A stretch of DNA of 64,000 nucleotides. It comes from Bacteroidales bacterium. Its GTDB lineage: Bacteria > Bacteroidota > Bacteroidia > Bacteroidales > UBA932. Position 1 is the first letter of the stretch, and the number at the start of each line of letters is the position of its first letter. Below are positions 1 to 64,000 of this stretch, piece after piece. The notes under the pieces are model-generated. The model saw only the letters and a program-made list of their open reading frames with translations, had not been told where the DNA came from and did not search any database. The stretch is from assembly GCA_017445755.1 (NCBI GenBank), contig JAFSSE010000035.1, positions 1 to 64,000 of the forward strand. The letters are read 5' to 3'. Both the position numbers and the translations under genes were made by a program.

Positions 1-129
1 AGGGGTATGGGGTGCCGGGGGGCTTGTCCACCCCCGGACAAGTATAGGGGGAGGGGCCCGCCGCGAAGCGGTGGGAGGGGCCGGAGTGGAGCGAAGCGGA
101 ACGGAGTCCCCCCGGCATCCCATACCCCT
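1..129 (+). repeat. GC-rich foldable intergenic element, copy 1
   Basis: Positions 1-22 pair with 108-129 as a 22-bp closing stem with a single G-T wobble. Inside are a 7-bp hairpin (CTTGTCC 23-29 with GGACAAG 36-42) and an 8-bp hairpin (57-64 with 68-75, loop GAA). GGGAGGGGCC occurs twice (49-58, 73-82), each followed by GCGAAGCGG (63-71, 91-99). The stretch 72-105 matches the minus strand of 20714-20748 at about 28 of 35 positions, although the closing stems of the two elements are unrelated. It may be a structured RNA or a REP-like dispersed repeat. The left end may continue beyond the window. Confidence 0.7.
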
Positions 130-135
130 CCCTAC

Positions 136-173
136 AAAAAAGAGAGGTCGACCGTTAAGTCGACCTCTCTTTT
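136..173 (-). terminator. intrinsic terminator of the exbB-exbD operon
   Basis: A perfect 15-bp stem (138-152 with 159-173) has the 6-base loop CGTTAA. On the minus strand it is followed by a run of six T. It lies 17 bases past the stop of the last ExbD gene. The A/T flanks are symmetrical, so it could also stop transcription arriving from the left. Confidence 0.92.
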
Positions 174-189
174 CAATAGCGGAAGGGGA

Positions 190-666
190 CTATTTGTCTC
201 CTCCGGGTTTTCTTGCCGCGTACATGATCTTCAGCGCGGAGCAGCGACGCAGCTCCTGCTTCACATCTGTAACGATACCCATTCTGACGTCTTCGTCAAC
301 GCGAAGACCGATTGTCATGAAGGAGCGGTCAACCTCACTCATGGCGTCGCGCTCTGCAGCGACGAAGTCACGAATGTCATCGACAGTCTTGAAAGAATCG
401 TTCAGCTGGATACGAGCGTCGGTACCGTACATGCCCTGGAGATGCTTCACAGGGGTTCCGATGTTGACGTACGAGGTCAGGTCCTTCCTTTCAAGCTTGG
501 CAACTTCAGTAGCTTCCGGGAGCTTCACGATAACCTTATTCTCCGTTTCACGGAGCTGGGTGGTCACCATAAAGAAGAACAGAAGCATGAACACGATATC
601 GGAAAGGGATCCCGAAGAAATACCGGGAACGTCCTTCTTACTGTTTGAACCTCCGAATTTTGACAT
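190..666 (-). CDS. exbD: ExbD/TolR-family proton-channel subunit (second of two)
   Basis: This 158-residue protein has one N-terminal membrane helix (about residues 21-38) and a periplasmic domain, the ExbD/TolR plan. Asp23 in LSDIVF sits at the position of the proton-path aspartate of ExbD. In this family ExbB/ExbD use proton flow to energise TonB for outer-membrane uptake, or the Tol system. It is the last gene of a four-gene operon, 19 bases after the other ExbD gene, and a strong terminator follows. Two unlike ExbD proteins in one operon are usual in Bacteroidota, probably forming a mixed dimer. Whether it serves TonB or Tol cannot be told from sequence. Confidence 0.88.
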   Translation of the reverse strand: MSKFGGSNSKKDVPGISSGSLSDIVFMLLFFFMVTTQLRETENKVIVKLPEATEVAKLERKDLTSYVNIGTPVKHLQGMYGTDARIQLNDSFKTVDDIRDFVAAERDAMSEVDRSFMTIGLRVDEDVRMGIVTDVKQELRRCSALKIMYAARKPGGDK

Positions 667-685
667 AATTCTATTCTCCTATAAG

Positions 686-1264
686 CTACTTTTTCTTCGT
701 AACATCCTTCGGCTCTGCCTCAGAGATGTTCTGGGGAACTACTTTTCTGACAATCTTCTGCTGATCTTCCGTAAGCTTGGCGTATTTCTTTCCAAACTCC
801 CTCATGCTGAAGTCGTCGCGCAGCTCGTTGACGGCCTTCACCAGTTCGTTCTGGACGGCGATGTAGGCCTGGTAGCTGGTACCGCGGTCGTTCTGCAGGG
901 AGATAACACCCTTGGAGACCATGTAGGTCTTGCCTTCGATTTCCTGCGGTTCCTTTTCAGGCATCGTCGGATCGTCGGCGGGGTTGGAGAGGAATTCTTT
1001 AACCTTGTCTTTCAGAAAAACTACGTCTAGGGCTTCGTTACCGGCAAAAAGTCTGTCGGCAGAGTTAATCTTGACGATAATGATATTCCGTCGATTAACT
1101 TTGATATCCTCCTGTGGTTGTTCCTTGTCAGGAATAGGGGGAAGACGGCGCTGCAGACCTGAGGGCTCTCCCATGGTGGTTGTCATCAGGAAGTAGCACA
1201 ACAGGAGGAACGCGATGTCTGCCGTTGAACTAGAGTTGATTGCAGGTGTTTTTTTCTTGCCCAT
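686..1264 (-). CDS. exbD: ExbD/TolR-family proton-channel subunit (first of two)
   Basis: This 192-residue protein has a short basic N-terminus, a single membrane helix (about residues 13-30) and a periplasmic domain. Asp16 in STADIAF matches the essential ExbD aspartate. It is longer than the second ExbD (158 residues) because of a charged insertion around residues 85-105 and a lysine-rich tail ending in KKK. It starts 3 bases after the membrane-protein gene, so the two are probably translationally coupled. The inferred role is stator or plug subunit with the ExbB encoded at 1742-2548, supplying TonB-dependent transporters such as the SusC protein in this window. Confidence 0.87.
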   Translation of the reverse strand: MGKKKTPAINSSSTADIAFLLLCYFLMTTTMGEPSGLQRRLPPIPDKEQPQEDIKVNRRNIIIVKINSADRLFAGNEALDVVFLKDKVKEFLSNPADDPTMPEKEPQEIEGKTYMVSKGVISLQNDRGTSYQAYIAVQNELVKAVNELRDDFSMREFGKKYAKLTEDQQKIVRKVVPQNISEAEPKDVTKKK

Positions 1265-1267
1265 GAC

Positions 1268-1729
1268 TTATGCTTTTTTGCCTTTCAGAGCCATGATGAC
1301 TTCGCCGCAGACAATGGACAGGATAGCCCCGGCAGCGAGGATATAGGCGAGGTTGAGGACTGTATCAGTAATTTTGAGTTCCGCATCGCTCGGCAATTTG
1401 GCACCGGTGTAGCCGACGGCCGGAGCACCGGAGGCGGTCAGGTAGGCGACGCCGATAAGGACGGCGGCAGCCACAACCACAATGAGCATCCTGAGGAGAC
1501 TCTTGGGGTTGTTCCTGATTGAGATGATGAGTCCGACGACAATGACTGCTACAAGGGCGATACCAATCATGATATACGTCCAGTAGAGCAGCGGATCGAC
1601 GGTCCCGTTATCGCCTGCGACAGTCTTGGGATATCCGACAATGGATCCCCAGACTACGACTGCGATACTGACGATCATCAGCACCCAGGAAATTACCTTG
1701 AAGATGATTGAATATTTCTGTTTCTCCAT
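1268..1729 (-). CDS. four-helix membrane protein of the ExbB-ExbD operon
   Basis: A 153-residue protein with four hydrophobic segments (about residues 10-28, 48-68, 78-98 and 125-147) and a lysine-rich C-terminus. I recognise no enzymatic motif. It lies between the ExbB gene (12 bases upstream) and the first ExbD gene (3 bases downstream). Bacteroidota ExbB-ExbD-ExbD operons often carry an uncharacterised small membrane protein at this place, so an accessory or assembly role in the energy-transducing complex is likely. That role is inferred only from position. Confidence 0.75.
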   Translation of the reverse strand: MEKQKYSIIFKVISWVLMIVSIAVVVWGSIVGYPKTVAGDNGTVDPLLYWTYIMIGIALVAVIVVGLIISIRNNPKSLLRMLIVVVAAAVLIGVAYLTASGAPAVGYTGAKLPSDAELKITDTVLNLAYILAAGAILSIVCGEVIMALKGKKA

Positions 1730-1741
1730 TTCAGAGGTAAA

Positions 1742-2548
1742 TTACTTGTTCTCGTTGTATTTGGTGAGGGTATCCACGAAGCGGATCGAAGAATCTTCCA
1801 TATCGATGGTAAGGGAGTCGATCTTGGCGAGGATATAGTTGTAGAACACCTGGAGAATCATGGCGACGATGAGACCGCCGACGGTGGTGATAAGGGCGAC
1901 CTTCATACCTCCTGCAACGACGTTCGGGGAGATGTCACCGGCTGCCTGGATGGCGTCGAATGCCTGGATCATACCGATAACGGTTCCAAGGAATCCGAGG
2001 GACGGGGCGATGGCGATGAACAGGGAAATCCAGCTCAGACCGCTCTCCATGAGACTCATCTGGACACTGCCGTAGGAAACGATGGTCTTCTCGACTACAT
2101 CAACACCCTGATCCATGCGGAGGAGGCCCTGATAGAAAATCGAAGCGACCGGTCCCTTGGTGTTGCGGCAGACTTCTTTTGCTTTCTCAACTCCGCCTTC
2201 CTTCAGAGCATTCTCGACGTTCTCGAGGAGCTTGGTGGTGTTGGTCTTGGAGAAGGAGAGGTAAAGAATCCTCTCGATAGCGAGGGCAAGACCGAGGATA
2301 AGGCAGATGATAATGAGGGACATGAAGCCGGCGCCACCTTCGATGAACTTGGTCTTGAGGGCCTGGTGGAGGGGAACTTCCTCACCGGAACCTGCGAAAA
2401 GGTCGACGACCTCTTCGGAGGCGGGGGCAGCTTCTTCAGCGGCCTGCTCCTGGGCAGGAGCGGCTGCCTGCTCGTCCTGGGCGGAAGCGATGTTTGCAGA
2501 GAAGGTCATGATGCCTGCAACTGCCAAAAACATGAAAATTTTTTTCAT
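1742..2548 (-). CDS. exbB: ExbB/TolQ/MotA-family proton-channel protein
   Basis: A 268-residue inner-membrane protein. Residues 1-23 are signal-like, and an Ala/Glu/Gln-rich low-complexity segment (about 24-58) precedes the first helix (about 74-95). Two more helices at about 170-190 and 205-230 carry the MotA/TolQ/ExbB pattern, including APSLGFLGTVIGMIQAF and a GG-rich last helix. ExbB pentamers around an ExbD dimer harvest the proton motive force. It is the first gene of the operon with a good promoter overlapping the end of ansA. The extended periplasmic N-terminus is a known feature of many Bacteroidota ExbB proteins. Confidence 0.9.
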   Translation of the reverse strand: MKKIFMFLAVAGIMTFSANIASAQDEQAAAPAQEQAAEEAAPASEEVVDLFAGSGEEVPLHQALKTKFIEGGAGFMSLIIICLILGLALAIERILYLSFSKTNTTKLLENVENALKEGGVEKAKEVCRNTKGPVASIFYQGLLRMDQGVDVVEKTIVSYGSVQMSLMESGLSWISLFIAIAPSLGFLGTVIGMIQAFDAIQAAGDISPNVVAGGMKVALITTVGGLIVAMILQVFYNYILAKIDSLTIDMEDSSIRFVDTLTKYNENK

Positions 2549-2625
2549 AACGTTTTTGAGTGTTTAATTTTTATGAGTGTTTGTTTAGTTAATTATATTT
2601 TCGCTATAGTTCAGAAAATCTTGTG

Positions 2626-2656
2626 CAAGATACGGAAAAAATGTGAAAGTGCAAAG
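2626..2656 (-). promoter_or_regulatory. Bacteroidota-type promoter of the exbB operon
   Basis: On the minus strand TTTG (-33, 2652-2655) is followed after 20 bases by TATCTTG (-7, 2626-2632), close to the TTTG-N19..21-TAnnTTTG consensus. It lies just past the ansA stop codon, 78-108 bases upstream of the exbB start. The operon can therefore be transcribed independently of the genes before it. Confidence 0.6.
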
Positions 2657-2658
2657 TT

Positions 2659-3690
2659 TTATCGCGATATTTCACCTTTGAGGTCTTTCTTGAGCATCTC
2701 TTTCACCCATGAATTGTCCCTGCTTTCACCGAGCAGCAGGAACAGTTTCGAAAGCGTGCTCTCCGTCGTCCCGTCATATCCGCTGCAGACCCCGGCCTTT
2801 TCCATCGCCTTTCCGTTGGCGTAGAGGTCCATGTCCACCGCCCCGCTGAGGCACTGGGTTACGTTTACGAGCACCTTCCCCATGCCGACCGATTCCCGGA
2901 GGATGTCGAGGAACCATTCGGATGTCGGAGCGTTTCCCGAGCCGTAGGTTTCGAGAATAATGGCCCGGGTCTCCGCCCCGCACAGGAGGTGGCGGAGGAC
3001 CTGAGGGGTCATTCCGGGGTGGATCTTGAGGATGGAAACCCGGGTGTCGAGGTCGGTTTTGACGGAGAGGGATCCTTCTGGTGCAGCAGGTCGGATAACC
3101 CTGGTGTTGTACCGGATATTGATTCCGGCTTCCGCGAGAAGGGGGAAATTCGGAGAGTCGAAGGCGCGGAAGTTCTCGGCGCTGACTTTCGTAGCCCTGT
3201 TGCCCCGGATCAGCTTGGATCCGAAGAAAATTGCGACTTCCGGGACCATCGACTTCCCGTCGGCGTCTTTTGCGGAAGCGATTTCCACGGCGGAAATCAG
3301 GTTTTCCTTTCCGTCCGTCCGGGGAATACCGATAGGGAGCTGGCTCCCAGTAAAAATGACCGGTTTGGACAGTCCGTCAATCATGAAGCTGAGGGCGGAG
3401 GCAGAATAGGCCATTGTATCCGTCCCGTGGAGAATCACAAAGCCGTCATAGCGGTCGTAGCGGTCGCGGATGAGGTTGGCGAGCGACTGCCAGAGCGAGG
3501 GTTCCACATCGGAGGAGTCGATAAGCGGGTCGAAGGTATAGGTGTCGATCCGGAGGGCGAATTTCATCAGTTCAGGAACCTCCTTCAGCAGTTCAGAGAA
3601 GTCGAAAGGCCTGAGGGTCCCGTCCACGGGGTCCTGCTTCATGCCGATGGTTCCTCCGGTGTAAATCAGGAGGATGGACGATTTTTTCAT
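2659..3690 (-). CDS. ansA: type I L-asparaginase
   Basis: A 343-residue cytoplasmic enzyme without signal peptide that hydrolyses L-asparagine to aspartate and ammonia. The two catalytic threonine motifs are visible: YTGGTIGM (about residues 10-17) and LHGTDTMAYS (about 88-97). The conserved GSQLP and GNRATK segments follow. Length and lack of an export signal fit cytoplasmic type I rather than periplasmic type II. Its ATG overlaps the tatD stop codon (ATGA), so tatD and ansA are translationally coupled. The link to TatD is positional and does not imply a shared pathway. Confidence 0.92.
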   Translation of the reverse strand: MKKSSILLIYTGGTIGMKQDPVDGTLRPFDFSELLKEVPELMKFALRIDTYTFDPLIDSSDVEPSLWQSLANLIRDRYDRYDGFVILHGTDTMAYSASALSFMIDGLSKPVIFTGSQLPIGIPRTDGKENLISAVEIASAKDADGKSMVPEVAIFFGSKLIRGNRATKVSAENFRAFDSPNFPLLAEAGINIRYNTRVIRPAAPEGSLSVKTDLDTRVSILKIHPGMTPQVLRHLLCGAETRAIILETYGSGNAPTSEWFLDILRESVGMGKVLVNVTQCLSGAVDMDLYANGKAMEKAGVCSGYDGTTESTLSKLFLLLGESRDNSWVKEMLKKDLKGEISR

Positions 3691-4451
3691 ATTCCGAACA
3701 TTTTTTCTGCGTTGGCGGTCGTCGCCGCTTCGACCTCTTCAATGGACAGCCCCTTCTGGAGGGCTATTTTTTCGGCGATATAGCGGATATAGGCGCTTTC
3801 GTTCCGCCTTCCCCGGAAGGGGACCGGAGCCATGTATGGGGCGTCCGTCTCGAGGAGAATCTTATCCAGCGGGATACTTTTGACCGTTTCCGCCAGGGAA
3901 GCGTTCCGGAAGGTCACGACCCCGCCTATTCCGACCGAGAAATCTCCGTATTTCTGCGCCCTCGAGAATATCTCATAGCTCGCAGTAAAGCAGTGGAGGT
4001 TTCCCCGGAGCCCAAGATGGCGGCAGTCCGAAAGGACGGAAAAAAAGTCCTCCCAGGCGTCCCTGAGATGGATATTGACCGGAAGATTCCACTCTGCGGC
4101 GAGCTCCAGCTGGACGCGTAGGGCCTTTTTCTGGAGGTCTGCGTACTCCTTCCCTTCATGGTAGTCAAGCCCTATTTCCCCGACGGCGACAATACCGCGG
4201 TCCCGCCACTTGAGGAGCGCCTCAATCTCTTCCTCCCAATCCTCCCGTACGGACCCCGGATAGAGTCCCAGCATCGGAAACAGGACTCCCGGATGGGCTT
4301 CCGTGAGGCGGAACATCCCCTCCCTCTCCGACCTGTCTATGTCCGGCTGGATCATCTTCCCGACCCCGGCGTCCAGCGCACGCCCTATGGCCGCTTCCGC
4401 ATCCGGCAGCAGCCACTCGTCGTAGAAATGGACGTGGGTGTCAATGTACAT
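3687..4451 (-). CDS. tatD: TatD-family metal-dependent hydrolase (DNase)
   Basis: A 254-residue amidohydrolase-fold protein. The metal-binding motif DTHVHF is at residues 4-9, followed by GEIGLDYH, NIHLRDA, the LHCFT histidine motif and LLETDAPYM near residue 200. These make up the TatD signature. TatD enzymes are Mg-dependent DNases with 3'-5' exonuclease activity, implicated in DNA repair and DNA degradation. The gene lies 42 bases after dprA and overlaps ansA by 4 bases. A DNA-processing role beside dprA is plausible but inferred. Confidence 0.9.
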   Translation of the reverse strand: MYIDTHVHFYDEWLLPDAEAAIGRALDAGVGKMIQPDIDRSEREGMFRLTEAHPGVLFPMLGLYPGSVREDWEEEIEALLKWRDRGIVAVGEIGLDYHEGKEYADLQKKALRVQLELAAEWNLPVNIHLRDAWEDFFSVLSDCRHLGLRGNLHCFTASYEIFSRAQKYGDFSVGIGGVVTFRNASLAETVKSIPLDKILLETDAPYMAPVPFRGRRNESAYIRYIAEKIALQKGLSIEEVEAATTANAEKMFGI

Positions 4452-4493
4452 GGATGCAAAAATAGTGATTTCCCGGGGATTTCCGAGGGCCTC

Positions 4494-5657
4494 TCAGTGG
4501 AATTTGAGGTTGATTGAACATCTTTGGAGGAGATCCGTCTCAAGGAAGCCGTCGGCTTCCAGTGTAGCGGCGAGTCCTGCCGCCTCGCCGTAGGGAAGTC
4601 CGGTCCGGAGCGCAAGTTCTTCCATAGGGAGAATCCTCGCTTCCTTTACGGCCTCGAGGACCGCAAGGAGCTTTTTTGCGTCCGGGTCCATGCGGTACTG
4701 AACCGCCGCGGAGTGGAGGGCGTCGGAGGGTTTCCGGCGGGCCGGAGCGCCGAGGGAGAGCTTCCTTATCAGGGAATCCGTCCCGGAGATTATGTCCGCC
4801 ATCTTGTTCTCGATAAGGTAGATGCAACCCTCGGAACGGACGTCCCCCAGCTTTCCCGGGAGGGCGTAAACGTCCCTGGAATAATCGGCCGCATACCGGG
4901 CCGTGATCAGACTTCCGCCCTTTATGGCGCTCTCGATGACGATGGTTGCGGAGCAGAGTCCCGCTATTATCCTGTTACGTCTCATGAAATTCAAGGCGAC
5001 GGGGGCGGTCCCCGGAGGATAATCAGTCACGATGGCGCATCCGCTTTCGCTGCATAGCTTCCGGGCAAGGTCCTGGTGCTGCCAGGGATAGATTTTGTCG
5101 ATTCCGGTAGCCATGACCCCGACGCTCGGAAGGCCGTTTTTCAGGGCTGAATCATGGGCGATGTAATCGGCCCCGAAGGCGAGCCCGCTGACAATTAGGG
5201 GCCTGGAGGGCGTTTCGGCCATGGCCCGGACTATCTTCGCCGTCCATTCGCGTCCGTAAGGGGTAAGGTTACGGGTCCCGACGACTGCGATTGATGGCCG
5301 TATTCCAAAGACTTCTTCCGGGGATGAGCCGCCCTTGAAATACAGTCCAAGAGGGTGGTCCGGACACTCCAGGAGGGCGCTCGGGTAGTCTTCCTCGTCC
5401 ATTCCTATGAAGCGGGCTCCCGCCTTTCTTATCCTTTCCAGTTCCAGCTCTTCCTTTTCGAGGGTCTCTGCCGTAAGACGTTCTGCGATTCCGGGATACC
5501 TGGAGAGCGCCTTTTCCTTTTCTTCCGGGGGGAGGGAAAAGACATCGAGGGCGCTGCCGGCATAATTGCAGAGGGCGAGCCCGACCTGGGGCATGTATCC
5601 GAAGATGCGGTTCAGGGCTGCGAGGGCCGCGGTTTCAGAAAAAGAAGAACCTTCCAT
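4494..5657 (-). CDS. dprA: DNA-processing protein DprA (Smf)
   Basis: A 387-residue protein. An N-terminal helical (SAM/HhH-like) region is followed by the Rossmann-like DprA domain (about residues 70-290), with VVGTRNLTPYG, VSGLAFGADYIAHDSAL and RNRIIAGLC motifs, and a C-terminal winged-helix segment (about 320-385). DprA loads RecA onto incoming single-stranded DNA during transformation. The start MEGSSFSETAALAALNRIFG fits the expected N-terminus. The start codon lies inside one arm of a perfect inverted repeat (5647-5686), which may control translation. queA is 72 bases upstream on the same strand. Confidence 0.92.
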   Translation of the reverse strand: MEGSSFSETAALAALNRIFGYMPQVGLALCNYAGSALDVFSLPPEEKEKALSRYPGIAERLTAETLEKEELELERIRKAGARFIGMDEEDYPSALLECPDHPLGLYFKGGSSPEEVFGIRPSIAVVGTRNLTPYGREWTAKIVRAMAETPSRPLIVSGLAFGADYIAHDSALKNGLPSVGVMATGIDKIYPWQHQDLARKLCSESGCAIVTDYPPGTAPVALNFMRRNRIIAGLCSATIVIESAIKGGSLITARYAADYSRDVYALPGKLGDVRSEGCIYLIENKMADIISGTDSLIRKLSLGAPARRKPSDALHSAAVQYRMDPDAKKLLAVLEAVKEARILPMEELALRTGLPYGEAAGLAATLEADGFLETDLLQRCSINLKFH

Positions 5658-5686
5658 AGCTTTGTTTTTGCAAAGATGGAAGGTTC
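5647..5686 (-). promoter_or_regulatory. hairpin enclosing the dprA start codon
   Basis: GAACCTTCCAT (5647-5657) is the exact reverse complement of ATGGAAGGTTC (5676-5686). CTTTG (5660-5664) and CAAAG (5671-5675) extend the stem after a 2-base bulge, leaving a 6-base loop. In RNA read from queA the dprA AUG and its first codons would be paired. A weak -7 box (CATCTTTG on the minus strand, 5671-5678) lies in the loop-proximal part. RNA started there would lack the 5' arm and could not form the hairpin. The geometry is seen directly; the regulatory meaning is inferred. Confidence 0.6.
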
Positions 5687-5729
5687 CAGGGAAAAATCAG
5701 TTGTTTTTACGCTGGTTTCAGCTGTGGTT

Positions 5730-6779
5730 TTACACAATCAGCAGGGCGTCGCCATAGGGACCGAAGCGGTAGTCCTCTTCGAGGGCGACCCGGTAGGCAT
5801 TCATGACCTTTTCATATCCTCCGAAGGCGGCTACGGCCATCAGCATCGTTGACTCGGGCAGGTGGAAGTTGGAAACAGCCGCGTCCGGGATGACATATTT
5901 ATAGGGAGGGAAGATGAACTTGTTGGTCCATCCGTCGAAGGGATTGACTTCACGGTTTGTGGTGACATAGGTCTCGATGCCCCGCATAACCGTCACTCCG
6001 ACTGCCAGGACCTTGTGGCCCCCGCTGTGGGCGCGGTTGATATCGGCGGCGGCCTTCTCCGGAATAATCAGCCGCTCGGAGTCCATGCGGTGCTTCGAAA
6101 GATCCTCGACGTCAACGCGGCGGAAATGGCCGATGCCCATGTGGACGGTGATGAAAGTTTTGTCGATATCCTTGAGAATCATGCGGTTGAATAGCTCACG
6201 GCTGAAGTGGAGACCGGCTGCGGGAGCGGAAACGGCGCCTTCGTTGGCGGCGAAAATCGTCTGGAAATTCTCCGTGTCTTCAGGGGTCACCTTATCCTTC
6301 ACCCAAATCGGGACAGGAGTCTCTCCAAGGGCGAAAAGGGCCTGCTTGAATTCCTCGTACGGTCCGTCGAAAAGGAAGCGGAGGGTACGGCCGCGGGAGG
6401 TCGTATTGTCGATTACTTCGGCGACGAGGGAATCGTCTTCTCCGAAGTAAAGCTTATTGCCGATACGGATTTTGCGGGCGGGCTCCACGATTACATCCCA
6501 CAGGCGCTGCTCCCGGTTCAACTCCCGGAGGAGGAAAACCATAATGTCAGCGCCGGTCTTTTCCTTCCGTCCGTAGAGGCGGGCCGGGAAGACCTTGGTA
6601 TCGTTGAGGACGAAAAGGTCGCCTTTACCGAAATAATCGACGATGTCCCTGAACTGGCGGTGTTCTATTTCGCCGGTCTTTTTGTTGAGGACCATCATCC
6701 TGCACTCGTCCCTCCAGCGGACCGGCTCTTTGGCGATCTTTTCCTGGGGGAGTTCGAAGTTGAATTGGGAAAGCTTCAT
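5730..6779 (-). CDS. queA: S-adenosylmethionine:tRNA ribosyltransferase-isomerase
   Basis: A 349-residue enzyme that transfers and isomerises the ribosyl group of SAM onto preQ1-modified tRNA, giving epoxyqueuosine. The family pattern is complete: DELPQ-like start (FNFELPQEKIAKEP), FVLNDTKVFPARL, the SAPAAGLHF motif near residue 182, and HMGIGHFRRV. The queuosine gene queF lies elsewhere in the window at 20205-20663, so the organism probably makes queuosine itself. The gene is between the Nudix gene (58 bases upstream) and dprA. I see no preQ1 riboswitch before it. Confidence 0.95.
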   Translation of the reverse strand: MKLSQFNFELPQEKIAKEPVRWRDECRMMVLNKKTGEIEHRQFRDIVDYFGKGDLFVLNDTKVFPARLYGRKEKTGADIMVFLLRELNREQRLWDVIVEPARKIRIGNKLYFGEDDSLVAEVIDNTTSRGRTLRFLFDGPYEEFKQALFALGETPVPIWVKDKVTPEDTENFQTIFAANEGAVSAPAAGLHFSRELFNRMILKDIDKTFITVHMGIGHFRRVDVEDLSKHRMDSERLIIPEKAAADINRAHSGGHKVLAVGVTVMRGIETYVTTNREVNPFDGWTNKFIFPPYKYVIPDAAVSNFHLPESTMLMAVAAFGGYEKVMNAYRVALEEDYRFGPYGDALLIV

Positions 6780-6837
6780 GTCTTGCTGTTTCGTAGTTGT
6801 GATACTTTTAGAATACGGAGCTTTCCCGGAAAAAGTT

Positions 6838-7449
6838 TCAAATCCTTGCCTCTTTGAATACTTCGATGATGGAGGGGAAGGTGTTTTTCAGGAAGGGGGG
6901 CAGGGAGGATCGGGCGACCCAGGCGGCCTTGGTGATGTCTTCTTCCCGCTGCGGAGTGAGGTTGGTCGGGTCGGTATAGAGCATGTCATACCACCAGGTG
7001 TGCTTGAGGTGCCAGATTCCGTCGCGAAGATAACAGTGGTCGGTTATGCAGATGAGGCGGCGGAGCTGGAGTTCATCTACTCCGGTTTCCTCCTGAACTT
7101 CCCTGAGGGCCGTAACTTCTATATCCTCTCCCGCCTCCTGATGGCCCTTTGGGAGGTCCCATAGCCCGTTTCTCGAGATGAGGAGGAAGTCTCCGCGACG
7201 GTTGGAAACAAGACCTCCCGCGGCGTTTACCTCCCGGAATTCGGCGCAAATCCTGCGATAGGTTTTTTCGGTGTCGTCGGAGGGAATATAAATGCGGGAA
7301 AGCGTGTCCTGTACCTCGAACATGGTGACGAGCCGGCTTACATCCAGACGGTCCCCGAGGTGGAATTCAACGGAATTAGGGTCCGACAGCTGCTCGTCGT
7401 CCGCAGAGCAGATGACTATGCAGCGTTTTCCGAAATAGATCTTGTGCAT
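6838..7449 (-). CDS. Nudix hydrolase
   Basis: A 203-residue protein starting MHKIYFGKR at 7449. An upstream in-frame extension would run through the promoter and the divergent gene, so it is rejected. The Nudix box is perfect (GX5EX7REVXEETGV): GHQEAGEDIEVTAL followed by REVQEETGV. The substrate, a nucleoside diphosphate linked to some moiety, cannot be predicted. It is transcribed divergently from the SRPBCC gene across a 37-base intergenic region with mirrored -7 boxes. Confidence 0.85.
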   Translation of the reverse strand: MHKIYFGKRCIVICSADDEQLSDPNSVEFHLGDRLDVSRLVTMFEVQDTLSRIYIPSDDTEKTYRRICAEFREVNAAGGLVSNRRGDFLLISRNGLWDLPKGHQEAGEDIEVTALREVQEETGVDELQLRRLICITDHCYLRDGIWHLKHTWWYDMLYTDPTNLTPQREEDITKAAWVARSSLPPFLKNTFPSIIEVFKEARI

Positions 7450-7458
7450 GATTTTTGT

Positions 7459-7480
7459 TATCTTTGCCGCTGCAAAGATA
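7459..7480. promoter_or_regulatory. face-to-face divergent promoters (Nudix / SRPBCC)
   Basis: TATCTTTG (7459-7466, plus strand) and its exact mirror CAAAGATA (7473-7480) are both perfect TAnnTTTG -7 boxes and together form a palindrome with a 6-base centre. Expected transcription starts would lie inside the opposite box, so the two promoters should exclude each other. No good -33 box is visible for either. Confidence 0.65.
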
Positions 7481-7486
7481 GTGATT

Positions 7487-7939
7487 ATGACAGAAATTGA
7501 AAGCAAACACGGTATAGTTTCCCGCCAGCCGTATGAACTGTATATGACTTTCGCAGACCTCAGGAACTTCGTAAATTTCCTTCCTGAGGACCGCCGCGGA
7601 GACATTACCGCGGATTACGATACCCTCTCCGCTTCCATGAACGGTATGTCGATAGGGGTTAAGGTCCATGACAGGGCCCCTTATTCCAGAATCGAATTCG
7701 TGGACTGGGGCGCTCCCTTCGCCTTCCAGGTGGAGATTCATTTCGACCCGGTTTCAGCGGATCCGGCAAAGACGGATTTCCATATAAAGTTCGAGGCGGA
7801 AATGAATTTCATGCTGAAGATGATGCTTGAGCCGAAACTCAGGGAAGCCCTGAACAAGGTCGTGGATTCCCTTGTGGACGCTTCCAACGGGAAGATGCCC
7901 GAGGGTTTCGATCCTTCGAAGTTCGGAATGAATGTTTGA
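7487..7939 (+). CDS. SRPBCC (START/polyketide-cyclase fold) family protein
   Basis: A 150-residue cytoplasmic protein starting MTEIESKHG at 7487. The start lies 20 bases after the -7 box; an upstream in-frame ATG would begin within the promoter. The alternating beta-strand pattern and long C-terminal amphipathic helix (about residues 112-135) suggest the SRPBCC ligand-binding fold. No catalytic motif is evident. Its last 8 bases overlap the start of the rRNA methyltransferase gene, so they are probably co-translated. Function is unknown. Confidence 0.7.
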   Translation: MTEIESKHGIVSRQPYELYMTFADLRNFVNFLPEDRRGDITADYDTLSASMNGMSIGVKVHDRAPYSRIEFVDWGAPFAFQVEIHFDPVSADPAKTDFHIKFEAEMNFMLKMMLEPKLREALNKVVDSLVDASNGKMPEGFDPSKFGMNV

Positions 7940-9074
7940 CCCCGCTTTCATAAGGATGCTGGAGGAGTCGGTTGGCGCCGATGCGGCATCCGTCGTCATT
8001 TCAGCCCTGGAAGCCCTCCCGTCAGTATCTATCCGGCTGAATCCGGAGAAACTGACGGAGTGCCCGTTCGAAGGGGGAGAGAAGGTCCCGTGGAGCCCAT
8101 ACGGGTATTTCCTTCCCGAGCGTCCGGTCTTCACCCTGGATCCGCTATTCCATGCGGGCTGCTACTATGTCCAGGATTCTTCGGCGATGTTCGTCGGGGA
8201 GCTTTTCCGGAGGATTGCCGGAGAGTTGGAAGGGCCGGTTTCGGTCCTGGACCTCTGCGCCGCGCCCGGAGGAAAGACTACGGATCTTTCCGCCTCCCTC
8301 CGGGAAAGGTTCGGGGATGATTTTACCCTGATTGCAAACGAGGTCATGAAAAAGCGGTATGGTGTCCTTCGGGGCAATGTACGCACATGGGGGGACCGGA
8401 GGGTAGGAACCCTTTCCCGCGATCCGGCCGGTTTCCCGGGTAAACCGCTGTTTGACATAATTTTAGCCGATGTTCCATGTTCCGGAGAAGGCATGTTCCG
8501 GAAAGATTCCGGAGCGGTGGAAGACTGGTCAGAGAGTACTGTGGAGTTCTGTGCCGCCCGTCAGAAGCGGATTCTTTCGGACATCTGGCCCTCGCTCCGG
8601 CCGGGGGGATACCTTATCTACTCGACCTGTACCTTCAACCGCCTGGAAAACGACGGAATCCTTTCCTGGATAGCTTCTGAGCTAGGTGCGGAGGTGCTTG
8701 ATTTCGGACCATTCGAGGGAGTTTTCAAGACTGAATACGGGTACTCCCTTCTGCCCGGTTTTGTCCGCGGGGAAGGCCAGTTTGCCGCCGCCCTTCGAAA
8801 AGACGGGGACAGCTCCCTCCCTCCTGATGACCTCTTTGCCCTTCTCGGGGCCGAGCGCCCCGCTCCGGAACCCTTGTCCGGTCCCTTCTGGGACCTTTCC
8901 CGGGACGAAGCGGTGAGGTATCTCCATGGCGACGCCCTACGGCTCCCACCAGAGGCCCCGACAGGAGTACTGACGCTTACCTTCGAGGACCATCCGCTGG
9001 GTCAGGCAAAGAACCTTGGATCCCGCTGCAATAACCTTTATCCGAAAGAAAGCCGCATACGGATGAGCATTTGA
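7932..9074 (+). CDS. RsmF/NOP2-type rRNA cytosine-C5 methyltransferase
   Basis: A 380-residue SAM-dependent RNA methyltransferase of the RsmB/NOP2/Sun family. The SAM motif VLDLCAAPGGKTTDL is near residue 107. The two catalytic cysteines are in ADVPCSGEGMFR (about 178-189) and YSTCTFNRLEND (about 231-242). The C-terminal part (about 290-380) looks like the PUA-like tail of YebU/RsmF, which targets 16S rRNA C1407 in E. coli. The exact target here is inferred. The gene starts inside the end of the SRPBCC gene. Confidence 0.9.
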   Translation: MFDPAFIRMLEESVGADAASVVISALEALPSVSIRLNPEKLTECPFEGGEKVPWSPYGYFLPERPVFTLDPLFHAGCYYVQDSSAMFVGELFRRIAGELEGPVSVLDLCAAPGGKTTDLSASLRERFGDDFTLIANEVMKKRYGVLRGNVRTWGDRRVGTLSRDPAGFPGKPLFDIILADVPCSGEGMFRKDSGAVEDWSESTVEFCAARQKRILSDIWPSLRPGGYLIYSTCTFNRLENDGILSWIASELGAEVLDFGPFEGVFKTEYGYSLLPGFVRGEGQFAAALRKDGDSSLPPDDLFALLGAERPAPEPLSGPFWDLSRDEAVRYLHGDALRLPPEAPTGVLTLTFEDHPLGQAKNLGSRCNNLYPKESRIRMSI

Positions 9075-9075
9075 C

Positions 9076-10020
9076 ATGAGAAAAGAGATGAAAAGAATTA
9101 TAATGACAATACTTGCCCTGGCACTAATGGCCGGGGCCTCGGCCCAGACGACGAAGGAGGACTTCCAGCGCAGGTACCAGAACCTTGTGGACAGGGTCGG
9201 AGCCGGAGGAATAGGGGTGGAACCGCTTCTTATAAAGTGGGAGGCGGCCTTCCCGGAAGACCTCAATATGCTCGAAGCGAAGTTCTCCTATTATCTCCAG
9301 AAAAGCGTGACTCCGACCATTATAATCCTGTCCCAGGACAGGTATCTCGGCCGGGAGCCCGTGGTTCCGCTGAAGGATTCAACCGGCAGGTCGGTGAATT
9401 ATTTTGAGGATTACCAGTACAGTGATTCCCTTTTCGCCCTCGCCGGAAGTGCCCTTGACAAGGCGATATCCATCGCCCCTTCCCGCTTTGACTACCGCCT
9501 TGCGAAAACCAATTCGTATATTGGGTATGAGAAGGAAAGCCCGGACATGGCCCTTCAGTATATCCTCGGCATTGTCGCCTACAACTATTCTTCGAAGCCG
9601 GAATGGACCTATCCGGGGATGGAAAAAGTTGACAATGAGGTATTTTGCGCCCTTATCCAGGACTGCTGCTATTCCTTTTTCAGGATAGGAAGCCCCTTCT
9701 CCCAGGAGGCCTTCCGCCAGCTCTCGGAGGAGATGCTCCGATACAATAAGGACAATCCGCTTTTCCTCGATAACATGGGGTCATACTGGCTGGTCGCAAA
9801 GCGCGACAGCAAGAAGGCGCTGAAGTATTACAACAAGGTTCTGAAAAAGCATCCGGACGACCTTACGGCCATCCGGAACTGTATCCTTCTTGCCAGGAAC
9901 GACAAGAACATAAAACTTGAGAAAAAGTATCTTCCGATGCTGGTAAAATACGGAGAAACGGAAAATGACCGGAACTCCGCCAAGGCCCGCCTTACTGCTC
10001 TTTCTCTGATGGAGAAGTAG
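9076..10020 (+). CDS. exported TPR-containing protein
   Basis: A 314-residue protein with an N-terminal signal peptide ending near ASAQ (about residue 24; an alternative start is the ATG at 9088). Helical repeats follow, the clearest at about residues 240-275 (SYWLVAKRDSKKALKYYNKV...). It probably acts as a periplasmic scaffold. It begins 1 base after the methyltransferase stop. The 3' end overlaps the 3' end of cstA on the other strand by 29 bases. Confidence 0.75.
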   Translation: MRKEMKRIIMTILALALMAGASAQTTKEDFQRRYQNLVDRVGAGGIGVEPLLIKWEAAFPEDLNMLEAKFSYYLQKSVTPTIIILSQDRYLGREPVVPLKDSTGRSVNYFEDYQYSDSLFALAGSALDKAISIAPSRFDYRLAKTNSYIGYEKESPDMALQYILGIVAYNYSSKPEWTYPGMEKVDNEVFCALIQDCCYSFFRIGSPFSQEAFRQLSEEMLRYNKDNPLFLDNMGSYWLVAKRDSKKALKYYNKVLKKHPDDLTAIRNCILLARNDKNIKLEKKYLPMLVKYGETENDRNSAKARLTALSLMEK

Positions 10021-11455
10021 CCCTTTTTCCCTTCCACAGGTAGAATAGAACGACCGAAATCAGCGCGGCGGATGCTCCGATCGCGACATTCCACGTTGAG
10101 GGCAGGTTGAAGCCGATCTTTGCGATTGCGATATAGGTGGTTACCACCGCAGTCATGAATACCGCCGGGAGGAAGGTGATAAGGTAGTACAGGCCGCTTT
10201 TTTTCCGTACAAAATATACCGTCGCAGCCCAGAGGGAGAAGACCGCGAGCGTCTGGTTGGCCCATCCGAAGTAACGCCAGATGATGTTGAAACCATCCTC
10301 GTTTGCCACATTGAACCACAGGAGGGCGGTTGCCGCGAGGAAGAGGGGAATCGCAATTATAAGGCGGTTCTTTACGTCTTTCTGACCGATTTTCAGGAAG
10401 TCGGCGATGATGAGCCGGGAGCTCCGGAAGGCGGTGTCACCGCTGGTAATCGGGGCGGCGACGACCCCCAGGATTGCGAGGATGCCGCCCACTATGCCGA
10501 GCCAGCTTTCAGAGACCTTGGTGACCACGGTCGGGGCGGCAGCGGCGGTAGTGGACCCGACCTCCGCGGCGCCTCCGTCGAAGAAGAAGTAGGAGGAGAC
10601 GGCGGCCCAGACGAGGGCGACGATTCCTTCCGTAATCATGGAGCCGTAGAATATGGCCCGTCCTTCGCGTTCATTTTCCATGCAGCGGGCCATAAGGGGA
10701 CTCTGGGTGCCGTGGAATCCGCTTATCGCCCCGCAGGCGATGGTGATGAACAGGCAGGGGAAAATCGGCTGGTCCGCCGGTCCCCGTGAGCCCAGTCCGT
10801 CCCAGATTTCCGGGAGGGAAGGCCATTTAATGAAGAGCACGACCATCAGGGAAACCGCCATAAAAAGCAGGGCGAAAGCGAAGAGAGGGTAGATTTTGCC
10901 GATAATCTTGTCTATCGGAAGGAGGGTTGCTACAATATAGTAAAGGAAGATAATGAGGACCCAGAGCATTATCGAGTTCCGGCCTCCGTCTCCGGCGATG
11001 TCTCCAAGAATCAGGGCGGGGGAGTACACGAAAACGGTTCCGACAAGGAGCAGCAGAATTACCGAAAAGACGAGCATCACCTTTTTTGTCCCCTTGCCGA
11101 GGTAGATTCCGACGAGTTCCGGAAGCCCTACGCCGCCATGCCGGACCGAGAGCATTCCGACCATGTAGTCATGGACGGCACCGGCAAAGATGCAGCCGAA
11201 AACAATCCACAGGTAGGCCGAGGGCCCGAATTTCGCGCCCATGATGGCACCGAAGATGGGGCCTGTTCCGGCAATGTTGAGGAACTGGATCATGAATACC
11301 TTCCAGGAAGGCATCTTGATGAAGTCAACACCGTCGGCCTTCGTGACGGCCGGCGTTTTCCTTCCGGGTTCCGGTCCGAAGACCTTCTCCACGAATTTTC
11401 CATAGAGGATATAGCCCAGAATAAGGGCGACAAAACTCAATATGAACGAAATCAT
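9992..11455 (-). CDS. cstA: CstA-family peptide/pyruvate transporter
   Basis: A 487-residue, highly hydrophobic inner-membrane protein with at least eleven predicted membrane segments. The start MISFILSF at 11455 is chosen because a longer reading frame would run through the promoter. The conserved CstA segments are present: MPSWKVFMIQFLNIAGTGPI, GLPELVGIYLGK, CGAISGFHGTQSP and a GDTAFRSSRLIIAD motif. CstA proteins import peptides or pyruvate during carbon starvation. This is the shorter Bacteroidota form. The terminal 29 bases overlap the convergent TPR gene. Confidence 0.9.
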   Translation of the reverse strand: MISFILSFVALILGYILYGKFVEKVFGPEPGRKTPAVTKADGVDFIKMPSWKVFMIQFLNIAGTGPIFGAIMGAKFGPSAYLWIVFGCIFAGAVHDYMVGMLSVRHGGVGLPELVGIYLGKGTKKVMLVFSVILLLLVGTVFVYSPALILGDIAGDGGRNSIMLWVLIIFLYYIVATLLPIDKIIGKIYPLFAFALLFMAVSLMVVLFIKWPSLPEIWDGLGSRGPADQPIFPCLFITIACGAISGFHGTQSPLMARCMENEREGRAIFYGSMITEGIVALVWAAVSSYFFFDGGAAEVGSTTAAAAPTVVTKVSESWLGIVGGILAILGVVAAPITSGDTAFRSSRLIIADFLKIGQKDVKNRLIIAIPLFLAATALLWFNVANEDGFNIIWRYFGWANQTLAVFSLWAATVYFVRKKSGLYYLITFLPAVFMTAVVTTYIAIAKIGFNLPSTWNVAIGASAALISVVLFYLWKGKRATSPSEKEQ

Positions 11456-11478
11456 CGGTTGAAAATGTTTTAGTTCAG

Positions 11479-11508
11479 CAAAGATAAGGAAAATATTTCG
11501 TACCTTTA
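11479..11508. promoter_or_regulatory. divergent promoter region cstA / GH2
   Basis: The minus strand carries a perfect -7 box TATCTTTG (CAAAGATA at 11479-11486) for cstA, with a leader of about 20 bases. The plus strand has TACCTTTA (11501-11508), one mismatch from TAnnTTTG, 24 bases before the GH2 start. No convincing -33 boxes were found. Confidence 0.5.
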
Positions 11509-11532
11509 ACGGGTAAAACTGATAACATCTGT

Positions 11533-13419
11533 ATGAAAACACTGCGTATCCTCCTACCGGCGCTCTCCGCTGCGCTTCTTCTTTTTTCCTGCTCCGGCAA
11601 TAAAGAGCAGTATGCCCCTGTGGAAGGGCGGATAATGACCCGCTGGGCTTCGGAAGTAAGTCCGGAAAACTGCTGGAAAGAGTATCCCCGCCCCCAGCTT
11701 GTCCGGAAAGAGTGGAAGGACCTCAACGGGCTCTGGAACTATGCCGTAGTCCCTTCAAAAGAAGGGGCTGATCCGGCGGAATGGACCCCCTCGGAAATAA
11801 GCTCATGGGACGGTAAGATACTGGTTCCCTTCGCGATAGAGTCAGCACTTTCCGGGGTTGGAAAGCATGTCGGGGACTCCTGCCGCCTGGTGTATGAGCG
11901 CCTTTTCAGCGTCCCTGGAAAATGGTCCGGACGAAGGACGGTTCTCCATTTTGACGCGGTGGACTGGGCTGCATCAGTATCGGTCAACGGGGTAACCGCG
12001 GTGACCCATACGGGGGGATATGTGCCTTTCTCCGCCGACATTACTGACCTTCTCGTACCGGGAGAGAACACCCTCCGCGTAGAGGTCTATGACGCGACGG
12101 ATGACAATACCCAGCCGCGCGGAAAGCAGGTTTCACGGCCCCGCGGCATCTGGTACACCTCGGTTACCGGAATCTGGCAGAGCGTCTGGATGGAACCGGT
12201 AGCCGCAGACCGTATAGAAGCTTATTATACGGAGTGTTCCCTCGAAGACGGGACCATCTATGTATTCCCCGAGATTGAGGGAGAAGGAGAACTAACAGTT
12301 GCCCTCCGGGAAGGAGGAAAGGGCTGGGCTGCGGATACGGGAAAGCCCGGAAAGCGTATTTCCGAGGCCGTGGTTTCCGACGGCCGGGTTGACCTGAAGG
12401 CCGGGGAGGTCCGGACATGGTCTCCGGAGAGCCCTTATCTCTATGCCCTGGAATTCACCCTCAGAAAAGACGGGAAGGTCGTGGACCGGGCCCTTGGCTA
12501 TGCCGCTTTCAGGGAAATCAGCGTTTCGACGGATGAAAAGGGACTTCAGCGTCTTGCCCTGAACGGGGAGCCGCTCTTCCAGTACGGGCCCCTCGACCAG
12601 GGCTGGTGGCCCGACGGGCTCTATACCGCCCCCTGCGACGAAGCCCTCCGTTTCGATATCGAGAAGACAAAGGAGTTCGGATACAACATGATCCGGAAAC
12701 ATATTAAGGTAGAGCCCTCCCGCTGGTATGCCTGGTGTGACCGGCTCGGAATACTCGTCTGGCAGGACATGCCCTCAATTACCGACCACCGCTTCCAGAA
12801 ATGGGACCAGAACACCCCGTACGGCGGGACCGAATGGGATGCCCCCGCAGAGGTCCGGAAGACCTATTATAAGGAATGGGGTGAGATTATTTCCCATCTG
12901 AGGACCTTCCCTTCGATAGTGACATGGGTGCCCTTCAACGAGGCATGGGCCCAGTTTGAAACTTCAACCGTAGTGAACTTTACGAGGGCACAGGATCCCA
13001 CTCGGCTTATCAATTCCGCCTCCGGAGGAAACTTCTTCGCCGAAGTCGGAGACATCCTCGACTCCCATCACTATCCCGACCCGAAGATGCGCCTCTGGGC
13101 GGATACCCTGGTGAATGTCCTCGGCGAGTACGGCGGTATCGGGCTCGCGGTGGAAGGCCATCTCTGGCAGCCCGACCGCAACTGGGGCTATGTCCAGTAC
13201 AAGACCGGCGAAGAGGTGTTCGAAACTTACGCCAGCTATGCGGAGCAGCTTAAGGGTGAGATTGCCCGCGGCTGCGCTGCCGCCGTCTATACCCAGACCA
13301 CCGATGTTGAAATCGAGGTGAACGGACTCATGACATATGACCGTGAGGTCATAAAGATGGATGCTTCCCGGCTGAGGGAAGTGAATCTCGGCGTAATCGC
13401 TTCCATGAAACAAGAGTAG
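11533..13419 (+). CDS. GH2-family glycoside hydrolase lipoprotein
   Basis: A 628-residue enzyme with a lipoprotein signal (LLLFSCSG, lipid Cys about residue 20). It has a sugar-binding jelly-roll domain (about 45-215), an Ig-like domain (about 220-330) and a TIM barrel (about 335-620). The GH2 acid/base is Glu470 in WVPFNEAW and the nucleophile is Glu532 in VLGEYGG, so it should be active. The family includes beta-galactosidases, glucuronidases and mannosidases; the substrate is not predictable from what I can see. A secreted esterase gene follows 5 bases later, suggesting joint breakdown of an acylated glycan. Confidence 0.9.
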   Translation: MKTLRILLPALSAALLLFSCSGNKEQYAPVEGRIMTRWASEVSPENCWKEYPRPQLVRKEWKDLNGLWNYAVVPSKEGADPAEWTPSEISSWDGKILVPFAIESALSGVGKHVGDSCRLVYERLFSVPGKWSGRRTVLHFDAVDWAASVSVNGVTAVTHTGGYVPFSADITDLLVPGENTLRVEVYDATDDNTQPRGKQVSRPRGIWYTSVTGIWQSVWMEPVAADRIEAYYTECSLEDGTIYVFPEIEGEGELTVALREGGKGWAADTGKPGKRISEAVVSDGRVDLKAGEVRTWSPESPYLYALEFTLRKDGKVVDRALGYAAFREISVSTDEKGLQRLALNGEPLFQYGPLDQGWWPDGLYTAPCDEALRFDIEKTKEFGYNMIRKHIKVEPSRWYAWCDRLGILVWQDMPSITDHRFQKWDQNTPYGGTEWDAPAEVRKTYYKEWGEIISHLRTFPSIVTWVPFNEAWAQFETSTVVNFTRAQDPTRLINSASGGNFFAEVGDILDSHHYPDPKMRLWADTLVNVLGEYGGIGLAVEGHLWQPDRNWGYVQYKTGEEVFETYASYAEQLKGEIARGCAAAVYTQTTDVEIEVNGLMTYDREVIKMDASRLREVNLGVIASMKQE

Positions 13420-13424
13420 AAGGT

Positions 13425-14372
13425 ATGAAAAAGATGCTTTTTGCCGCCATAGGAGCGGTTCTTTTCCTTAGCTTGGGCGCTGCCCGTGCCCAGAATCTTT
13501 CCGGGACCTACCTGTTTGCCCAGCGGGATACCTGCGACCTGTATTTCGACGTCTATGACCCCGCTCCCGGCTCCGAGACAGCCGTTGACGGGGTAGAGAA
13601 ACCCTCCATACTGTTTGTTTTCGGCGGCGGGTTCGTAGGAGGGGAGCGTTCCAATTCCGGCTATCTCGGCTGGTTCCGCCTTATGAACGAGAACGGATAC
13701 CGGGTGATAACCGTCGATTACCGTCTCGGGCTTAAGGGGAAGAAGGTCTCCTTCAGTCCTACAGGACTTATCAAGACTGCCAAAAATACGGTGAAAGCCG
13801 TGGAAATCGGGGTTGAGGACCTCTTTTCAGCTGTCAATTACATTGTGGACAACAAGGAGGCCCTCGGGGTCGACCCGGACAAAATCGTCCTTGCCGGGAG
13901 TTCCGCCGGGGCAATCATCTCCCTCGGAGCCGAATATTTCATCTCTAACGGTGAAACAATCGCTAAGACGCTTCCGGAAGGGTTTAATTTCCGGGGTGTA
14001 ATCTCATATGCGGGTGCGATCGTGGATGATGGGGGAACGCCGAAGTACGCCTCCGCCCCCTGTCCGACCCTTCTTTTCCATGGGATTGAGGACCGTCTTG
14101 TCCAGTACAACAAGCTCCAGGTCCTGAAGCTTGGGATGTGGGGATCGAATGTGCTCGCCGGCATATATGCTAAAAACGGTTATAATTATAACATTTACCG
14201 GTTTGTCGGCCATGCCCACGATATTGCGGCAAACTTTATCGCCCTCTGGCCCTACCAGGATGAGTTTATCCGTAAGAACGTAATGAAAGGAAACCGCAGC
14301 ATCGTCGATGCTACGGTTGATGATCCTTCCGTACCCGTCTGGGAGGCCCCTACGAGGGATACTCTGTATTGA
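13425..14372 (+). CDS. secreted alpha/beta-hydrolase (carboxylesterase-like)
   Basis: A 315-residue protein with a signal peptide ending near ARAQ (residue 23). The oxyanion-hole segment FVFGGGFVGGE (about 65-75) and the nucleophile elbow GSSAGA (about 158-163) mark a carboxylesterase/BD-FAE-like hydrolase. The histidine is probably in VGHAHDIAA near residue 265, with the acid in HGIEDRLV. It lies 5 bases after the GH2 gene on the same strand, so it may remove acetyl or feruloyl groups from the same glycan. The stop is 3 bases from the end of the convergent fabF. Confidence 0.82.
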   Translation: MKKMLFAAIGAVLFLSLGAARAQNLSGTYLFAQRDTCDLYFDVYDPAPGSETAVDGVEKPSILFVFGGGFVGGERSNSGYLGWFRLMNENGYRVITVDYRLGLKGKKVSFSPTGLIKTAKNTVKAVEIGVEDLFSAVNYIVDNKEALGVDPDKIVLAGSSAGAIISLGAEYFISNGETIAKTLPEGFNFRGVISYAGAIVDDGGTPKYASAPCPTLLFHGIEDRLVQYNKLQVLKLGMWGSNVLAGIYAKNGYNYNIYRFVGHAHDIAANFIALWPYQDEFIRKNVMKGNRSIVDATVDDPSVPVWEAPTRDTLY

Positions 14373-14375
14373 TTC

Positions 14376-15644
14376 TTAACCCTTGAAAGGGCGGAAGGCG
14401 ACGCAGGCGTTGTGTCCGCCGAAGCCGAGGGAATCGGAGATGCCGATTGTCAGGTCCGTCTTGACTGCGACGTTCGGCGTGTAGTCCAGATCGCATTCGG
14501 GATCCGGGCTGTCGAGGTTGATTGTCGGCGGAACGATTCCGTCGCGGAGGGCGAGGACGGTTGTAATGGCCTCGGCTGCTCCGGCGGCTCCGAACATATG
14601 GCCCGTCATGGACTTGATCGAACTGATATGGGCTTTGTATGCGAAGTCTCCGAGGGCGAGTTTATATGCCTTCGTCTCGGCGACGTCGTTAAGGTGGGTT
14701 CCGGTTCCGTGGGCGTTGATGTACAGGTTGTCTTTTGAGGCGTCGAAGCCGGCCTCCCGGAGCGCATCCTTGAGACACTGGCTCTGGGTCGTGCCGTCCG
14801 GCCTCGGTGCGGTTGCATGGTAGGCGTCGCAGGTATTGCCGTAACCGACCATCTCCGCGTAGATTTTCGCACCCCTCTCTTTGGCGTGCTGATACTCTTC
14901 CAGTATAAGGATTCCGGCTCCGTCGCCCATGACAAAGCCCTGGCGGTTGGCATTGAAGGGCAGGGAGGCGTAATTGGGATCCTCTGCGCGTGAAAGGGCC
15001 CGGGCGTTTGCAAAGGCGGCGATGCCGAGCGGAATCGTCGCATTCTCGCAGCCGCCTGCGATGATTGCGTCAGCATATCCGTGGCGGATGGCCCGGAAGG
15101 CCTCTCCGATGCAGTGGGAAGATGTTGCGCATGCGGTTACGATGTCGAGGCAGGGGCCTTCTGCCGTGTGCCTGATAGCGATATTTCCGGCTGCGATGTT
15201 TGAAATCATGGTCGGGACAAAGAGGGGGGAAACCCACTTCCCGGTAGGGTCTTCAATCATCTTTGCGGTTTCCCGGTACTGTACCTCGAAGCCGCCGATT
15301 CCGGAGCCGACATAGACCCCTAGACGGAACGGATCGATATTCCGGTTTTCCCCGGTTGAGCAGAGAGCGGAATCGTTCATGGCCTGGTAGGCGGCTGCCA
15401 TGCCGTAAAGGGTGAAACGGTCCTGCTTGCGGATGAACGGTTTGTCCATTCCATACTCCTCCGGATTGAAGTTCTTAATCTTTCCGGCTATCTTGACGGG
15501 CAGGTCCGCCTGCTCGAACTCTTCGACGAATTCAATGCCGCAGACTCCGCTGCGAAGGTTGTTCCAGAATGTCCCGATGTCGTTTCCGATGGAGGATACG
15601 ACTCCAAGGCCGGTTACAACTACTCTTCTGTATTGCTGTTGCAT
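14376..15644 (-). CDS. fabF: 3-oxoacyl-ACP synthase II (FabF/KAS II family)
   Basis: A 422-residue condensing enzyme starting MQQQYRRVVVTGLG at 15644. A longer frame would run into the divergent LytTR gene. The Cys-His-His triad is visible: DIVTACATSSH, INAHGTGTHLND and KSMTGHMFGAAG. It elongates acyl-ACP with malonyl-ACP. It is not beside acpP, fabH or rnc as the housekeeping copy often is, so it may be a second paralogue with a specialised role; this is inference. It is divergent from a membrane LytTR regulator and convergent with the esterase gene. Confidence 0.9.
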   Translation of the reverse strand: MQQQYRRVVVTGLGVVSSIGNDIGTFWNNLRSGVCGIEFVEEFEQADLPVKIAGKIKNFNPEEYGMDKPFIRKQDRFTLYGMAAAYQAMNDSALCSTGENRNIDPFRLGVYVGSGIGGFEVQYRETAKMIEDPTGKWVSPLFVPTMISNIAAGNIAIRHTAEGPCLDIVTACATSSHCIGEAFRAIRHGYADAIIAGGCENATIPLGIAAFANARALSRAEDPNYASLPFNANRQGFVMGDGAGILILEEYQHAKERGAKIYAEMVGYGNTCDAYHATAPRPDGTTQSQCLKDALREAGFDASKDNLYINAHGTGTHLNDVAETKAYKLALGDFAYKAHISSIKSMTGHMFGAAGAAEAITTVLALRDGIVPPTINLDSPDPECDLDYTPNVAVKTDLTIGISDSLGFGGHNACVAFRPFKG

Positions 15645-15669
15645 AGTATGTCCTTTATTTAGTAGACTG

Positions 15670-15707
15670 CAAAGATAACACTTTTTACTGGAAATTTTGT
15701 AATTTTG
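15670..15707. promoter_or_regulatory. divergent promoters fabF / LytTR
   Basis: The minus strand has a perfect -7 box (CAAAGATA 15670-15677) for fabF, giving a leader of roughly 20 bases. The plus strand has TAATTTTG (15700-15707), 6 bases before the LytTR ATG, so that transcript would start at or next to the start codon. The 69-base region has room for little else. Confidence 0.55.
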
Positions 15708-15713
15708 CATTCT

Positions 15714-16598
15714 ATGGAAAGTGAGGAGAAAAAATACATTCCCGGTTTTCTCCGGGAAAAATTCGAGCTGATGGGGACGATTATATTTGCGGCCCTCTTC
15801 TCTGTCGTTTTCCTGCTTATGGTGATACCGTTTTCGGACAACGCCTGGTTCCGTCTCGGGAACAGCATTTTCTTCCGGTTTACCGTCCTCTTCGCCTTCG
15901 GCGCCTTCGTAATAGTCGCCCTCAGCCGTTTCGTGATGTACAGGACGAGGAAAAATTTCCCTTTGAACTGGACCGGTTACGTCCTGTGGTGTGGTTCGGA
16001 GGTTCTCGTGATCTGCCTTCTCTACACCCTCTTTACCCTTACTGTCGCCCGCCCCGAAGGTCAGGGCTTCCTCCCGATTTTCGTCCACTCCCTCGCCTAT
16101 GGAATCGTCTGCCTTGGCATTCCGTATATTATTGCCGGGCTGGTCTTTACGGTAGTCCATCAGAAGAAGATTATCCGGCTTATCAACATGAAAGAAGAGG
16201 CGTCTGAGGAAGGGGTGGAACACCCCGCTCAGACTACGTCCGAGAAGATAACCCTATTCGACAACAGCGGCGTCCTGAAGCTTTCTATCAGCAGCTCGGA
16301 CCTCTATTATATCGAATCGGACGACAATTACATCAAGGTCTGGTATATAGACACGAAGAATGTCCTTAAAACCTATATGCTCCGCTGCCGTCTGAAAACG
16401 GTCGAAGAGAGCTTCAAGGGAAGCGGTCTCGTCCGCTGCCACAGGAAGTTCATAGTGAATATGAATAAGGTAAAGGCCCTCCGGAGGGAAAGGGACGGCT
16501 ATGAGCTGGACCTCGACGACAAGCGCATTCCTCCCATCCCGGTTACGAAAACCTATACCGAGAGCATCATAGCGCTATTCTCCGGGAGGGGAGAGTAA
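15714..16598 (+). CDS. membrane-anchored LytTR-family transcription regulator
   Basis: A 294-residue protein with four N-terminal membrane helices (about residues 20-42, 55-77, 92-112 and 122-148) and a C-terminal LytTR DNA-binding domain (about 185-290). The LytTR pattern is clear: YYIESDDNYIKVWY, MLRCRLKTVEESF and LVRCHRKFIVNMNKV. There is no receiver domain, so it would sense a membrane signal directly. A TTG upstream lies inside the -7 box, so the ATG at 15714 is preferred. The stop abuts the stop of the DUF4293 gene on the other strand. Confidence 0.85.
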   Translation: MESEEKKYIPGFLREKFELMGTIIFAALFSVVFLLMVIPFSDNAWFRLGNSIFFRFTVLFAFGAFVIVALSRFVMYRTRKNFPLNWTGYVLWCGSEVLVICLLYTLFTLTVARPEGQGFLPIFVHSLAYGIVCLGIPYIIAGLVFTVVHQKKIIRLINMKEEASEEGVEHPAQTTSEKITLFDNSGVLKLSISSSDLYYIESDDNYIKVWYIDTKNVLKTYMLRCRLKTVEESFKGSGLVRCHRKFIVNMNKVKALRRERDGYELDLDDKRIPPIPVTKTYTESIIALFSGRGE

Positions 16599-17039
16599 TT
16601 ATTTCCTGCGGCGGTCGCGGCGGGAGTCGCGGATGCGGTAGGCGGTTTCGACCATAAGCTGGTCCTGGAAACAGCCACGGGCGGCAAGGGCGTTTGAAAT
16701 TGCGATTACAAGAGGAAAAATCACGGTCCAGCGGAAGACTACGCCTTCGGGAGCGCTGAAATACATGTATGCAAGCCACGCCTGGGCGCCGAGTGCAACG
16801 AGGGCGGAAAGGACCGACAGTCGCATCTGGAGAATCCGTACCTTGAAGGTAACGAGCGCGAGGATGGTCATGAGGGCGAGGATGACCAGCAAAATCCCGA
16901 AATACGGCTTCTGGAGGGCAAGGTAGCGGGTGCTTTCAAGCCCGTCGGCGCCATTGACGGAACAGGCGGTCCCAAAAACCAGGCAGAGTACAAGTATTGT
17001 GGATATTGCGAGATAGAGGGTCTGAATTCTTTGCCACAT
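16599..17039 (-). CDS. DUF4293 family membrane protein
   Basis: A 146-residue protein with four membrane helices (about residues 5-24, 46-62, 72-92 and 100-118) and a basic C-terminal tail (RRDRRRK). The MWQRIQTLYLAIS start and overall plan match the DUF4293 family, which I know only from Bacteroidota. Function is unknown. Its stop codon directly abuts that of the convergent LytTR gene (no spacer). It is divergent from the nucleoside phosphorylase. Confidence 0.78.
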   Translation of the reverse strand: MWQRIQTLYLAISTILVLCLVFGTACSVNGADGLESTRYLALQKPYFGILLVILALMTILALVTFKVRILQMRLSVLSALVALGAQAWLAYMYFSAPEGVVFRWTVIFPLVIAISNALAARGCFQDQLMVETAYRIRDSRRDRRRK

Positions 17040-17063
17040 GGTCGTTCTGTTTAAAAATCATGA

Positions 17064-17100
17064 CAAAAATAGGAAAATCCCGTCTAAAAAACTATATTTG
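17064..17100. promoter_or_regulatory. divergent promoters DUF4293 / nucleoside phosphorylase
   Basis: TATATTTG (17093-17100, plus strand) lies 23 bases before the phosphorylase start. CAAAAATA (17064-17071) gives TATTTTTG on the minus strand, 24 bases before the DUF4293 start. Both fit TAnnTTTG exactly; -33 boxes are not clear. Confidence 0.55.
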
Positions 17101-17123
17101 CCCTTTAACTAATACCATTTGCC

Positions 17124-17996
17124 ATGAGAATACCCGAATCGGAACTGATTATCAACTCGGACGGATCCGTGTTCCATATCCACCTGAAGCCGGAAGAACT
17201 CGCAGACAACGTCATCCTCGTAGGAGATCCTTCCAGGGTCGATATGATTGCTGAATATCTTGAAGACATAGAGTTCCGCCACGCCTCGCGGGAATTCGTT
17301 TCCGTGACCGGAAAACGGAACGGAACGCGCATTACCGCCCTTTCCCATGGAATCGGGCCGGACAATATTGACATCGTCATGACCGAACTCGATGCCCTGG
17401 CAAACGTCGACGTCACCACTCGCGAGGTCAAACCCGTCCACAGGGCCCTCAATATCATCCGGGTCGGCACTTCCGGCGCCCTCCATGCCGATATTCCTCT
17501 CGGAAGTTTTGTCCTTTCCCATATTTCCGTCGGCTTCGACGGGGTTATGAACTGGTATGCCAACCGCGAAAAGATTGCCCTCGCCGATATGGAAGAGGCC
17601 TTCAAGAAGCATATGAACTGGCCTCAGGTGCTCCAGCCGCCATATTTTGTAAAGGCCAGCCAGAAGATGATCGACCTTTTCTCCGATGTGACTCTGAAGG
17701 GTGTGACAATTTCCGCTCCGGGCTTCTATGGCCCCCAGGGCCGCGTCGTCAGGATGCCGCTCGTTATGCCGGACATGCTCGAAAAGATAGAGTCCTTCCG
17801 CTTCGGAGAATACCGGATCACGAATTTCGAGATGGAAGGAGCCCCGCTCGCCGGCTTCGGCGCCCATCTCGGACACAACGTCTGCACGGTCTGCTGTGCA
17901 ATTGCAAACCGCTATCTCCAGAGTTCAAACCCGGATTACAAGCCCCAGGTGAGGCAGCTGATCAAGCTTGCCGTCGACCGGATGTCGACCCTGTAG
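17124..17996 (+). CDS. nucleoside phosphorylase (uridine phosphorylase-like)
   Basis: A 290-residue PNP/UDP-family phosphorylase that splits nucleosides with phosphate into base and ribose-1-phosphate. Visible motifs are VGDPSRVDMIAEYLE (phosphate site), SHGIGPDNIDIVMTEL, RVGTSGAL and FEMEGAPLAGFGA. The FEMEGA motif near residue 235 places it with uridine/purine phosphorylases of the NP-I family. Uridine is the most likely substrate but others are possible. It is cytoplasmic and stands alone, with its own promoter, ending 3 bases from the convergent CoA-transferase. Confidence 0.85.
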   Translation: MRIPESELIINSDGSVFHIHLKPEELADNVILVGDPSRVDMIAEYLEDIEFRHASREFVSVTGKRNGTRITALSHGIGPDNIDIVMTELDALANVDVTTREVKPVHRALNIIRVGTSGALHADIPLGSFVLSHISVGFDGVMNWYANREKIALADMEEAFKKHMNWPQVLQPPYFVKASQKMIDLFSDVTLKGVTISAPGFYGPQGRVVRMPLVMPDMLEKIESFRFGEYRITNFEMEGAPLAGFGAHLGHNVCTVCCAIANRYLQSSNPDYKPQVRQLIKLAVDRMSTL

Positions 17997-17999
17997 CCC

Positions 18000-19304
18000 C
18001 TAACGGACGAATACGCCTCTCCAGTGAGGACCGAAACGCTCGAACGCCTCGCGGTCGAGCGTTTCCCTGTCGTCCGGATGGGCGATGGTAATAAGGAGTT
18101 TCGCCCTCTCCTGGAGGGATTTTCCGTATAGATCGACTGCACCGTATTCGGTGACAATCCAGTGGGCGTCAGCCCTCGGGGTTACGACTCCGGCCCCGGG
18201 ATTGAGGAAGGAGACTATTTTGTTCTTCCCCTTGTTGGTCCTGGAGGCAAAGGCCGTAACTGACTTTCCGCCTTCGGACATGATTGCACCCTTGACAAAG
18301 TCGAGCTGTCCGCCTGTTCCGGAGAAAATCCGGGTACCGATGGAGTCGGCGCTGATCTGGCCGGTGAGGTCAACCTCCGTTGCGGAATTGATGGCCATCA
18401 TCAGGGGATTCCGGGCGATTACCCAGGGGTCGTTTGTGTATTTGATGTCCTTCATGGCGACCGCTCTGTTGTGGTCGATGAAATTGTAGACGTCGGATGA
18501 GCCAAGGAGGAAGGAGGCGACGACCTGGCCGCAGTCCACCTTCTTGTTCTTCCCGTTGACGACTCCCTTCTTGATGAGCCGGAGGATTCCGTCCGCGAAC
18601 ATTTCAGTATGGACTCCGAGGTCCTTGTGGTTCACCAGCTGGGCGGCAAGTGCGTTCGGAAGGGCGCCGATGCCCATCTGGATGCAGGCCCCGTCCGGAA
18701 CCAGCTCCGCGCAGTTCTTTCCAATCATGACCTCTGTCGGCGTGGGCTCGGCAAACTCCTTGGTAACGAGCGGAGTATCATCGCTTACAAGGTACTCGAA
18801 ACGGTCGATGGGGACGAGGTCCCCGTAGGCGAAGGGAACGTTCGGATTGACGACTGCGATGGCATGGTCGGCCACCTCGATGGCGGCTATCGAGCAGTCC
18901 ACGGAGGTTCCGAGGGAAACCATCCCGTTTTCGTCCGGAAGGGAGACCTGGACCATGGCAACATTAGGGTGGAGGGCTCCGCTGCGGTACAGCTTCTGGG
19001 ACTCCCCGAGATGGACCGGGAGGTAGTCGGCATAGCCGGAATTCACGTTGGCGCGGACATTCGGTCCGATGAAGAAGCCCTGGTCGAAGAAGATCCCTTC
19101 GTAGCGCGGCTCGCTGTACGGGGCGGGGCCTTCGGTATGGAAATGATGGAAGTGGAGGTCCTCGACTTCTCCCGCGTCAGCCCTCCGGCACAGGGCCTGG
19201 ATAAGGGCATGGGGAACGCTTGCGACGCTGCTGAGGTGGATATGGTCTCCGCTCTTGACGACGCGCACGGCCTCGTCGGCGCTGACGAAATGGATTTCTT
19301 TCAT
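18000..19304 (-). CDS. acetyl-CoA hydrolase/transferase family CoA-transferase
   Basis: A 434-residue enzyme of the Cat1/4-hydroxybutyrate CoA-transferase family. Characteristic segments are HLSSVASVPHALIQAL (residues about 23-38), QMGIGALPNALAAQL, LGVHTEMFADG with the probable catalytic glutamate, and FVKGAIMSEGGKS. It exchanges CoA between acyl groups, usually with acetate as acceptor. The donor (butyryl-, succinyl- or 4-hydroxybutyryl-CoA) cannot be decided here. A monocistronic gene divergent from mazG is likely, with a weak -7 box (TATCTTCG) 25 bases before the start. Confidence 0.87.
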   Translation of the reverse strand: MKEIHFVSADEAVRVVKSGDHIHLSSVASVPHALIQALCRRADAGEVEDLHFHHFHTEGPAPYSEPRYEGIFFDQGFFIGPNVRANVNSGYADYLPVHLGESQKLYRSGALHPNVAMVQVSLPDENGMVSLGTSVDCSIAAIEVADHAIAVVNPNVPFAYGDLVPIDRFEYLVSDDTPLVTKEFAEPTPTEVMIGKNCAELVPDGACIQMGIGALPNALAAQLVNHKDLGVHTEMFADGILRLIKKGVVNGKNKKVDCGQVVASFLLGSSDVYNFIDHNRAVAMKDIKYTNDPWVIARNPLMMAINSATEVDLTGQISADSIGTRIFSGTGGQLDFVKGAIMSEGGKSVTAFASRTNKGKNKIVSFLNPGAGVVTPRADAHWIVTEYGAVDLYGKSLQERAKLLITIAHPDDRETLDREAFERFGPHWRGVFVR

Positions 19305-19329
19305 GTTGGTTTTCTTGTTTTTGCCGCCG

Positions 19330-19358
19330 CGAAGATACGGATTATTTTGCTAAATTTG
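19330..19358. promoter_or_regulatory. divergent promoters CoA-transferase / mazG
   Basis: TAAATTTG (19351-19358, plus strand) is a perfect -7 box 20 bases before the mazG start. CGAAGATA (19330-19337) gives TATCTTCG on the minus strand, one mismatch, for the CoA-transferase gene. Confidence 0.5.
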
Positions 19359-19378
19359 CTTCCGCAAACAAAATTATC

Positions 19379-20200
19379 ATGCACACGAAGGAAGAAAAGC
19401 TCGAATCCATCGGCCGGCTTCTCGACATAATGGTGGAACTCAGGAAGAAATGTCCATGGAATGCAGCCCAGACCCATGAGACTCTCCGGCCCCTGACCCT
19501 GGAGGAAGTCTTTGAACTGAGCGACGCGGTTCTTCAGAAGAACGACTCCGATACAGAAAAGGAACTGGGCGACCTTCTGCTCCATGTAATCTTTTATGCG
19601 AAGGTGGCCGAGGAGGAAGGGAAGTACGACATCGCCGATATCGCTCTCCGCGAGTGTGAAAAGATGATTTTCCGCCATCCCCACGTATTCGGAGATGGGG
19701 AAAAGGAGACCGACGCGGCTTCGGTATCGGAGAACTGGGAGCTCCGGAAACGTATGGAGAACGGCGGGAAGCGACATGTCCTCGACGGCGTGCCGGAATC
19801 CGCCCCGAGTGTGCTGAAGGCCATGCAAATCCAGAGAAAGGCCCGTGATGTCGGCTTTGACTGGGAAAAGAAGGAGGATGTCTGGGCGAAGGTTCGCGAA
19901 GAGGTTGACGAGTTTGAGGATGAGCTCAGGGCCATGGCCGCCTCCGGGGAAGGCCCCGTCTTCGATGCCGCCAGGGACAGGGCTGAAGATGAGCTCGGTG
20001 ATTTCATGTTTGCGACGGTCAATGCCGCCCGCCTTTACGGCTTGGATCCGGAAGTCGCCCTGAGCCGCGCCTGCGCAAAGTTCCGGCGCAGGTTTACCTA
20101 TCTGGAAGACAATACGATGGGGAAGGGCCGCCTCCTGAAGGACATGACCCTTTCGGAGATGGATGAAATCTGGGACGAAGCTAAGGCCAAGGGCCTATAG
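19379..20200 (+). CDS. mazG: nucleoside triphosphate pyrophosphohydrolase MazG
   Basis: A 273-residue protein with two tandem MazG domains (about residues 10-120 and 145-260). The first has CPWNAAQTHETLRPLTLEE and the ELGDLLLHVIFYAK metal-binding motif. The second has EEVDEFEDEL and DELGDFMFATVNAARL. MazG hydrolyses NTPs or dNTPs to the monophosphate and PPi, and is linked to removal of aberrant nucleotides and to ppGpp control. Length and two-domain plan are those of the E. coli protein. The stop is 4 bases from the convergent queF stop. Confidence 0.93.
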   Translation: MHTKEEKLESIGRLLDIMVELRKKCPWNAAQTHETLRPLTLEEVFELSDAVLQKNDSDTEKELGDLLLHVIFYAKVAEEEGKYDIADIALRECEKMIFRHPHVFGDGEKETDAASVSENWELRKRMENGGKRHVLDGVPESAPSVLKAMQIQRKARDVGFDWEKKEDVWAKVREEVDEFEDELRAMAASGEGPVFDAARDRAEDELGDFMFATVNAARLYGLDPEVALSRACAKFRRRFTYLEDNTMGKGRLLKDMTLSEMDEIWDEAKAKGL

Positions 20201-20204
20201 ATGG

Positions 20205-20663
20205 CTATTCATGGCGCGAGAGGCGCTCCCATGCAAGTTTTTCCCACTTTGTTCCGGGACGTCCGTAATTGGCGTACGGGTAGATTGAAATGCCTCCCCT
20301 GGGGGTAAAGAATCCTGTTACTTCGATGTATTTCGGATCCATCAGCGCGATGAGGTCCTTCATGATGGTGTTGACGCAGTCTTCGTGGAAGTCTCCGTGG
20401 CTGCGGAAGCTGAACAGGTACAGTTTGAGGGACTTTGATTCGACCATCCGCTCGTCCGGAACGTAACTTATCCGGATTTCGGCGAAGTCCGGCTGGCCCG
20501 TGATGGGGCACAGGGTCGTAAACTCGGGGCAGTTGAACCTTACCCAGTAGTCATTGTCGCGGTGGAGGTTCTCAAAGCTCTCCAGAACCTGAGGTGCATA
20601 GTCCTGGCTGTATTCCACCTTTTTCCCGAGGGCTTCCAGCCCGTCCTTATCTCTTGCTGCCAT
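20205..20663 (-). CDS. queF: NADPH-dependent 7-cyano-7-deazaguanine reductase
   Basis: A 152-residue short-form (YkvM-type) QueF that reduces preQ0 to preQ1 in queuosine synthesis. The catalytic cysteine is in [13 protein letters not shown], followed by the NADPH-site pattern [21 protein letters not shown]. The ATG at 20663 is preferred over a TTG two codons upstream. It precedes the queA step also encoded in the window. The 5' region is the foldable element at 20694-20797, 30 bases upstream, so read-through from prfA would pass through that structure. Confidence 0.93.
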
Positions 20664-20693
20664 ATTCAATCAGTTATTTATTAAGCAATCCCG

Positions 20694-20797
20694 AATGATA
20701 AACTGCTTTGCTTTCCGTGCCGCCTCGCTGAAGCTTCGGCCCCTCCCAAAACCTTTACTTCTCCTTCAAAAGCAAGCTTTTTCCGCAGTTTATCATT
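20694..20797 (-). repeat. foldable intergenic element, copy 2 (prfA-queF)
   Basis: AATGATAAACTGC (20694-20706) is the exact complement of GCAGTTTATCATT (20785-20797). The stem can continue after a left-hand bulge through AAAGCA/TGCTTT. Inside, the minus strand of 20714-20748 repeats the core of the 1-129 element: TGGGAGGGGCCG, then AGCGAGGCGG, then ACGGA. The right arm contains the prfA stop codon. The closing stem sequence is unrelated to that of copy 1, yet both pair, which suggests a conserved RNA fold. It may act as an attenuator, a processing site or a small RNA. Confidence 0.68.
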
Positions 20798-21887
20798 CAC
20801 CGGCTTCCTTCAGGCGTTCTGCGTTTTCGGCAATCTGGAGCTGTTCGATACACTCCTGGATGTCGCCGTCCATGAAGACCGGGAGGTTATACATGGACCA
20901 GCCGATGCGGTGGTCTGTAACCCGTCCCTGCGGGTAATTGTAGGTGCGGATTTTGGCAGAGCGGTCGCCTGTGGAGACCATGGTCTTGCGCTTTGCCGCG
21001 ATTCCGTCGAGGTATTTCTGGTGCTCCATGTTGTAGAGGCGCGTACGCAGCTCTTCCATGGCCCTGTCCAGGTTCTTCAACTGGGAGCGCTCCTCCTGGC
21101 ACTGGACCACGATTCCGGAGGGAATATGGGTCAGGCGGACGGCGGAATAGGTCGTGTTGACGCCCTGGCCGCCGGGACCGGAGGCGCAGAAGAGGTCTTT
21201 CCGGATATCGGCGGGATTCAGCTCGATGTCGAATTCTCCGGCTTCCGGGAAGACGGCCACCGAAGCGGCGGAAGTCTGGATACGACCCTGGGTTTCGGTC
21301 TGGGGAACCCTCTGTACGCGGTGGACTCCGGATTCATATTTCATGATGCCGTAAACGCCCTCGGAGGAGCTGGACAGCTTGAAGACAATCTGCTTGAAGC
21401 CGCCGGAAGTACCGGGCGCCTGGTCGGTAACCTCCAGTTTCCATCCCTTTTTCTCGGCGAATTTTGAATACATGCGGAAGAGGTCGCCGGCGAAAATCGC
21501 CGCTTCGTCACCGCCGGTGCCGCCGCGTATTTCGACCATGGCGTTCTTCGAGTCGTCCGGGTCGGCCGGAATAAGCATGAGTTTTATCTCCTGCTCCAGG
21601 GCCGGAATCTTCGGCTCTATCTCCGCAATTTCCTCACGGGCCATCTCACGGAGGTCTTCATCCTTTTCGTTCATGAAGAGGTCTTTCGCCTGGGAGAGTT
21701 CGTCTGTGAGGCGTTTATATTCGAGCCCGGCCTTGATAATGGGTTCGAGCTGCTTGTAATCCTTGTTCAGCTGGACAAATTTCTTCATGTCCGCTATCAC
21801 CTCGGGCTCGGCGAGCTGGGCTTCCAGCGCCTTGTACTTGTCCTGAAGTCCCAGAACCTTTTCGAGGAGTGTATTGTTGTCTGCCAT
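20793..21887 (-). CDS. prfA: peptide chain release factor 1
   Basis: A 364-residue RF1. The ribosome catalytic GGQ is in [12 protein letters not shown] (about residue 230). The stop-codon recognition region reads [11 protein letters not shown], with PQT where E. coli has PAT; I believe this is usual in Bacteroidota RF1. The N-terminal coiled helical domain and the C-terminal [23 protein letters not shown] block are intact. RF1 terminates at UAA and UAG, which matters for the UAG inside leuS. It has its own promoter (-7 box 21907-21914) and is divergent from a small ORF. Confidence 0.95.
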
Positions 21888-21906
21888 ATACCTGATTTTT
21901 CGGCTG

Positions 21907-21914
21907 CAAAGTTA
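21907..21914 (-). promoter_or_regulatory. prfA -7 box
   Basis: CAAAGTTA reads TAACTTTG on the minus strand, a perfect TAnnTTTG, 20 bases before the prfA start. The 10-bp palindrome TTCCATGGAA (21921-21930) lies just upstream, between the -7 and the expected -33 position, and could be an operator. Confidence 0.5.
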
Positions 21915-21935
21915 ATCATTTTCCATGGAATGAGG

Positions 21936-21971
21936 AAAAATGAAAAAAAAGTGAAAAAAAATGAAAAAAAA
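21936..21971. promoter_or_regulatory. phased A-tracts (intrinsically bent DNA)
   Basis: Runs of A at 21936-21940, 21943-21950, 21954-21961 and 21964-21971. The three 8-A tracts repeat every 10-11 bases, in phase with the helix, as in curved DNA. They lie between the divergent prfA and small-ORF promoters and may act as a bend or an UP-like element for either. Confidence 0.6.
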
Positions 21972-21976
21972 TTTAG

Positions 21977-22014
21977 CTTGTGCCGTGGTGTGGCACAAGG
22001 TCGAGTTATCTTTG
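21977..22014 (+). promoter_or_regulatory. inverted repeat plus -7 box of the small ORF
   Basis: CTTGTGCC (21977-21984) and GGCACAAG (21992-21999) form a perfect 8-bp inverted repeat with a 7-base centre. A perfect -7 box TATCTTTG follows at 22007-22014. The repeat occupies the usual -33 to -10 zone, as expected of an operator for a dimeric repressor. The next ATG is 27 bases downstream. Confidence 0.6.
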
Positions 22015-22040
22015 CACTCGGAAACAAATAATAACGCGAT

Positions 22041-22166
22041 ATGAAAAATACAGAATTCAACAGCGAGGCCCTTGCCTCCTTCGTAGCTACCGAATCCTCT
22101 CTTGCCGCCCTTCGCGGAATGATTGACGACTTCGCCCTCGAGTTTGACGGGGTTACGGCTCTTTGA
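22041..22166 (+). CDS. possible 41-residue small protein
   Basis: The frame ATGAAAAATACAGAA... to TGA encodes 41 residues, starting MKNTEFNSEAL and ending DGVTAL. It is acidic and helical, with no signal peptide or membrane segment, and I recognise no family. Support for a real gene is the exact -7 box with an inverted repeat 27 bases upstream and a leader of about 20 bases. Against it, the frame is short and its last 14 bases overlap the end of clpC on the other strand. It could also be the remnant of a longer gene or the body of a small RNA. Confidence 0.4.
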   Translation: MKNTEFNSEALASFVATESSLAALRGMIDDFALEFDGVTAL

Positions 22167-24483
22167 GTGAAACCGCGGTCGACTCCTTGTTCTCTGTGAG
22201 TCCGACGGTCAGCGTGCGGAGAGGTGTTGTGCCGGATTTCTGCAGCAGCCGCTCGGTGATGATAAATTCGGAGACGGGGTCCTCGATGAGGCGGGTGACC
22301 GCCCTCTTGAGGGGCCTCGCTCCGTAGCTGGGGTCGTAACCGGCATCGGCGACGAGCCGTTTTGCGGCGGGCGTAATGTTCAGCTTATAGCCGGCTTCGA
22401 GGGCCCTTGAGCGGAGGTCCTTCAGCTCGATGTCGATAATCTTCGTAATGTCTTCCTTAGTGAGGGAGTTGAAAAAGACCTGTTCATCGACGCGGTTTAT
22501 GAATTCCGGCGGGAAATGCTTTTTTACGGCCTTTTCGAGGACGCTCTTGCGGTCTGCCTCGATGTTTCTTCCTGCGGAGCGGAATCCGATCCCGTTTCCA
22601 TATTCCTCGAGCTCCCGGCTGCCGACGTTCGAAGTCATGATAAGGATAGTGTTCTTGAAGTCCACGGTCCGGCCGTTGCTGTCCGTGAGCCGTCCTTCGT
22701 CCATGACCTGAAGAAGGAGGTTGAAGATATCGGGATGGGCCTTCTCGATTTCGTCGAGGAGAACTACGCAGTAGGGTTTCCTACGGACCCGCTCGCTGAG
22801 CTGTCCTCCCTCTTCATACCCGACATATCCCGGAGGCGCACCGATAAGGCGTGAAACCGAGAATTTTTCCATGTATTCGCTCATGTCAATCCTGACCATG
22901 TTGTCCTCCGAGTCGAAGAGGTACTCGGCGAGGGATCGGGCCAGCTGGGTTTTTCCAACCCCGGTCGGACCGAAGAAGAGGAAGGTGCCGATAGGCCTGG
23001 AAGGGTCCTTCAGTCCCGCACGGCCGCGGCGGATGGCGCGGACGACTGTCCGGACGGCATCATCCTGGCCGATAATCCTCTCTGTGAGCCGCTGCTCCAT
23101 CTTCACCAGGCGGTTTCCTTCGCCCTCGGCGATCTTTCCGGCCGGGATTCCGGTCATCCTGGATACGACCGCGGCGATGTCCTCGGCGCTGACGACGGGC
23201 TCGGCCGCCTTCTTTCTGGCGAGGTTCAGCCGGACCATGGACCCGGCTTCGTCCATCGCGTCGATGGCCTTGTCCGGGAGGGACCGGTCGGTCAGGTAAC
23301 GGTCAGTCAGGCGTACGGCCGCTTCGATGGCCCCGTCGGTGTATTTGATGTGATGGAACTCCTCGTAGTGGGGTTTCAGGTTGGTCAGGATTTCGATGGC
23401 CATCTTGACGTCGGCAGGTTCCACGATGATTTTCTGGAACCGCCGGTCGAGGGCTCCGTCTTTCTCCACAATCTTCGTGAATTCATCCATGGTCGTAGCT
23501 CCGATACACTGGATTCCACCCCTTGCAAGGGCGGGTTTCAGCATATTGGCCGCATCGAGACTGCCCTGTGCCCCTCCGGCCCCGACGATGGTGTGGAACT
23601 CGTCGATGAAAAGGATGAGGTCGGGATTGGTTTCGGCTTCATGGATAATCGCCTTCAGGCGCTTCTCGAAGTCCCCGCGGAACTTGGTCCCGGCAACAAT
23701 GGAACCGATATCGAGGGAGAGAATCCGTTTTTTGGCGAGGGAAGGGGAGATTTCCCCGGAGGCGATTCTGAGGGCGATACCCTCCACGATGGCGGATTTT
23801 CCGACACCGGGTTCCCCGATTAGCATCGGATTATTCTTCTTTCTCCGCCCGAGTATTTCTATTACCCGGCGGATTTCCATGTCACGGCCCACCACAGGGT
23901 CCAGTTTCCCTTCTGAAGCGGCCTTGGTGAGGTCGTATCCATAGTCTTCGAGGTTGATTTCGCTCTCTCCCTGCCGGCCCTGCTGGGGAACCTCTTCTTC
24001 GGCCTGCTCATCGTCATTCCGCTCCTGGGAAGCGGGGTTGGAGAGGAGCCCTTCCTGCTCGAACCACAACAGGAGACGGCCGTAGTCGATACCTCTTTGA
24101 CGCAGATAAACCTGGCCATAGCTGCCGGTTGTCCGGCAGAGGGCGAGCAGAAGGTGGATCGGCGTCGCCTCCTGGCTTTTCAGGCGGGACGCCTCCATGA
24201 CCGCAATGCTGAGCACATTATGGCTCGGACGCGAAAAACTGATACTGTCTTCTTCCTGATATGGGATAGATTCTCCGGTGGAGATTCGTCCGTCTATGAA
24301 CTGCTTGAAATCCGCAAGGTCCACGCCCAGGGCGGACAGGGCCCGGAAGGCGCTGTTGTCCTCGTGGCGGATGATTCCGAGGAAGAGATGGTCCGGACCG
24401 ATGCCGTAGCTGCCGGTCCTCATGGCCTCGTCCCGCGAGTAGCGGATGATTCCGTTGAGTTCGTCTGAAATCTTGATTTCCAT
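22153..24483 (-). CDS. clpC: Clp protease ATP-binding subunit (ClpC/ClpA type)
   Basis: A 776-residue AAA+ unfoldase starting MEIKISDELNGIIRYSRDEA at 24483; a much longer antisense extension into gyrA is rejected. It has two N-terminal Clp_N repeats (about residues 1-145), AAA domain 1 with GEPGVGKS (about 233), a short linker, AAA domain 2 with GPTGVGKT (about 510) and a D2-small domain. It would feed substrates to ClpP. It lacks a long ClpB-type middle domain. The 3' end overlaps the small ORF by 14 bases. Confidence 0.92.
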   Translation of the reverse strand: MEIKISDELNGIIRYSRDEAMRTGSYGIGPDHLFLGIIRHEDNSAFRALSALGVDLADFKQFIDGRISTGESIPYQEEDSISFSRPSHNVLSIAVMEASRLKSQEATPIHLLLALCRTTGSYGQVYLRQRGIDYGRLLLWFEQEGLLSNPASQERNDDEQAEEEVPQQGRQGESEINLEDYGYDLTKAASEGKLDPVVGRDMEIRRVIEILGRRKKNNPMLIGEPGVGKSAIVEGIALRIASGEISPSLAKKRILSLDIGSIVAGTKFRGDFEKRLKAIIHEAETNPDLILFIDEFHTIVGAGGAQGSLDAANMLKPALARGGIQCIGATTMDEFTKIVEKDGALDRRFQKIIVEPADVKMAIEILTNLKPHYEEFHHIKYTDGAIEAAVRLTDRYLTDRSLPDKAIDAMDEAGSMVRLNLARKKAAEPVVSAEDIAAVVSRMTGIPAGKIAEGEGNRLVKMEQRLTERIIGQDDAVRTVVRAIRRGRAGLKDPSRPIGTFLFFGPTGVGKTQLARSLAEYLFDSEDNMVRIDMSEYMEKFSVSRLIGAPPGYVGYEEGGQLSERVRRKPYCVVLLDEIEKAHPDIFNLLLQVMDEGRLTDSNGRTVDFKNTILIMTSNVGSRELEEYGNGIGFRSAGRNIEADRKSVLEKAVKKHFPPEFINRVDEQVFFNSLTKEDITKIIDIELKDLRSRALEAGYKLNITPAAKRLVADAGYDPSYGARPLKRAVTRLIEDPVSEFIITERLLQKSGTTPLRTLTVGLTENKESTAVSLKEP

Positions 24484-24501
24484 TCCAAGTGATTTGTACT
24501 G

Positions 24502-24539
24502 CAAAAATAAGGAATTTCCAAAAATAATCACTAAATTTG
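24502..24539. promoter_or_regulatory. divergent promoters clpC / gyrA
   Basis: CAAAAATA (24502-24509) gives TATTTTTG on the minus strand, 18 bases before the clpC start. TAAATTTG (24532-24539, plus strand) lies 25 bases before the gyrA ATG. Both are exact TAnnTTTG boxes within an 81-base region. Confidence 0.55.
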
Positions 24540-24564
24540 TACGCTTATAGTGAAAAGAATATTT

Positions 24565-27117
24565 ATGGACAACAACGAAGAGAAAAAAGACATTGTGGAA
24601 GAGCCGGAAACCGGTACCATTGAACGGGTGGAAATAGACCGTACAATGCGGACCTCGTACATCGATTACTCGATGTCGGTTATCGTCTCCCGTGCCCTCC
24701 CGGATGTCAGGGACGGATTGAAGCCGGTCCAGCGCCGTGTCGTGTTCGGAATGGACAAGATGGGCGTCACCTATACATCCCAGACCCGTAAATCGGCGAG
24801 AATCGTCGGTGACGTCATGGGTAAATTCCACCCTCACGGAGACTCCAGCGTCTATGACGCGATGGTCCGCCTCGGCCAGTGGTGGAACCAGCGTTACCCC
24901 CTCGTCTGGGGCCAGGGAAACTTCGGTTCCATGGACGGCGACCCCGTCGCTGCCATGAGGTATACCGAGGCGAAACTCCAGAAGCTTTCGGAGGATGTGG
25001 TCGGAGATATCGACAAGGATACGGTCGATATGGTCGGCAACTTCGATGATACCGAGATGGAGCCGACGGTCCTTCCGACGAAGCTTCCGCTGCTCCTGCT
25101 GAACGGCTCGGCCGGTATCGCCGTCGGTATGGCGACGAACATGGCCCCGCACAACCTCAACGAGTGCTGCGATGCCATTTGCGCCTATGTCGATAATCCG
25201 GAAATCACGACCGACGGTCTAATGGAACATATCAAGGGCCCGGACTTCCCGACGGGCGGCATCATCATGGGCCGCAGCGGCATAAAGGAGGCCTACGAAA
25301 CCGGCCGCGGCCGCGTCGTAGTCCGTTCCAGGACCGAAATTGAGGTCGATGACAAGGGCCGCGAGACCATAGTCGTGACCGAGATTCCCTACATGGTCAA
25401 CAAGAAGGAGATGATCGAGAAGATCGCCCAGATGGTCGAGGATAAGCGCATTGACGGGATTTCCTATATCAATGACGAGACTTCCCGCGAGGGGATCCGC
25501 GTAATCATCCGGCTCAAGCAGGGCGCGAATTCCAATGTCGTGCTCAATACGCTCTTCAAGTACACGCCCCTCCAGTCGAGTTTCTCGTTCAATAACGTAG
25601 CCCTGGTCAAGGGCCGCCCGCGCACCCTCTCCCTCAAGGAGATTATCCAGAATTTCGTCGATTTCCGCCACGAAATCGTGGTCCGGAGGACAAAATTCGA
25701 GCTCGACAAGGCCCTCAAGCGCGCCCATATCCTCGAGGGACTCCTCAAGGCCATGGACATCATCGACGAAATCGTCCATATCATCCGCTATGAGTCGAAG
25801 AGTATCGACGAGGCGAAGGAAATGCTGATGTCCCGCTATGGATTCACCGAAATCCAGGCCTCGGAAATCGTCAATATGCGTCTCCGCCAGCTGGTCGGAC
25901 TCGAGAGGGAAAAGCTCCAGAACGAGTACGACGAGCTGATGAAGTTCATCGAGCGCTGCAACGTCATCCTCGGCAGCACTGAGGAGCAGCTGAAGATCGT
26001 CAAGGCCGAGACCATGGAAATTAAGGAAAAATACGGCGATCCCCGCCGCACCGAGATTACCCTCGCCGAGGACGAATTCAATCCCGAGGACTTCTATTCC
26101 GATGAGGAGCAGGTGATTACAATCTCCAATCTCGGATATATCAAGCGTACCCCCCTGACCGAGTTCAGGACCCAGAACAGGGGCGGAGTCGGGATGAAGG
26201 GTGTCGCTACCCGGGACTCCGACTTCATCGAGCATATCTACATCGCGAACAACCATGCGACGCTGCTCCTCTTTACCCAGAAGGGCCGCTGCTACTGGCT
26301 GAAGGTCTATGAGATTCCGGAAGGTTCCAGGACCTCCAAGGGCCGCGCGATCCAGAATATCCTGATGATAGACCCCGACGACTCCGTGAAGGCCTATGTC
26401 AACACGAAGAGTCTCAAGGACGAGGAGTATATCAACAACAACTACATCGTGATGGTCACCCGTCATGGTATCGTGAAGAAGACCACCCTCGAGGCCTATT
26501 CCCGTCCGAGGACGAACGGCATCAACGCCATTACGGTCCGCGACGGAGACGAACTCCTCGAAGCCATCCTTACGAACGGGCGCTGCAATATCATGATTGC
26601 CGCCCATGGAGGCCGCTGTGTCCGCTTCGACGAGACCGAGGCCCGGCCGCTCGGCAGGACCGCCTCCGGCGTCCGTGGCATCAATCTTGATGAAGGTGAC
26701 TTTGTAGTCGGCGTCGTCTGTCAGGATCCGACGGCGGAGGGAGCCGCCTCCCGCCAGGTGCTCGCGGTCAGCGAACATGGCTTCGGGAAACGCTCCGATC
26801 CGCTGGACTATCGCCAGACGGCCCGCGGTGCGAAGGGTGTGCGGACGCTCAACATCACCGAAAAGACAGGTCCGCTCGTCGCGATCAAGAATGTGACCGA
26901 TGACGATGACCTGATGATAGTCTGCCGTTCCGGACTTACAATCCGGATGCCGGTCAAGGATATCCGCGTGGCGGGACGAGCCACCCAGGGTGTCAAGCTG
27001 ATCAGTATAAAGGACGGCGATTCTATCGCGGCGCTTTCCGTGGTGGCCCGTACGGAGGAGGAAGTCGGAGAGGAAACGACTCCCGGCGAACCTCAGGTTG
27101 AAAACGAAAACAGTTAA
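24565..27117 (+). CDS. gyrA: DNA gyrase subunit A
   Basis: An 850-residue type IIA topoisomerase subunit. The ATG at 24565 is preferred over a GTG at 24550. The winged-helix region has [18 protein letters not shown], and the catalytic tyrosine is in AAMRYTE. A C-terminal beta-pinwheel (about 510-830) carries a GyrA-box-like [10 protein letters not shown], favouring gyrase over topoisomerase IV. At the quinolone positions the Ser and Asp of GDSSVYDA match sensitive E. coli GyrA (83 and 87). The tail is acidic. A TPR gene starts 12 bases later. Confidence 0.93.
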
Positions 27118-27129
27118 ACAATATCAGTC

Positions 27130-28443
27130 ATGAAAAGACTTATTCTAGCACTTTCGCTGATTGCCGTCTCGGTGATGGCTTCTGCGCAGATTAAATCCGA
27201 TGCCGACATCCAGAAGGCGATCGCCAAGGCCGAAGCGGCTGTGGCGAAGAAGGCGGACAACACCGGCAACTGGATCAAGCTCGGTCAGGCGTACCTCAAT
27301 GCCTATAACAATCCGACGGCCAATGTTGTCGGCGGAGACAAACAGCAGCTCCAGCTCGTCATGGGTAATGACAAGCCGGTTTCCTCAGAGCAAGTGGTCC
27401 TCGGGAACCAGCCCTATGAGAAGGTTGTCTACAACCAGAAGAATCTATATTTCGACGCTAACGGAAACCTCGCGATCGTTGAGGTCACAAAACCGTCTTA
27501 CGAGGGTGATGCCCTTGCCAAGGCGCTCGAGGCCTATAAGAAGGCCGCAGAGACCGATGTGAAGGGAAAGAAGACGAAGGATATCGCTGAGGCAATTCGC
27601 CAGATTTCCTCGAACTACAACCAGGATGCGTTCAACGCCTACTATCTTGGCGACGCCAGGAAGGCCAGTGACTACTTCGCACTCAGTGCGGATGCGCTTT
27701 TGACTGCTCCCGTTTCCGAGGTTGATACCAGCTCGATCTACTATGCGGGTATCACCTCCCTCGAGGCCCAGGATTACGCCAAGGCGGAAGGTTATTTCAA
27801 GAAGGCCCTCGGCTATGACTATTTCTCCGACGGAGCCGTCTATGCCAACCTCTACGAGTGCCGTTTCGCCCAGAAGGATACCCTCGCCGCCCGTGAGTAT
27901 CTTGAGACCGGCTTCTCGAAGTTCCCTGAGAACCCCCAGGTCCTGACGAACCTCATCAACCTCTACATCACCATCAACGAGGATCCCCTCAAGCTCATCG
28001 ACCTTCTTGCAAAGGCGAAGGAAGAGCTTCCCGGCAATGCCTCCCTCTACTATGTCGAGGGTGACATCTATGCGAAGATGAAGGACTACGACAACGCAGT
28101 CGCATCCTACCGCAAGGCCAATGAGATTGATCCGAAGTACGAAATGGGCTTCTATGGTGAAGGTGTCCTTTGGTACAACCGCGCCCTCGAAATCCAGGAA
28201 GAGGCCAACGCCCTTCCTTACAGCGAGTATAAGAAGTACGACGCCCTCCAGGACGAACTGAAGGTCACCCTCAAAAAGTGCATCGAGCCGTTTGAGAAGT
28301 GCTTCGAACTGACCGCGCACGATGCGGTGAAGACCAATGTGGCCGACTACCTGAAGAGGATTTACTTCATTTTCCGCAGCGAGTCTCCGGAAAACCAGGC
28401 CGCTTACGATAAGTATAACAGCTTCCTCGAAGGGACGAAGTAA
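27130..28443 (+). CDS. exported TPR protein
   Basis: A 437-residue protein with a signal peptide (MKRLILALSLIAVSVMASAQ, cut after about residue 20). Tetratricopeptide repeats span about residues 200-345 (for example AKAEGYFKKALGY and DYDNAVASYRKANEIDP). No catalytic motif is seen. It is probably a periplasmic scaffold. It sits 12 bases after gyrA, so it is probably co-transcribed, an arrangement without an obvious functional reason. The stop lies 15 bases from the convergent phoH end. Confidence 0.8.
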   Translation: MKRLILALSLIAVSVMASAQIKSDADIQKAIAKAEAAVAKKADNTGNWIKLGQAYLNAYNNPTANVVGGDKQQLQLVMGNDKPVSSEQVVLGNQPYEKVVYNQKNLYFDANGNLAIVEVTKPSYEGDALAKALEAYKKAAETDVKGKKTKDIAEAIRQISSNYNQDAFNAYYLGDARKASDYFALSADALLTAPVSEVDTSSIYYAGITSLEAQDYAKAEGYFKKALGYDYFSDGAVYANLYECRFAQKDTLAAREYLETGFSKFPENPQVLTNLINLYITINEDPLKLIDLLAKAKEELPGNASLYYVEGDIYAKMKDYDNAVASYRKANEIDPKYEMGFYGEGVLWYNRALEIQEEANALPYSEYKKYDALQDELKVTLKKCIEPFEKCFELTAHDAVKTNVADYLKRIYFIFRSESPENQAAYDKYNSFLEGTK

Positions 28444-28458
28444 AAGCTTACTCTGAGC

Positions 28459-29415
28459 TTATTTTTCATCGGGGCTTTCGGCAGCAGTGTCGAAGGCCCT
28501 GACTATTTTTGTGACAAGGGGATGGCGGACTATGTCCGAGCTGTCGAAAACAATGGTCGATATTCCCTTTATTCCCTCCAGGAGGCGAATTCCGGCGATG
28601 AGCCCGGAGTCGCTCCTTCGGGGAAGGTCTATCTGGGAGGCATCCCCGGTTACTATGAATTTTGCGCTCCGGCCCATTCGGGTCAGGAACATCTTCAACT
28701 GGCCGAGGTTAGTGTTCTGGGCTTCATCGAGGATGACGCAGGCGCGGTCCAGGGTCCGTCCCCTCATGTATGCCAGAGGAGCAATCTGGATGGTGCCTTC
28801 GGCCATGAATTCCTGGAGTTTGCGGGAAGGAATCATGTCCTCCAGGGCATCGTAGAGGGGCTGGAGATAGGGGTCCAGCTTGTCTTTCAGGTCTCCCGGA
28901 AGGAAGCCGAGGCGTTCGCCGGCCTCGACGGCGGGACGGGTCAGGATGATCCGTTTGATTTCACGGTTTTTCAGGGCCCGGACTGCGAGGGCTATGGCTA
29001 TATAGGTTTTGCCGGTTCCGGCGGGGCCGACCGCGAAGACGAGGTCGTTGTCGAAATAGGCCTTGACCATTTCCTGCTGGCGGGCGTTTCTGGCCTTGAT
29101 CGGCTTCCCGTCTGTCCCGTGGACGATAATCGCGTCGCCGCTCAGACGGAACTTGTCAGCGGAATTCTCCCCGTCGAATATCTCTTCGACATCGTATACG
29201 GTAAGGTTCATCTTCCTGTGCCTCCTCTCGATAAGTTCCCCGAAACGGACATTGAATTCTTCGATGTCGCTTTCCCTGCCTTCAAGGATGAGCTCATGGC
29301 CGCGGGCGGTCACTTTCAGCTTCGGAAAGTAGGTGCAGAACTCTGTGAGAATCCGGTTTCCGACTCCGTATATTTCAATCGGGTCAATGGCTTCCAGGGT
29401 AATGGTTTTTTTCAT
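28459..29415 (-). CDS. phoH: PhoH-family ATPase
   Basis: A 318-residue cytoplasmic ATPase with start MKKTITLEAIDP at 29415. An N-terminal KH-like region (about residues 1-85) is followed by the PhoH domain (about 105-310), with Walker A GPAGTGKTYIAIA, RPAVEAGERLGFLPGD and Walker B VILDEAQNT. PhoH/PhoL proteins act in RNA metabolism, often near ybeY. The start lies inside the end of the capA-like gene (32-base overlap), so translation is probably coupled. Confidence 0.9.
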   Translation of the reverse strand: MKKTITLEAIDPIEIYGVGNRILTEFCTYFPKLKVTARGHELILEGRESDIEEFNVRFGELIERRHRKMNLTVYDVEEIFDGENSADKFRLSGDAIIVHGTDGKPIKARNARQQEMVKAYFDNDLVFAVGPAGTGKTYIAIALAVRALKNREIKRIILTRPAVEAGERLGFLPGDLKDKLDPYLQPLYDALEDMIPSRKLQEFMAEGTIQIAPLAYMRGRTLDRACVILDEAQNTNLGQLKMFLTRMGRSAKFIVTGDASQIDLPRRSDSGLIAGIRLLEGIKGISTIVFDSSDIVRHPLVTKIVRAFDTAAESPDEK

Positions 29416-30580
29416 ATAGTCCGGTGTTATGCTGTGTTTCGTAATAGGTTTTTTCCATTTTTTCATAGTCTCCGGCGGTCTTCCAGAGATCCTTCCTTCC
29501 GAGGACGTCCCTCACCTTGACTACCGTGTAGGAATCTTCAATCATCCCCGGCTTTGTGCACCAGAGGTAATCCAGCTGAGGGATAAGCATATAGGGCTCT
29601 CCCCTCTGTGGAACGACTATTTTTACCCTCGCGGCAAGTTCCAGCCGGGCCGGAAGGTCGTTCTGGTTGGAAACGGCATTACCGAGGGAATAGATTACGG
29701 GTGTTTTTCCTATGACGCAGGTGTCCTGGGGGACATGGGGATGGGATCCGACGATGAGGTCCACTCCCTCTTCCACCATCCATCTCGCAAGGTCCGCCTG
29801 GTCTTCGGAATGCCTCGGGGCGTATTCGATTCCCCAATGGGGGAGGGCTATGATAAAATCCGCCTCCTTATCCTTCGCCCGGAGGATGGCCTTCCGGATA
29901 TCCTCCCGTCTCATTCGGTTGACCTTGGGCCATGCCTGGTAACTGCCGCCGTTGGTTCCATAGGTGAAATTGATGAAGGCGAAGCGTACTCCCCGGACAT
30001 CCATGAGAAGGGGATAGCGGCCCTCTTCGTCGGCGGAACTCGAGGATACTCCGGTGTACCGGGTTCCGGTTTCCCGCTCCAGGCGGTCAAGGATACTGAT
30101 TGTCCGTTCCAGGCCAGGGTCCCCCTGGTCGAGGACATGGTTGTTCCCGAGGGTAAGGATGTCAAACCCGGTTCCGGAGAGGTAGAAGGGATAGGAATCC
30201 GGCCCGGAGAAGGAGGGGTAACCGAGAAACGGCGGCCCTGCAAGGGGGAATTCCATGTTGCAGACGGCTATGTCGGCTCCGGCTATGTCGCCTTCCAGAT
30301 GGCGGAAAAAATACGAGAAATCAAACCTCTCATGGGGATTGGTGGAAGTGCCAGTGTACATCGCTCCGGCGCTTCTCATCATTGCCCCGTGGCTCATCAC
30401 GTCTCCAAGGAAATACAGGGACACGGTATCCGGAACTTCCTTGATGAAAACCAGGTCCTGGGGAAGGGTCAGGGCGGAGCGGAAGGTAAGGGTATCCCTC
30501 CACCGGGGCAGGAGCTGAGCCCGGAGGACGGAGGGAATAAGGGCCGCAATGGTCACGAAGATGAGGAGTCTTCCTTTCAC
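29384..30580 (-). CDS. CapA/PgsA-family secreted metallophosphoesterase
   Basis: A 398-residue protein with a signal peptide (cut near LRAQ, residue 22) and a CapA domain (about 50-330). Metal-site motifs seen are FLGDVMSHGAMM, NNHVLDQG, LPHWGIEY and GSHPHVPQ. The family includes poly-gamma-glutamate capsule proteins, but also extracellular phosphoesterases not involved in capsule. No pgsB/pgsC partner is nearby, so a capsule role is not supported. The start is a GTG at 30580, and the -7 box ends only 6 bases upstream. Confidence 0.83.
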   Translation of the reverse strand: MKGRLLIFVTIAALIPSVLRAQLLPRWRDTLTFRSALTLPQDLVFIKEVPDTVSLYFLGDVMSHGAMMRSAGAMYTGTSTNPHERFDFSYFFRHLEGDIAGADIAVCNMEFPLAGPPFLGYPSFSGPDSYPFYLSGTGFDILTLGNNHVLDQGDPGLERTISILDRLERETGTRYTGVSSSSADEEGRYPLLMDVRGVRFAFINFTYGTNGGSYQAWPKVNRMRREDIRKAILRAKDKEADFIIALPHWGIEYAPRHSEDQADLARWMVEEGVDLIVGSHPHVPQDTCVIGKTPVIYSLGNAVSNQNDLPARLELAARVKIVVPQRGEPYMLIPQLDYLWCTKPGMIEDSYTVVKVRDVLGRKDLWKTAGDYEKMEKTYYETQHNTGLYEKNHYPGSH

Positions 30581-30585
30581 GTCTG

Positions 30586-30637
30586 CAAAGATACATACAT
30601 TTTTATTTTGTAAGGGCGGGATAAATGGTTAAATTTG
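30586..30637. promoter_or_regulatory. divergent promoters capA-like / SPOR operon
   Basis: Minus strand: CAAAGATA (30586-30593) gives a perfect TATCTTTG ending 6 bases before the capA-like GTG. Plus strand: TTTTG (30606-30610), 19-base spacer, TAAATTTG (30630-30637). This is one of the two complete -33/-7 promoters in the window, 26 bases before the SPOR gene. Confidence 0.7.
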
Positions 30638-30662
30638 CATGTTATGAGGTAATGTATTCAAG

Positions 30663-31199
30663 ATGATGAAGAAGACTCATTTTTTACTCTTACTCTCCCT
30701 TGCCGCCCTTTTGGTGACCGGCTGCGACTTCTTCCGGGCCCTTGGCGGCCGTCCTACTTCGGCCGACCTGGAAGCGAAGCGGGAGGCCATCGCCGCCCGT
30801 GCGGAAGCGGAGCACAATGCCCGTCTCGATTCGGCTGCGGCTATTGAAAAGCAGCTTAAGGACTCGCTCGAGGCCCTTGAGGCCCATCTTATTGATTCCC
30901 TGTCGAATACTAAGGGAGCGATGGTCAGGTCCGGAAACCTTGGTGGTCTTGGCGAAACGCGTCCGACGAGCCGCTACTGCATCGTTGTGGGTGCCTTCCG
31001 CAGCCCGGAGAATGCCGCCCGCAAGGCGCAGCGCTGCGAAGAGGCCGGCTATCCCGCCTCCGTGTTTACTTTCAAAAACGGGCTTAACGCCGTAGCCGTC
31101 TGCCCTTCCGACCAGCTCGGGGAGACGGTCCGGAATCTCAAGGCCCTGCGCGGATCTGCTATCTGTCCATCCGATGGCTGGATTCTCGTAAGTGACTGA
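30663..31199 (+). CDS. SPOR-domain lipoprotein
   Basis: A 178-residue lipoprotein (LLVTGCDF, lipid Cys about residue 21) with a charged helical middle part (about 35-80) and a C-terminal SPOR domain (about 103-178: YCIVVGAFRSPENAARKAQRC...GLNAVAVCPS). SPOR domains bind denuded peptidoglycan glycan at division sites. It opens a run of five genes (SPOR, M28/TonB, leuS, yitT, yitT) with spacings of 1-7 bases behind a complete promoter. Confidence 0.85.
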   Translation: MMKKTHFLLLLSLAALLVTGCDFFRALGGRPTSADLEAKREAIAARAEAEHNARLDSAAAIEKQLKDSLEALEAHLIDSLSNTKGAMVRSGNLGGLGETRPTSRYCIVVGAFRSPENAARKAQRCEEAGYPASVFTFKNGLNAVAVCPSDQLGETVRNLKALRGSAICPSDGWILVSD

Positions 31200-31206
31200 A
31201 AATAAA

Positions 31207-32565
31207 ATGAAAAGATTCTTTTTTGCAGGGTTCGCCCTGCTCTTTTCCCTTTCTCTCGGCGCCCAGTACCGGAGCGCTGACATTTCCGTTCTGTATGACA
31301 GCGAAACGGTAACGGCCCTGAAAGGCCATGTTTCCTATATCGCTTCTTCGGGAATGGAGGGCCGGAAGGCGGGATCGGAAGGGGAAAAACTTACTGCGGA
31401 GTATATCGGAGAGACCCTCAGATCGTATGGAATTGAGCTGATTACCCCGGTCAGCGGATCCGAATTCGGACTTAAGGGAGCCGCCGGAGATACCCTTGTC
31501 TCCCGCAATGTCGCCGCCTTTATCCAGGGTGTCGATCCTGCCCTTAATGACCGCTACATAGTCGTCGGTGCCAGAATGGATAACCTTGGCTCCGATACCT
31601 ATATGGTTGACGGTGTCCGTGTCAACCGGATTTATTACGGGGCCAACGGGAATGCCTCCGGGCTGTCTATGCTCCTGGAACTCGGGAAGATGCTCCATAC
31701 CGGACGCCTTACCCTCCGCCGCTCGGTCATCCTCATCGCTTTCGGGGCTTCGAAAGAGACTTTCTCCGGTTCATGGTATTTCCTGAACAGGGCGTTTTCG
31801 GATGTGGACAGAATCGACGCGATGGTGAATCTGGACATGCTGGGGACCGCCTCCCGCGGATTCTATGCCTATACCTCTTCCAATGCGGATATGAACATGA
31901 CCATCTCCTCAATGAAGGGAGATATCCTGCCCATAAGTCCGGTTTTGACGGCCATCGAGCCGTATCCCTCCGATCATCAGGCCTTTTACGACCGCCAGAT
32001 TCCTTCGGTCCTGTTTACCACCGGCCGATATCCGGAGCATGGAACGGAAAAGGACACCCCTTCAATCCTGGATTACGAGGGAATGGAACGGGAGCTGGAG
32101 TACATTTATAATTATGTCCTCTCCCTTTCCGGGGCGGCGAAACCGGTCTTTGACCCGAGTCGTTTCCCGAGGAAGGAGACTGTGTCGGAGACGACGATTT
32201 CTTTTACTGACGTAGATCAGAGGCCGACTTTCCTTGGAAGCAGCGACCCCAGGGTCTTTCTCGAGAAGTGGGTCTATCAGTATCTGAAATACCCGAAAGA
32301 GGCCGTTGAGGCGGGTAATCAGGGAAGGGTTCTCGTCGATTTCGTGATTGATGAGAAAGGGGAGGTACGGGACGCCCGCGTAATAAGGGGAGTCTCTCCC
32401 GCGCTCGACGAGGAGGCCCTCAGAATCATAAACGCCTCCCCGAAGTGGAAACCGGGGCGTCACCGCGGGAAGAAAGTCCGTACGTCGCTGACCCTCGCGA
32501 TAGAGTTCCGGCTCGAGAAAAAGTCGGACAAGGGCTTCGGTATCAATGGGAAAATAGTGAAATAG
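31207..32565 (+). CDS. degenerate M28 peptidase domain fused to TonB C-terminal domain
   Basis: A 452-residue exported protein with a signal peptide ending near LGAQ (residue 20). Residues about 35-325 follow the M28 aminopeptidase fold, but most metal and catalytic residues are changed: GARMDNLG has Arg123 for the first His, GANGNASG has Gly148 for the bridging Asp, and [12 protein letters not shown] has Ser-Lys for Glu-Glu. Only NLDMLG (Asp210) remains. A TonB C-terminal domain (about 345-445, [20 protein letters not shown]...) follows. It is probably a non-catalytic envelope protein. leuS starts 4 bases later. Confidence 0.85.
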
Positions 32566-32569
32566 CAAT

Positions 32570-34858
32570 ATGGATTACAATTTTATCGAGATTGAAAAGA
32601 AGTGGCAGGCCTATTGGGCTGAGAACCATACCTTTAAGGCAGCCGAGGATGCTTCCAGGCCGAAGTATTATGTATTGGACATGTTCCCGTATCCTTCGGG
32701 GGCGGGACTCCATGTCGGCCATCCCCTCGGTTACATTGCCAGCGACATCTTCTCCCGCTACAAGCGCCTGAAGGGCTTCAATGTCCTCCATCCGATGGGT
32801 TATGATGCCTTCGGACTTCCTGCGGAGCAGTATGCTATCCAGACCGGCCAGCATCCCGAGAAGACCACCCATGAAAACGTCGCCCGGTACCGGAGCCAGC
32901 TCGACCGGATCGGCTTCTCATATGACTGGGACCGTGAATTCCGGACCTGCGATCCGGATTACTATAAATGGACCCAGTGGGCCTTCCTGAAGATGTTCGC
33001 CTCCTGGTATGACAATAAGGAGCAGAAGGCCCGACCGATCGAGGAGCTGGAAAAGGCGTTTTCGGAGGGCGGCTCGGCGGCGGTGGATGCCGCGACTGAC
33101 AATGACCGCGCCTTTACCGCGGAGGAGTGGAACGCCATGGATGAAAAGGAGAAGGCCGGAATCCTCATGCATTACCGTATCGCCTACCAGGGCGAATCGA
33201 CCGTAAACTGGTGCCCTGCCCTTGGGACGGTTCTGGCGAACGACGAGGTGAAGGACGGCTACTCCGAGCGTGGAGGCCATCCGGTTTTCCAGAAGAAGAT
33301 GATCCAGTGGCAGCTCCGGGTATCCGCCTATGCCGGACGCCTTCTCGAAGGGCTTGAGCGTCTCGACTGGACCGATTCCCTGAAGGAGATGCAGCGGAAC
33401 TGGATAGGGAAGTCCCAGGGCGCCGAGATGGTCTTCAAGGCCTTCAACGGTGACAGGGAGTACGACGTCACGATTTTCACTACCAGGGCGGACACCGTCT
33501 TCGGCGTTACCTTCATGGTCCTCGCCCCGGAAAGCGAATGGGTTGAGCGGCTCACCTCCGAGGGCCAGAAGGCCGAAGTGGAGGCCTACCTGGAATCCGT
33601 AAAGAAGAAAACCGAGAGGGAAAGAATTGCAGGAAAGGCCGTTACGGGTGTTTTCTCCGGCTCTTATGCCCTTAATCCCCTGACCGGGGAGAAGGTTCCG
33701 GTATGGATTTCCGAGTATGTCCTTTCCGGTTATGGAACCGGTGCCATCATGGCGGTTCCCGCCCATGACAGCCGCGACTATGCCTTCGCGAAAAAGTTCT
33801 CCCTCCCGATTGTCCCCCTTATCGAAGGGGCGGATGTCAGCGAGGAAAGCTTTGACGCAAAGGAAGGAAAGATGATAAACAGCGGCTTCCTGAACGGGCT
33901 CGATGTGAAGGAGGCGATACCCGCCGCCATCGACTATGTCGAGAAGCATGGAATAGGCCACAGGAAGGTCAACTACCGAATCCGGGACGCCATTTTCTCC
34001 CGTCAGCGCTATTGGGGAGAGCCCTTCCCGGTCTATTACAGGGACGGAATTGCCACCCCGGTTCCGGAGGACCGCCTTCCTCTGACCCTGCCGGAAATCA
34101 GCGAGTACAAGCCGACCGAATCCGGAGAGCCGCCTCTTGCCCGTGCGAAGGACTGGACCTACGGGGGATGGCCGCTCGAGAAGAGTACGATGCCGGGTTT
34201 TGCCGGTTCCAGCGCCTACTATCTCCGCTACATGGACCCTCATAACGACAAGGCCCTTGTTAGCCCCGAGGCGGACGCCTACTGGCGCAGCGTGGACCTC
34301 TATATCGGAGGTACGGAGCATGCCACCGGCCACCTTATCTATTCCCGTTTCTGGAACAAGTTCCTCTATGACCTCGGATACGTCTGCGAGGACGAACCTT
34401 TCCGGAAGCTTATCAACCAGGGCATGATCCAGGGCCGGTCCAACTTCGTTTACCGCATCGTAGGTACGAATACCTTCGTGTCGGTTGGCTTGAAGGATTC
34501 CTATGATACGACGGAGATCCATGTGGATATCAACCTGGTCCGTAACGACCGGCTGGATATCGAGGGCTTCCGCGCCTGGAGGCCGGAATACGCCGACGCC
34601 GAGTTCATCCTCGAAGACGGGGAGTACGTCTGCGGATGGGCGGTCGAGAAGATGTCCAAGTCGATGTACAATGTCGTCAATCCCGACCAGATCTGCGATA
34701 CCTACGGGGCTGATACGCTCCGTCTCTACGAAATGTTCCTCGGCCCCATCGAGCAGTCGAAGCCCTGGGACACCAAGGGAATCGACGGGGTCAACCGCTT
34801 CCTCAAGAAGTTCTGGCGCCTTTTCTGGGACCGTGAAAAGTGGCTCGTGACCGACTAG
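32570..34858 (+). CDS. leuS: leucyl-tRNA synthetase, interrupted by in-frame TAG
   Basis: The first 762 codons of leuS. The HIGH-type motif is HVGHPLGY (about residue 48), the CP1 editing domain includes [14 protein letters not shown], and KMSKS is present (about 694). The frame stops at TAG in codon 763 (34856-34858) after the sequence EKWLVTD. The same frame then continues without change to the natural C-terminus at 35326. One base change (GAG to TAG, for example) explains it. As written, the product loses half of the anticodon-binding domain and the C-terminal domain. leuS is essential, so a sequencing error, a mixed population or suppression should be considered. Confidence 0.93.
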
Positions 34859-35326
34859 GAACCTACAAAGGACGAGCTGAAAGCCCTTCATAAGCTGATT
34901 GGAAAGGAGCAGGAAGATATCGAGAATTTCTCTTTCAATACTACCGTCAGCGCCTTCATGATTGCCCTTGGCGAGCTTCAGGGCTGCTCCAAGCGCTCTG
35001 TCCTGGAACCTCTGGTAATCCTCCTCTCGCCGTTCGCTCCCCATATCACAGAGGAGCTCTGGCACCAGCTCGGCCATGAAGATACTGTGACCTATGCCTC
35101 CTTCCCGGAGTACCATGAGGAATATACCGTTGAAAATGCGGTCCGCTACCCGGTCTCCTTCAACGGGAAGACGCGGTTCATGCTTGACCTTCCCGCCTCC
35201 ATGGCTCCCGCGGAGGTCGAAGCGGCTGTCCGCAGCCATGAATCTACATCAAAGTATGTCGGTGATCTCCATATAGTTAAAGTTATCGTGGTTCCTGGAC
35301 GCATAGTCAATGTGGTGCTGAAATAA
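34859..35326 (+). pseudogene. leuS: remaining 3' part of leuS beyond the TAG
   Basis: A further 155 sense codons and a TAA, in exactly the frame of 32570-34858 with no shift. The translation begins EPTKDELKALHKLIG and contains the anticodon-binding domain end (PFAPHITEELW, typical of LeuS) and the C-terminal domain ending VNVVLK. The coding pattern shows no decay, so either the TAG is recent or artefactual, or it is read through. With both parts joined the enzyme would be about 918 residues, normal for Bacteroidota LeuS. Confidence 0.85.
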
Positions 35327-35332
35327 AGTGCT

Positions 35333-36238
35333 ATGGATATAAAGAAAATATGGGCTGTTTTGAGGGACTATTTCCTCATTTCCGTAGGAGTTTTCGTCTA
35401 TGTGGTTTCATGGACCTCGTTCCTGATTCCTAACGGGATTGCGAGCGGCGGGCTGACGGGACTGTGCACGATTATCGAGATGGGGACCGGGATTCCGGTT
35501 GCATGGACCTATGTCTCCATCAATGCCCTTCTTATTATAGTCGGGTCCCTTATTTTGGGCAAGGGGTTTGGTTTCAGGACCATTTATGCAATTCTCCTTG
35601 CGACTGTCCTTTTCAGGGTAATGCCGGGGGTGGACAGTATCCTTTGCCTGCCGGACCATCCGCTCTATATCAGCGAGAAGGTTCTTATCCCGCTTATAGG
35701 AGGACTTATAGAGGCGTTCGGCATCTCCCTTATCATGGACCGGGGCGGCAGTACAGGGGGAACGGATATCCTTGCCCTTGTCGTCAATAAGTTCTATCCG
35801 GTATCCCTCGGCCAGGTTTTCATTGTTTTCGACCTCGTTATCATTGCTTCGATCCTCATGATCCCCGGAAAGACGCTTCAGGACATGATTTACGGGTACA
35901 TCGCGATGTTTGCCTTCTCCTTTGGTATCGACTGGATACTGACAGGCCGGAAATCGACGGTCCAGCTTTTTATCTTCTCCGACCACTACAATGAGATTGC
36001 CGATTATATAATCAATGTCCTTGACCGTGGTGTTACCGCCCTGAATGCTGTCGGCTGGTATACCCAGGCGGACCGGAAAGTCCTTCTCGTCCTTGTCAGA
36101 AGGACCCAGCTCCATGAACTCAAGCGGGCGGTAAAAGCCGTGGATCCCAAGGCCTTCATGTCGGTAACTCCTGCGAGCGGCGTTTTCGGAGAGGGCTTCG
36201 AAGAGATAAAGACAGGTCTGAACAGAAAAAAGAAGTGA
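35333..36238 (+). CDS. YitT-family membrane protein (first copy)
   Basis: A 301-residue protein with five or six membrane helices in the first 200 residues and a C-terminal cytoplasmic DUF2179 domain (about 215-295, with FIFSDHYNEIADYII and DRGVTALNAVGWYTQADRKVLLV). Conserved family segments GIASGGLTGLCTI and DRGGSTGGTDILALV are present. Function is unknown for the family; a transporter is often suggested. It starts 6 bases after leuS and 1 base before its paralogue. Confidence 0.87.
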   Translation: MDIKKIWAVLRDYFLISVGVFVYVVSWTSFLIPNGIASGGLTGLCTIIEMGTGIPVAWTYVSINALLIIVGSLILGKGFGFRTIYAILLATVLFRVMPGVDSILCLPDHPLYISEKVLIPLIGGLIEAFGISLIMDRGGSTGGTDILALVVNKFYPVSLGQVFIVFDLVIIASILMIPGKTLQDMIYGYIAMFAFSFGIDWILTGRKSTVQLFIFSDHYNEIADYIINVLDRGVTALNAVGWYTQADRKVLLVLVRRTQLHELKRAVKAVDPKAFMSVTPASGVFGEGFEEIKTGLNRKKK

Positions 36239-36239
36239 T

Positions 36240-37202
36240 ATGCCTACTTTGAAAAAGAACATCTGGACCATCTTCAAGGAATGGTCCCTGATTACCCTCG
36301 GTATTATTATTTATACCGTCGGATGGTCCGTATTCCTGGTTCCGAACAACCTGGTCGGCGGGGGAGTGACCGGTATCAGCTCCATCATACAGTATGCGAC
36401 TGGAGGCGTAATCAAGATCGGTTATTCCTATTTCGTGCTGAACGCCCTTCTTCTGGTGGCCGCTTTCTTTATCCTCGGAAGCAGTTTCGGCGGGAAGACC
36501 ATTTATGCCATTGTGCTGGCTTCTTTCGGGCTGACCTTCTTCCAGGGTGTGATTCCCCATGAAATCATCGATACGCTGGCCCTGCAGAACGGGAAGCTGA
36601 TGTCCACCCTGATGGGCGGAATCATGGCCGGAATAGGCATCGGCATGTCAATATCCAACGGGGGAAGCACGGGAGGCACGGATATCATAGCGATTATCTA
36701 TACCAAGTACCGGAATGTCTCTCCGGGTAAGGTTATCCTCTTCCTGGACGTGATTATAATCTGCTCCTCCTTCTTCATCCCCTCGGTTGTGACGGAGACC
36801 GCTGCGGACGGCACCGTGACTACTTACCTTATGCCCTGGGCGGAGAAGTTCACGACTGTCGTTTACGGTCTTATCCTTGTGACTGTCAACAGTTTTGTCC
36901 TTGACCTTTATATCAATGGCTCGCAGCAGAGCGTCCAGCTTTTCATCCTTTCGAAAAAGCATGAGCAGATCGCAGATGCCATTACCCAGGAGCTCCACCG
37001 CGGAGTCACCGTACTCGAGGGCAAGGGCTGGTATACCAAGGAACAGACAGAGGTACTGATGGTCCTTACCCGGAAAACTGACCTCAACCTGCTGCTCCGC
37101 TATATAAAGGCGATTGACTCGGAGGCCTTCCTTTCTGTTTCCTCGGTTTCCGGGGTTTACGGAAAGGGCTTCCAGCAGATCAAGGGTTCGTCGAAAAAGT
37201 AA
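36240..37202 (+). CDS. YitT-family membrane protein (second copy)
   Basis: A 320-residue paralogue of the preceding protein with the same plan: membrane helices to about residue 215, then a DUF2179 domain (about 225-310, HRGVTVLEGKGWYTKEQTEVLMVL). NLVGGGVTGISSI and SNGGSTGGTDIIAI match the family motifs. It carries an extra loop around residues 183-200. The pair is probably an old tandem duplication and may form a heteromer. A strong terminator follows 27 bases after the stop. Confidence 0.87.
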   Translation: MPTLKKNIWTIFKEWSLITLGIIIYTVGWSVFLVPNNLVGGGVTGISSIIQYATGGVIKIGYSYFVLNALLLVAAFFILGSSFGGKTIYAIVLASFGLTFFQGVIPHEIIDTLALQNGKLMSTLMGGIMAGIGIGMSISNGGSTGGTDIIAIIYTKYRNVSPGKVILFLDVIIICSSFFIPSVVTETAADGTVTTYLMPWAEKFTTVVYGLILVTVNSFVLDLYINGSQQSVQLFILSKKHEQIADAITQELHRGVTVLEGKGWYTKEQTEVLMVLTRKTDLNLLLRYIKAIDSEAFLSVSSVSGVYGKGFQQIKGSSKK

Positions 37203-37229
37203 AACCACTCTAAAAACCATTTATTTACA

Positions 37230-37260
37230 CCTCCTGAAACCAAGGTTTCGGGAGGTTTTT
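37230..37260 (+). terminator. terminator of the SPOR-leuS-yitT operon
   Basis: CCTCCTGAAACC (37230-37241) pairs with GGTTTCGGGAGG (37244-37255), with one U-G pair, followed by at least five T (37256-37260). Confidence 0.88.
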
Positions 37261-37263
37261 CCA

Positions 37264-37271
37264 TATCTTTG
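37264..37271 (+). promoter_or_regulatory. -7 box of the AraC-type gene
   Basis: TATCTTTG, a perfect TAnnTTTG, lies directly after the T-run of the terminator and 22 bases before the start codon. No -33 box is evident because that zone is the terminator stem. Confidence 0.5.
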
Positions 37272-37293
37272 TCATAGTTGAAACGCTAAAACT

Positions 37294-38301
37294 ATGAACT
37301 TACTGATTCTCCTTTTCGCAGCCGCTTTACTTCTTGTGGGAACGGTTCTTATCCTTTCCCTCCACCTGAGACGTTTTTCTTTCCGTATCCTTATTCCGCC
37401 TCTTATACTGACAGCGGTGTCTGCGCTCCTTCTGATCATCCCCTGTCCGCTTACCTTCTCCGGGGCGGCCCTGCTTCTGCTTTACCCCTCCGCCTCGCTT
37501 ATTCTACTCTCGGACGGAAAGAAGGGGTCTTCCAGCGGGATTATTCCATATCTTCCGGCTCTTTCCTCATCCGCTGTTTATCTTGATCCGTCTGGAAGGT
37601 GGACGGCTCTTATACCGTCTTTCTTTATCCTCTTCTCCCGGCTGATCCCGGCCCTTCGGCTCCTTAGGAACGTTCCCGAATCGGATCCCGGCATCGACTT
37701 TTACCGATTCTCATTGTTTTACGCGAGGGATATTGAGGAGCTTTCCTGGTTTTTTTTCCTCCTTCTTTCCCTTTCCGGCGGGGGAGCCGTGGCCTTCACG
37801 CTTTCCTTTCTACTGGATATCTATCTGATTTTCCATCTCTCATACGGTTCCCCTTTTTTCTTTTCTCCTGCCCTTGACGGGAAGATTCACATGGCAACGA
37901 AAAACTCGCAGGAAGTATCTTCCGGGAAGGTTGACAGTGAAGAGTCGGGGCGTCTTCTTTATATCAGATGCCGGAAATACATGGAGGAAAAGAGGCCCTT
38001 TCTTGTCGAAAGTTTCTGCCTTCGGGACCTTGCCTCAGCCCTTGCGACAAATACCGGCTATCTTTCCAGGGTCATAAACCGGGAGACCGGGCTGAACTTC
38101 CGGCGCTTTGTAAACGGCTACCGGGTAAAGTACTCCATGGACCTTTTCCGCCGCTCTCCCGGCATTCCGGTCACGGAGCTTGCATCCCTTTCCGGCTTTG
38201 CCACGTCTTCGACCTACTATACCGCCTTCCAGCAGCTTTGCCATGAGTCTCCCGGCTCCTGGTGCCGCCGCGAACGGTACCGTCTGCTGGGGAGCGAATA
38301 A
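37294..38301 (+). CDS. membrane-anchored AraC-family regulator
   Basis: A 335-residue protein. The first 200 residues are strongly hydrophobic with about six membrane helices. A short linker leads to a C-terminal AraC/XylS DNA-binding domain (about 230-332) with two helix-turn-helix units (FCLRDLASALATNTGYLSRVI and IPVTELASLSGFATSSTYYTAF). Such proteins transduce a membrane signal straight to DNA. It is the nearest regulator to the FN3/GLUG and SusC genes, convergent with the first, so it is a candidate regulator of them, from position only. Confidence 0.82.
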   Translation: MNLLILLFAAALLLVGTVLILSLHLRRFSFRILIPPLILTAVSALLLIIPCPLTFSGAALLLLYPSASLILLSDGKKGSSSGIIPYLPALSSSAVYLDPSGRWTALIPSFFILFSRLIPALRLLRNVPESDPGIDFYRFSLFYARDIEELSWFFFLLLSLSGGGAVAFTLSFLLDIYLIFHLSYGSPFFFSPALDGKIHMATKNSQEVSSGKVDSEESGRLLYIRCRKYMEEKRPFLVESFCLRDLASALATNTGYLSRVINRETGLNFRRFVNGYRVKYSMDLFRRSPGIPVTELASLSGFATSSTYYTAFQQLCHESPGSWCRRERYRLLGSE

Positions 38302-38332
38302 AAAAGGAGGCCGACCCAAGAAGTCGGCCTCC
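38299..38332 (-). terminator. terminator of the FN3/GLUG lipoprotein gene
   Basis: GGAGGCCGAC (38306-38315) pairs perfectly with GTCGGCCTCC (38323-38332), with a 7-base loop. On the minus strand a T-rich run follows (complement of 38299-38305), and it overlaps the araC-type stop codon. Confidence 0.88.
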
Positions 38333-38350
38333 AGATGATCAAAGTATCGT

Positions 38351-41300
38351 TTATTCGGTCACGATGAGAATATCATCGAGATGGAAACGATGTGAGCCGT
38401 GAGCCGTGTCCGTGTCGGCTATGATCTTTACCTTATCCGTGGAGAGAAGCTGGACGCCGGTAGCCTTGGCCTCTTTCCATGAGTAGTTGTAGGAATCATT
38501 GTCGGTCAGGACGGAGAAGCCCTCGAGAACCTTGGTTTCCGTAGCGTCTGCGTGGACGACAACGATGTTGATCTTAGCCGTGGATGCTGTTCCATCGGAA
38601 CGGGGGCATACCTTTGCTGTAATCGTACATGCAGTAGGAGTCGTCGCATTCAGTTTTCCGGTGCCGAGTTCGGCGGTCTGCATGTAACCGATAACAGTTC
38701 CGCTGCCGACCTTGACATAACCGGTATGCATTTCTACACCTGCCTGAGAATACCCATAAGCGGAGCATTCCGGATCAGCGAGGGCGTATGTGAAGATAGC
38801 CGAACTTCTGGTCGCAGTTCCGGCAGCGATTATGGCGGAGTGGTCCGCATCCCAGATCCATTCCGTAGAAACCGGCCAGTCGGTGCTGTTGCAAACGTCG
38901 GCTGTCTTGGACATCAGGGACGTTGCCATGTTACGACAGTCACCGGCCCAGAAGAAGTCGTCGAAGCCCTGGAAGAGTACCTCGTTGGCGCCTGCTACAT
39001 GTTTTGCAGCCGTAGTGACGTCGAAGGCCGTGAAGTTCTCGTCGCCGTTTTCCTTGACAAGCAGTTTATATGCCGTCCCCGGCTGGAGACCCGGATACTG
39101 GAAGCGGGCGGGAAGCCGTGTGGATGTTCCGGTCGGAATTGTTGAATTGCCGACGGTAAAGGCATAGTTGCCGCCAATGCGGTTTCCGCTTGCGTCTGCG
39201 AGGGCCACCTCATACTTGTGGCTGGCATTTATATCTGTCCAGCCGAGAACGACATCGGTCGGGCTGAGAGCGACAACCGTAATCTCCGCAGTTTTGGCGC
39301 TGACTGCCGCAGAAAGATCTGACGCTTCTACGGTCGGGTCGGCGGAAATTGCCTTGACCTGGAGCGAGTAGCTTTCGTTGGTCTTGAGTCCGCTTACGAG
39401 GAGGACAGTATTTGCGTCCGCAGCAGCAGAGGTTACAGAGCTTGTGAGTTTGGTACTTCCGTTATATACTTCGAAGGAATCTGCTCCGCTAATAGCCGGG
39501 AAGGTCAGGGTGACAGCTTCGAACTTAGGAGCTGCGACGATGTCCGCCGGGGTGGCCACTTTCTTGAGTTCGGTGGTGGAAACCGCATCTCCGGCTGACC
39601 AGTCGGAGGCGTTTCCTCCGGCACCAAGGGTCTTAACGTAAACCACATAGGCAGTCTCCGGATCGAGACCTGTTATGGTATAGCTTGTTTCGGTGGTGCT
39701 TTCGACAGCTACTTTAATATCGCTGTCAGCGGCCTTCTTGTAACCTACGCTGTATCCGGTCGCGTTGGCGGCAGCACTCCATTTGAGGGCTATTTCCGTT
39801 GCGGCGGGCGTAATCTCAGAGATAGCCGGAGCTGACAGGTTCACCTCGGGAAGGGTTTCGCCGCTCTTCTCCTCGGAATAGCCGGAACCAGTGGAGGCAT
39901 AGGCCTTTACGCGGAACTTGTAGGAGGCGCCGTGGTCGAGGCCGTAAATATCATAAGAGGTATTCTCGGTCTTCGGGCACGGTGTCCAGTTTTCGCCGGA
40001 CTTCTGGTACTCGACGACATACCACTCGGCGCCGTTGACGGCATCCCAGGATACGGTCGTGTAGTTGTAGAAGACGGCAACGGTTACGTTCGAAGGAGCG
40101 TCAAGGGCCGGGGTCTCGGCTTCTCCGCCGCCTTCGGACTCATACGGAGTCGGGTCGAAGCTGGCGTAGATTTCGTGGATGGCCGCAGAATTGTTCGATC
40201 CTGCAAGGTAGTTGCTGAAGTTGCCAGCGGTGAGCTTGGTTCCGTTGTATACACCTGTTACAAGGACGGGATCGCCCTCCTTACCGACTGTGACGGCGGC
40301 GCTGGTTCCGTTCCAGTAACCGACGAGCATACCGACGATGGTCTGGTCTGTGTCGACGGAGGAAACGGTGCAGGCGACGGAGCTGCCTCCGGTCCAGTCA
40401 CCGGTTCCGGCGCTGTTACCGACGTTACCGATAAGGCCGCCGACATAGATTCCGCTGGCGCGGGAGATTACATCTCCTTCATTGCGGACTCCAGTAATCT
40501 TCAGACCGTTGGAGGAGAATCCGGAGATACCCCCAATGGCACAGGTCGTACCGTTGTTGGCAGTGATAGCACCGGTATTCTTGCAGTTGGAGATTGCTCC
40601 GGAACCGCCGTGGATACCGCCGCAGCGGACCTTTCCGGGTCCGATGAGGGTGATGTCGCCGTTGTTGGTACAGTTAGTGGTCTTGTTGGAACGGGAACCT
40701 TCCTTGCCAGGCCAGCCGACGATACCGCCGATGGCGGAGTTGGACTGGGCGGAAGCGATGTCGGCTGTGATGTTACCGTTGTTGATACAGCCGTCGTAGC
40801 TGGTAAGGTTCTGGTCGGCACTGGCGAAATAGTCGCCGCCGCCGATACCGCCGGCGCAGATGATGTGCTCATGGCCTGAACCGGTGAGGGCGTTCCCGGA
40901 GGTGGTCTTCAGGTTGAGGGTGAGAGCGCCGTTGTTGGTGCAGTCCTTGACGAGTCCGTAAGGGTTCGCAACGATACCGCCGACCTGGGTCCTGTTGTAG
41001 TTGGCGGAGGTGTACTTGTCAATGCCGCTGAGGTCATAGGTGATAGGGCCGTCATTGGTGCAGTTTGTAATCGCGAAGGCATCGGTGTTACCGAAACCGG
41101 CGATACCGGCCACTGCCGGGGTTGCGCTGGAAGTGCCGAAAAGCGTACACTTGCCATTCGGGGTTAATGCCGTAACGCTTACGGCTCCCTTGTTGTCAGA
41201 GTTGGTGACGGGGCCTTCAAGGTATCCTACGATACCGGCGACGGAAACAGCGTAAATGGTGCTGGATGCCTTGAGGGCGACGGCGCCTTCATTATGAACG

Positions 41301-42589
41301 TCGGTAAGGGTACCGGTGGAGTGGGCGGTGATACCGCCAACAACTACCGGAATCTCCAGTGCTGCGGAAGCAGTAGCAGTAACATTGCCCAGGTTGGTGA
41401 CGCCGGTGACAGTGCCGGAGTTCTCGGCCACTATACCGGCGAGGAGCATGGTGTTGGCCGAGGTGACGGTATAGTTGATGGTGACCTTGGAGGTGACATC
41501 CTGGATGGTACCCTTGTTGGAGAGGGCGATAGCCGCTACGTTGTCGTCGGAGGAAGCGATTTCTCCCTCGGCGGTGAAGTTCTTCAGGACACCGGTCGTC
41601 TCGATTTCATAGAACAGGGGGGAGGAAACGCCCTTGATGGTGTGTCCCTTTCCGTCGAAGGTACCGATCATGGATTCATCCATGGCGGTATAGCTGATAC
41701 CGGTAAGGTCGATATCGGCGGTGATGGAGAATACATCGGAGCTGCCGACTTCGACGACACCGCCTTCCAGCCAGTCTACCAGTTCCTGGGCCGTACCCAT
41801 TTCCTTCTTGAAGGAACCGGGAGCGCGGGTGGAAACGGTCTGGGTGGTGCAGTAGTCGGAGTTGCCGTTGGAGTAGGTCGCCAGGGCGCGTACGTCATAG
41901 GAGGTGTCGGAGGTGAGTCCGTTGATTTTGTAAACGGTGGCCTCTCCGGCGTTCACGGTCGCACTTTCCCAGGAGGATGCGCTGGAGGCCTTGTACTCGA
42001 TCTGGTAGGAGAGGGCTCCGGGAATCTCGTCCCACTTGACGATGAGTCCGGTTGATGTGCCGGTTACTTTATAGAGGTACGGGTCTTCGAGACCTTCGGT
42101 CACGGTGCCGCGGCCGACCTTATAGTAAGCGATGTTCCCGTTTGCGTCGGTGAGCCATGTCCAGTCGGAGTAGACGGACATGGGATAGTTGACGCGGACG
42201 CGGATGTAATACTTGCTGCCGACTTTCTGGCCGTCGATTGTGGCGCTATAGTCGGTTGCGGTGGCGTTGCCGTTCTCGTCCCGGGTGACATCCACTGTCT
42301 TTGCGATAGTGGCGTCGTACATGTCCGGCTTAAGAAGTTTGCCATCCGTGGTGTCCTTGTTCTCGAGGAACTGGACGGTAAACGAGGCCGCTCCTGCGTT
42401 GACCGCCGAAGAGGCGGACCAGGAGAGGGTCACGGATTTGCTGGCGTGGGTGACTTCACCGAGAACGAGGTTGGTGATACCGGGCTTGTTCCCGTCAATC
42501 CCAACCTCCAGCGTGTCTTGGGTACACGCGGAGAAGAAGAGGAGAGCGGACAGGGAAAGAGCCGTCGCCAGGAATTTGATTGATTTCAT
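38351..42589 (-). CDS. giant FN3/GLUG-repeat surface lipoprotein
   Basis: A 1412-residue lipoprotein (LLFFSACT, lipid Cys 22). Order: Ig/FN3-like domains (about 34-140 and 168-258), a long region of GLUG-type repeats (about 262-825, recurring GGI.G...G.I..C.N.G.I units), four FN3-like domains (about 838-920, 925-1010, 1015-1105 and 1108-1185) and a C-terminal jelly-roll-like domain (about 1190-1412) ending HRFHLDDILIV. That last domain resembles residues about 255-490 of the second phosphoesterase. No catalytic motif is seen. It is probably an adhesin or glycan-binding protein, divergent from susC. Confidence 0.82.
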   Translation of the reverse strand: MKSIKFLATALSLSALLFFSACTQDTLEVGIDGNKPGITNLVLGEVTHASKSVTLSWSASSAVNAGAASFTVQFLENKDTTDGKLLKPDMYDATIAKTVDVTRDENGNATATDYSATIDGQKVGSKYYIRVRVNYPMSVYSDWTWLTDANGNIAYYKVGRGTVTEGLEDPYLYKVTGTSTGLIVKWDEIPGALSYQIEYKASSASSWESATVNAGEATVYKINGLTSDTSYDVRALATYSNGNSDYCTTQTVSTRAPGSFKKEMGTAQELVDWLEGGVVEVGSSDVFSITADIDLTGISYTAMDESMIGTFDGKGHTIKGVSSPLFYEIETTGVLKNFTAEGEIASSDDNVAAIALSNKGTIQDVTSKVTINYTVTSANTMLLAGIVAENSGTVTGVTNLGNVTATASAALEIPVVVGGITAHSTGTLTDVHNEGAVALKASSTIYAVSVAGIVGYLEGPVTNSDNKGAVSVTALTPNGKCTLFGTSSATPAVAGIAGFGNTDAFAITNCTNDGPITYDLSGIDKYTSANYNRTQVGGIVANPYGLVKDCTNNGALTLNLKTTSGNALTGSGHEHIICAGGIGGGDYFASADQNLTSYDGCINNGNITADIASAQSNSAIGGIVGWPGKEGSRSNKTTNCTNNGDITLIGPGKVRCGGIHGGSGAISNCKNTGAITANNGTTCAIGGISGFSSNGLKITGVRNEGDVISRASGIYVGGLIGNVGNSAGTGDWTGGSSVACTVSSVDTDQTIVGMLVGYWNGTSAAVTVGKEGDPVLVTGVYNGTKLTAGNFSNYLAGSNNSAAIHEIYASFDPTPYESEGGGEAETPALDAPSNVTVAVFYNYTTVSWDAVNGAEWYVVEYQKSGENWTPCPKTENTSYDIYGLDHGASYKFRVKAYASTGSGYSEEKSGETLPEVNLSAPAISEITPAATEIALKWSAAANATGYSVGYKKAADSDIKVAVESTTETSYTITGLDPETAYVVYVKTLGAGGNASDWSAGDAVSTTELKKVATPADIVAAPKFEAVTLTFPAISGADSFEVYNGSTKLTSSVTSAAADANTVLLVSGLKTNESYSLQVKAISADPTVEASDLSAAVSAKTAEITVVALSPTDVVLGWTDINASHKYEVALADASGNRIGGNYAFTVGNSTIPTGTSTRLPARFQYPGLQPGTAYKLLVKENGDENFTAFDVTTAAKHVAGANEVLFQGFDDFFWAGDCRNMATSLMSKTADVCNSTDWPVSTEWIWDADHSAIIAAGTATRSSAIFTYALADPECSAYGYSQAGVEMHTGYVKVGSGTVIGYMQTAELGTGKLNATTPTACTITAKVCPRSDGTASTAKINIVVVHADATETKVLEGFSVLTDNDSYNYSWKEAKATGVQLLSTDKVKIIADTDTAHGSHRFHLDDILIVTE

Positions 42590-42895
42590 ACTCGTTGATT
42601 GCTTTGGTTAAAACAATAAATTTAAACGGTCCGTTTTTGTGGAACGTCCCCTGACAATCAATCTGTTATTTCCGGCTGCCCGGCTTGCAGGTACAAAGGT
42701 AAAAAAAATTTGAAAATAATGTATACTTTGATTAAAAATAATGTAAATTTGTCCGGTAAAACACAATGCGATAATTAAATTTTTTAAAAATAATAACTAA
42801 TTAACTAAAAACATCCCTGAAATCTGTCTGGTTTTCGCTTTTTGACTTAGTCCCGGCTTGCGGCAATGTTTATTTAAAACGTTAAGGACCAAGTT
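42590..42895. promoter_or_regulatory. 306-base divergent control region of the Sus-like locus
   Basis: No gene is seen here. The minus strand has a perfect -7 box TACCTTTG (CAAAGGTA at 42694-42701), giving the FN3/GLUG gene a leader of about 100 bases. In that leader AAACGG-T-CCGTTT (42624-42636) is a 13-base inverted repeat, a possible operator. The plus strand has TAAATTTG (42744-42751), giving susC a leader of about 140 bases. The centre is very A/T-rich (about 42700-42815), unlike its surroundings. Long susC leaders in this phylum are known targets of regulation. Confidence 0.55.
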
Positions 42896-45800
42896 ATGAA
42901 AATCAAGATTTTCTCCTGTGCAGCGGCGCTCGTCGGTTTCCTGATGGGGGTTTCTGTTTTTGCACAGAACGTGACGGTCACCGGTACGGTTTATGACGCA
43001 GCGACGAATGAACCGGTTCCAGGGGCGGCCGTCATGGTTAAGGGCACCACTACCGGTGACGTGACCGGGGCAAGCGGTACTTACTCGCTAAGGGCTCCGA
43101 AAGACGGTATTCTTGTGTGCCAGTTCTTTGGGTACAAGACAATTGAGGTGGCCATTGACGGCAGGACCCGCGTAGACTTCTCCCTTGAGGAGGATGCGAC
43201 AGTCCTCGATGCGACTGTCGTTGTCGGTTACGGTACCCTGAAGAAGAGCCAGCTTGTCGGTTCGGTCGAGAACCTCGACGGTGACGTCATCGCAGACCGC
43301 CCGAACAGCAACATCACCCGTTCCCTCCAGGGCCAGATCCCCGGCCTGAACATTATCCAGACTGACGGTAAGGCCAGCCACTCCGGAAGTGTCTACATCC
43401 GTGGCAACAAGACTTCCTACAACACGCGTGCAAGTGCGACGAGCGCTTCCGGTTCCGGTCACAGCATCGGTAACGGAGGTTCCGCCCTCGTCCTCATCGA
43501 CGGTGTGGAAGGATCCCTCGGCCAGGTAAACCCCAGCGACGTCGAGACGGTTTCCGTCCTTAAGGACGCCTCCTCCGCCGCCATCTACGGTGCTAAGGCC
43601 GCCTACGGCGTTATCCTCATTACTACCAAGGAAGCCAAGGACGAGAAGATTTCCGTTACCTACAGCGGTTCCTACTCCATCAACGAGCGTCTCATCAAGT
43701 GGGAGGACAACATCGTCAGCGACGGTCTCGAGTGGCTCGAGGCCTTCTATGAGTTCTATGCCGCCGACGCGGCCGTTCCGGGCGCTTCCGGAAAGGTTCC
43801 GACGACTATCAACACCCAGAGCGTCGCCATGTCCGGCATGACCTATCTCGACTCTTACAGGGCAATCGCCGCCGCCCGTGCAGAAGGTATGGAATACAAT
43901 GAATACGGTGTTCTTCCCGACGACCCGACGGGTTATTCCCTCGGCAGCGGCGGTCAGTTCCTCTACTATGGCAATACGAACTGGCTCAGCTATTTCTACA
44001 AGAGACAGTACGCTTCCCAGACCCATGACATCAGCGTCCGCGGATCCAGCAAGAAGGTCAACTTCTCCCTTACCGGCCGTTACTACGGCCAGGACGGTAT
44101 CTATAAGATGGGCGACGAGTCCTACAACACCTATAATCTCCGCGCCAAGGCAAAGGTGAAGATTAACAAGTGGCTCTCCATCGACAACAATACCTCCCTC
44201 TACCGCAGCATCCAGACACAGCCGATGTTCACGACCGGCTCCCTGGTCGCCCACCAGATCGACCAGCACGGCCAGCCGGTTCTCGTCCCTTACAACCCGG
44301 ACGGAACCTATGCCCTCGCCGCCAACAAGACTTCCTTCGCCTCCTTTATAGAAGGAAATACCGGCCAGGACGATTCCAACCTTACCGTTACCACAACGAC
44401 CGGAATCAACCTCGACATCGTAAAGGATGTCCTGAAGATCCGCGGCGACTTCGGCTACCGTGCAATCCGCCGCTGGAGGGAACGCTACCGTGCCCCTCTG
44501 GCATTCTACAGCGCTCCCGGGAAGGCCACCGACTATGTTACGCAGGAGTCCTCCTACAAGTCCCGCTGGACCTATGATACGGATCAGATCCAGGCGAACC
44601 TCGTCCTCACGTGGACCCCGAAGCTCGGGCCGAACCACGAACTCAACGTCGTTGCCGGTTCCAACCTCGAGGACTACAGGTACAACCGCTTCTACATCCA
44701 GAGGAAGGGTATGCTCTTCCCTGCGATGTACTCTTCCTACGAGCTCTTCGACGGAACAGAGATCAAGGTTGAGCAGAATGACAGCAGCTACGGTATCCTC
44801 GGCTTCTTCGGCCGTGCCAACTATACCCTCCTGAAGCGCTACATCTTTGAAGTCTCCGCACGTTATGACGGATCCTCCAAGTTCCCGACCTCCCAGCAGT
44901 GGGGCTTCTTCCCTTCGGCTTCCGCCGGATGGCGCCTTTCCGAGGAACCCTTCATGGAGTGGTCACGCACCTGGCTCGACAACCTGAAGATCCGTGCGAA
45001 CTACGGTTCACTCGGTAACGGTACCGTCAGCCCGTACACCTTCCTCGAGACGATGGGTATCAGCAAGACCGACATCGTTATCGGCGGCGTGAAGGCCAAC
45101 TACACGAGCCAGCCGACCCCGATCCCTTCATCCCTTACCTGGGAAACGGTTACGACCTATGACCTCGGTATGGATATGGACATCCTCCACAGCCGGCTCT
45201 CATTCTCCGGTGACATCTATCGCCGGAATACGACCGACCTGATTACCTCAGGCCCTGAAATCCCGGCCATATACGGTTCCACGTCCTCGCCTATCGGAAA
45301 CTATGCCGCACTCCGCACCGACGGCTGGGAACTCACCCTCTCCTGGAGGGATCAGTTCAAGCTTGCCGGAAAAGACTTCCAGTACAGCATCAAGGGCAGT
45401 CTCTGGGACAGCCGTACCTGGGTGACCAAGTATGAGACGACGACCCACACTGTCAACAACTACTATGAAGGCAAGGAGATCGGTGAAATCTGGGGCTTCC
45501 GCACCGCAGGTATCTTCCGTGACAACGAGGAGGCCAACAACTGGGCTACCGATACCATGCATAAGAACGGTTCCAACTTCCGCGCCTATGCCGGTGACCT
45601 CAAGTTCGTCGACCTCGACGGTGACGGCGACATCAACTATGGCAACTATACCGTGGAAGATCCCGGCGACCTTACCGTAATCGGTAACATTACTCCCCGC
45701 TACCAGTTCGGCCTCAACCTTGACTTCAAGTGGAACGGTCTCGGACTCAGCATGTTCTTCCAGGGCGTCGGAAAGAGGGATTGGTATCCTACGGTTGAAA

Positions 45801-46300
45801 CCGGCTTCTTCTACGGCCCTTACAACCGTCCGTACAGCCCGTACCTCACCAAGACGATGACCGGCGACAACTACGCCCATGTCGACTACAGCACCGAGAA
45901 CTGGACGGTTACGAACTATGATTCGAACCCGTACTGGTCCCGCCGTGTCGGTTACAGCGCCAACCGTAACCTCGGTCCTCTCACCTATGAGAACGACCAC
46001 TATCTCCAGAATGTCGCGTATGTCCGTCTCAAGAACCTGACCATCGACTATACTCTTCCGGAGAAGATTCTCAAGGGAACCGACATCTCCAATGTCCGTT
46101 TCTACGTCGCCATGGAGAACCTCTGGACCTGGTCTCCTATGTTCAGGATCACCGACATGTTCGACCCTGAGGTCATCGGGCTCGGCGACTCCGACTTCGA
46201 CAGCTCGGGCTCCAGCTACTACGGCCTCTCCGGTGTCGGTGAGGGTTACAGCTACCCGATGCTCCGTACCTATACCTTTGGTGTCAACTTAACATTCTAA
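42896..46300 (+). CDS. susC: SusC/RagA-family TonB-linked outer-membrane transporter
   Basis: A 1134-residue protein: signal peptide (cut after VFAQ, residue 24), carboxypeptidase-regulatory-like domain (about 25-100), TonB-box/plug region with DATVVVGYGTLKK and NITRSLQGQIPGLNIIQ (about 103-230), then a 22-strand barrel ending in phenylalanine (GVNLTF). SusC forms the pore beneath the SusD lid and imports oligomers of the locus substrate using ExbB/ExbD/TonB energy. susD follows after 15 bases. The label SusC is a family name and does not mean starch. Confidence 0.95.
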   Translation: MKIKIFSCAAALVGFLMGVSVFAQNVTVTGTVYDAATNEPVPGAAVMVKGTTTGDVTGASGTYSLRAPKDGILVCQFFGYKTIEVAIDGRTRVDFSLEEDATVLDATVVVGYGTLKKSQLVGSVENLDGDVIADRPNSNITRSLQGQIPGLNIIQTDGKASHSGSVYIRGNKTSYNTRASATSASGSGHSIGNGGSALVLIDGVEGSLGQVNPSDVETVSVLKDASSAAIYGAKAAYGVILITTKEAKDEKISVTYSGSYSINERLIKWEDNIVSDGLEWLEAFYEFYAADAAVPGASGKVPTTINTQSVAMSGMTYLDSYRAIAAARAEGMEYNEYGVLPDDPTGYSLGSGGQFLYYGNTNWLSYFYKRQYASQTHDISVRGSSKKVNFSLTGRYYGQDGIYKMGDESYNTYNLRAKAKVKINKWLSIDNNTSLYRSIQTQPMFTTGSLVAHQIDQHGQPVLVPYNPDGTYALAANKTSFASFIEGNTGQDDSNLTVTTTTGINLDIVKDVLKIRGDFGYRAIRRWRERYRAPLAFYSAPGKATDYVTQESSYKSRWTYDTDQIQANLVLTWTPKLGPNHELNVVAGSNLEDYRYNRFYIQRKGMLFPAMYSSYELFDGTEIKVEQNDSSYGILGFFGRANYTLLKRYIFEVSARYDGSSKFPTSQQWGFFPSASAGWRLSEEPFMEWSRTWLDNLKIRANYGSLGNGTVSPYTFLETMGISKTDIVIGGVKANYTSQPTPIPSSLTWETVTTYDLGMDMDILHSRLSFSGDIYRRNTTDLITSGPEIPAIYGSTSSPIGNYAALRTDGWELTLSWRDQFKLAGKDFQYSIKGSLWDSRTWVTKYETTTHTVNNYYEGKEIGEIWGFRTAGIFRDNEEANNWATDTMHKNGSNFRAYAGDLKFVDLDGDGDINYGNYTVEDPGDLTVIGNITPRYQFGLNLDFKWNGLGLSMFFQGVGKRDWYPTVETGFFYGPYNRPYSPYLTKTMTGDNYAHVDYSTENWTVTNYDSNPYWSRRVGYSANRNLGPLTYENDHYLQNVAYVRLKNLTIDYTLPEKILKGTDISNVRFYVAMENLWTWSPMFRITDMFDPEVIGLGDSDFDSSGSSYYGLSGVGEGYSYPMLRTYTFGVNLTF

Positions 46301-46315
46301 GGGGAGGAAATGACA

Positions 46316-48160
46316 ATGAAAAAATTTATCAATATTCTTTCAGCTGCGGCTGTTCTCTTCGGAATGACGGCTTGTGACATTGAGGAATTCCTCACCAGGG
46401 AACCGATCAATGAATTCAGCGCAGAAACCTATTTCGCTTCGGAGGCGGAGCTTGAGATGTACGCGAACGGTATGCTCAACGCCTACATGCCCGACTATAC
46501 CGAGACCGCCGGCGGCGACTCTTACAATGACCTGATTGCGACGAAGACCTCCACGGACTTCTTCCGCGCCGACGTCGAGTGGAACAGCACCCGCCAGGGC
46601 TCCTGGAGCTGGGGCTTCCTGAGGAAGATGAACTACATGCTCGACAACATGGACAAGGCCAAGAATAACGTGAGCGAAGACATCTACAATCACTATGAGG
46701 GTGTCGCCCGCTTCTGGAGGGCTTACAACTATTTCTCCCGGCTCAAGACCTTCTCCGACATTCCGTGGGTGGAGCACTATGTCCAGCCGAGCGATACGGC
46801 AATCCTCTACGGTGCCCGTGACGACCGCGAATATGTATTCCACAAAATTGCGGAAGACCTTGATTTCGCCTGCGAGAACGTCATGAACGGCAAGTTCAAG
46901 ACCGCCGAGCGTTCTGTCATCTGCAAGGATATCGTCGAGGCCTTCGCCTCCCGTTTCTACCTTTATGAGGCCTCCTTCCGCCAGAACGTCAAGGTCAACC
47001 CTGCGACGAACAAGGCCTGGACCAATTCCTACGAGACCGTAAAGGACCTCTACGAGAAGGCCCAGAAGTACGCCAAGGATGTAATCGACAACGGCGGTTA
47101 TTCGCTTGTGAAGGACTATCCTTCCCTGTTCATCAGCGACCAGCTCCTCTCCAATGAGGTTATCTGGGGAAAGACCTTCCTCACCGAAGTCAACGGGCGT
47201 CACTCCTATACCCGTTACTTCCACTCCTCGACCCTCGGACAGCAGTATTCCGGAACCAAGGACCTCGTCCGCATGTTCCTCAAGACTGACGGTACTCCGA
47301 TCTCCGACGCCGAGGCCCAGCAGTCGATCACTACCGAGTTCAACGGACGTGACAGCCGCCTTTCCGCGACGGTCCTCGGCCCTGGCCGCAAGATTGTCAA
47401 CGCGGCGGGTGCCACTGCGAACGAGACGGTGGACTTCACCTTCTGCAAGACCGGTTACCAGATCGTCAAGTGGTGCATTCCAGATGAGTCGCACTTCCAG
47501 AACTCCGTTGACGAGAACAGTATTCCGATCGTCCGTTATCCGGAAGTCCTGCTGAACTACGCCGAGGCCAGCGAGGCCCTTGCTAACCTCGACGGCGGAA
47601 CTATTTCCGCCGATGTATGGAATGCAACGGTCGGACTACTCCGCGAGAGGGCCGGAGTCACGAATGTCTATCCGACAGCCCGCGACCCCTGGCTGTACAA
47701 CTATTATACTGAGGGTCTTGTCAATCCGGCTACTTCCATTACTCCTGTAATGCTTGAGATCCGCCGTGAGAGGGTTACCGAGCTGACCTTCGAAAGCGAA
47801 CTCCGCCAGGCCGACCTCTATCGTTACGGCCAGGCCGATCTCGTCGTCAGGAGGTATAAGAGCAAAGGTTGGGCAGGTATCTGGGTTACTCCTGAAGAGG
47901 CGGCCGACGGATTGAAGTTCGAAGGCATGACTTATACCTTCAAGAGCGCTGCCAGCGGAGCCGTCAACTCGACTACCAACTATCCGATCAAGCCGGAAGC
48001 GAGCGTCGTTAACACTGACTGGTTCCTTTCCGAAGGCGATCATGGATATCTTGTCTATGTTTATGCCCTCGCCTGGGAGGCCAAGAAGTATTGCCGTCCT
48101 ATTCCGCTCAGTGCCTATACTATCAACCCGGCCCTTGGCCAGAACTACGGATGGGATTAA
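46316..48160 (+). CDS. susD: SusD/RagB-family nutrient-binding lipoprotein
   Basis: A 614-residue lipoprotein (LFGMTACDIEEFLTREP, lipid Cys about residue 18). SusD features are the early EEFLTREP segment, the TPR-type helices (about 80-230) and VRYPEVLLNYAEA / EIRRERVTELTFE near residues 405-495. It is the surface lid on SusC. Two starts are possible; GGGGAGG (46301-46307) is 8 bases from the ATG at 46316 but only 2 from the ATG at 46310, so 46316 is preferred. The phosphoesterase gene starts 6 bases after the stop. Confidence 0.93.
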   Translation: MKKFINILSAAAVLFGMTACDIEEFLTREPINEFSAETYFASEAELEMYANGMLNAYMPDYTETAGGDSYNDLIATKTSTDFFRADVEWNSTRQGSWSWGFLRKMNYMLDNMDKAKNNVSEDIYNHYEGVARFWRAYNYFSRLKTFSDIPWVEHYVQPSDTAILYGARDDREYVFHKIAEDLDFACENVMNGKFKTAERSVICKDIVEAFASRFYLYEASFRQNVKVNPATNKAWTNSYETVKDLYEKAQKYAKDVIDNGGYSLVKDYPSLFISDQLLSNEVIWGKTFLTEVNGRHSYTRYFHSSTLGQQYSGTKDLVRMFLKTDGTPISDAEAQQSITTEFNGRDSRLSATVLGPGRKIVNAAGATANETVDFTFCKTGYQIVKWCIPDESHFQNSVDENSIPIVRYPEVLLNYAEASEALANLDGGTISADVWNATVGLLRERAGVTNVYPTARDPWLYNYYTEGLVNPATSITPVMLEIRRERVTELTFESELRQADLYRYGQADLVVRRYKSKGWAGIWVTPEEAADGLKFEGMTYTFKSAASGAVNSTTNYPIKPEASVVNTDWFLSEGDHGYLVYVYALAWEAKKYCRPIPLSAYTINPALGQNYGWD

Positions 48161-48166
48161 TTCATA

Positions 48167-49942
48167 ATGAGAAAGAAAGTATACTACCTGATTTTATTTG
48201 CAGCGGTGGCCCTTTTCGGGGCCACTGCCTGCGAAGATGACAAAAACCCGGACGAAGGACAGAAAACGGTTGCCTCCGAGACGGATCCGGTAATGTCGGA
48301 GCTTACTGAAACGGCTATCGGCGGGACAGCCATCGCCTCTTCCGCTACGGTCGCAGGCCTCATCAAGAACCTGAAGACCGGGCAGCCGGTTCCCGGAGTA
48401 AACGTTACGGACGGCTATTCATGGGTCAAGACGGACGCCAACGGCGTCTACCAGATGACCTTCAATGAAAAAGCCCGCAAGATTTACATCACGACCCCTT
48501 CGGAGTACAAGATAGGACTGGACCAGTACGGTTATCCGAATTTCTACTGCAAGGACAATGTCTCCTACGGCAAGAAATACCGGATTGACTTCACCCTGGA
48601 TCCGCTGGACGCTCCTGAGACTGACTTCGTCATCTTCCCTATCAGCGACCCCCAGTGTGCGACTACTGGCGAGGTGGCCCGGTACGTTACTGAGACCATC
48701 CCCAAGATCAAAGAAGACGCCGTCAAGACCGGCAAGCATGTCTATGCGATTACCCTCGGAGACATCATCTTCGACAGCAACATCACATGGTATCCGATGT
48801 ACGTTGCGATGCGCAATGTCGTGGCCGGTGACTGGACGATTCCCTTCTTCCAGTGCATGGGTAACCACGACCACGATGCAACTTCCTTCTCAACCAGCGA
48901 TGAACGTCTCGACATGCAGTGGAAGTCCCAGGCCAACTTCGTGAAGTACTTCGGTCCCCAGGACTACTCCTTCGACCGGGGCAACGTTCACATAATCGTT
49001 ATGGATAATGTCTATGTGACGGGTTCCTCCTCTTCTTCCAAGAGCAACGGAAAGACCTGTACATATGCTTCCGGATTCAGTGAGGCGCAGTACAGGTGGC
49101 TCGTCCAGGATATCGCCAATGTGGAGAATCCTTCCGAGAAGATGGTCATAATGTGCAACCACATACCGTGGCGCAGCGGCGGCGGATCGACATCCGGTGC
49201 TAGCATGAACAAGGACAAATACTACTCCCAGGCCCTTGCCCTGTTAACCAAGTTCCACGAAGCCCATATAATGATTGGACATACCCACTATTCGCAGAAT
49301 TACATCCATACGGAGAAGACCCAGGGCGGAACCCCGATCTACGAGCATGTACATGGTGCTGCCTGCGGCGCATGGTGGGCGTGTAACTCCAATGTGACCG
49401 GCGCTCCTAACGGCTTTGGCTACTTCGAAGTCTCCGGGAAACAGGCGAAGAACTGGCAGGCGATGAATGCCAACTTCGACGACAGTTTCCAGATGCGAAT
49501 CTGGAACGGTGACCAGGAGTTTTCCGGCAGCAAGGGATACAAGCTCAAGTGGTCCAATGCGTCCAATACGGTGAACGGCCTTACGGCAAAGGGTTTTGCA
49601 AACGCCGCCGGATCTTTTGTCGCAGAAATCTGGAACGACGACGTCTCCAATTGGAAAGTCGAGTTCTGGCAGAACGGCCAGAAGGTCGGTAATTTTACAC
49701 GTGCAAGTGCCAGCGGAATTTGCAACATCCCCCTTGTCTCTTACTGGTTTAATGAGAAGGGTAAGTCTACGGATACCTGGACCAACTCTACGGCAAGCCA
49801 TGAGTGGTACTACAAACCCGCATCCGGCAATCCGGCCGCGGAAACGAACTGGGAGGTGAGGGCCTACCACACCATCCCTGGTTCCGGAACGGTCAACACC
49901 TATACGGCGAATAAACTGACGACGGATTACAGTACATTCTAG
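48167..49942 (+). CDS. calcineurin-type phosphoesterase lipoprotein, paralogue 1
   Basis: A 591-residue lipoprotein (Cys22). An N-terminal beta domain of the carboxypeptidase-regulatory type (about 50-148, MetallophosN-like) precedes the metallophosphoesterase core (about 150-410): DPQ (161-163, Gln in place of the usual His of DxH), LGD (197-199), GNHDH (232-236), NHIPW (331-335) and GHTH (371-374). A C-terminal beta domain follows (about 430-591). It is third in a susC-susD-phosphoesterase operon, so its substrate is likely the one bound by SusCD. A terminator follows 8 bases past the stop. Confidence 0.88.
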   Translation: MRKKVYYLILFAAVALFGATACEDDKNPDEGQKTVASETDPVMSELTETAIGGTAIASSATVAGLIKNLKTGQPVPGVNVTDGYSWVKTDANGVYQMTFNEKARKIYITTPSEYKIGLDQYGYPNFYCKDNVSYGKKYRIDFTLDPLDAPETDFVIFPISDPQCATTGEVARYVTETIPKIKEDAVKTGKHVYAITLGDIIFDSNITWYPMYVAMRNVVAGDWTIPFFQCMGNHDHDATSFSTSDERLDMQWKSQANFVKYFGPQDYSFDRGNVHIIVMDNVYVTGSSSSSKSNGKTCTYASGFSEAQYRWLVQDIANVENPSEKMVIMCNHIPWRSGGGSTSGASMNKDKYYSQALALLTKFHEAHIMIGHTHYSQNYIHTEKTQGGTPIYEHVHGAACGAWWACNSNVTGAPNGFGYFEVSGKQAKNWQAMNANFDDSFQMRIWNGDQEFSGSKGYKLKWSNASNTVNGLTAKGFANAAGSFVAEIWNDDVSNWKVEFWQNGQKVGNFTRASASGICNIPLVSYWFNEKGKSTDTWTNSTASHEWYYKPASGNPAAETNWEVRAYHTIPGSGTVNTYTANKLTTDYSTF

Positions 49943-49950
49943 CTTTTTTG

Positions 49951-49980
49951 AAAGGGACCGGGAAACCGGTCTCTTTTTTT
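49951..49980 (+). terminator. terminator of the susCD-phosphoesterase operon
   Basis: GGGACCGG (49954-49961) pairs with CCGGTCTC (49966-49973), with one G-U pair, around a GAAA tetraloop, followed by seven T (49974-49980). Confidence 0.9.
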
Positions 49981-49982
49981 CT

Positions 49983-49990
49983 TATCTTTG
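49983..49990 (+). promoter_or_regulatory. -7 box of the pseudouridine synthase gene
   Basis: TATCTTTG lies directly after the terminator T-run. The start codon begins 5 bases after its last G, so the transcript would begin at the ATG (leaderless). Confidence 0.5.
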
Positions 49991-49994
49991 CACC

Positions 49995-50726
49995 ATGTAC
50001 AGAGAATTGTCGGAAGCGGAATTCGCGGACCTGTCGGCCCGTATTATATATGAGGACAACCACCTGCTGGTCTTCAACAAGAGGGTGGGGGAGATTGTCC
50101 AGGGTGACAAGACGGGCGATGAACCGCTTGCAGAGACGCTCAAGGGCTTTATAGCGCAAAGGGACGGAAAACCGGGACAGGTGTTCCTCGGCATTCCCCA
50201 CCGGCTGGACCGTCCGGTCAGCGGACTTACCATTTTCGCAAAGACCTCCAAGGCCTTGGAACGCCTCTCCGGGATGTTCCGGGACGGCGCTGTCCATAAG
50301 CATTACTGGGCTCTCTGCTGCGCAGCTCCCGCCGTTCCTTCGGCGGAGCTGGACAATTATCTTATGAGAAATGAAAAGCAGAACAAGGCCTATATCGTAA
50401 AGCCCCGCCCTGACGGATCCCTTCCGAAGGAAGCCAGGCTGGCGAAGCTTATCTATACCGTTCTGGGCTCTACAGACCGATATCATCTTATTGATGTAGA
50501 GCTTCTTACGGGACGGCATCACCAGATCCGCTGCCAGCTGGCCGCCCTTGGCTGCCCGATAAAGGGTGACCTTAAATATGGAGCCCCCCGTTCCAATCCG
50601 GACGGCGGAATCTCCCTCCATGCCCGTTCAATCCGTTTCGTCCATCCTGTAAGGAAGGAGGAAATGACCCTTGTCGCCCCTCTTCCCTCTACCTGGAAGG
50701 GCGTTGAAAAATTCGAATCCCTATGA
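49995..50726 (+). CDS. RluA-family pseudouridine synthase
   Basis: A 243-residue protein without the N-terminal S4 domain. The catalytic aspartate motif is HRLDRPVSGL (about residues 69-78); LTGRHHQIRCQLA and GDLKYGA complete the RluA pattern. It isomerises uridine to pseudouridine in rRNA or tRNA; the target is unknown, but the short form is typical of several RluA relatives. Its stop overlaps the start of the epimerase gene by 4 bases (ATGA). Confidence 0.9.
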   Translation: MYRELSEAEFADLSARIIYEDNHLLVFNKRVGEIVQGDKTGDEPLAETLKGFIAQRDGKPGQVFLGIPHRLDRPVSGLTIFAKTSKALERLSGMFRDGAVHKHYWALCCAAPAVPSAELDNYLMRNEKQNKAYIVKPRPDGSLPKEARLAKLIYTVLGSTDRYHLIDVELLTGRHHQIRCQLAALGCPIKGDLKYGAPRSNPDGGISLHARSIRFVHPVRKEEMTLVAPLPSTWKGVEKFESL

Positions 50727-51439
50727 GACACAGTCCCAAGATTTCCGTGTCGGTAATGTGTTCCGACCTCCTGTCCCTCGGCCGCGATATTGAGACGTTG
50801 GAGCGGCTCGGCGTAGATATGCTCCATGTAGATGTCATGGACGCCCACTTTGTCCCGAACCTGACTTTCGGCCCTGATTTCATAAAGGCCATGCAGCGCT
50901 TCACCCGCCTCCCGGTGGACTGCCACTTCATGGTCACGGACCCGGAGCTGATGTTCTCGAAGCTGACCCTTAGGGAGGGAGATATCTTTACGGCCCATGT
51001 GGAACTTACCGCCGCCGAGGCGGGGCAGGACGCTCCCTTCCCCTCCGATCCCCGCTCTTACCGGGAACTCGCCTCGAAGGTCCATGCCTCCGGCGCCCTT
51101 TTCGGGCTGGCCGTCAATCCAGAGACCCCCGTGGAGGCCCTGGAGCCCCATCTTGACATTATCGACAGGGTTACTCTTATGCTGGTCCATCCGGGTTTTG
51201 CCGGGGCGAAGATGGTGGAGGGGATCATGGAAAAGGTCGCTGCGGCCCGAGAGTTCCTCGACGGTAACGGGCGTCCAGATGTGGAAATCTCGGTCGATGG
51301 CTCGGTCAGCGCCGAGCGCGCCGCTTATATGGCAGGACTGGGAGCCAGCATCTTTGTCGGCGGAACGGCCGGTATCTACCGCCAGGGGCTTTCCCTCGAT
51401 GAAACAATCCCCGCCTTCCGCCGCGCCATCGAAATCTGA
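50723..51439 (+). CDS. rpe: ribulose-phosphate 3-epimerase family protein
   Basis: A 238-residue TIM-barrel enzyme. The metal/catalytic site is seen in MLHVDVMDAHFVPNLTFG (about residues 33-50), DCHFMV (His) and VDGSVS (Asp, about 192). It normally interconverts ribulose-5- and xylulose-5-phosphate. LVHPGFAGAKM differs from the common NPGFGGQ of Rpe, and MDAHF replaces MDGHF, so a related epimerase such as an allulose-6-phosphate type is possible. It is translationally coupled to the pseudouridine synthase. Confidence 0.8.
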   Translation: MRHSPKISVSVMCSDLLSLGRDIETLERLGVDMLHVDVMDAHFVPNLTFGPDFIKAMQRFTRLPVDCHFMVTDPELMFSKLTLREGDIFTAHVELTAAEAGQDAPFPSDPRSYRELASKVHASGALFGLAVNPETPVEALEPHLDIIDRVTLMLVHPGFAGAKMVEGIMEKVAAAREFLDGNGRPDVEISVDGSVSAERAAYMAGLGASIFVGGTAGIYRQGLSLDETIPAFRRAIEI

Positions 51440-51515
51440 CAAAATGGCAGGATAAGGGGATTGGCACGGAGTTCGATAGTTTCCCGGTCGGAAAACAAAT
51501 AAAAACGACAATATT

Positions 51516-53399
51516 ATGGGAAAAATTATCGGAATCGACCTCGGCACAACGAACTCCTGTGTCGCCGTCATGGAAGGCAATCAGCCAACCGTAATCATCA
51601 ATAACGAGGGCCAGCGTACGACGCCTTCGATCGTTGCGTTCACCGATGGCGGAGAGCGTAAGATCGGTAATCCGGCTAAGCGTCAGGCCATTACCAACCC
51701 GAACAATACCGTTTTCTCCATCAAGAGGTTCATGGGCGAGACCTTCGACCAGGTCTCTACCGAAGTGGGCCGTGTGCCGTACAAGGTGGTGCGCGGTGAC
51801 AACAATACCCCGAGGGTGGATATCAACGGGAAACTCTATACCCCTCAGGAAATTTCCGCAATGATTCTCCAGAAGATGAAGAAGACTGCGGAAGATTATC
51901 TCCGTCAGGAGGTTACCGAGGCGGTTATTACCGTTCCGGCGTACTTCTCCGACTCCCAGCGCCAGGCGACCAAGGAGGCCGGCCGTATCGCCGGACTCGA
52001 TGTCAAGCGTATTATCAATGAACCGACTGCAGCCGCCCTTGCCTATGGACTTGACAAGAAGGACAAGGACATGAAGGTCGCAGTCTATGACCTCGGTGGC
52101 GGTACCTTCGATATCTCCATCCTGGAACTCGGAAGCGGCGTTTTCGAGGTGAAATCCACCAACGGTGACACCCATCTCGGCGGTGACGACTTCGACCAGG
52201 TCATTATCGACTGGCTCGCAGGGGAGTTCGCCGCAGAGAACGGCGGAATCGACCTCAAGAAGGACCCGATGGCTCTCCAGCGTCTTAAAGAGGCGGCCGA
52301 GAAGGCGAAAATCGAACTCTCGAACCAGACCTCCGCAGATATCAACCTGCCGTACATCATGCCTGTCGACGGTGTACCGAAGCACCTTGTGAAGACCCTT
52401 TCGAGGGCTAAGTTCGAGCAGCTTTCCGACGCCCTCTTCCAGCGCACTATCGGCCCTTGCCGCCAGGCCCTGAAGGATGCCGGTCTCCAGCCCTCCGACA
52501 TTGACGAGGTCCTTCTCGTCGGCGGCTCGACCCGTATCCCTTATGTCCAGGAGCTCGTAAAGAACTTCTTCGGTAAGGAACCCAACCGCAGCGTTAACCC
52601 GGACGAGGTTGTCGCTATCGGCGCTTCAATCCAGGGCGGTGTCCTCGCCGGTGATGTCAAGGATGTCCTCCTTCTCGACGTGACCCCGCTTTCCCTCGGT
52701 ATCGAAACTCTCGGCGGTGTCATGACAAAGCTCATCGAGTCCAACACCACTATCCCGGCCCGCAAGTCCCAGGTCTTCTCGACTGCCGCCGACAACCAGC
52801 CGGCCGTTGACATTCGGGTTCTCCAGGGTGAGCGCCCCATGGCGAAGGACAATAAGGAAATCGGCATGTTCCATCTCGACGGAATCGCCCCGGCTCCCCG
52901 TGGCGTTCCCCAGATCGAGGTAAACTTTGACATCGATGCCAACGGTATCCTCAATGTATCCGCCAAGGACAAGGCGACCGGAAAGGAGCAGCACATCCGC
53001 ATCGAGGCCTCCTCGGGCCTTTCGGATGCTGAAATCCAGCGCATGAGGGACGAGGCGAAGGCAAATGAGGCCGCTGACAAGGCGGAGAAGGAGCGGGTTG
53101 ACAAAATCAACAATGCCGACGCCCTTACCTTCCAGGCCGAGAAATTCCTCCGTGATAACGGGGACAAGGTCCCTGCCGATATCAAGGGAGAGGTCGAGAG
53201 CAACGTAAACCTCTTGAAGGAAGCCGTGAAGGCGCAGAATATCGCCGATATCGACCGCTACAGCGAGGCGCTCCAGAAGGCCTTCGAAAAGATGTACCAG
53301 CAGACCCAGCAGGGTGGTCCCCAGCAAGGTGATCCTCAGGGCCCGTTCCAGGGCGGTCCCCAGCAGGGAGGACCGGATCAGGGTCCTGACGAGCAGTAG
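51516..53399 (+). CDS. dnaK: chaperone protein DnaK (Hsp70)
   Basis: A 627-residue Hsp70. The ATPase domain has [17 protein letters not shown] (about 4-20), DLGGGTFD (about 193-200) and [14 protein letters not shown]; the substrate domain (about 385-500) and helical lid follow. The tail from about residue 594 is rich in Gln, Gly and Pro with repeated GGPQQG units. It lacks the acidic end (DVDFEEVK-like) that DnaK usually has. No grpE or dnaJ is adjacent. It stands alone between the epimerase gene and a terminator. Confidence 0.94.
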
Positions 53400-53424
53400 G
53401 CCGGAAAAGGGGAAAAACGGAAAT

Positions 53425-53460
53425 GAGGTGATGGCCGCGGAGGCCTCACCTCTTTTATTT
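53425..53460 (+). terminator. dnaK terminator
   Basis: GAGGTGA (53425-53431) pairs with TCACCTC (53446-53452), with an inner GGCC/GGCC stem after a one-base bulge, followed by TTTTATTTTT. Confidence 0.85.
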
Positions 53461-53475
53461 TTCCCTGAAAAGCAT

Positions 53476-53483
53476 TATTTTTG
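53476..53483 (+). promoter_or_regulatory. -7 box of phosphoesterase paralogue 2
   Basis: TATTTTTG, exact TAnnTTTG, lies 30 bases before the start codon and just after the dnaK terminator. No -33 box is clear. Confidence 0.45.
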
Positions 53484-53513
53484 TAAGTTAGATTAGAGCA
53501 ATAACACTAAAAA

Positions 53514-56500
53514 ATGAAAATCAAGTCATTTCTTGCAGCGGCCCTTGCCGGTATAGTATTTTTCTTTTCCTGTACTACTCCTGAAATTCAGGAAGAAGAT
53601 ACTCTCAGCGTAGATACGGCTCTTCTTGAAGCCACTTCGGAGGGTGCGGCCCTTGCCGTCGTCGTAACGGCAAACTGCCCCTGGAGCACCTCTTATCCGA
53701 CCTGGGTTTCTGTCAATCCCTCCAGCGGAAACGGGAATCAGGCGGTTGAGGTCGTGTTCACGGAAAATACCTATGCAGAGGAGAGGGCTGGGACCCTTGT
53801 CTTCGTCTATGGATCGGATAAGCGTTCCGAAGTGACGTTGACACAGGGTGGGAAGGCGGAGGAGCCGACCCCTGGACCCGAACCCGAACCGGAACCGGAG
53901 AACGGACCGAAGCAGAAACTGGTCCTGGTGGACGACAGCCAGATTATCCTGAACTGGTCGGTCAGCGATTTTACCGATGTCGAAAAGGATGCCGGAAGGG
54001 CTTATACAATTGCGGTCTATGAGGATAAGGAGGCGACCCGGCTTATATGGTCATGGGACCTCGCAGACGCCTCCAATCCGGAAACCCTGCTCTATAACTG
54101 GAGCGGGAACGCTTCCTACAAGAAGTTCACTCCCGGGTTCGTATTCTCCTCGCTGAACCCCTCCACCGACTATTACATCCGGATTACCGACCGGACGGAC
54201 GGCAGTTTCAGTACCAAAAAGTACACTACTGCCGCCAGTCCGCTTGTGGACGTGACCAAAAAGGCGGCATCCAGCGCCCGGGAAGGAGAGACCATCGTCT
54301 ATGAGACCTTCTCCGAATTCCCTTACGGCGCCCGTTCCCCGGAAACCGTCCCGGGATACTCTTCGACTACCCGTTCCAGCGATACTGCGGCGATACTTCC
54401 GAGCGGAACGGATCCGGTCACGGCCAGCTCCGGCTCTCTATATCTCGTCTATCCGGATATCCACATGGGTCTTTTCAACACCATGGCAAAGCTCATTCCT
54501 TCCACGCGTCTGAACTCCTGGGCTGCCTATGTCCAGAACAATACGGCGGGAGCCATGTGCATTGAGTCCGGCTGCCTTAAGGTCGGTGCAAGCAAGTATA
54601 CGGGGGATATCGTGACCCCTCCGCTCGACTGTCTCCAGAAAACGGCCAACCTGAGGGTTACCTTCGATGCGGCTCCCTATATCAGCTGGGGTGCAACTAC
54701 CGCGACTGATAAACTCGGCTGCGTAGTTGACGTATTCTCACCTGATGTCAGCTTGACAAAGACCTGGTGGATTAACGCGAACGATTCCGCAAACCTTCCG
54801 ACTGACACAAAGGACGTGACCATTTCGTCCGATCCTCAGTTCAAGACCTACAGCGTCACCCTGGAGAATGTTCCCGTAGGAGCCAGAATCGGAGTCGGCT
54901 GCAAGAGGGACAATACTCCCGGTTCCAGCCAGCACCGCTGCTACCTTGACAATATCCGGATTGAAGTAATTGAATATCCTACTATTGAGGCGCTTACCGA
55001 GCTTGAAGGAACGGCTATCGCATCGACGAGTGACGCTATCGGCGTAGTCCGCGACTCCAAGACCGGGAAGGGGATTGCCGGAGTTCCGGTTTCGGACGGT
55101 TACAAGTACGTAACTACCGATGCAAACGGTGTTTACCAGATGAAGATGAATTCCCTCACCAGAAAGATTTACCTCTCTCTCCCTTCGGAGTACAAGGTCC
55201 CTCTCGATGCGGCGACCCATCTTCCTCTCTTCTACAGCTCCAAGAACGTGACCCACGGTATCCAGAACCGTAACGACTTCTCGCTTGAGCCGCTCGATTC
55301 CCCGGAAGACAAGTTCACGCTTTTTATGATCGGCGATCCCCAGTGCAGGACCGATGCCCATGTGAAGCGCTATGTCAATGAATCCGTTCCGGACATGAAG
55401 TCCACTGCCGGGAAGGGGGTATATCAGAATGTCTATGCCATGACCCTCGGGGATATCATCTGGGACTCCACCAACGAGTGGACCAACATGAAGAACTCCA
55501 TGTCGAACGTTTCGGTTGGATCCGGCTGGCTGCCTTATTTCCAGTGCATCGGGAACCATGACCATACCGCTACGACGTCCTCCGACTATGAGGCGACAGC
55601 CCGCTATACCGGCATGTTCGGCCCGACCGACTACTCCTTCAACCGCGGGAAGGCCCATATTGTCGCCATGGACAACGTCGTCTGCACGACTCCTTCCTCG
55701 AATTCTTCCCCGGACGGGGCGACATGGGGATACAACGCCGGCTTCTCGGACGAACAGTTCGCCTGGCTGACCGCTGACCTCAATACGGTTAAGGACAAGG
55801 CGAACACCCTTGTCATCCTCTGCTGCCACATTCCTTTCCGTGGCGGCGCCACAAGCGGCGGCAGCTCGGTCAATACGGACAAGCATTATGCGGATGTCCT
55901 TACCCTCCTCTCCCAGTTCCATGAGGCCCATATTATGATTGGCCATACCCATTATCCCCAGAACTGGATCCACAAGGGATATACCTGCAAGGGCGGGAGC
56001 TATATCTATGAGCACATCCATCAGGCCGCCTGCGGCGCATGGTGGGCTGCGAAATCCAGTACTACCGGAGCTCCGAACGGGTACAATATCTACATGGTTG
56101 AAGGAAATTCGATTAAGGACTGGGTCAACAAGGGTACCGACCGTGACGAGAGCTACCAACTCCGTGTCTATGACGGCAATCAGACCTATACCGGAACGAA
56201 GGGTTATATCTACAATTGGTTTAACGCTTCTAACAAGGGCGGCAGCAGCAGCATTGTCGCCAAGGGCAATACTGTCCTGAAGGGCTGTTTCGTGGTCGAG
56301 GCATGGGACGATGACGATACCTACTGCTCTGTGGAGTTCTGGCAGGGCGGCGTAAAGGTCGGGAACTTCACCCGGCTCGCCAATGGGAGCTGCACCAATA
56401 TCGCCCTTGCGAGTTACTGGTTCAATGAAAAGAGCAAGAACTCGACGAGCTACTCCTCTACTACGGCCAGCCACTACTGGTATTATAAACCCGTCTCCGG

Positions 56501-56615
56501 CCTTCCCGCCTCCGAAACCAACTGGGAGGTCCGTTTCATCCGGAAGATTCCGACAAGCGGTATTACGCACACTTATACGCGCAATTCCCTGACGACTGAT
56601 TATTCTGAGTATTGA
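53514..56615 (+). CDS. multidomain calcineurin-type phosphoesterase, paralogue 2
   Basis: A 1033-residue lipoprotein (FFFSCTT, Cys20). Order: BACON domain (about 30-118, CPWSTSYPTWVSVNPSSG), Pro/Glu linker (about 119-138), beta domain (about 140-235), jelly-roll-like domain (about 255-490, ending HRCYLDNIRIEV), MetallophosN-like (about 495-590), phosphoesterase core (about 600-830: GDPQC, LGD, GNHDH, CCHIPF and GHTHYPQN) and C-terminal beta domain (to 1033). It is paralogue 1 with an added N-terminal binding arm. BACON domains are thought to bind carbohydrate or mucin. Confidence 0.87.
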   Translation: MKIKSFLAAALAGIVFFFSCTTPEIQEEDTLSVDTALLEATSEGAALAVVVTANCPWSTSYPTWVSVNPSSGNGNQAVEVVFTENTYAEERAGTLVFVYGSDKRSEVTLTQGGKAEEPTPGPEPEPEPENGPKQKLVLVDDSQIILNWSVSDFTDVEKDAGRAYTIAVYEDKEATRLIWSWDLADASNPETLLYNWSGNASYKKFTPGFVFSSLNPSTDYYIRITDRTDGSFSTKKYTTAASPLVDVTKKAASSAREGETIVYETFSEFPYGARSPETVPGYSSTTRSSDTAAILPSGTDPVTASSGSLYLVYPDIHMGLFNTMAKLIPSTRLNSWAAYVQNNTAGAMCIESGCLKVGASKYTGDIVTPPLDCLQKTANLRVTFDAAPYISWGATTATDKLGCVVDVFSPDVSLTKTWWINANDSANLPTDTKDVTISSDPQFKTYSVTLENVPVGARIGVGCKRDNTPGSSQHRCYLDNIRIEVIEYPTIEALTELEGTAIASTSDAIGVVRDSKTGKGIAGVPVSDGYKYVTTDANGVYQMKMNSLTRKIYLSLPSEYKVPLDAATHLPLFYSSKNVTHGIQNRNDFSLEPLDSPEDKFTLFMIGDPQCRTDAHVKRYVNESVPDMKSTAGKGVYQNVYAMTLGDIIWDSTNEWTNMKNSMSNVSVGSGWLPYFQCIGNHDHTATTSSDYEATARYTGMFGPTDYSFNRGKAHIVAMDNVVCTTPSSNSSPDGATWGYNAGFSDEQFAWLTADLNTVKDKANTLVILCCHIPFRGGATSGGSSVNTDKHYADVLTLLSQFHEAHIMIGHTHYPQNWIHKGYTCKGGSYIYEHIHQAACGAWWAAKSSTTGAPNGYNIYMVEGNSIKDWVNKGTDRDESYQLRVYDGNQTYTGTKGYIYNWFNASNKGGSSSIVAKGNTVLKGCFVVEAWDDDDTYCSVEFWQGGVKVGNFTRLANGSCTNIALASYWFNEKSKNSTSYSSTTASHYWYYKPVSGLPASETNWEVRFIRKIPTSGITHTYTRNSLTTDYSEY

Positions 56616-56620
56616 TGTTT

Positions 56621-56654
56621 TTTTGGTGTTTTCATTTTTAATTATTTATCTTTG
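56621..56654 (+). promoter_or_regulatory. complete promoter of the BACON/GLUG pair
   Basis: TTTTG (56621-56625), 21-base spacer, TATCTTTG (56647-56654): both Bacteroidota elements at near-ideal spacing, 31 bases before the start codon at 56686. Confidence 0.65.
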
Positions 56655-56685
56655 TAAAGATATGACACTAACTAAATCAAAGCAT

Positions 56686-58698
56686 ATGAAAAAGTTTGGA
56701 TTCATTTTCGCGGCCATTGCCTGTATCGGGATCGTCGCGGGCTGTAAGAAGGATCCGGTAGAGCCGGAGGTCACTCCTTCTGTTTCAGCAGCGCCTACAA
56801 GCGTAGCGGCTCCTTCAGCCGATGCATACAGCGCAACTGTTTCTGTTGTTTCCAATGTTGCCTGGACGGCAACTGCCCCTTCATGGGTAAGTCTTACCCC
56901 TGCCAAGGGTGACGGGAACGCTTCTGTGAAGGTTGAGTTCACCGCGAACGAGGCGACTGAGCCGCGCTCCGGAGAAATTGTCATTACGGCTTCTTCGGCC
57001 AGCACAAAGGTCGCCGTTTCCCAGCCGGCCGCTTCTTCTACGCCCACTCCGGGACCGGATCCTGCCGGAACGGAAATTTCAACGGCAGATCAGTTTATCG
57101 CCTTCCTTGCCAATCCGACCAATGCGGAGTGGAAGATCACGGCTGATATCGACCTCACCGGAAAGACCATCACTCCTGCTGCTTCCTTCGCGGGAACCCT
57201 CGACGGCGGCGGTAAGGTTATCAAGAATGCCACCCTCACGACCAACCTGTTTACAAGTGTAAGCGGAACTGTTAAGGACATTACTTTCTCCAATTCTTCC
57301 TTTACGTTCGGTGTAGTCGGAACTCTTGCTGCCGGAGGAACTGTTTCCGGCGTATCCGTTGATGCAACCTGTACGGTTGCCTTCCCGGAGCCGATAGCTG
57401 CAACGAATTACGGTGTCATTGTGGACACTAACGAAGGAACTGTTGAGAACTGCACAAAGGCGGCTGTCGTCAATCTCAGCTACACCACTCTTCCTGAAAA
57501 ACTTACCTGCTCCTGGGGCGGTGTTGTCGGATATAACAAAGGCCTTGTGAAGGACTGCGTGAACAGCGGAGACTTTACCCTCGCAGTATCTGCTCCTGTA
57601 AAGTCTACTTTCCATGCTTTCGGCGGTGTCGTCGGAACCTATGAGGGTGAAGCAGGGAAGGTTATGGTAAGCGGCTGCTCGAACAGCGCGGCTGTGAGCG
57701 TCGAGTATGGTACTGCCGTCTATGTCTTCACGGGTGGCGTCGTCGGCGGAACGCCGTCTGCCAAAGAAACTCCCGGGAACTATGGTATTATTGAAAACTG
57801 CACCAATACCGGAAACGTTTCGATGCATTATATTTCCGGAGGCAGCGGAGCTTATCCGAATTTGGGCGGCGTTGCCGGCTATGTCGAGGGAGTCCTCAGC
57901 GGCTGCATCAACCGCGGAGCTATTTCCGCAGTCTGCGATTCTGAAACTGCAACCTGGACCTGCCCCCGTATCGCAGGTGTTGGCGGAGCGGTTACGGCCG
58001 GTGCTTCCGGTTGCCAGAATTATGGGACCATTACCATCAAGGGCCTTTTCGCCGGCGGTACTGACGGAGCCCGCGCAGCCGGTAACGGCGTAGGTAAGCC
58101 GAGTTGTTTCGGCGGAGTAATCGCAGCTGCAGGTCCTTATACCCATGATGGCAGCGTCAAGTTTGAGAACTGCACCAATGAAGCTTCGTTCACGATTGAT
58201 TTCGGTACCATTACCGAGACTCCGAACACCCAGGTGGGCGGTGTCTTCGGTTATGTAACCGGAACCATTTCCGGTTGTTCGAACAAGGGTGACATTACCC
58301 TTAACAGCCCTGCCCAGGTCAACCGTCTCGGCGGTATCGCCGGAGGCAGTGCCTATGGAGCAACCGACTGTACCAACAGCGGAGCCCTGAAGGTTGTGAA
58401 CAGCCCTGTCCTTCCCGCTACGTCCAAGTGGGTCGGCTATGTGGCCGGTATCGTTGCGGATGCCCATACGGCCGCTGCTGATGTTGCCTTTACAAAGTGT
58501 ACGAACAGCGGAGCCATCACCTTTATTAATGAAAGTGAAATTGCGACGGAACGCGTAAGTGCAGTTGCCGGAATCGTCGGCTGCTCCAATTCTGCGGCGG
58601 TATTTACAGAGTGCTCCAATACCGGAACCCTGACCGCTAATGTCAAGGACGCGGCCTACTGCGTCAGCGGTGACCTTCGTGGAGGTAATTATTATTAA
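56686..58698 (+). CDS. BACON/GLUG surface lipoprotein A
   Basis: A 670-residue lipoprotein. The start MKKFGFIF at 56686 is chosen over upstream in-frame ATGs because it opens a clean signal (lipid Cys20, IVAGCKKD). It has one BACON domain (about 35-115, VAWTATAPSWVSLTPAKGDG), a Pro-rich linker and GLUG-type repeats from about residue 135 to the end. No catalytic motif is seen. It is probably a surface binding protein or adhesin. The next gene starts 11 bases later with an almost identical signal peptide. Confidence 0.8.
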   Translation: MKKFGFIFAAIACIGIVAGCKKDPVEPEVTPSVSAAPTSVAAPSADAYSATVSVVSNVAWTATAPSWVSLTPAKGDGNASVKVEFTANEATEPRSGEIVITASSASTKVAVSQPAASSTPTPGPDPAGTEISTADQFIAFLANPTNAEWKITADIDLTGKTITPAASFAGTLDGGGKVIKNATLTTNLFTSVSGTVKDITFSNSSFTFGVVGTLAAGGTVSGVSVDATCTVAFPEPIAATNYGVIVDTNEGTVENCTKAAVVNLSYTTLPEKLTCSWGGVVGYNKGLVKDCVNSGDFTLAVSAPVKSTFHAFGGVVGTYEGEAGKVMVSGCSNSAAVSVEYGTAVYVFTGGVVGGTPSAKETPGNYGIIENCTNTGNVSMHYISGGSGAYPNLGGVAGYVEGVLSGCINRGAISAVCDSETATWTCPRIAGVGGAVTAGASGCQNYGTITIKGLFAGGTDGARAAGNGVGKPSCFGGVIAAAGPYTHDGSVKFENCTNEASFTIDFGTITETPNTQVGGVFGYVTGTISGCSNKGDITLNSPAQVNRLGGIAGGSAYGATDCTNSGALKVVNSPVLPATSKWVGYVAGIVADAHTAAADVAFTKCTNSGAITFINESEIATERVSAVAGIVGCSNSAAVFTECSNTGTLTANVKDAAYCVSGDLRGGNYY

Positions 58699-58709
58699 TA
58701 AACCGATAA

Positions 58710-61430
58710 ATGAAAAAGTTTGGATTCATTTTCGCGGCGATTGCCTGTATCGGGATTGTCGCGGGCTGTAACAAGGAAAAGGAAGAACCGACCCTGTCGG
58801 TCGCTCCGACCTCTATTACTGCCAAGGCGGAAGCCACTACATCTTCCGTGAAAGTCTCCTCCAACAGCGGCTGGACGGTCAAGTCCAGTGAAAGTTGGGT
58901 TACCGTTTCTCCCGTCCAGGGTAACGGTGACGCAACTGTCAGCGTAACGGTTGCCGAGAATACGGTGGCCTCCGCCCGTGAGGCGACCCTCACCTTCTCC
59001 TGCGGAACCAAGTCCGCTACCGTAAAGGTCAGTCAGGAAGCCGCCGTGATTTCCGGACCGTATCTCGCGGTTAGTCCTTCGGCACTCACTTCCACTGCAG
59101 CGGAAGCTCAGCTTGCCCTTGCTGTTACCGCCAATACTGCCTGGACCGCCGCGGGCCCCGACTGGGTGACCCTCACTCCTGCCCGGGGAGACGGCGATGC
59201 AAGCATAACCGTAGCGCTTGCCGCCAATACCGGCGAAGCCCGCAGCGGCGAGATTGTATTCACATATGATACCGACAAGACCGCGAAGGTCAGCGTTTCC
59301 CAGGAAGCCGCTGCTGCGACTCCTGCAGGTGACTGGGCCGGTGAGTGGATCCTGACCGGACACGATGAGACCGACAATGTCGACGTCGCCGCCAAGTACT
59401 ATGGCAGCGGCAGCGGTACTGCTGACAACAACCTCAAGTACATGGTCATTACTCGGAATGCCAACAATAAGATTGTTCCCAAGAACGAAACGGACGAAAT
59501 CGGCGACTGCCGCCTGACCATTGCCAAGATAGATGCCCAGAGCGATACCACCTTCTGGTCCATCCGGGACAGCAAGGGCCTGTATCTCGAGAGTGACGGT
59601 GACGGCGTTGCCTCCCAGAACTACCTCAAGGGACACGACGTTCTCAGCGAAAACGGCTGGTGGACGATCAACGATACGGATGAGGGAACGGTCATGGTCG
59701 CCACGCGTGCCAAATCCAGGGGCAATAACCGCAACGTCATCCGCCTTAACCACAACAGCGGAAGTTACATCTTCTCCAGCTATCCGAATTCCCAGCAGCC
59801 GGTCAAGCTCATTTCCTGGAACGAGGTTTATGAAGCAGCTATCTTCTCGGCTGAATTGACCTCCGGCTCCTCTATCAATGCCGCGGGCGGAGAGTCCGTC
59901 ATTACTGTCGGCGGCAATGTCGATTGGACTGCTACCGTTACCGGAGGTGCTACCCTCAATCCTGCATCCGGAAAGGGCGCCGGCGAGATTAAGGTGACTA
60001 TTCCTGCCAATACCGCTTCCACGGCAGCCGAGTATACGGTTACCGTTTCTACGACCGCTGAGGTCGCTACTAAGTCCTATGAGTTCAAGATTGCCCAGGA
60101 TGCTGCTGGAACGGCGAAGTTGATGGCCATCACCAGTGCTGAAGAGTTCGCTACCTTTGCGACCCGCATGAGCGATTACACGGCTTCCGAGACCGTTACC
60201 CTCGAGGCCGATATTACCGTGACTGAACCGGTTTCTGCCCTCAGCTGCAACTTCAACGGGAAGGGCCATACGGTTACGTACAACTTCACCCAGACAGAAA
60301 ACACCCCGCTTGAGGTCGGACTGTTCCGTACGATGGACAATGTCACAATCAGCAACCTCAAAGTGGCAGGATCCCTGACGGTCAATACCACCTCCGGAAC
60401 CTTTGAAATCGGTTCCATCGTAGGTAAAGCCGCCAATGGAGGCATCATCGAGGACTGCGAGAGTTCGGTTACCGTCCTTTCGCAGAAAAAGGTTACCCAT
60501 CATATGGGCGGAATCGCCGGTTACATAGCCGGAACCACCCTGAAGAACTGTACGAACAAGGGAGATGTTGAAATAATCATCAATGGTGCTGGCAACGCTT
60601 CCCAGATTGGAGGAATGGTCGGCCATATCGAGTTAAACGGAACCCTGGAAGGATGTGTCAACGAGGGTAAGGTTACTTACGATCTCTCGGATAATGCCGG
60701 TTCCGTCCGCATGGGCGGTATGGCAGGGTATCTTGTAACCCCCGTCAACATCGTTTTCAAAAACTGCGTCAATAAGGGCGAACTCTATAATTACGGGTAC
60801 AAGAAAAGCTCCTGGTCCTATATAGGTGGTATTTCCGGGTACTCCTCCAATGCCGAAGGAATGCCGACTGGGACCCTTGTTTATGAGAACTGCTCCAACT
60901 CCGGTAAGATTTATAGTAAAGGTACTCTCTCCACGGGAGGTACCCGTACGGCTGGACTGATTTCCCACTGTGGCAAGTTCACCGAGATTACTGTCACCAA
61001 CTGCTCCAATACCGGCGTTGTGGAGTCCGATTTCCCGTATGCCAACAATCAAGCCGCCGGTGTCATCGCTTTTGGTGAAGCCGATTCCAAGATTACCTGC
61101 TCCGGTTGTACCAACAATGCAGAAATAAAGACCAACGCAGTCGGTGGCCTTGTCGGTGGAATCGTCGGCGGGACCAACAGCGCTACCTCTACCTTCACTG
61201 ATTTTGTCGTAGGGGCCTCTTCTTCCGCATCGATCGGCTCCGGATCCATTGGAGCGGCCATCGGCAAGGCGGCTAACCTCACCACCGCACTTACCGGCAA
61301 GGTGGCTGGCGTTACCCTTACCGTCGGTGAAACCGCTACGACCCTGACTTCAGCGAATTATCTGGAGTATGTGGTCGGTGCGGCCATGGCGGAAGGCAGC
61401 TCTGTCTCCGGTGTAACCTTCGGAGAGTAA
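58710..61430 (+). CDS. BACON/GLUG surface lipoprotein B
   Basis: A 906-residue lipoprotein (lipid Cys20, IVAGCNKE). Two BACON domains (about 29-108 and 113-200) precede an unrecognised domain (about 205-370, with WIL.GHDETDNVD, YLESDGDG and SYIFSSYPNSQQPVKL), a third BACON-like domain (about 372-462) and GLUG-type repeats (about 470-900). It is co-transcribed with protein A. It is probably a surface ligand-binding protein. The middle domain is worth a fold prediction. A terminator follows 18 bases past the stop. Confidence 0.8.
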   Translation: MKKFGFIFAAIACIGIVAGCNKEKEEPTLSVAPTSITAKAEATTSSVKVSSNSGWTVKSSESWVTVSPVQGNGDATVSVTVAENTVASAREATLTFSCGTKSATVKVSQEAAVISGPYLAVSPSALTSTAAEAQLALAVTANTAWTAAGPDWVTLTPARGDGDASITVALAANTGEARSGEIVFTYDTDKTAKVSVSQEAAAATPAGDWAGEWILTGHDETDNVDVAAKYYGSGSGTADNNLKYMVITRNANNKIVPKNETDEIGDCRLTIAKIDAQSDTTFWSIRDSKGLYLESDGDGVASQNYLKGHDVLSENGWWTINDTDEGTVMVATRAKSRGNNRNVIRLNHNSGSYIFSSYPNSQQPVKLISWNEVYEAAIFSAELTSGSSINAAGGESVITVGGNVDWTATVTGGATLNPASGKGAGEIKVTIPANTASTAAEYTVTVSTTAEVATKSYEFKIAQDAAGTAKLMAITSAEEFATFATRMSDYTASETVTLEADITVTEPVSALSCNFNGKGHTVTYNFTQTENTPLEVGLFRTMDNVTISNLKVAGSLTVNTTSGTFEIGSIVGKAANGGIIEDCESSVTVLSQKKVTHHMGGIAGYIAGTTLKNCTNKGDVEIIINGAGNASQIGGMVGHIELNGTLEGCVNEGKVTYDLSDNAGSVRMGGMAGYLVTPVNIVFKNCVNKGELYNYGYKKSSWSYIGGISGYSSNAEGMPTGTLVYENCSNSGKIYSKGTLSTGGTRTAGLISHCGKFTEITVTNCSNTGVVESDFPYANNQAAGVIAFGEADSKITCSGCTNNAEIKTNAVGGLVGGIVGGTNSATSTFTDFVVGASSSASIGSGSIGAAIGKAANLTTALTGKVAGVTLTVGETATTLTSANYLEYVVGAAMAEGSSVSGVTFGE

Positions 61431-61448
61431 TCGCTTTCCTTGAATTTC

Positions 61449-61479
61449 AGGAGGCCGGTTCATAGTGAGCCGGCCTCCT
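61449..61479 (+). terminator. terminator after the BACON/GLUG pair
   Basis: AGGAGGCCGG (61449-61458) pairs with CCGGCCTCCT (61470-61479) around an 11-base loop. The following T-run is interrupted (TTGACTTTCTT), so termination may be partial. Confidence 0.7.
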
Positions 61480-61502
61480 TTGACTTTCTTCGGAAAAGTA
61501 AG

Positions 61503-61510
61503 TATCTTTG
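61503..61510 (+). promoter_or_regulatory. -7 box of phosphoesterase paralogue 3
   Basis: TATCTTTG, a perfect -7 box, ends 6 bases before the ATG at 61517, so the transcript should be leaderless or nearly so. Confidence 0.5.
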
Positions 61511-61516
61511 TAGGAT

Positions 61517-63313
61517 ATGAAAAGAAAGTTGCTGTTTATCGCGTTGGGGCTCGCCTGTCTTATCTCCTGCAAAAAAGAGCCAGTCTTCATACCGAAGGAG
61601 ATTGAAAAGACGGATACCACCACTGTCGATCCTGTCGATGACCCGAATTCGATTGCGGGAGTGTCGATTCTGGAAGAGAACAATGCTGTCGGGATGGTCA
61701 CGGACGCCTCGACTGGAAAGGGCATCGCCGGGGTCCCGGTGACGGACGGTTACAGTTGGACCCGGACCGATGAAAAGGGAGTTTATCAGTTTAAGTTGGA
61801 TGGGAGGGCCCGTCTTGTCTATATCACGGTTCCAGCCGACTATGAGATACCCTTGGATGTAAACGCCCATGTGCCGGCTTTTTATGCCGGAGGGCTTGAT
61901 CTACATAAGAGAAACCGAAATGATTTTTCTCTTCAGCCGCTCGGCGCTCCTGAGACGGAGTTTTCCCTGATAATGCTGGGAGACCCGCAGTGTCAGAATG
62001 ATTCCCATCTCAGCCGTTACACTGATGAGACTATGACAGATCTTCGCAGCTACGTCTCGTCTTATCCCAGGCCCTATGCAGTGACGCTCGGGGATATCGT
62101 ATGGAATGCCACCGGTCTTTGGCCCAAGATGCGTCAGGCGATGTCCAATGTCGAGGTGTCAGGACGATACGTTCCCTTTTTCCAATGTATCGGGAATCAT
62201 GACCACACGGCCACCGCAGCACTTGAGTCCAAATACGACGATACGGAGTCCCTTGCTTTTTCCACAGCGGACAGGGAGGCGGATTATCTCTCTACAACCG
62301 ATTTTGTCGAGACCTTCGGGCCGACTGATTATTCTTTTGACCGCGGAAGCGCCCACATTGTCGTGATGGATGATGTCGGGTGTTATGGAATTACCAGAAA
62401 GAAAAAACTTCCGGACGGTTATACCTGCGATTATACCGGCGGACTCAGTGACGAACAGCTCGCCTGGCTGAGAGAAGATCTTTCCATGGTCCCGGACAAA
62501 GAGAACAAGCTGGTCGTTTTCTGTTGCCACATTCCTTTCCGGCTCAGCTCCGGAGCGGACGGATACAAGAATTTCCAGAATGTACTCATCCTTCTGAGTG
62601 AATTCCACGAAGCCCACATCATGGATGCCCATACCCATTATTCCCAGAACCACATCCACACGAACTACGTTTGCAAGGGAGGGAAACCCATTTATGAACA
62701 TGTCCACGGAGCGGCATGCGGCGCCTTTTGGCAGAGTAATTCCAGCAAGACGGGTTCTCCCAACGGATACAATGTGTATCGGGTCTGCGGAAATTCAATT
62801 GCCTCATGGATATGCAAGGGAGCCCGGCGGGACGAGGGATACCAGATGCGGATTTACGACGGGAATCGTCCCTGGGGTGAAGAATCAGGCCTTGTGAACA
62901 ATTACATCCTTCGCTGGTATACAGTGAACAATTCAGTCGGAACGGGCCCTGATACGGCCAAGGGATATGCCTCTTTCAAAGATTCCTTTGTTGCGGAGGT
63001 ATGGGATGACGACTGGGCAAACTGGTCGCTTGAATTCTGGCAGGACGGAGTCAAAAAGGGAGATTTCATCAGAACCCCTGAAAAGGCCTGCTGCAATATC
63101 GCTATCACGTCTTTTTATTATAATAAGATCGGACTCGACAGTGATGCCTATTGCTCCAAGGTAGGAACCCACTATTGGTATTATAAGCCCTCTTCCGGCC
63201 TTCCTTCTTCTGAGAAAAACTGGGAAGTCCGTGCAACTGTGACCTATCCTTTTTCCGGAGAACAGAGGACTTTTACGTGTTCACGATTGACAAACGACTA
63301 TTCAGAGTACTAA
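61517..63313 (+). CDS. calcineurin-type phosphoesterase lipoprotein, paralogue 3
   Basis: A 598-residue lipoprotein (LISCKKE, Cys18) with the same N-beta / core / C-beta plan as paralogue 1. Core motifs are GDPQ (155-158), LGD (191-193), GNHDH (226-230), CCHIPF (336-341) and DAHTHYSQN (370-378). The last has Asp-Ala where paralogues 1 and 2 have Ile-Gly before HTH, but the histidines are kept, so activity is still expected. The copper ATPase gene begins 4 bases after the stop, perhaps co-transcribed. Confidence 0.87.
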   Translation: MKRKLLFIALGLACLISCKKEPVFIPKEIEKTDTTTVDPVDDPNSIAGVSILEENNAVGMVTDASTGKGIAGVPVTDGYSWTRTDEKGVYQFKLDGRARLVYITVPADYEIPLDVNAHVPAFYAGGLDLHKRNRNDFSLQPLGAPETEFSLIMLGDPQCQNDSHLSRYTDETMTDLRSYVSSYPRPYAVTLGDIVWNATGLWPKMRQAMSNVEVSGRYVPFFQCIGNHDHTATAALESKYDDTESLAFSTADREADYLSTTDFVETFGPTDYSFDRGSAHIVVMDDVGCYGITRKKKLPDGYTCDYTGGLSDEQLAWLREDLSMVPDKENKLVVFCCHIPFRLSSGADGYKNFQNVLILLSEFHEAHIMDAHTHYSQNHIHTNYVCKGGKPIYEHVHGAACGAFWQSNSSKTGSPNGYNVYRVCGNSIASWICKGARRDEGYQMRIYDGNRPWGEESGLVNNYILRWYTVNNSVGTGPDTAKGYASFKDSFVAEVWDDDWANWSLEFWQDGVKKGDFIRTPEKACCNIAITSFYYNKIGLDSDAYCSKVGTHYWYYKPSSGLPSSEKNWEVRATVTYPFSGEQRTFTCSRLTNDYSEY

Positions 63314-63317
63314 CCAT

Positions 63318-64000
63318 ATGACAACGGTCAGAAGAAGTTTTCCCGTTCAGGGGATGGGCTGCGCGGCATGCGTGGCAAGGGTCCAGGGGACCCTCCAGAG
63401 TCAGAAAGGGGTAAGGGAAGTGAGTGTTTCCCTTGCCTCCAATCTCGCCAGAGTGGATTATGACCCTTCTGTCTGCACTCCGGAAGGGCTCCGCAGCGCC
63501 GTCCGCGAAGCGGGGTATGAGCTTATTATCGAAGGGACCGAAGACGAAGCTGAGTCGGAAGCGGACCGACGGGTCCGGCAGGAATATGGGCGCCTTCGCC
63601 GCCAGGCTGTCGTCGCCCTGGTCATTGCCGCCCTTATAATGATTCTCGGGATGGGCTTCAAGCCCTTTCCATATAAGAACCTTGTCCTTCTGATTCTCTC
63701 AATTCCCGTCGTTTTCTGGTGCGGCGGACGATTCTTCCGGAGCGCCTGGGTGCAGCTTCGCCACGGAGCGGCGAACATGGATACCCTGGTGGCACTCTCG
63801 GTGGGTATTTCCTTCCTGTTCAGCGTATTCAACATGGCTTTCCCTTCGGTCTGGACCTCGCGCGGCATAGAACCGCATGTGTATTTCGAGTCCTGTACGA
63901 TGATTGTCGCCTTTATCCTGCTGGGACGCATCCTGGAAGAAAGGGCAAAGCACAGTACCACTGCTTCCATACGGAAGCTCCGGGCCCTCCAGCCGGCGAC
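63318..64000 (+). CDS. copA: copper-type P1B ATPase, N-terminal part (cut by window end)
   Basis: The first 227 codons of a heavy-metal-translocating P-type ATPase, open at the window edge. An N-terminal heavy-metal-associated domain (residues about 3-68) carries GMGCAACVARV, the CxxC metal site. The first membrane helices follow (about 93-110, 116-135, 150-170 and 190-210), with HGAANMDTLVALSVG typical of CopA. The phosphorylation and CPC motifs lie beyond the window. Export of monovalent copper is the usual role. It follows the phosphoesterase by 4 bases. Confidence 0.88.
   Translation, partial: MTTVRRSFPVQGMGCAACVARVQGTLQSQKGVREVSVSLASNLARVDYDPSVCTPEGLRSAVREAGYELIIEGTEDEAESEADRRVRQEYGRLRRQAVVALVIAALIMILGMGFKPFPYKNLVLLILSIPVVFWCGGRFFRSAWVQLRHGAANMDTLVALSVGISFLFSVFNMAFPSVWTSRGIEPHVYFESCTMIVAFILLGRILEERAKHSTTASIRKLRALQPA

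Follow-up and report, generated by a model that had tools for sequence, protein, structure and literature searches.

Two copies of one repeat family in the window

The window, i.e. the whole stretch of 64,000 nucleotides that was analysed, contains a complete copy of a fold-back repeat at positions 1-129 and a truncated copy of the same family on the minus strand at 20693-20798. Base 1 of the window is the exact end of contig C10, which belongs to a 2.18-Mb draft genome consisting of 44 contigs. The following features were assigned:

1-22, plus strand: left arm of the closing stem of copy 1, pairing with 108-129; it starts at the contig end
23-42, plus strand: hairpin 1 of copy 1 (CTTGTCC-ACCCCC-GGACAAG), from the sequence and covariation in the family
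31-35, plus strand: hairpin-1 loop CCCCC of copy 1, the 5' side of the pseudoknot, from loop/linker covariation
47-51, plus strand: linker GGGGG of copy 1, the 3' side of the pseudoknot, followed by AGGGGCCC (sequence, covariation)
57-75, plus strand: hairpin 2 of copy 1 (CCCGCCGC-GAA-GCGGTGGG), variable in length and sequence across the family (sequence, covariation)
76-107, plus strand: 3' core AGGGGCC and purine-rich tail with GCGAAGC of copy 1 (alignments A1 and A2)
108-129, plus strand: right arm of the closing stem of copy 1, pairing with 1-22
20693-20706, minus strand: closing-stem arm of the truncated copy 2 (minus-strand 3' arm); plus-strand GAATGATAAACTGC pairs with 20785-20798
20707-20784, minus strand: core of copy 2 with hairpin 2, GGGAGGGGCC and tail, lacking hairpin 1 and the pseudoknot (match to L001)
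20785-20798, minus strand: other closing-stem arm of the truncated copy 2, holding the stop codon of the ORF 20793-21887 (stem pairing, ORF list)

The similarity of the two copies had been noticed in a first-pass annotation, which counted about 28 matches over 35 positions between bases 72-105 and the minus strand of 20714-20748; 29 aligned positions were found to agree. As annotated, the outer stem of copy 1 comprises 22 nearly perfect base pairs (21 Watson-Crick pairs and one G.T), and the fold of positions 1-129 reached -86.3 kcal/mol with a z value of -5.7 against shuffles. Copy 2 does possess a closing stem (z -4.5), but it measures 14 bp, or 15 bp when folded, and not the 13 bp given previously. 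This copy is nearly identical across about 70 nt to copy L001 of the same genome, and it yielded no covariance-model match at E 0.01. The exact 12-mer TGGGAGGGGCCG was detected at eight places in the genome, compared to two for the reversed control. At six of these eight places it is surrounded by a long copy-specific stem; of the remaining two, one is cut by a contig end and the other shares an arm with a tandem neighbour.

Two further structures were observed. A terminator-like bidirectional hairpin (AAAAAAGAGAGGTCGAC...GTCGACCTCTCTTTT) is located directly 3' of copy 1 at window positions 136-173, and stretch L006 contains a tandem pair of copies with one common stem arm at about 1390-1700.

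Architecture and covariation

The element comprises five recurring parts: a closing stem, hairpin 1 (loop of six bases), a linker able to pair with this loop, hairpin 2, and GGGAGGG(G) followed by a tail. Hairpin 2 varies in length, and the tail is itself a hairpin in some subfamilies. The tail sequence differs between subfamilies, and AGGGGCC is part of a block that does not vary in alignments A1 and A2. In the full element, the core is enclosed by a closing stem of about 22-28 bp that differs from copy to copy, resulting in a unit of roughly 120-200 bp. Across 91 distinct stems, Watson-Crick pairing reached at least 89% at every one of the first 14 positions, positions 9-16 were strongly variable in base, and pairing faded beyond about 27 bp.

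Covariation was analyzed with two alignments. Alignment A1 contains 46 of 59 picked copies and copy 2; its 3' tails were poorly aligned and A2, comprising the 22 subfamily-II copies whose core measures 77 nt, was used in its place. In A2, 24 of the 43 pairs vary on both sides, with 170 such cells compared to 49.6 after shuffling and at most 16 in slid controls. The proportion of paired cells was 98.6% versus 80.6% (shuffled) and at most 45.1% (slid), which bears out the earlier suggestion of a conserved core within covarying stems. The pseudoknot is invariant within A2 and was therefore assessed across subfamilies, where the loop/linker variants CCCTC/GAGGG, CCCCC/GGGGG, CCCAT/ATGGG, CCCGT/ACGGG and CCCTT/AAGGG occur. 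Both variable pairs were formed in 163 of 164 copies, whereas 1000 shuffles gave a mean of 113.7 and a maximum of 128; in this test the constant CCC/GGG was taken as given and related copies were counted separately. Hence, closing stem, hairpins and pseudoknot covary. As already supposed, the element does not correspond to a known Rfam family: no Rfam match above the gathering score was obtained in the window, and all matches listed elsewhere fell below the gathering scores.

A long form of the element was also seen, with an extra module of about 60 nt beside hairpin 1 and further G/C-rich pairings (L095, L120, L143, L147, L157, L162, L181). The possibility that the closing stem is wholly derived from the target was rejected for the inner ~22 bp, since groups of copies share a consensus stem. 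A few outer stem bases may nevertheless be copied from it.

Distribution of the family

The element is dispersed mainly within one Bacteroidales family. A search pattern allowing up to one mismatch was present in 12 of the 61 genomes of the genus sample, including the genome under study. The strict pattern revealed at least 120 stretches in the genome collection. Among the 120 listed stretches, 118 are labelled as Bacteroidales or Bacteroidia, many of them with names referring to rumen, reticulum or omasum. Script extraction over the collected loci yielded 143 hits, of which 141 were untruncated, 136 had hairpin 1 and 132 reached a stem score of at least 10. For further analyses, 128 copies with hairpin 1 and a stem score of at least 12 were used; three duplicates reduce this set to 125 distinct copies. 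Two of the 120 stretches, both from other phyla, were rejected as members, L099 from a Treponema MAG, which gave no model match at E 0.01, and L085 from Myxococcales, whose model match reached only E 0.0058. Both are contained in the script extraction, L099 also among the 128 copies. Carriage by phages was rejected as well, as the strict pattern had no exact match in viral contigs.

The covariance model built from the 22 copies of A2 detected the element in 50 of the 61 genus-sample genomes at E 1e-3, with 21 matches in the genome under study and a maximum of 46, so that the further copies to be expected of a family do exist. At E 1e-5, 31 of 119 genomes and nine of 25 genera of the family sample were positive. 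The order sample gave four of 295 genomes and four of 183 genera; the genome under study is counted in both samples. Copies can be missed by these searches since stricter filters were applied and a limited number of candidates was scored per genome. All 21 matches at 20 hand-picked places of the genus sample had the loop, the linker and a GGGAGGG-type core, and the architecture is kept in members beyond the genus (L210, L211, L212, L219).

Position within protein genes

An ORF spanning the element with at least 30 codons on each side was found for 84 of the 128 extracted and 83 of the 125 distinct copies, though some of these ORFs may not be genes. Sixty of the 125 distinct copies lie in frame within 18 identified gene families, in both orientations; others lie between genes. 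The families were defined by blastp grouping of the flanking protein (at least 60 residues), resulting in 14 usable families with at least two copies, and by Pfam support for four single copies; gene names are a reading of Pfam names and sequence. The distinct copies reside in truA (nine), a PLP aminotransferase gene (eight), a family-2 glycosyltransferase gene (seven), genes of the ygiQ type and of an ABC ATPase (five each), murB (four), rsmA and a SpoU-type methylase gene (three each). Two copies each were assigned to truB, genes of the yggS, ribF and miaB types, and those for a FAD-dependent protein and a 2-oxoacid acyltransferase, and one copy each to genes for an amidohydrolase, a Methyltransf_4 protein, a Pterin_bind protein and a PG_1098-type protein.

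Pfam matches across the element or on both sides were obtained for 16 of 20 scanned proteins, the second side being deduced from a second stretch in the case of L177, L036 and L158; L116, L020, L088 and L022 gave a one-sided match only. For L086, L102 (at 5075), L160, L175, L084 and L162, the choice of the longest ORF probably met the wrong strand, and flank similarity assigns them to truA, murB or the SpoU-type methylase gene. These copies are outside the count of 60 and inside the count of 83.

A truA match was present in 57 of the 61 genomes. The TruA loop preceding the motif RFLRNMVRA, compared at 30 loci, is short in many cases and longer in others, which contain this element or other repeats. 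The solved TruA structure (1dj0) aligns at both sides of the insert. AlphaFold, run with eight sequences, produced a poor model (mean pLDDT 55.7) in which the insert, among the least certain parts, is predicted between two strands. In other species (L046, L048, L049, L050), apparent in-frame repeat peptides were seen in this loop, namely CHSERSEES, SRLDRES, SSEVEKS and VIPGLTGNP (twice). On account of these peptides, the TruA loop may be a general landing place.

The reading frame was mostly retained, as 500 of 551 orthologous comparisons gave gap length differences divisible by three. The other 51 count against the explanation favoured below. Per query element, 49 of 75 had no frame exception; of the 26 with exceptions, ten belong to gene sites that give zero with other partners, and the remaining sixteen to sites lacking a gene assignment. 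The one exception that was closely inspected, L084, is a true frameshift just after the element.

The copies avoid stop codons. On average, 3.83 of the six frames were open in the 83 copies within ORFs, compared to 2.26 in dinucleotide shuffles; this figure is partly circular since these copies were chosen for openness. The 42 copies outside ORFs, which were not so chosen, gave 3.29 versus 2.03. When the element was inverted in silico, the host frame was still open in 59 of 84 cases, with 30.9 expected.

Dispersal and inversion in place

Genome G037 contains seven copies of 152 nt whose 15 best pairs are 98-100% identical, with some flanks unrelated and some shared. Near-identical copies at unrelated places of one genome indicate recent dispersal. 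Together with the in-frame genic copies in both orientations and with inversion at orthologous sites, they also modify the earlier interpretation as a structured RNA family: covariation and core are real, but the family consists of dispersed repeats that look mobile, not of stationary ncRNA genes.

Among 102 orthologous pairs with both sites occupied, 44 had the element in opposite orientations; the pairs overlap, and three of them lie within G037. Of the 18 site groups, 12 contained two copies with 36 or more of 44 stem letters in common, and 11 were followed after exclusion of one from G037 alone. Both orientations occurred in five of these 11 groups (truA, the glycosyltransferase, the ygiQ type and two sites without gene assignment). 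The other six had a single orientation, which again weighs against the preferred explanation. Six of the 18 site groups are devoid of any similar-stem pair, and at such sites the copies may have entered the same loop independently, which likewise speaks against it.

At one site, L101 and L093 are identical in 117 of 117 core-sense letters but oppositely oriented between flanks of 89% identity. Compared with L093 and L106, the outermost mismatched pair of L101 (G and T) was flipped together with the core, from which it follows that the whole unit turned and that the break was outside this pair. An inversion of the core alone between fixed arms is thus unsupported for L101. Remnants were found as well: L045 retains a coreless stem in truA, L042 one arm of the stem, and L157 part of the element in murB. 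Several 'empty' sites near enough for comparison resemble such deletion remnants, a further point to the disadvantage of the explanation given below. Beside the stem at the glycosyltransferase site, a short piece of host sequence recurs in mirrored form on the other side, as GGTTCGG/CCGAACC in L120 and GGCTCTGC/GCAGAGCC in L260. In a check for target-site duplications, for which the element ends are approximate, flank copies were found at one site; they are short and inverted, not direct.

Maintenance of the stem and strand preference

In 21 same-orientation pairs with a flank identity of at least 82%, 55 stem cells had changed on both sides and were still paired, while four changed on both sides were unpaired. 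One-sided changes stayed within standard or G.U pairs in 18 cells, led to A.C in three and to other combinations in 11. As the 21 pairs overlap, these changes are not independent events. On the core-sense strand, G.T mismatches prevailed over A.C mismatches by 61 to 24 when counted by distinct context (p 7e-5). The direction was the same for copies that lie antisense to their host ORF (22 to 10, p 0.05). Stricter pooling gave 37 to 22 (p 0.07), and one copy per cluster 12 to 7 (p 0.36). This gives moderate support to the view that one strand is under selection irrespective of transcription by the host.

At one site (L252, L261, L272), the element was seen to be identical (121/121) in three species whose flanks are 86-89% identical. 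Identical orthologous copies amid such flanks exceed the conservation predicted by a freely drifting stem and count against the best explanation.

Possible mobilizing enzymes

Y1 transposases were detected in 46 of the 61 genus-sample genomes. The Y1_Tnp domain was present in 44 of 50 element-bearing versus two of 11 element-free genomes (Fisher p 1.3e-5), an association confounded by shared ancestry and genome completeness, and six element-bearing genomes had no Y1 match. Reverse transcriptase was rejected as mobilizer since it was not associated with the element (17/50 versus 2/11 genomes, p 0.48). In 20 hand-picked Y1 neighbourhoods, taken from many more Y1 matches, no credible copy was found; the lone match at E up to 1 near Y1 genes was a 28-nt hairpin with E 0.82. 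The first-pass annotation had named a match to a known REP/MITE family with transposase-linked ends as evidence that would overturn its reading, and neither a known family nor such a linkage emerged. By eye, Y1-type genes of the genus have their own short inverted repeats nearby, which do not resemble the element (L230, L241, L242, L245, L248).

Interpretation of the data

The element is probably a non-autonomous selfish fold-back element that is adapted to life within coding sequence. It would spread as a folded single strand of core sense, either ssDNA or RNA, by an enzyme acting in trans, and its stem pairing would be kept by selection on the single-strand fold. Due to stop avoidance, insertions in protein loops could survive as translated peptides. 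Inversion in place might arise when the element is excised and reinserted, or when recombination occurs at the stem's outer end, much as in hairpin inversions of other DNA. Points against this explanation, besides those named above, are that no enzyme is linked to the element and that the strand preference weakens once related stems are pooled.

A Y1 transposase of the RAYT type moving a REP-like element in trans would complete this explanation rather than replace it, but is proposed only tentatively. The co-occurrence of Y1_Tnp, not shared by reverse transcriptase, is in line with this enzyme, and a one-strand preference would fit ssDNA transposition. On the other hand, the 20 neighbourhoods were devoid of credible copies, and the confounded association and the six genomes lacking a Y1 match argue against it. 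It is conceivable, though unlikely, that the element is a self-propagating fold for which Bacteroidales protein genes are reversible niches. Selection would then act on the folded strand, and orientation switching via excision and reinsertion would swap loop peptides, possibly within populations. To our knowledge, excision-reinsertion of this kind has been described for no short bacterial repeat.

The copies could also be neutral relics of old insertions, whose arms are kept complementary, and whose loop is flipped, by template switching from arm to arm and not by selection. Processes of this type have been put forward, as hairpin inversions are described for plastids (PMC6005162) and template switching has been proposed for coding palindromes of Nematomorpha (PMC6649704), and the mirrored host sequence next to the stem in L120 and L260 would fit them. 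However, pseudoknot and hairpin 2 covary too, the excess of G.T over A.C by distinct context, albeit weaker under stricter pooling, is not predicted by conversion alone, and in L101 the break was outside the outermost mismatched pair. Neutral persistence is therefore regarded as improbable. A structured RNA beneficial to the host, e.g. a regulator or attenuator of host genes, might explain the strong structural constraint and the identical copies in three species, but is very unlikely in view of the many unrelated host genes, the occurrence of both orientations even at one site, the remnants at the same site and the intergenic copies. Removal of the element from the mRNA by self-splicing, or its skipping by the ribosome, so that the protein lacks the peptide, would suit a highly structured core within conserved housekeeping enzymes, yet it is very unlikely, since removal does not require the largely kept frame and the stop avoidance of intragenic copies and an antisense copy would lose the RNA catalyst in the host transcript.

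Relation to known repeats

The closest kind of element are the Rickettsia palindromic elements (RPEs) and the Wolbachia palindromic elements (WPEs), palindromic repeats of 100-150 bp that occur in frame within genes and elsewhere and, in rickettsial orthologs, as inserts at the same locus (PMC10969869, PMC3767692). In-frame palindromic insertions have been described for Rickettsia and Wolbachia, and a review of 2024 considered similar insertion in other prokaryotes conceivable (PMC10969869). The Bacteroidales repeat, too, is found in frame within genes (60 of 125 distinct copies) and elsewhere. Compared by description, it differs from RPEs in belonging to a different phylum, in its pseudoknotted core and in its opposite orientations at orthologous sites. 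Moreover, RPEs are reported to lose their repeat identity over time (PMC6649704), whereas the Bacteroidales stem is kept by paired changes and no such loss was seen at orthologous sites. The element is accordingly classified as an RPE analogue that has its own architecture, not as one of the RPEs.

REP elements are likewise short palindromic repeats, some of them within genes, and Y1 transposases are common in the genus sample, but REPs measure 20-40 bp (PMC3733652), in contrast to roughly 120-200 bp with an internal core, and none of the 20 Y1 neighbourhoods contained a credible copy. MITEs are short, non-autonomous, have inverted-repeat ends and can make in-frame fusions (PMC10969869). The Bacteroidales element shares these properties, being apparently non-autonomous; its terminal repeats, though, are copy-specific and not shared ends, and searches for Y1 and reverse transcriptase disclosed no parent transposon. 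Like the hairpin inversions of plastids, which take place at the hairpin and are discussed for non-coding DNA (PMC6005162), the element inverts in place, but it does so also in frame within genes, and one flipped unit included an outer mismatch. No report of this repeat family was found among the titles, abstract openings and best-ranked results of the open-access literature.

For gut and rumen bacteria, the family provides a large natural comparative data set on in-frame insertion: orthologous sites in truA, murB and other genes show gains, inversions and remnants of the element. In practical terms, contigs of MAGs can end within such elements, as the contig of the window does. With this data set, the life of a selfish element in housekeeping genes, the upkeep of pairing in a hypervariable stem and the tolerance of protein loops for about 30-65 added residues become testable.
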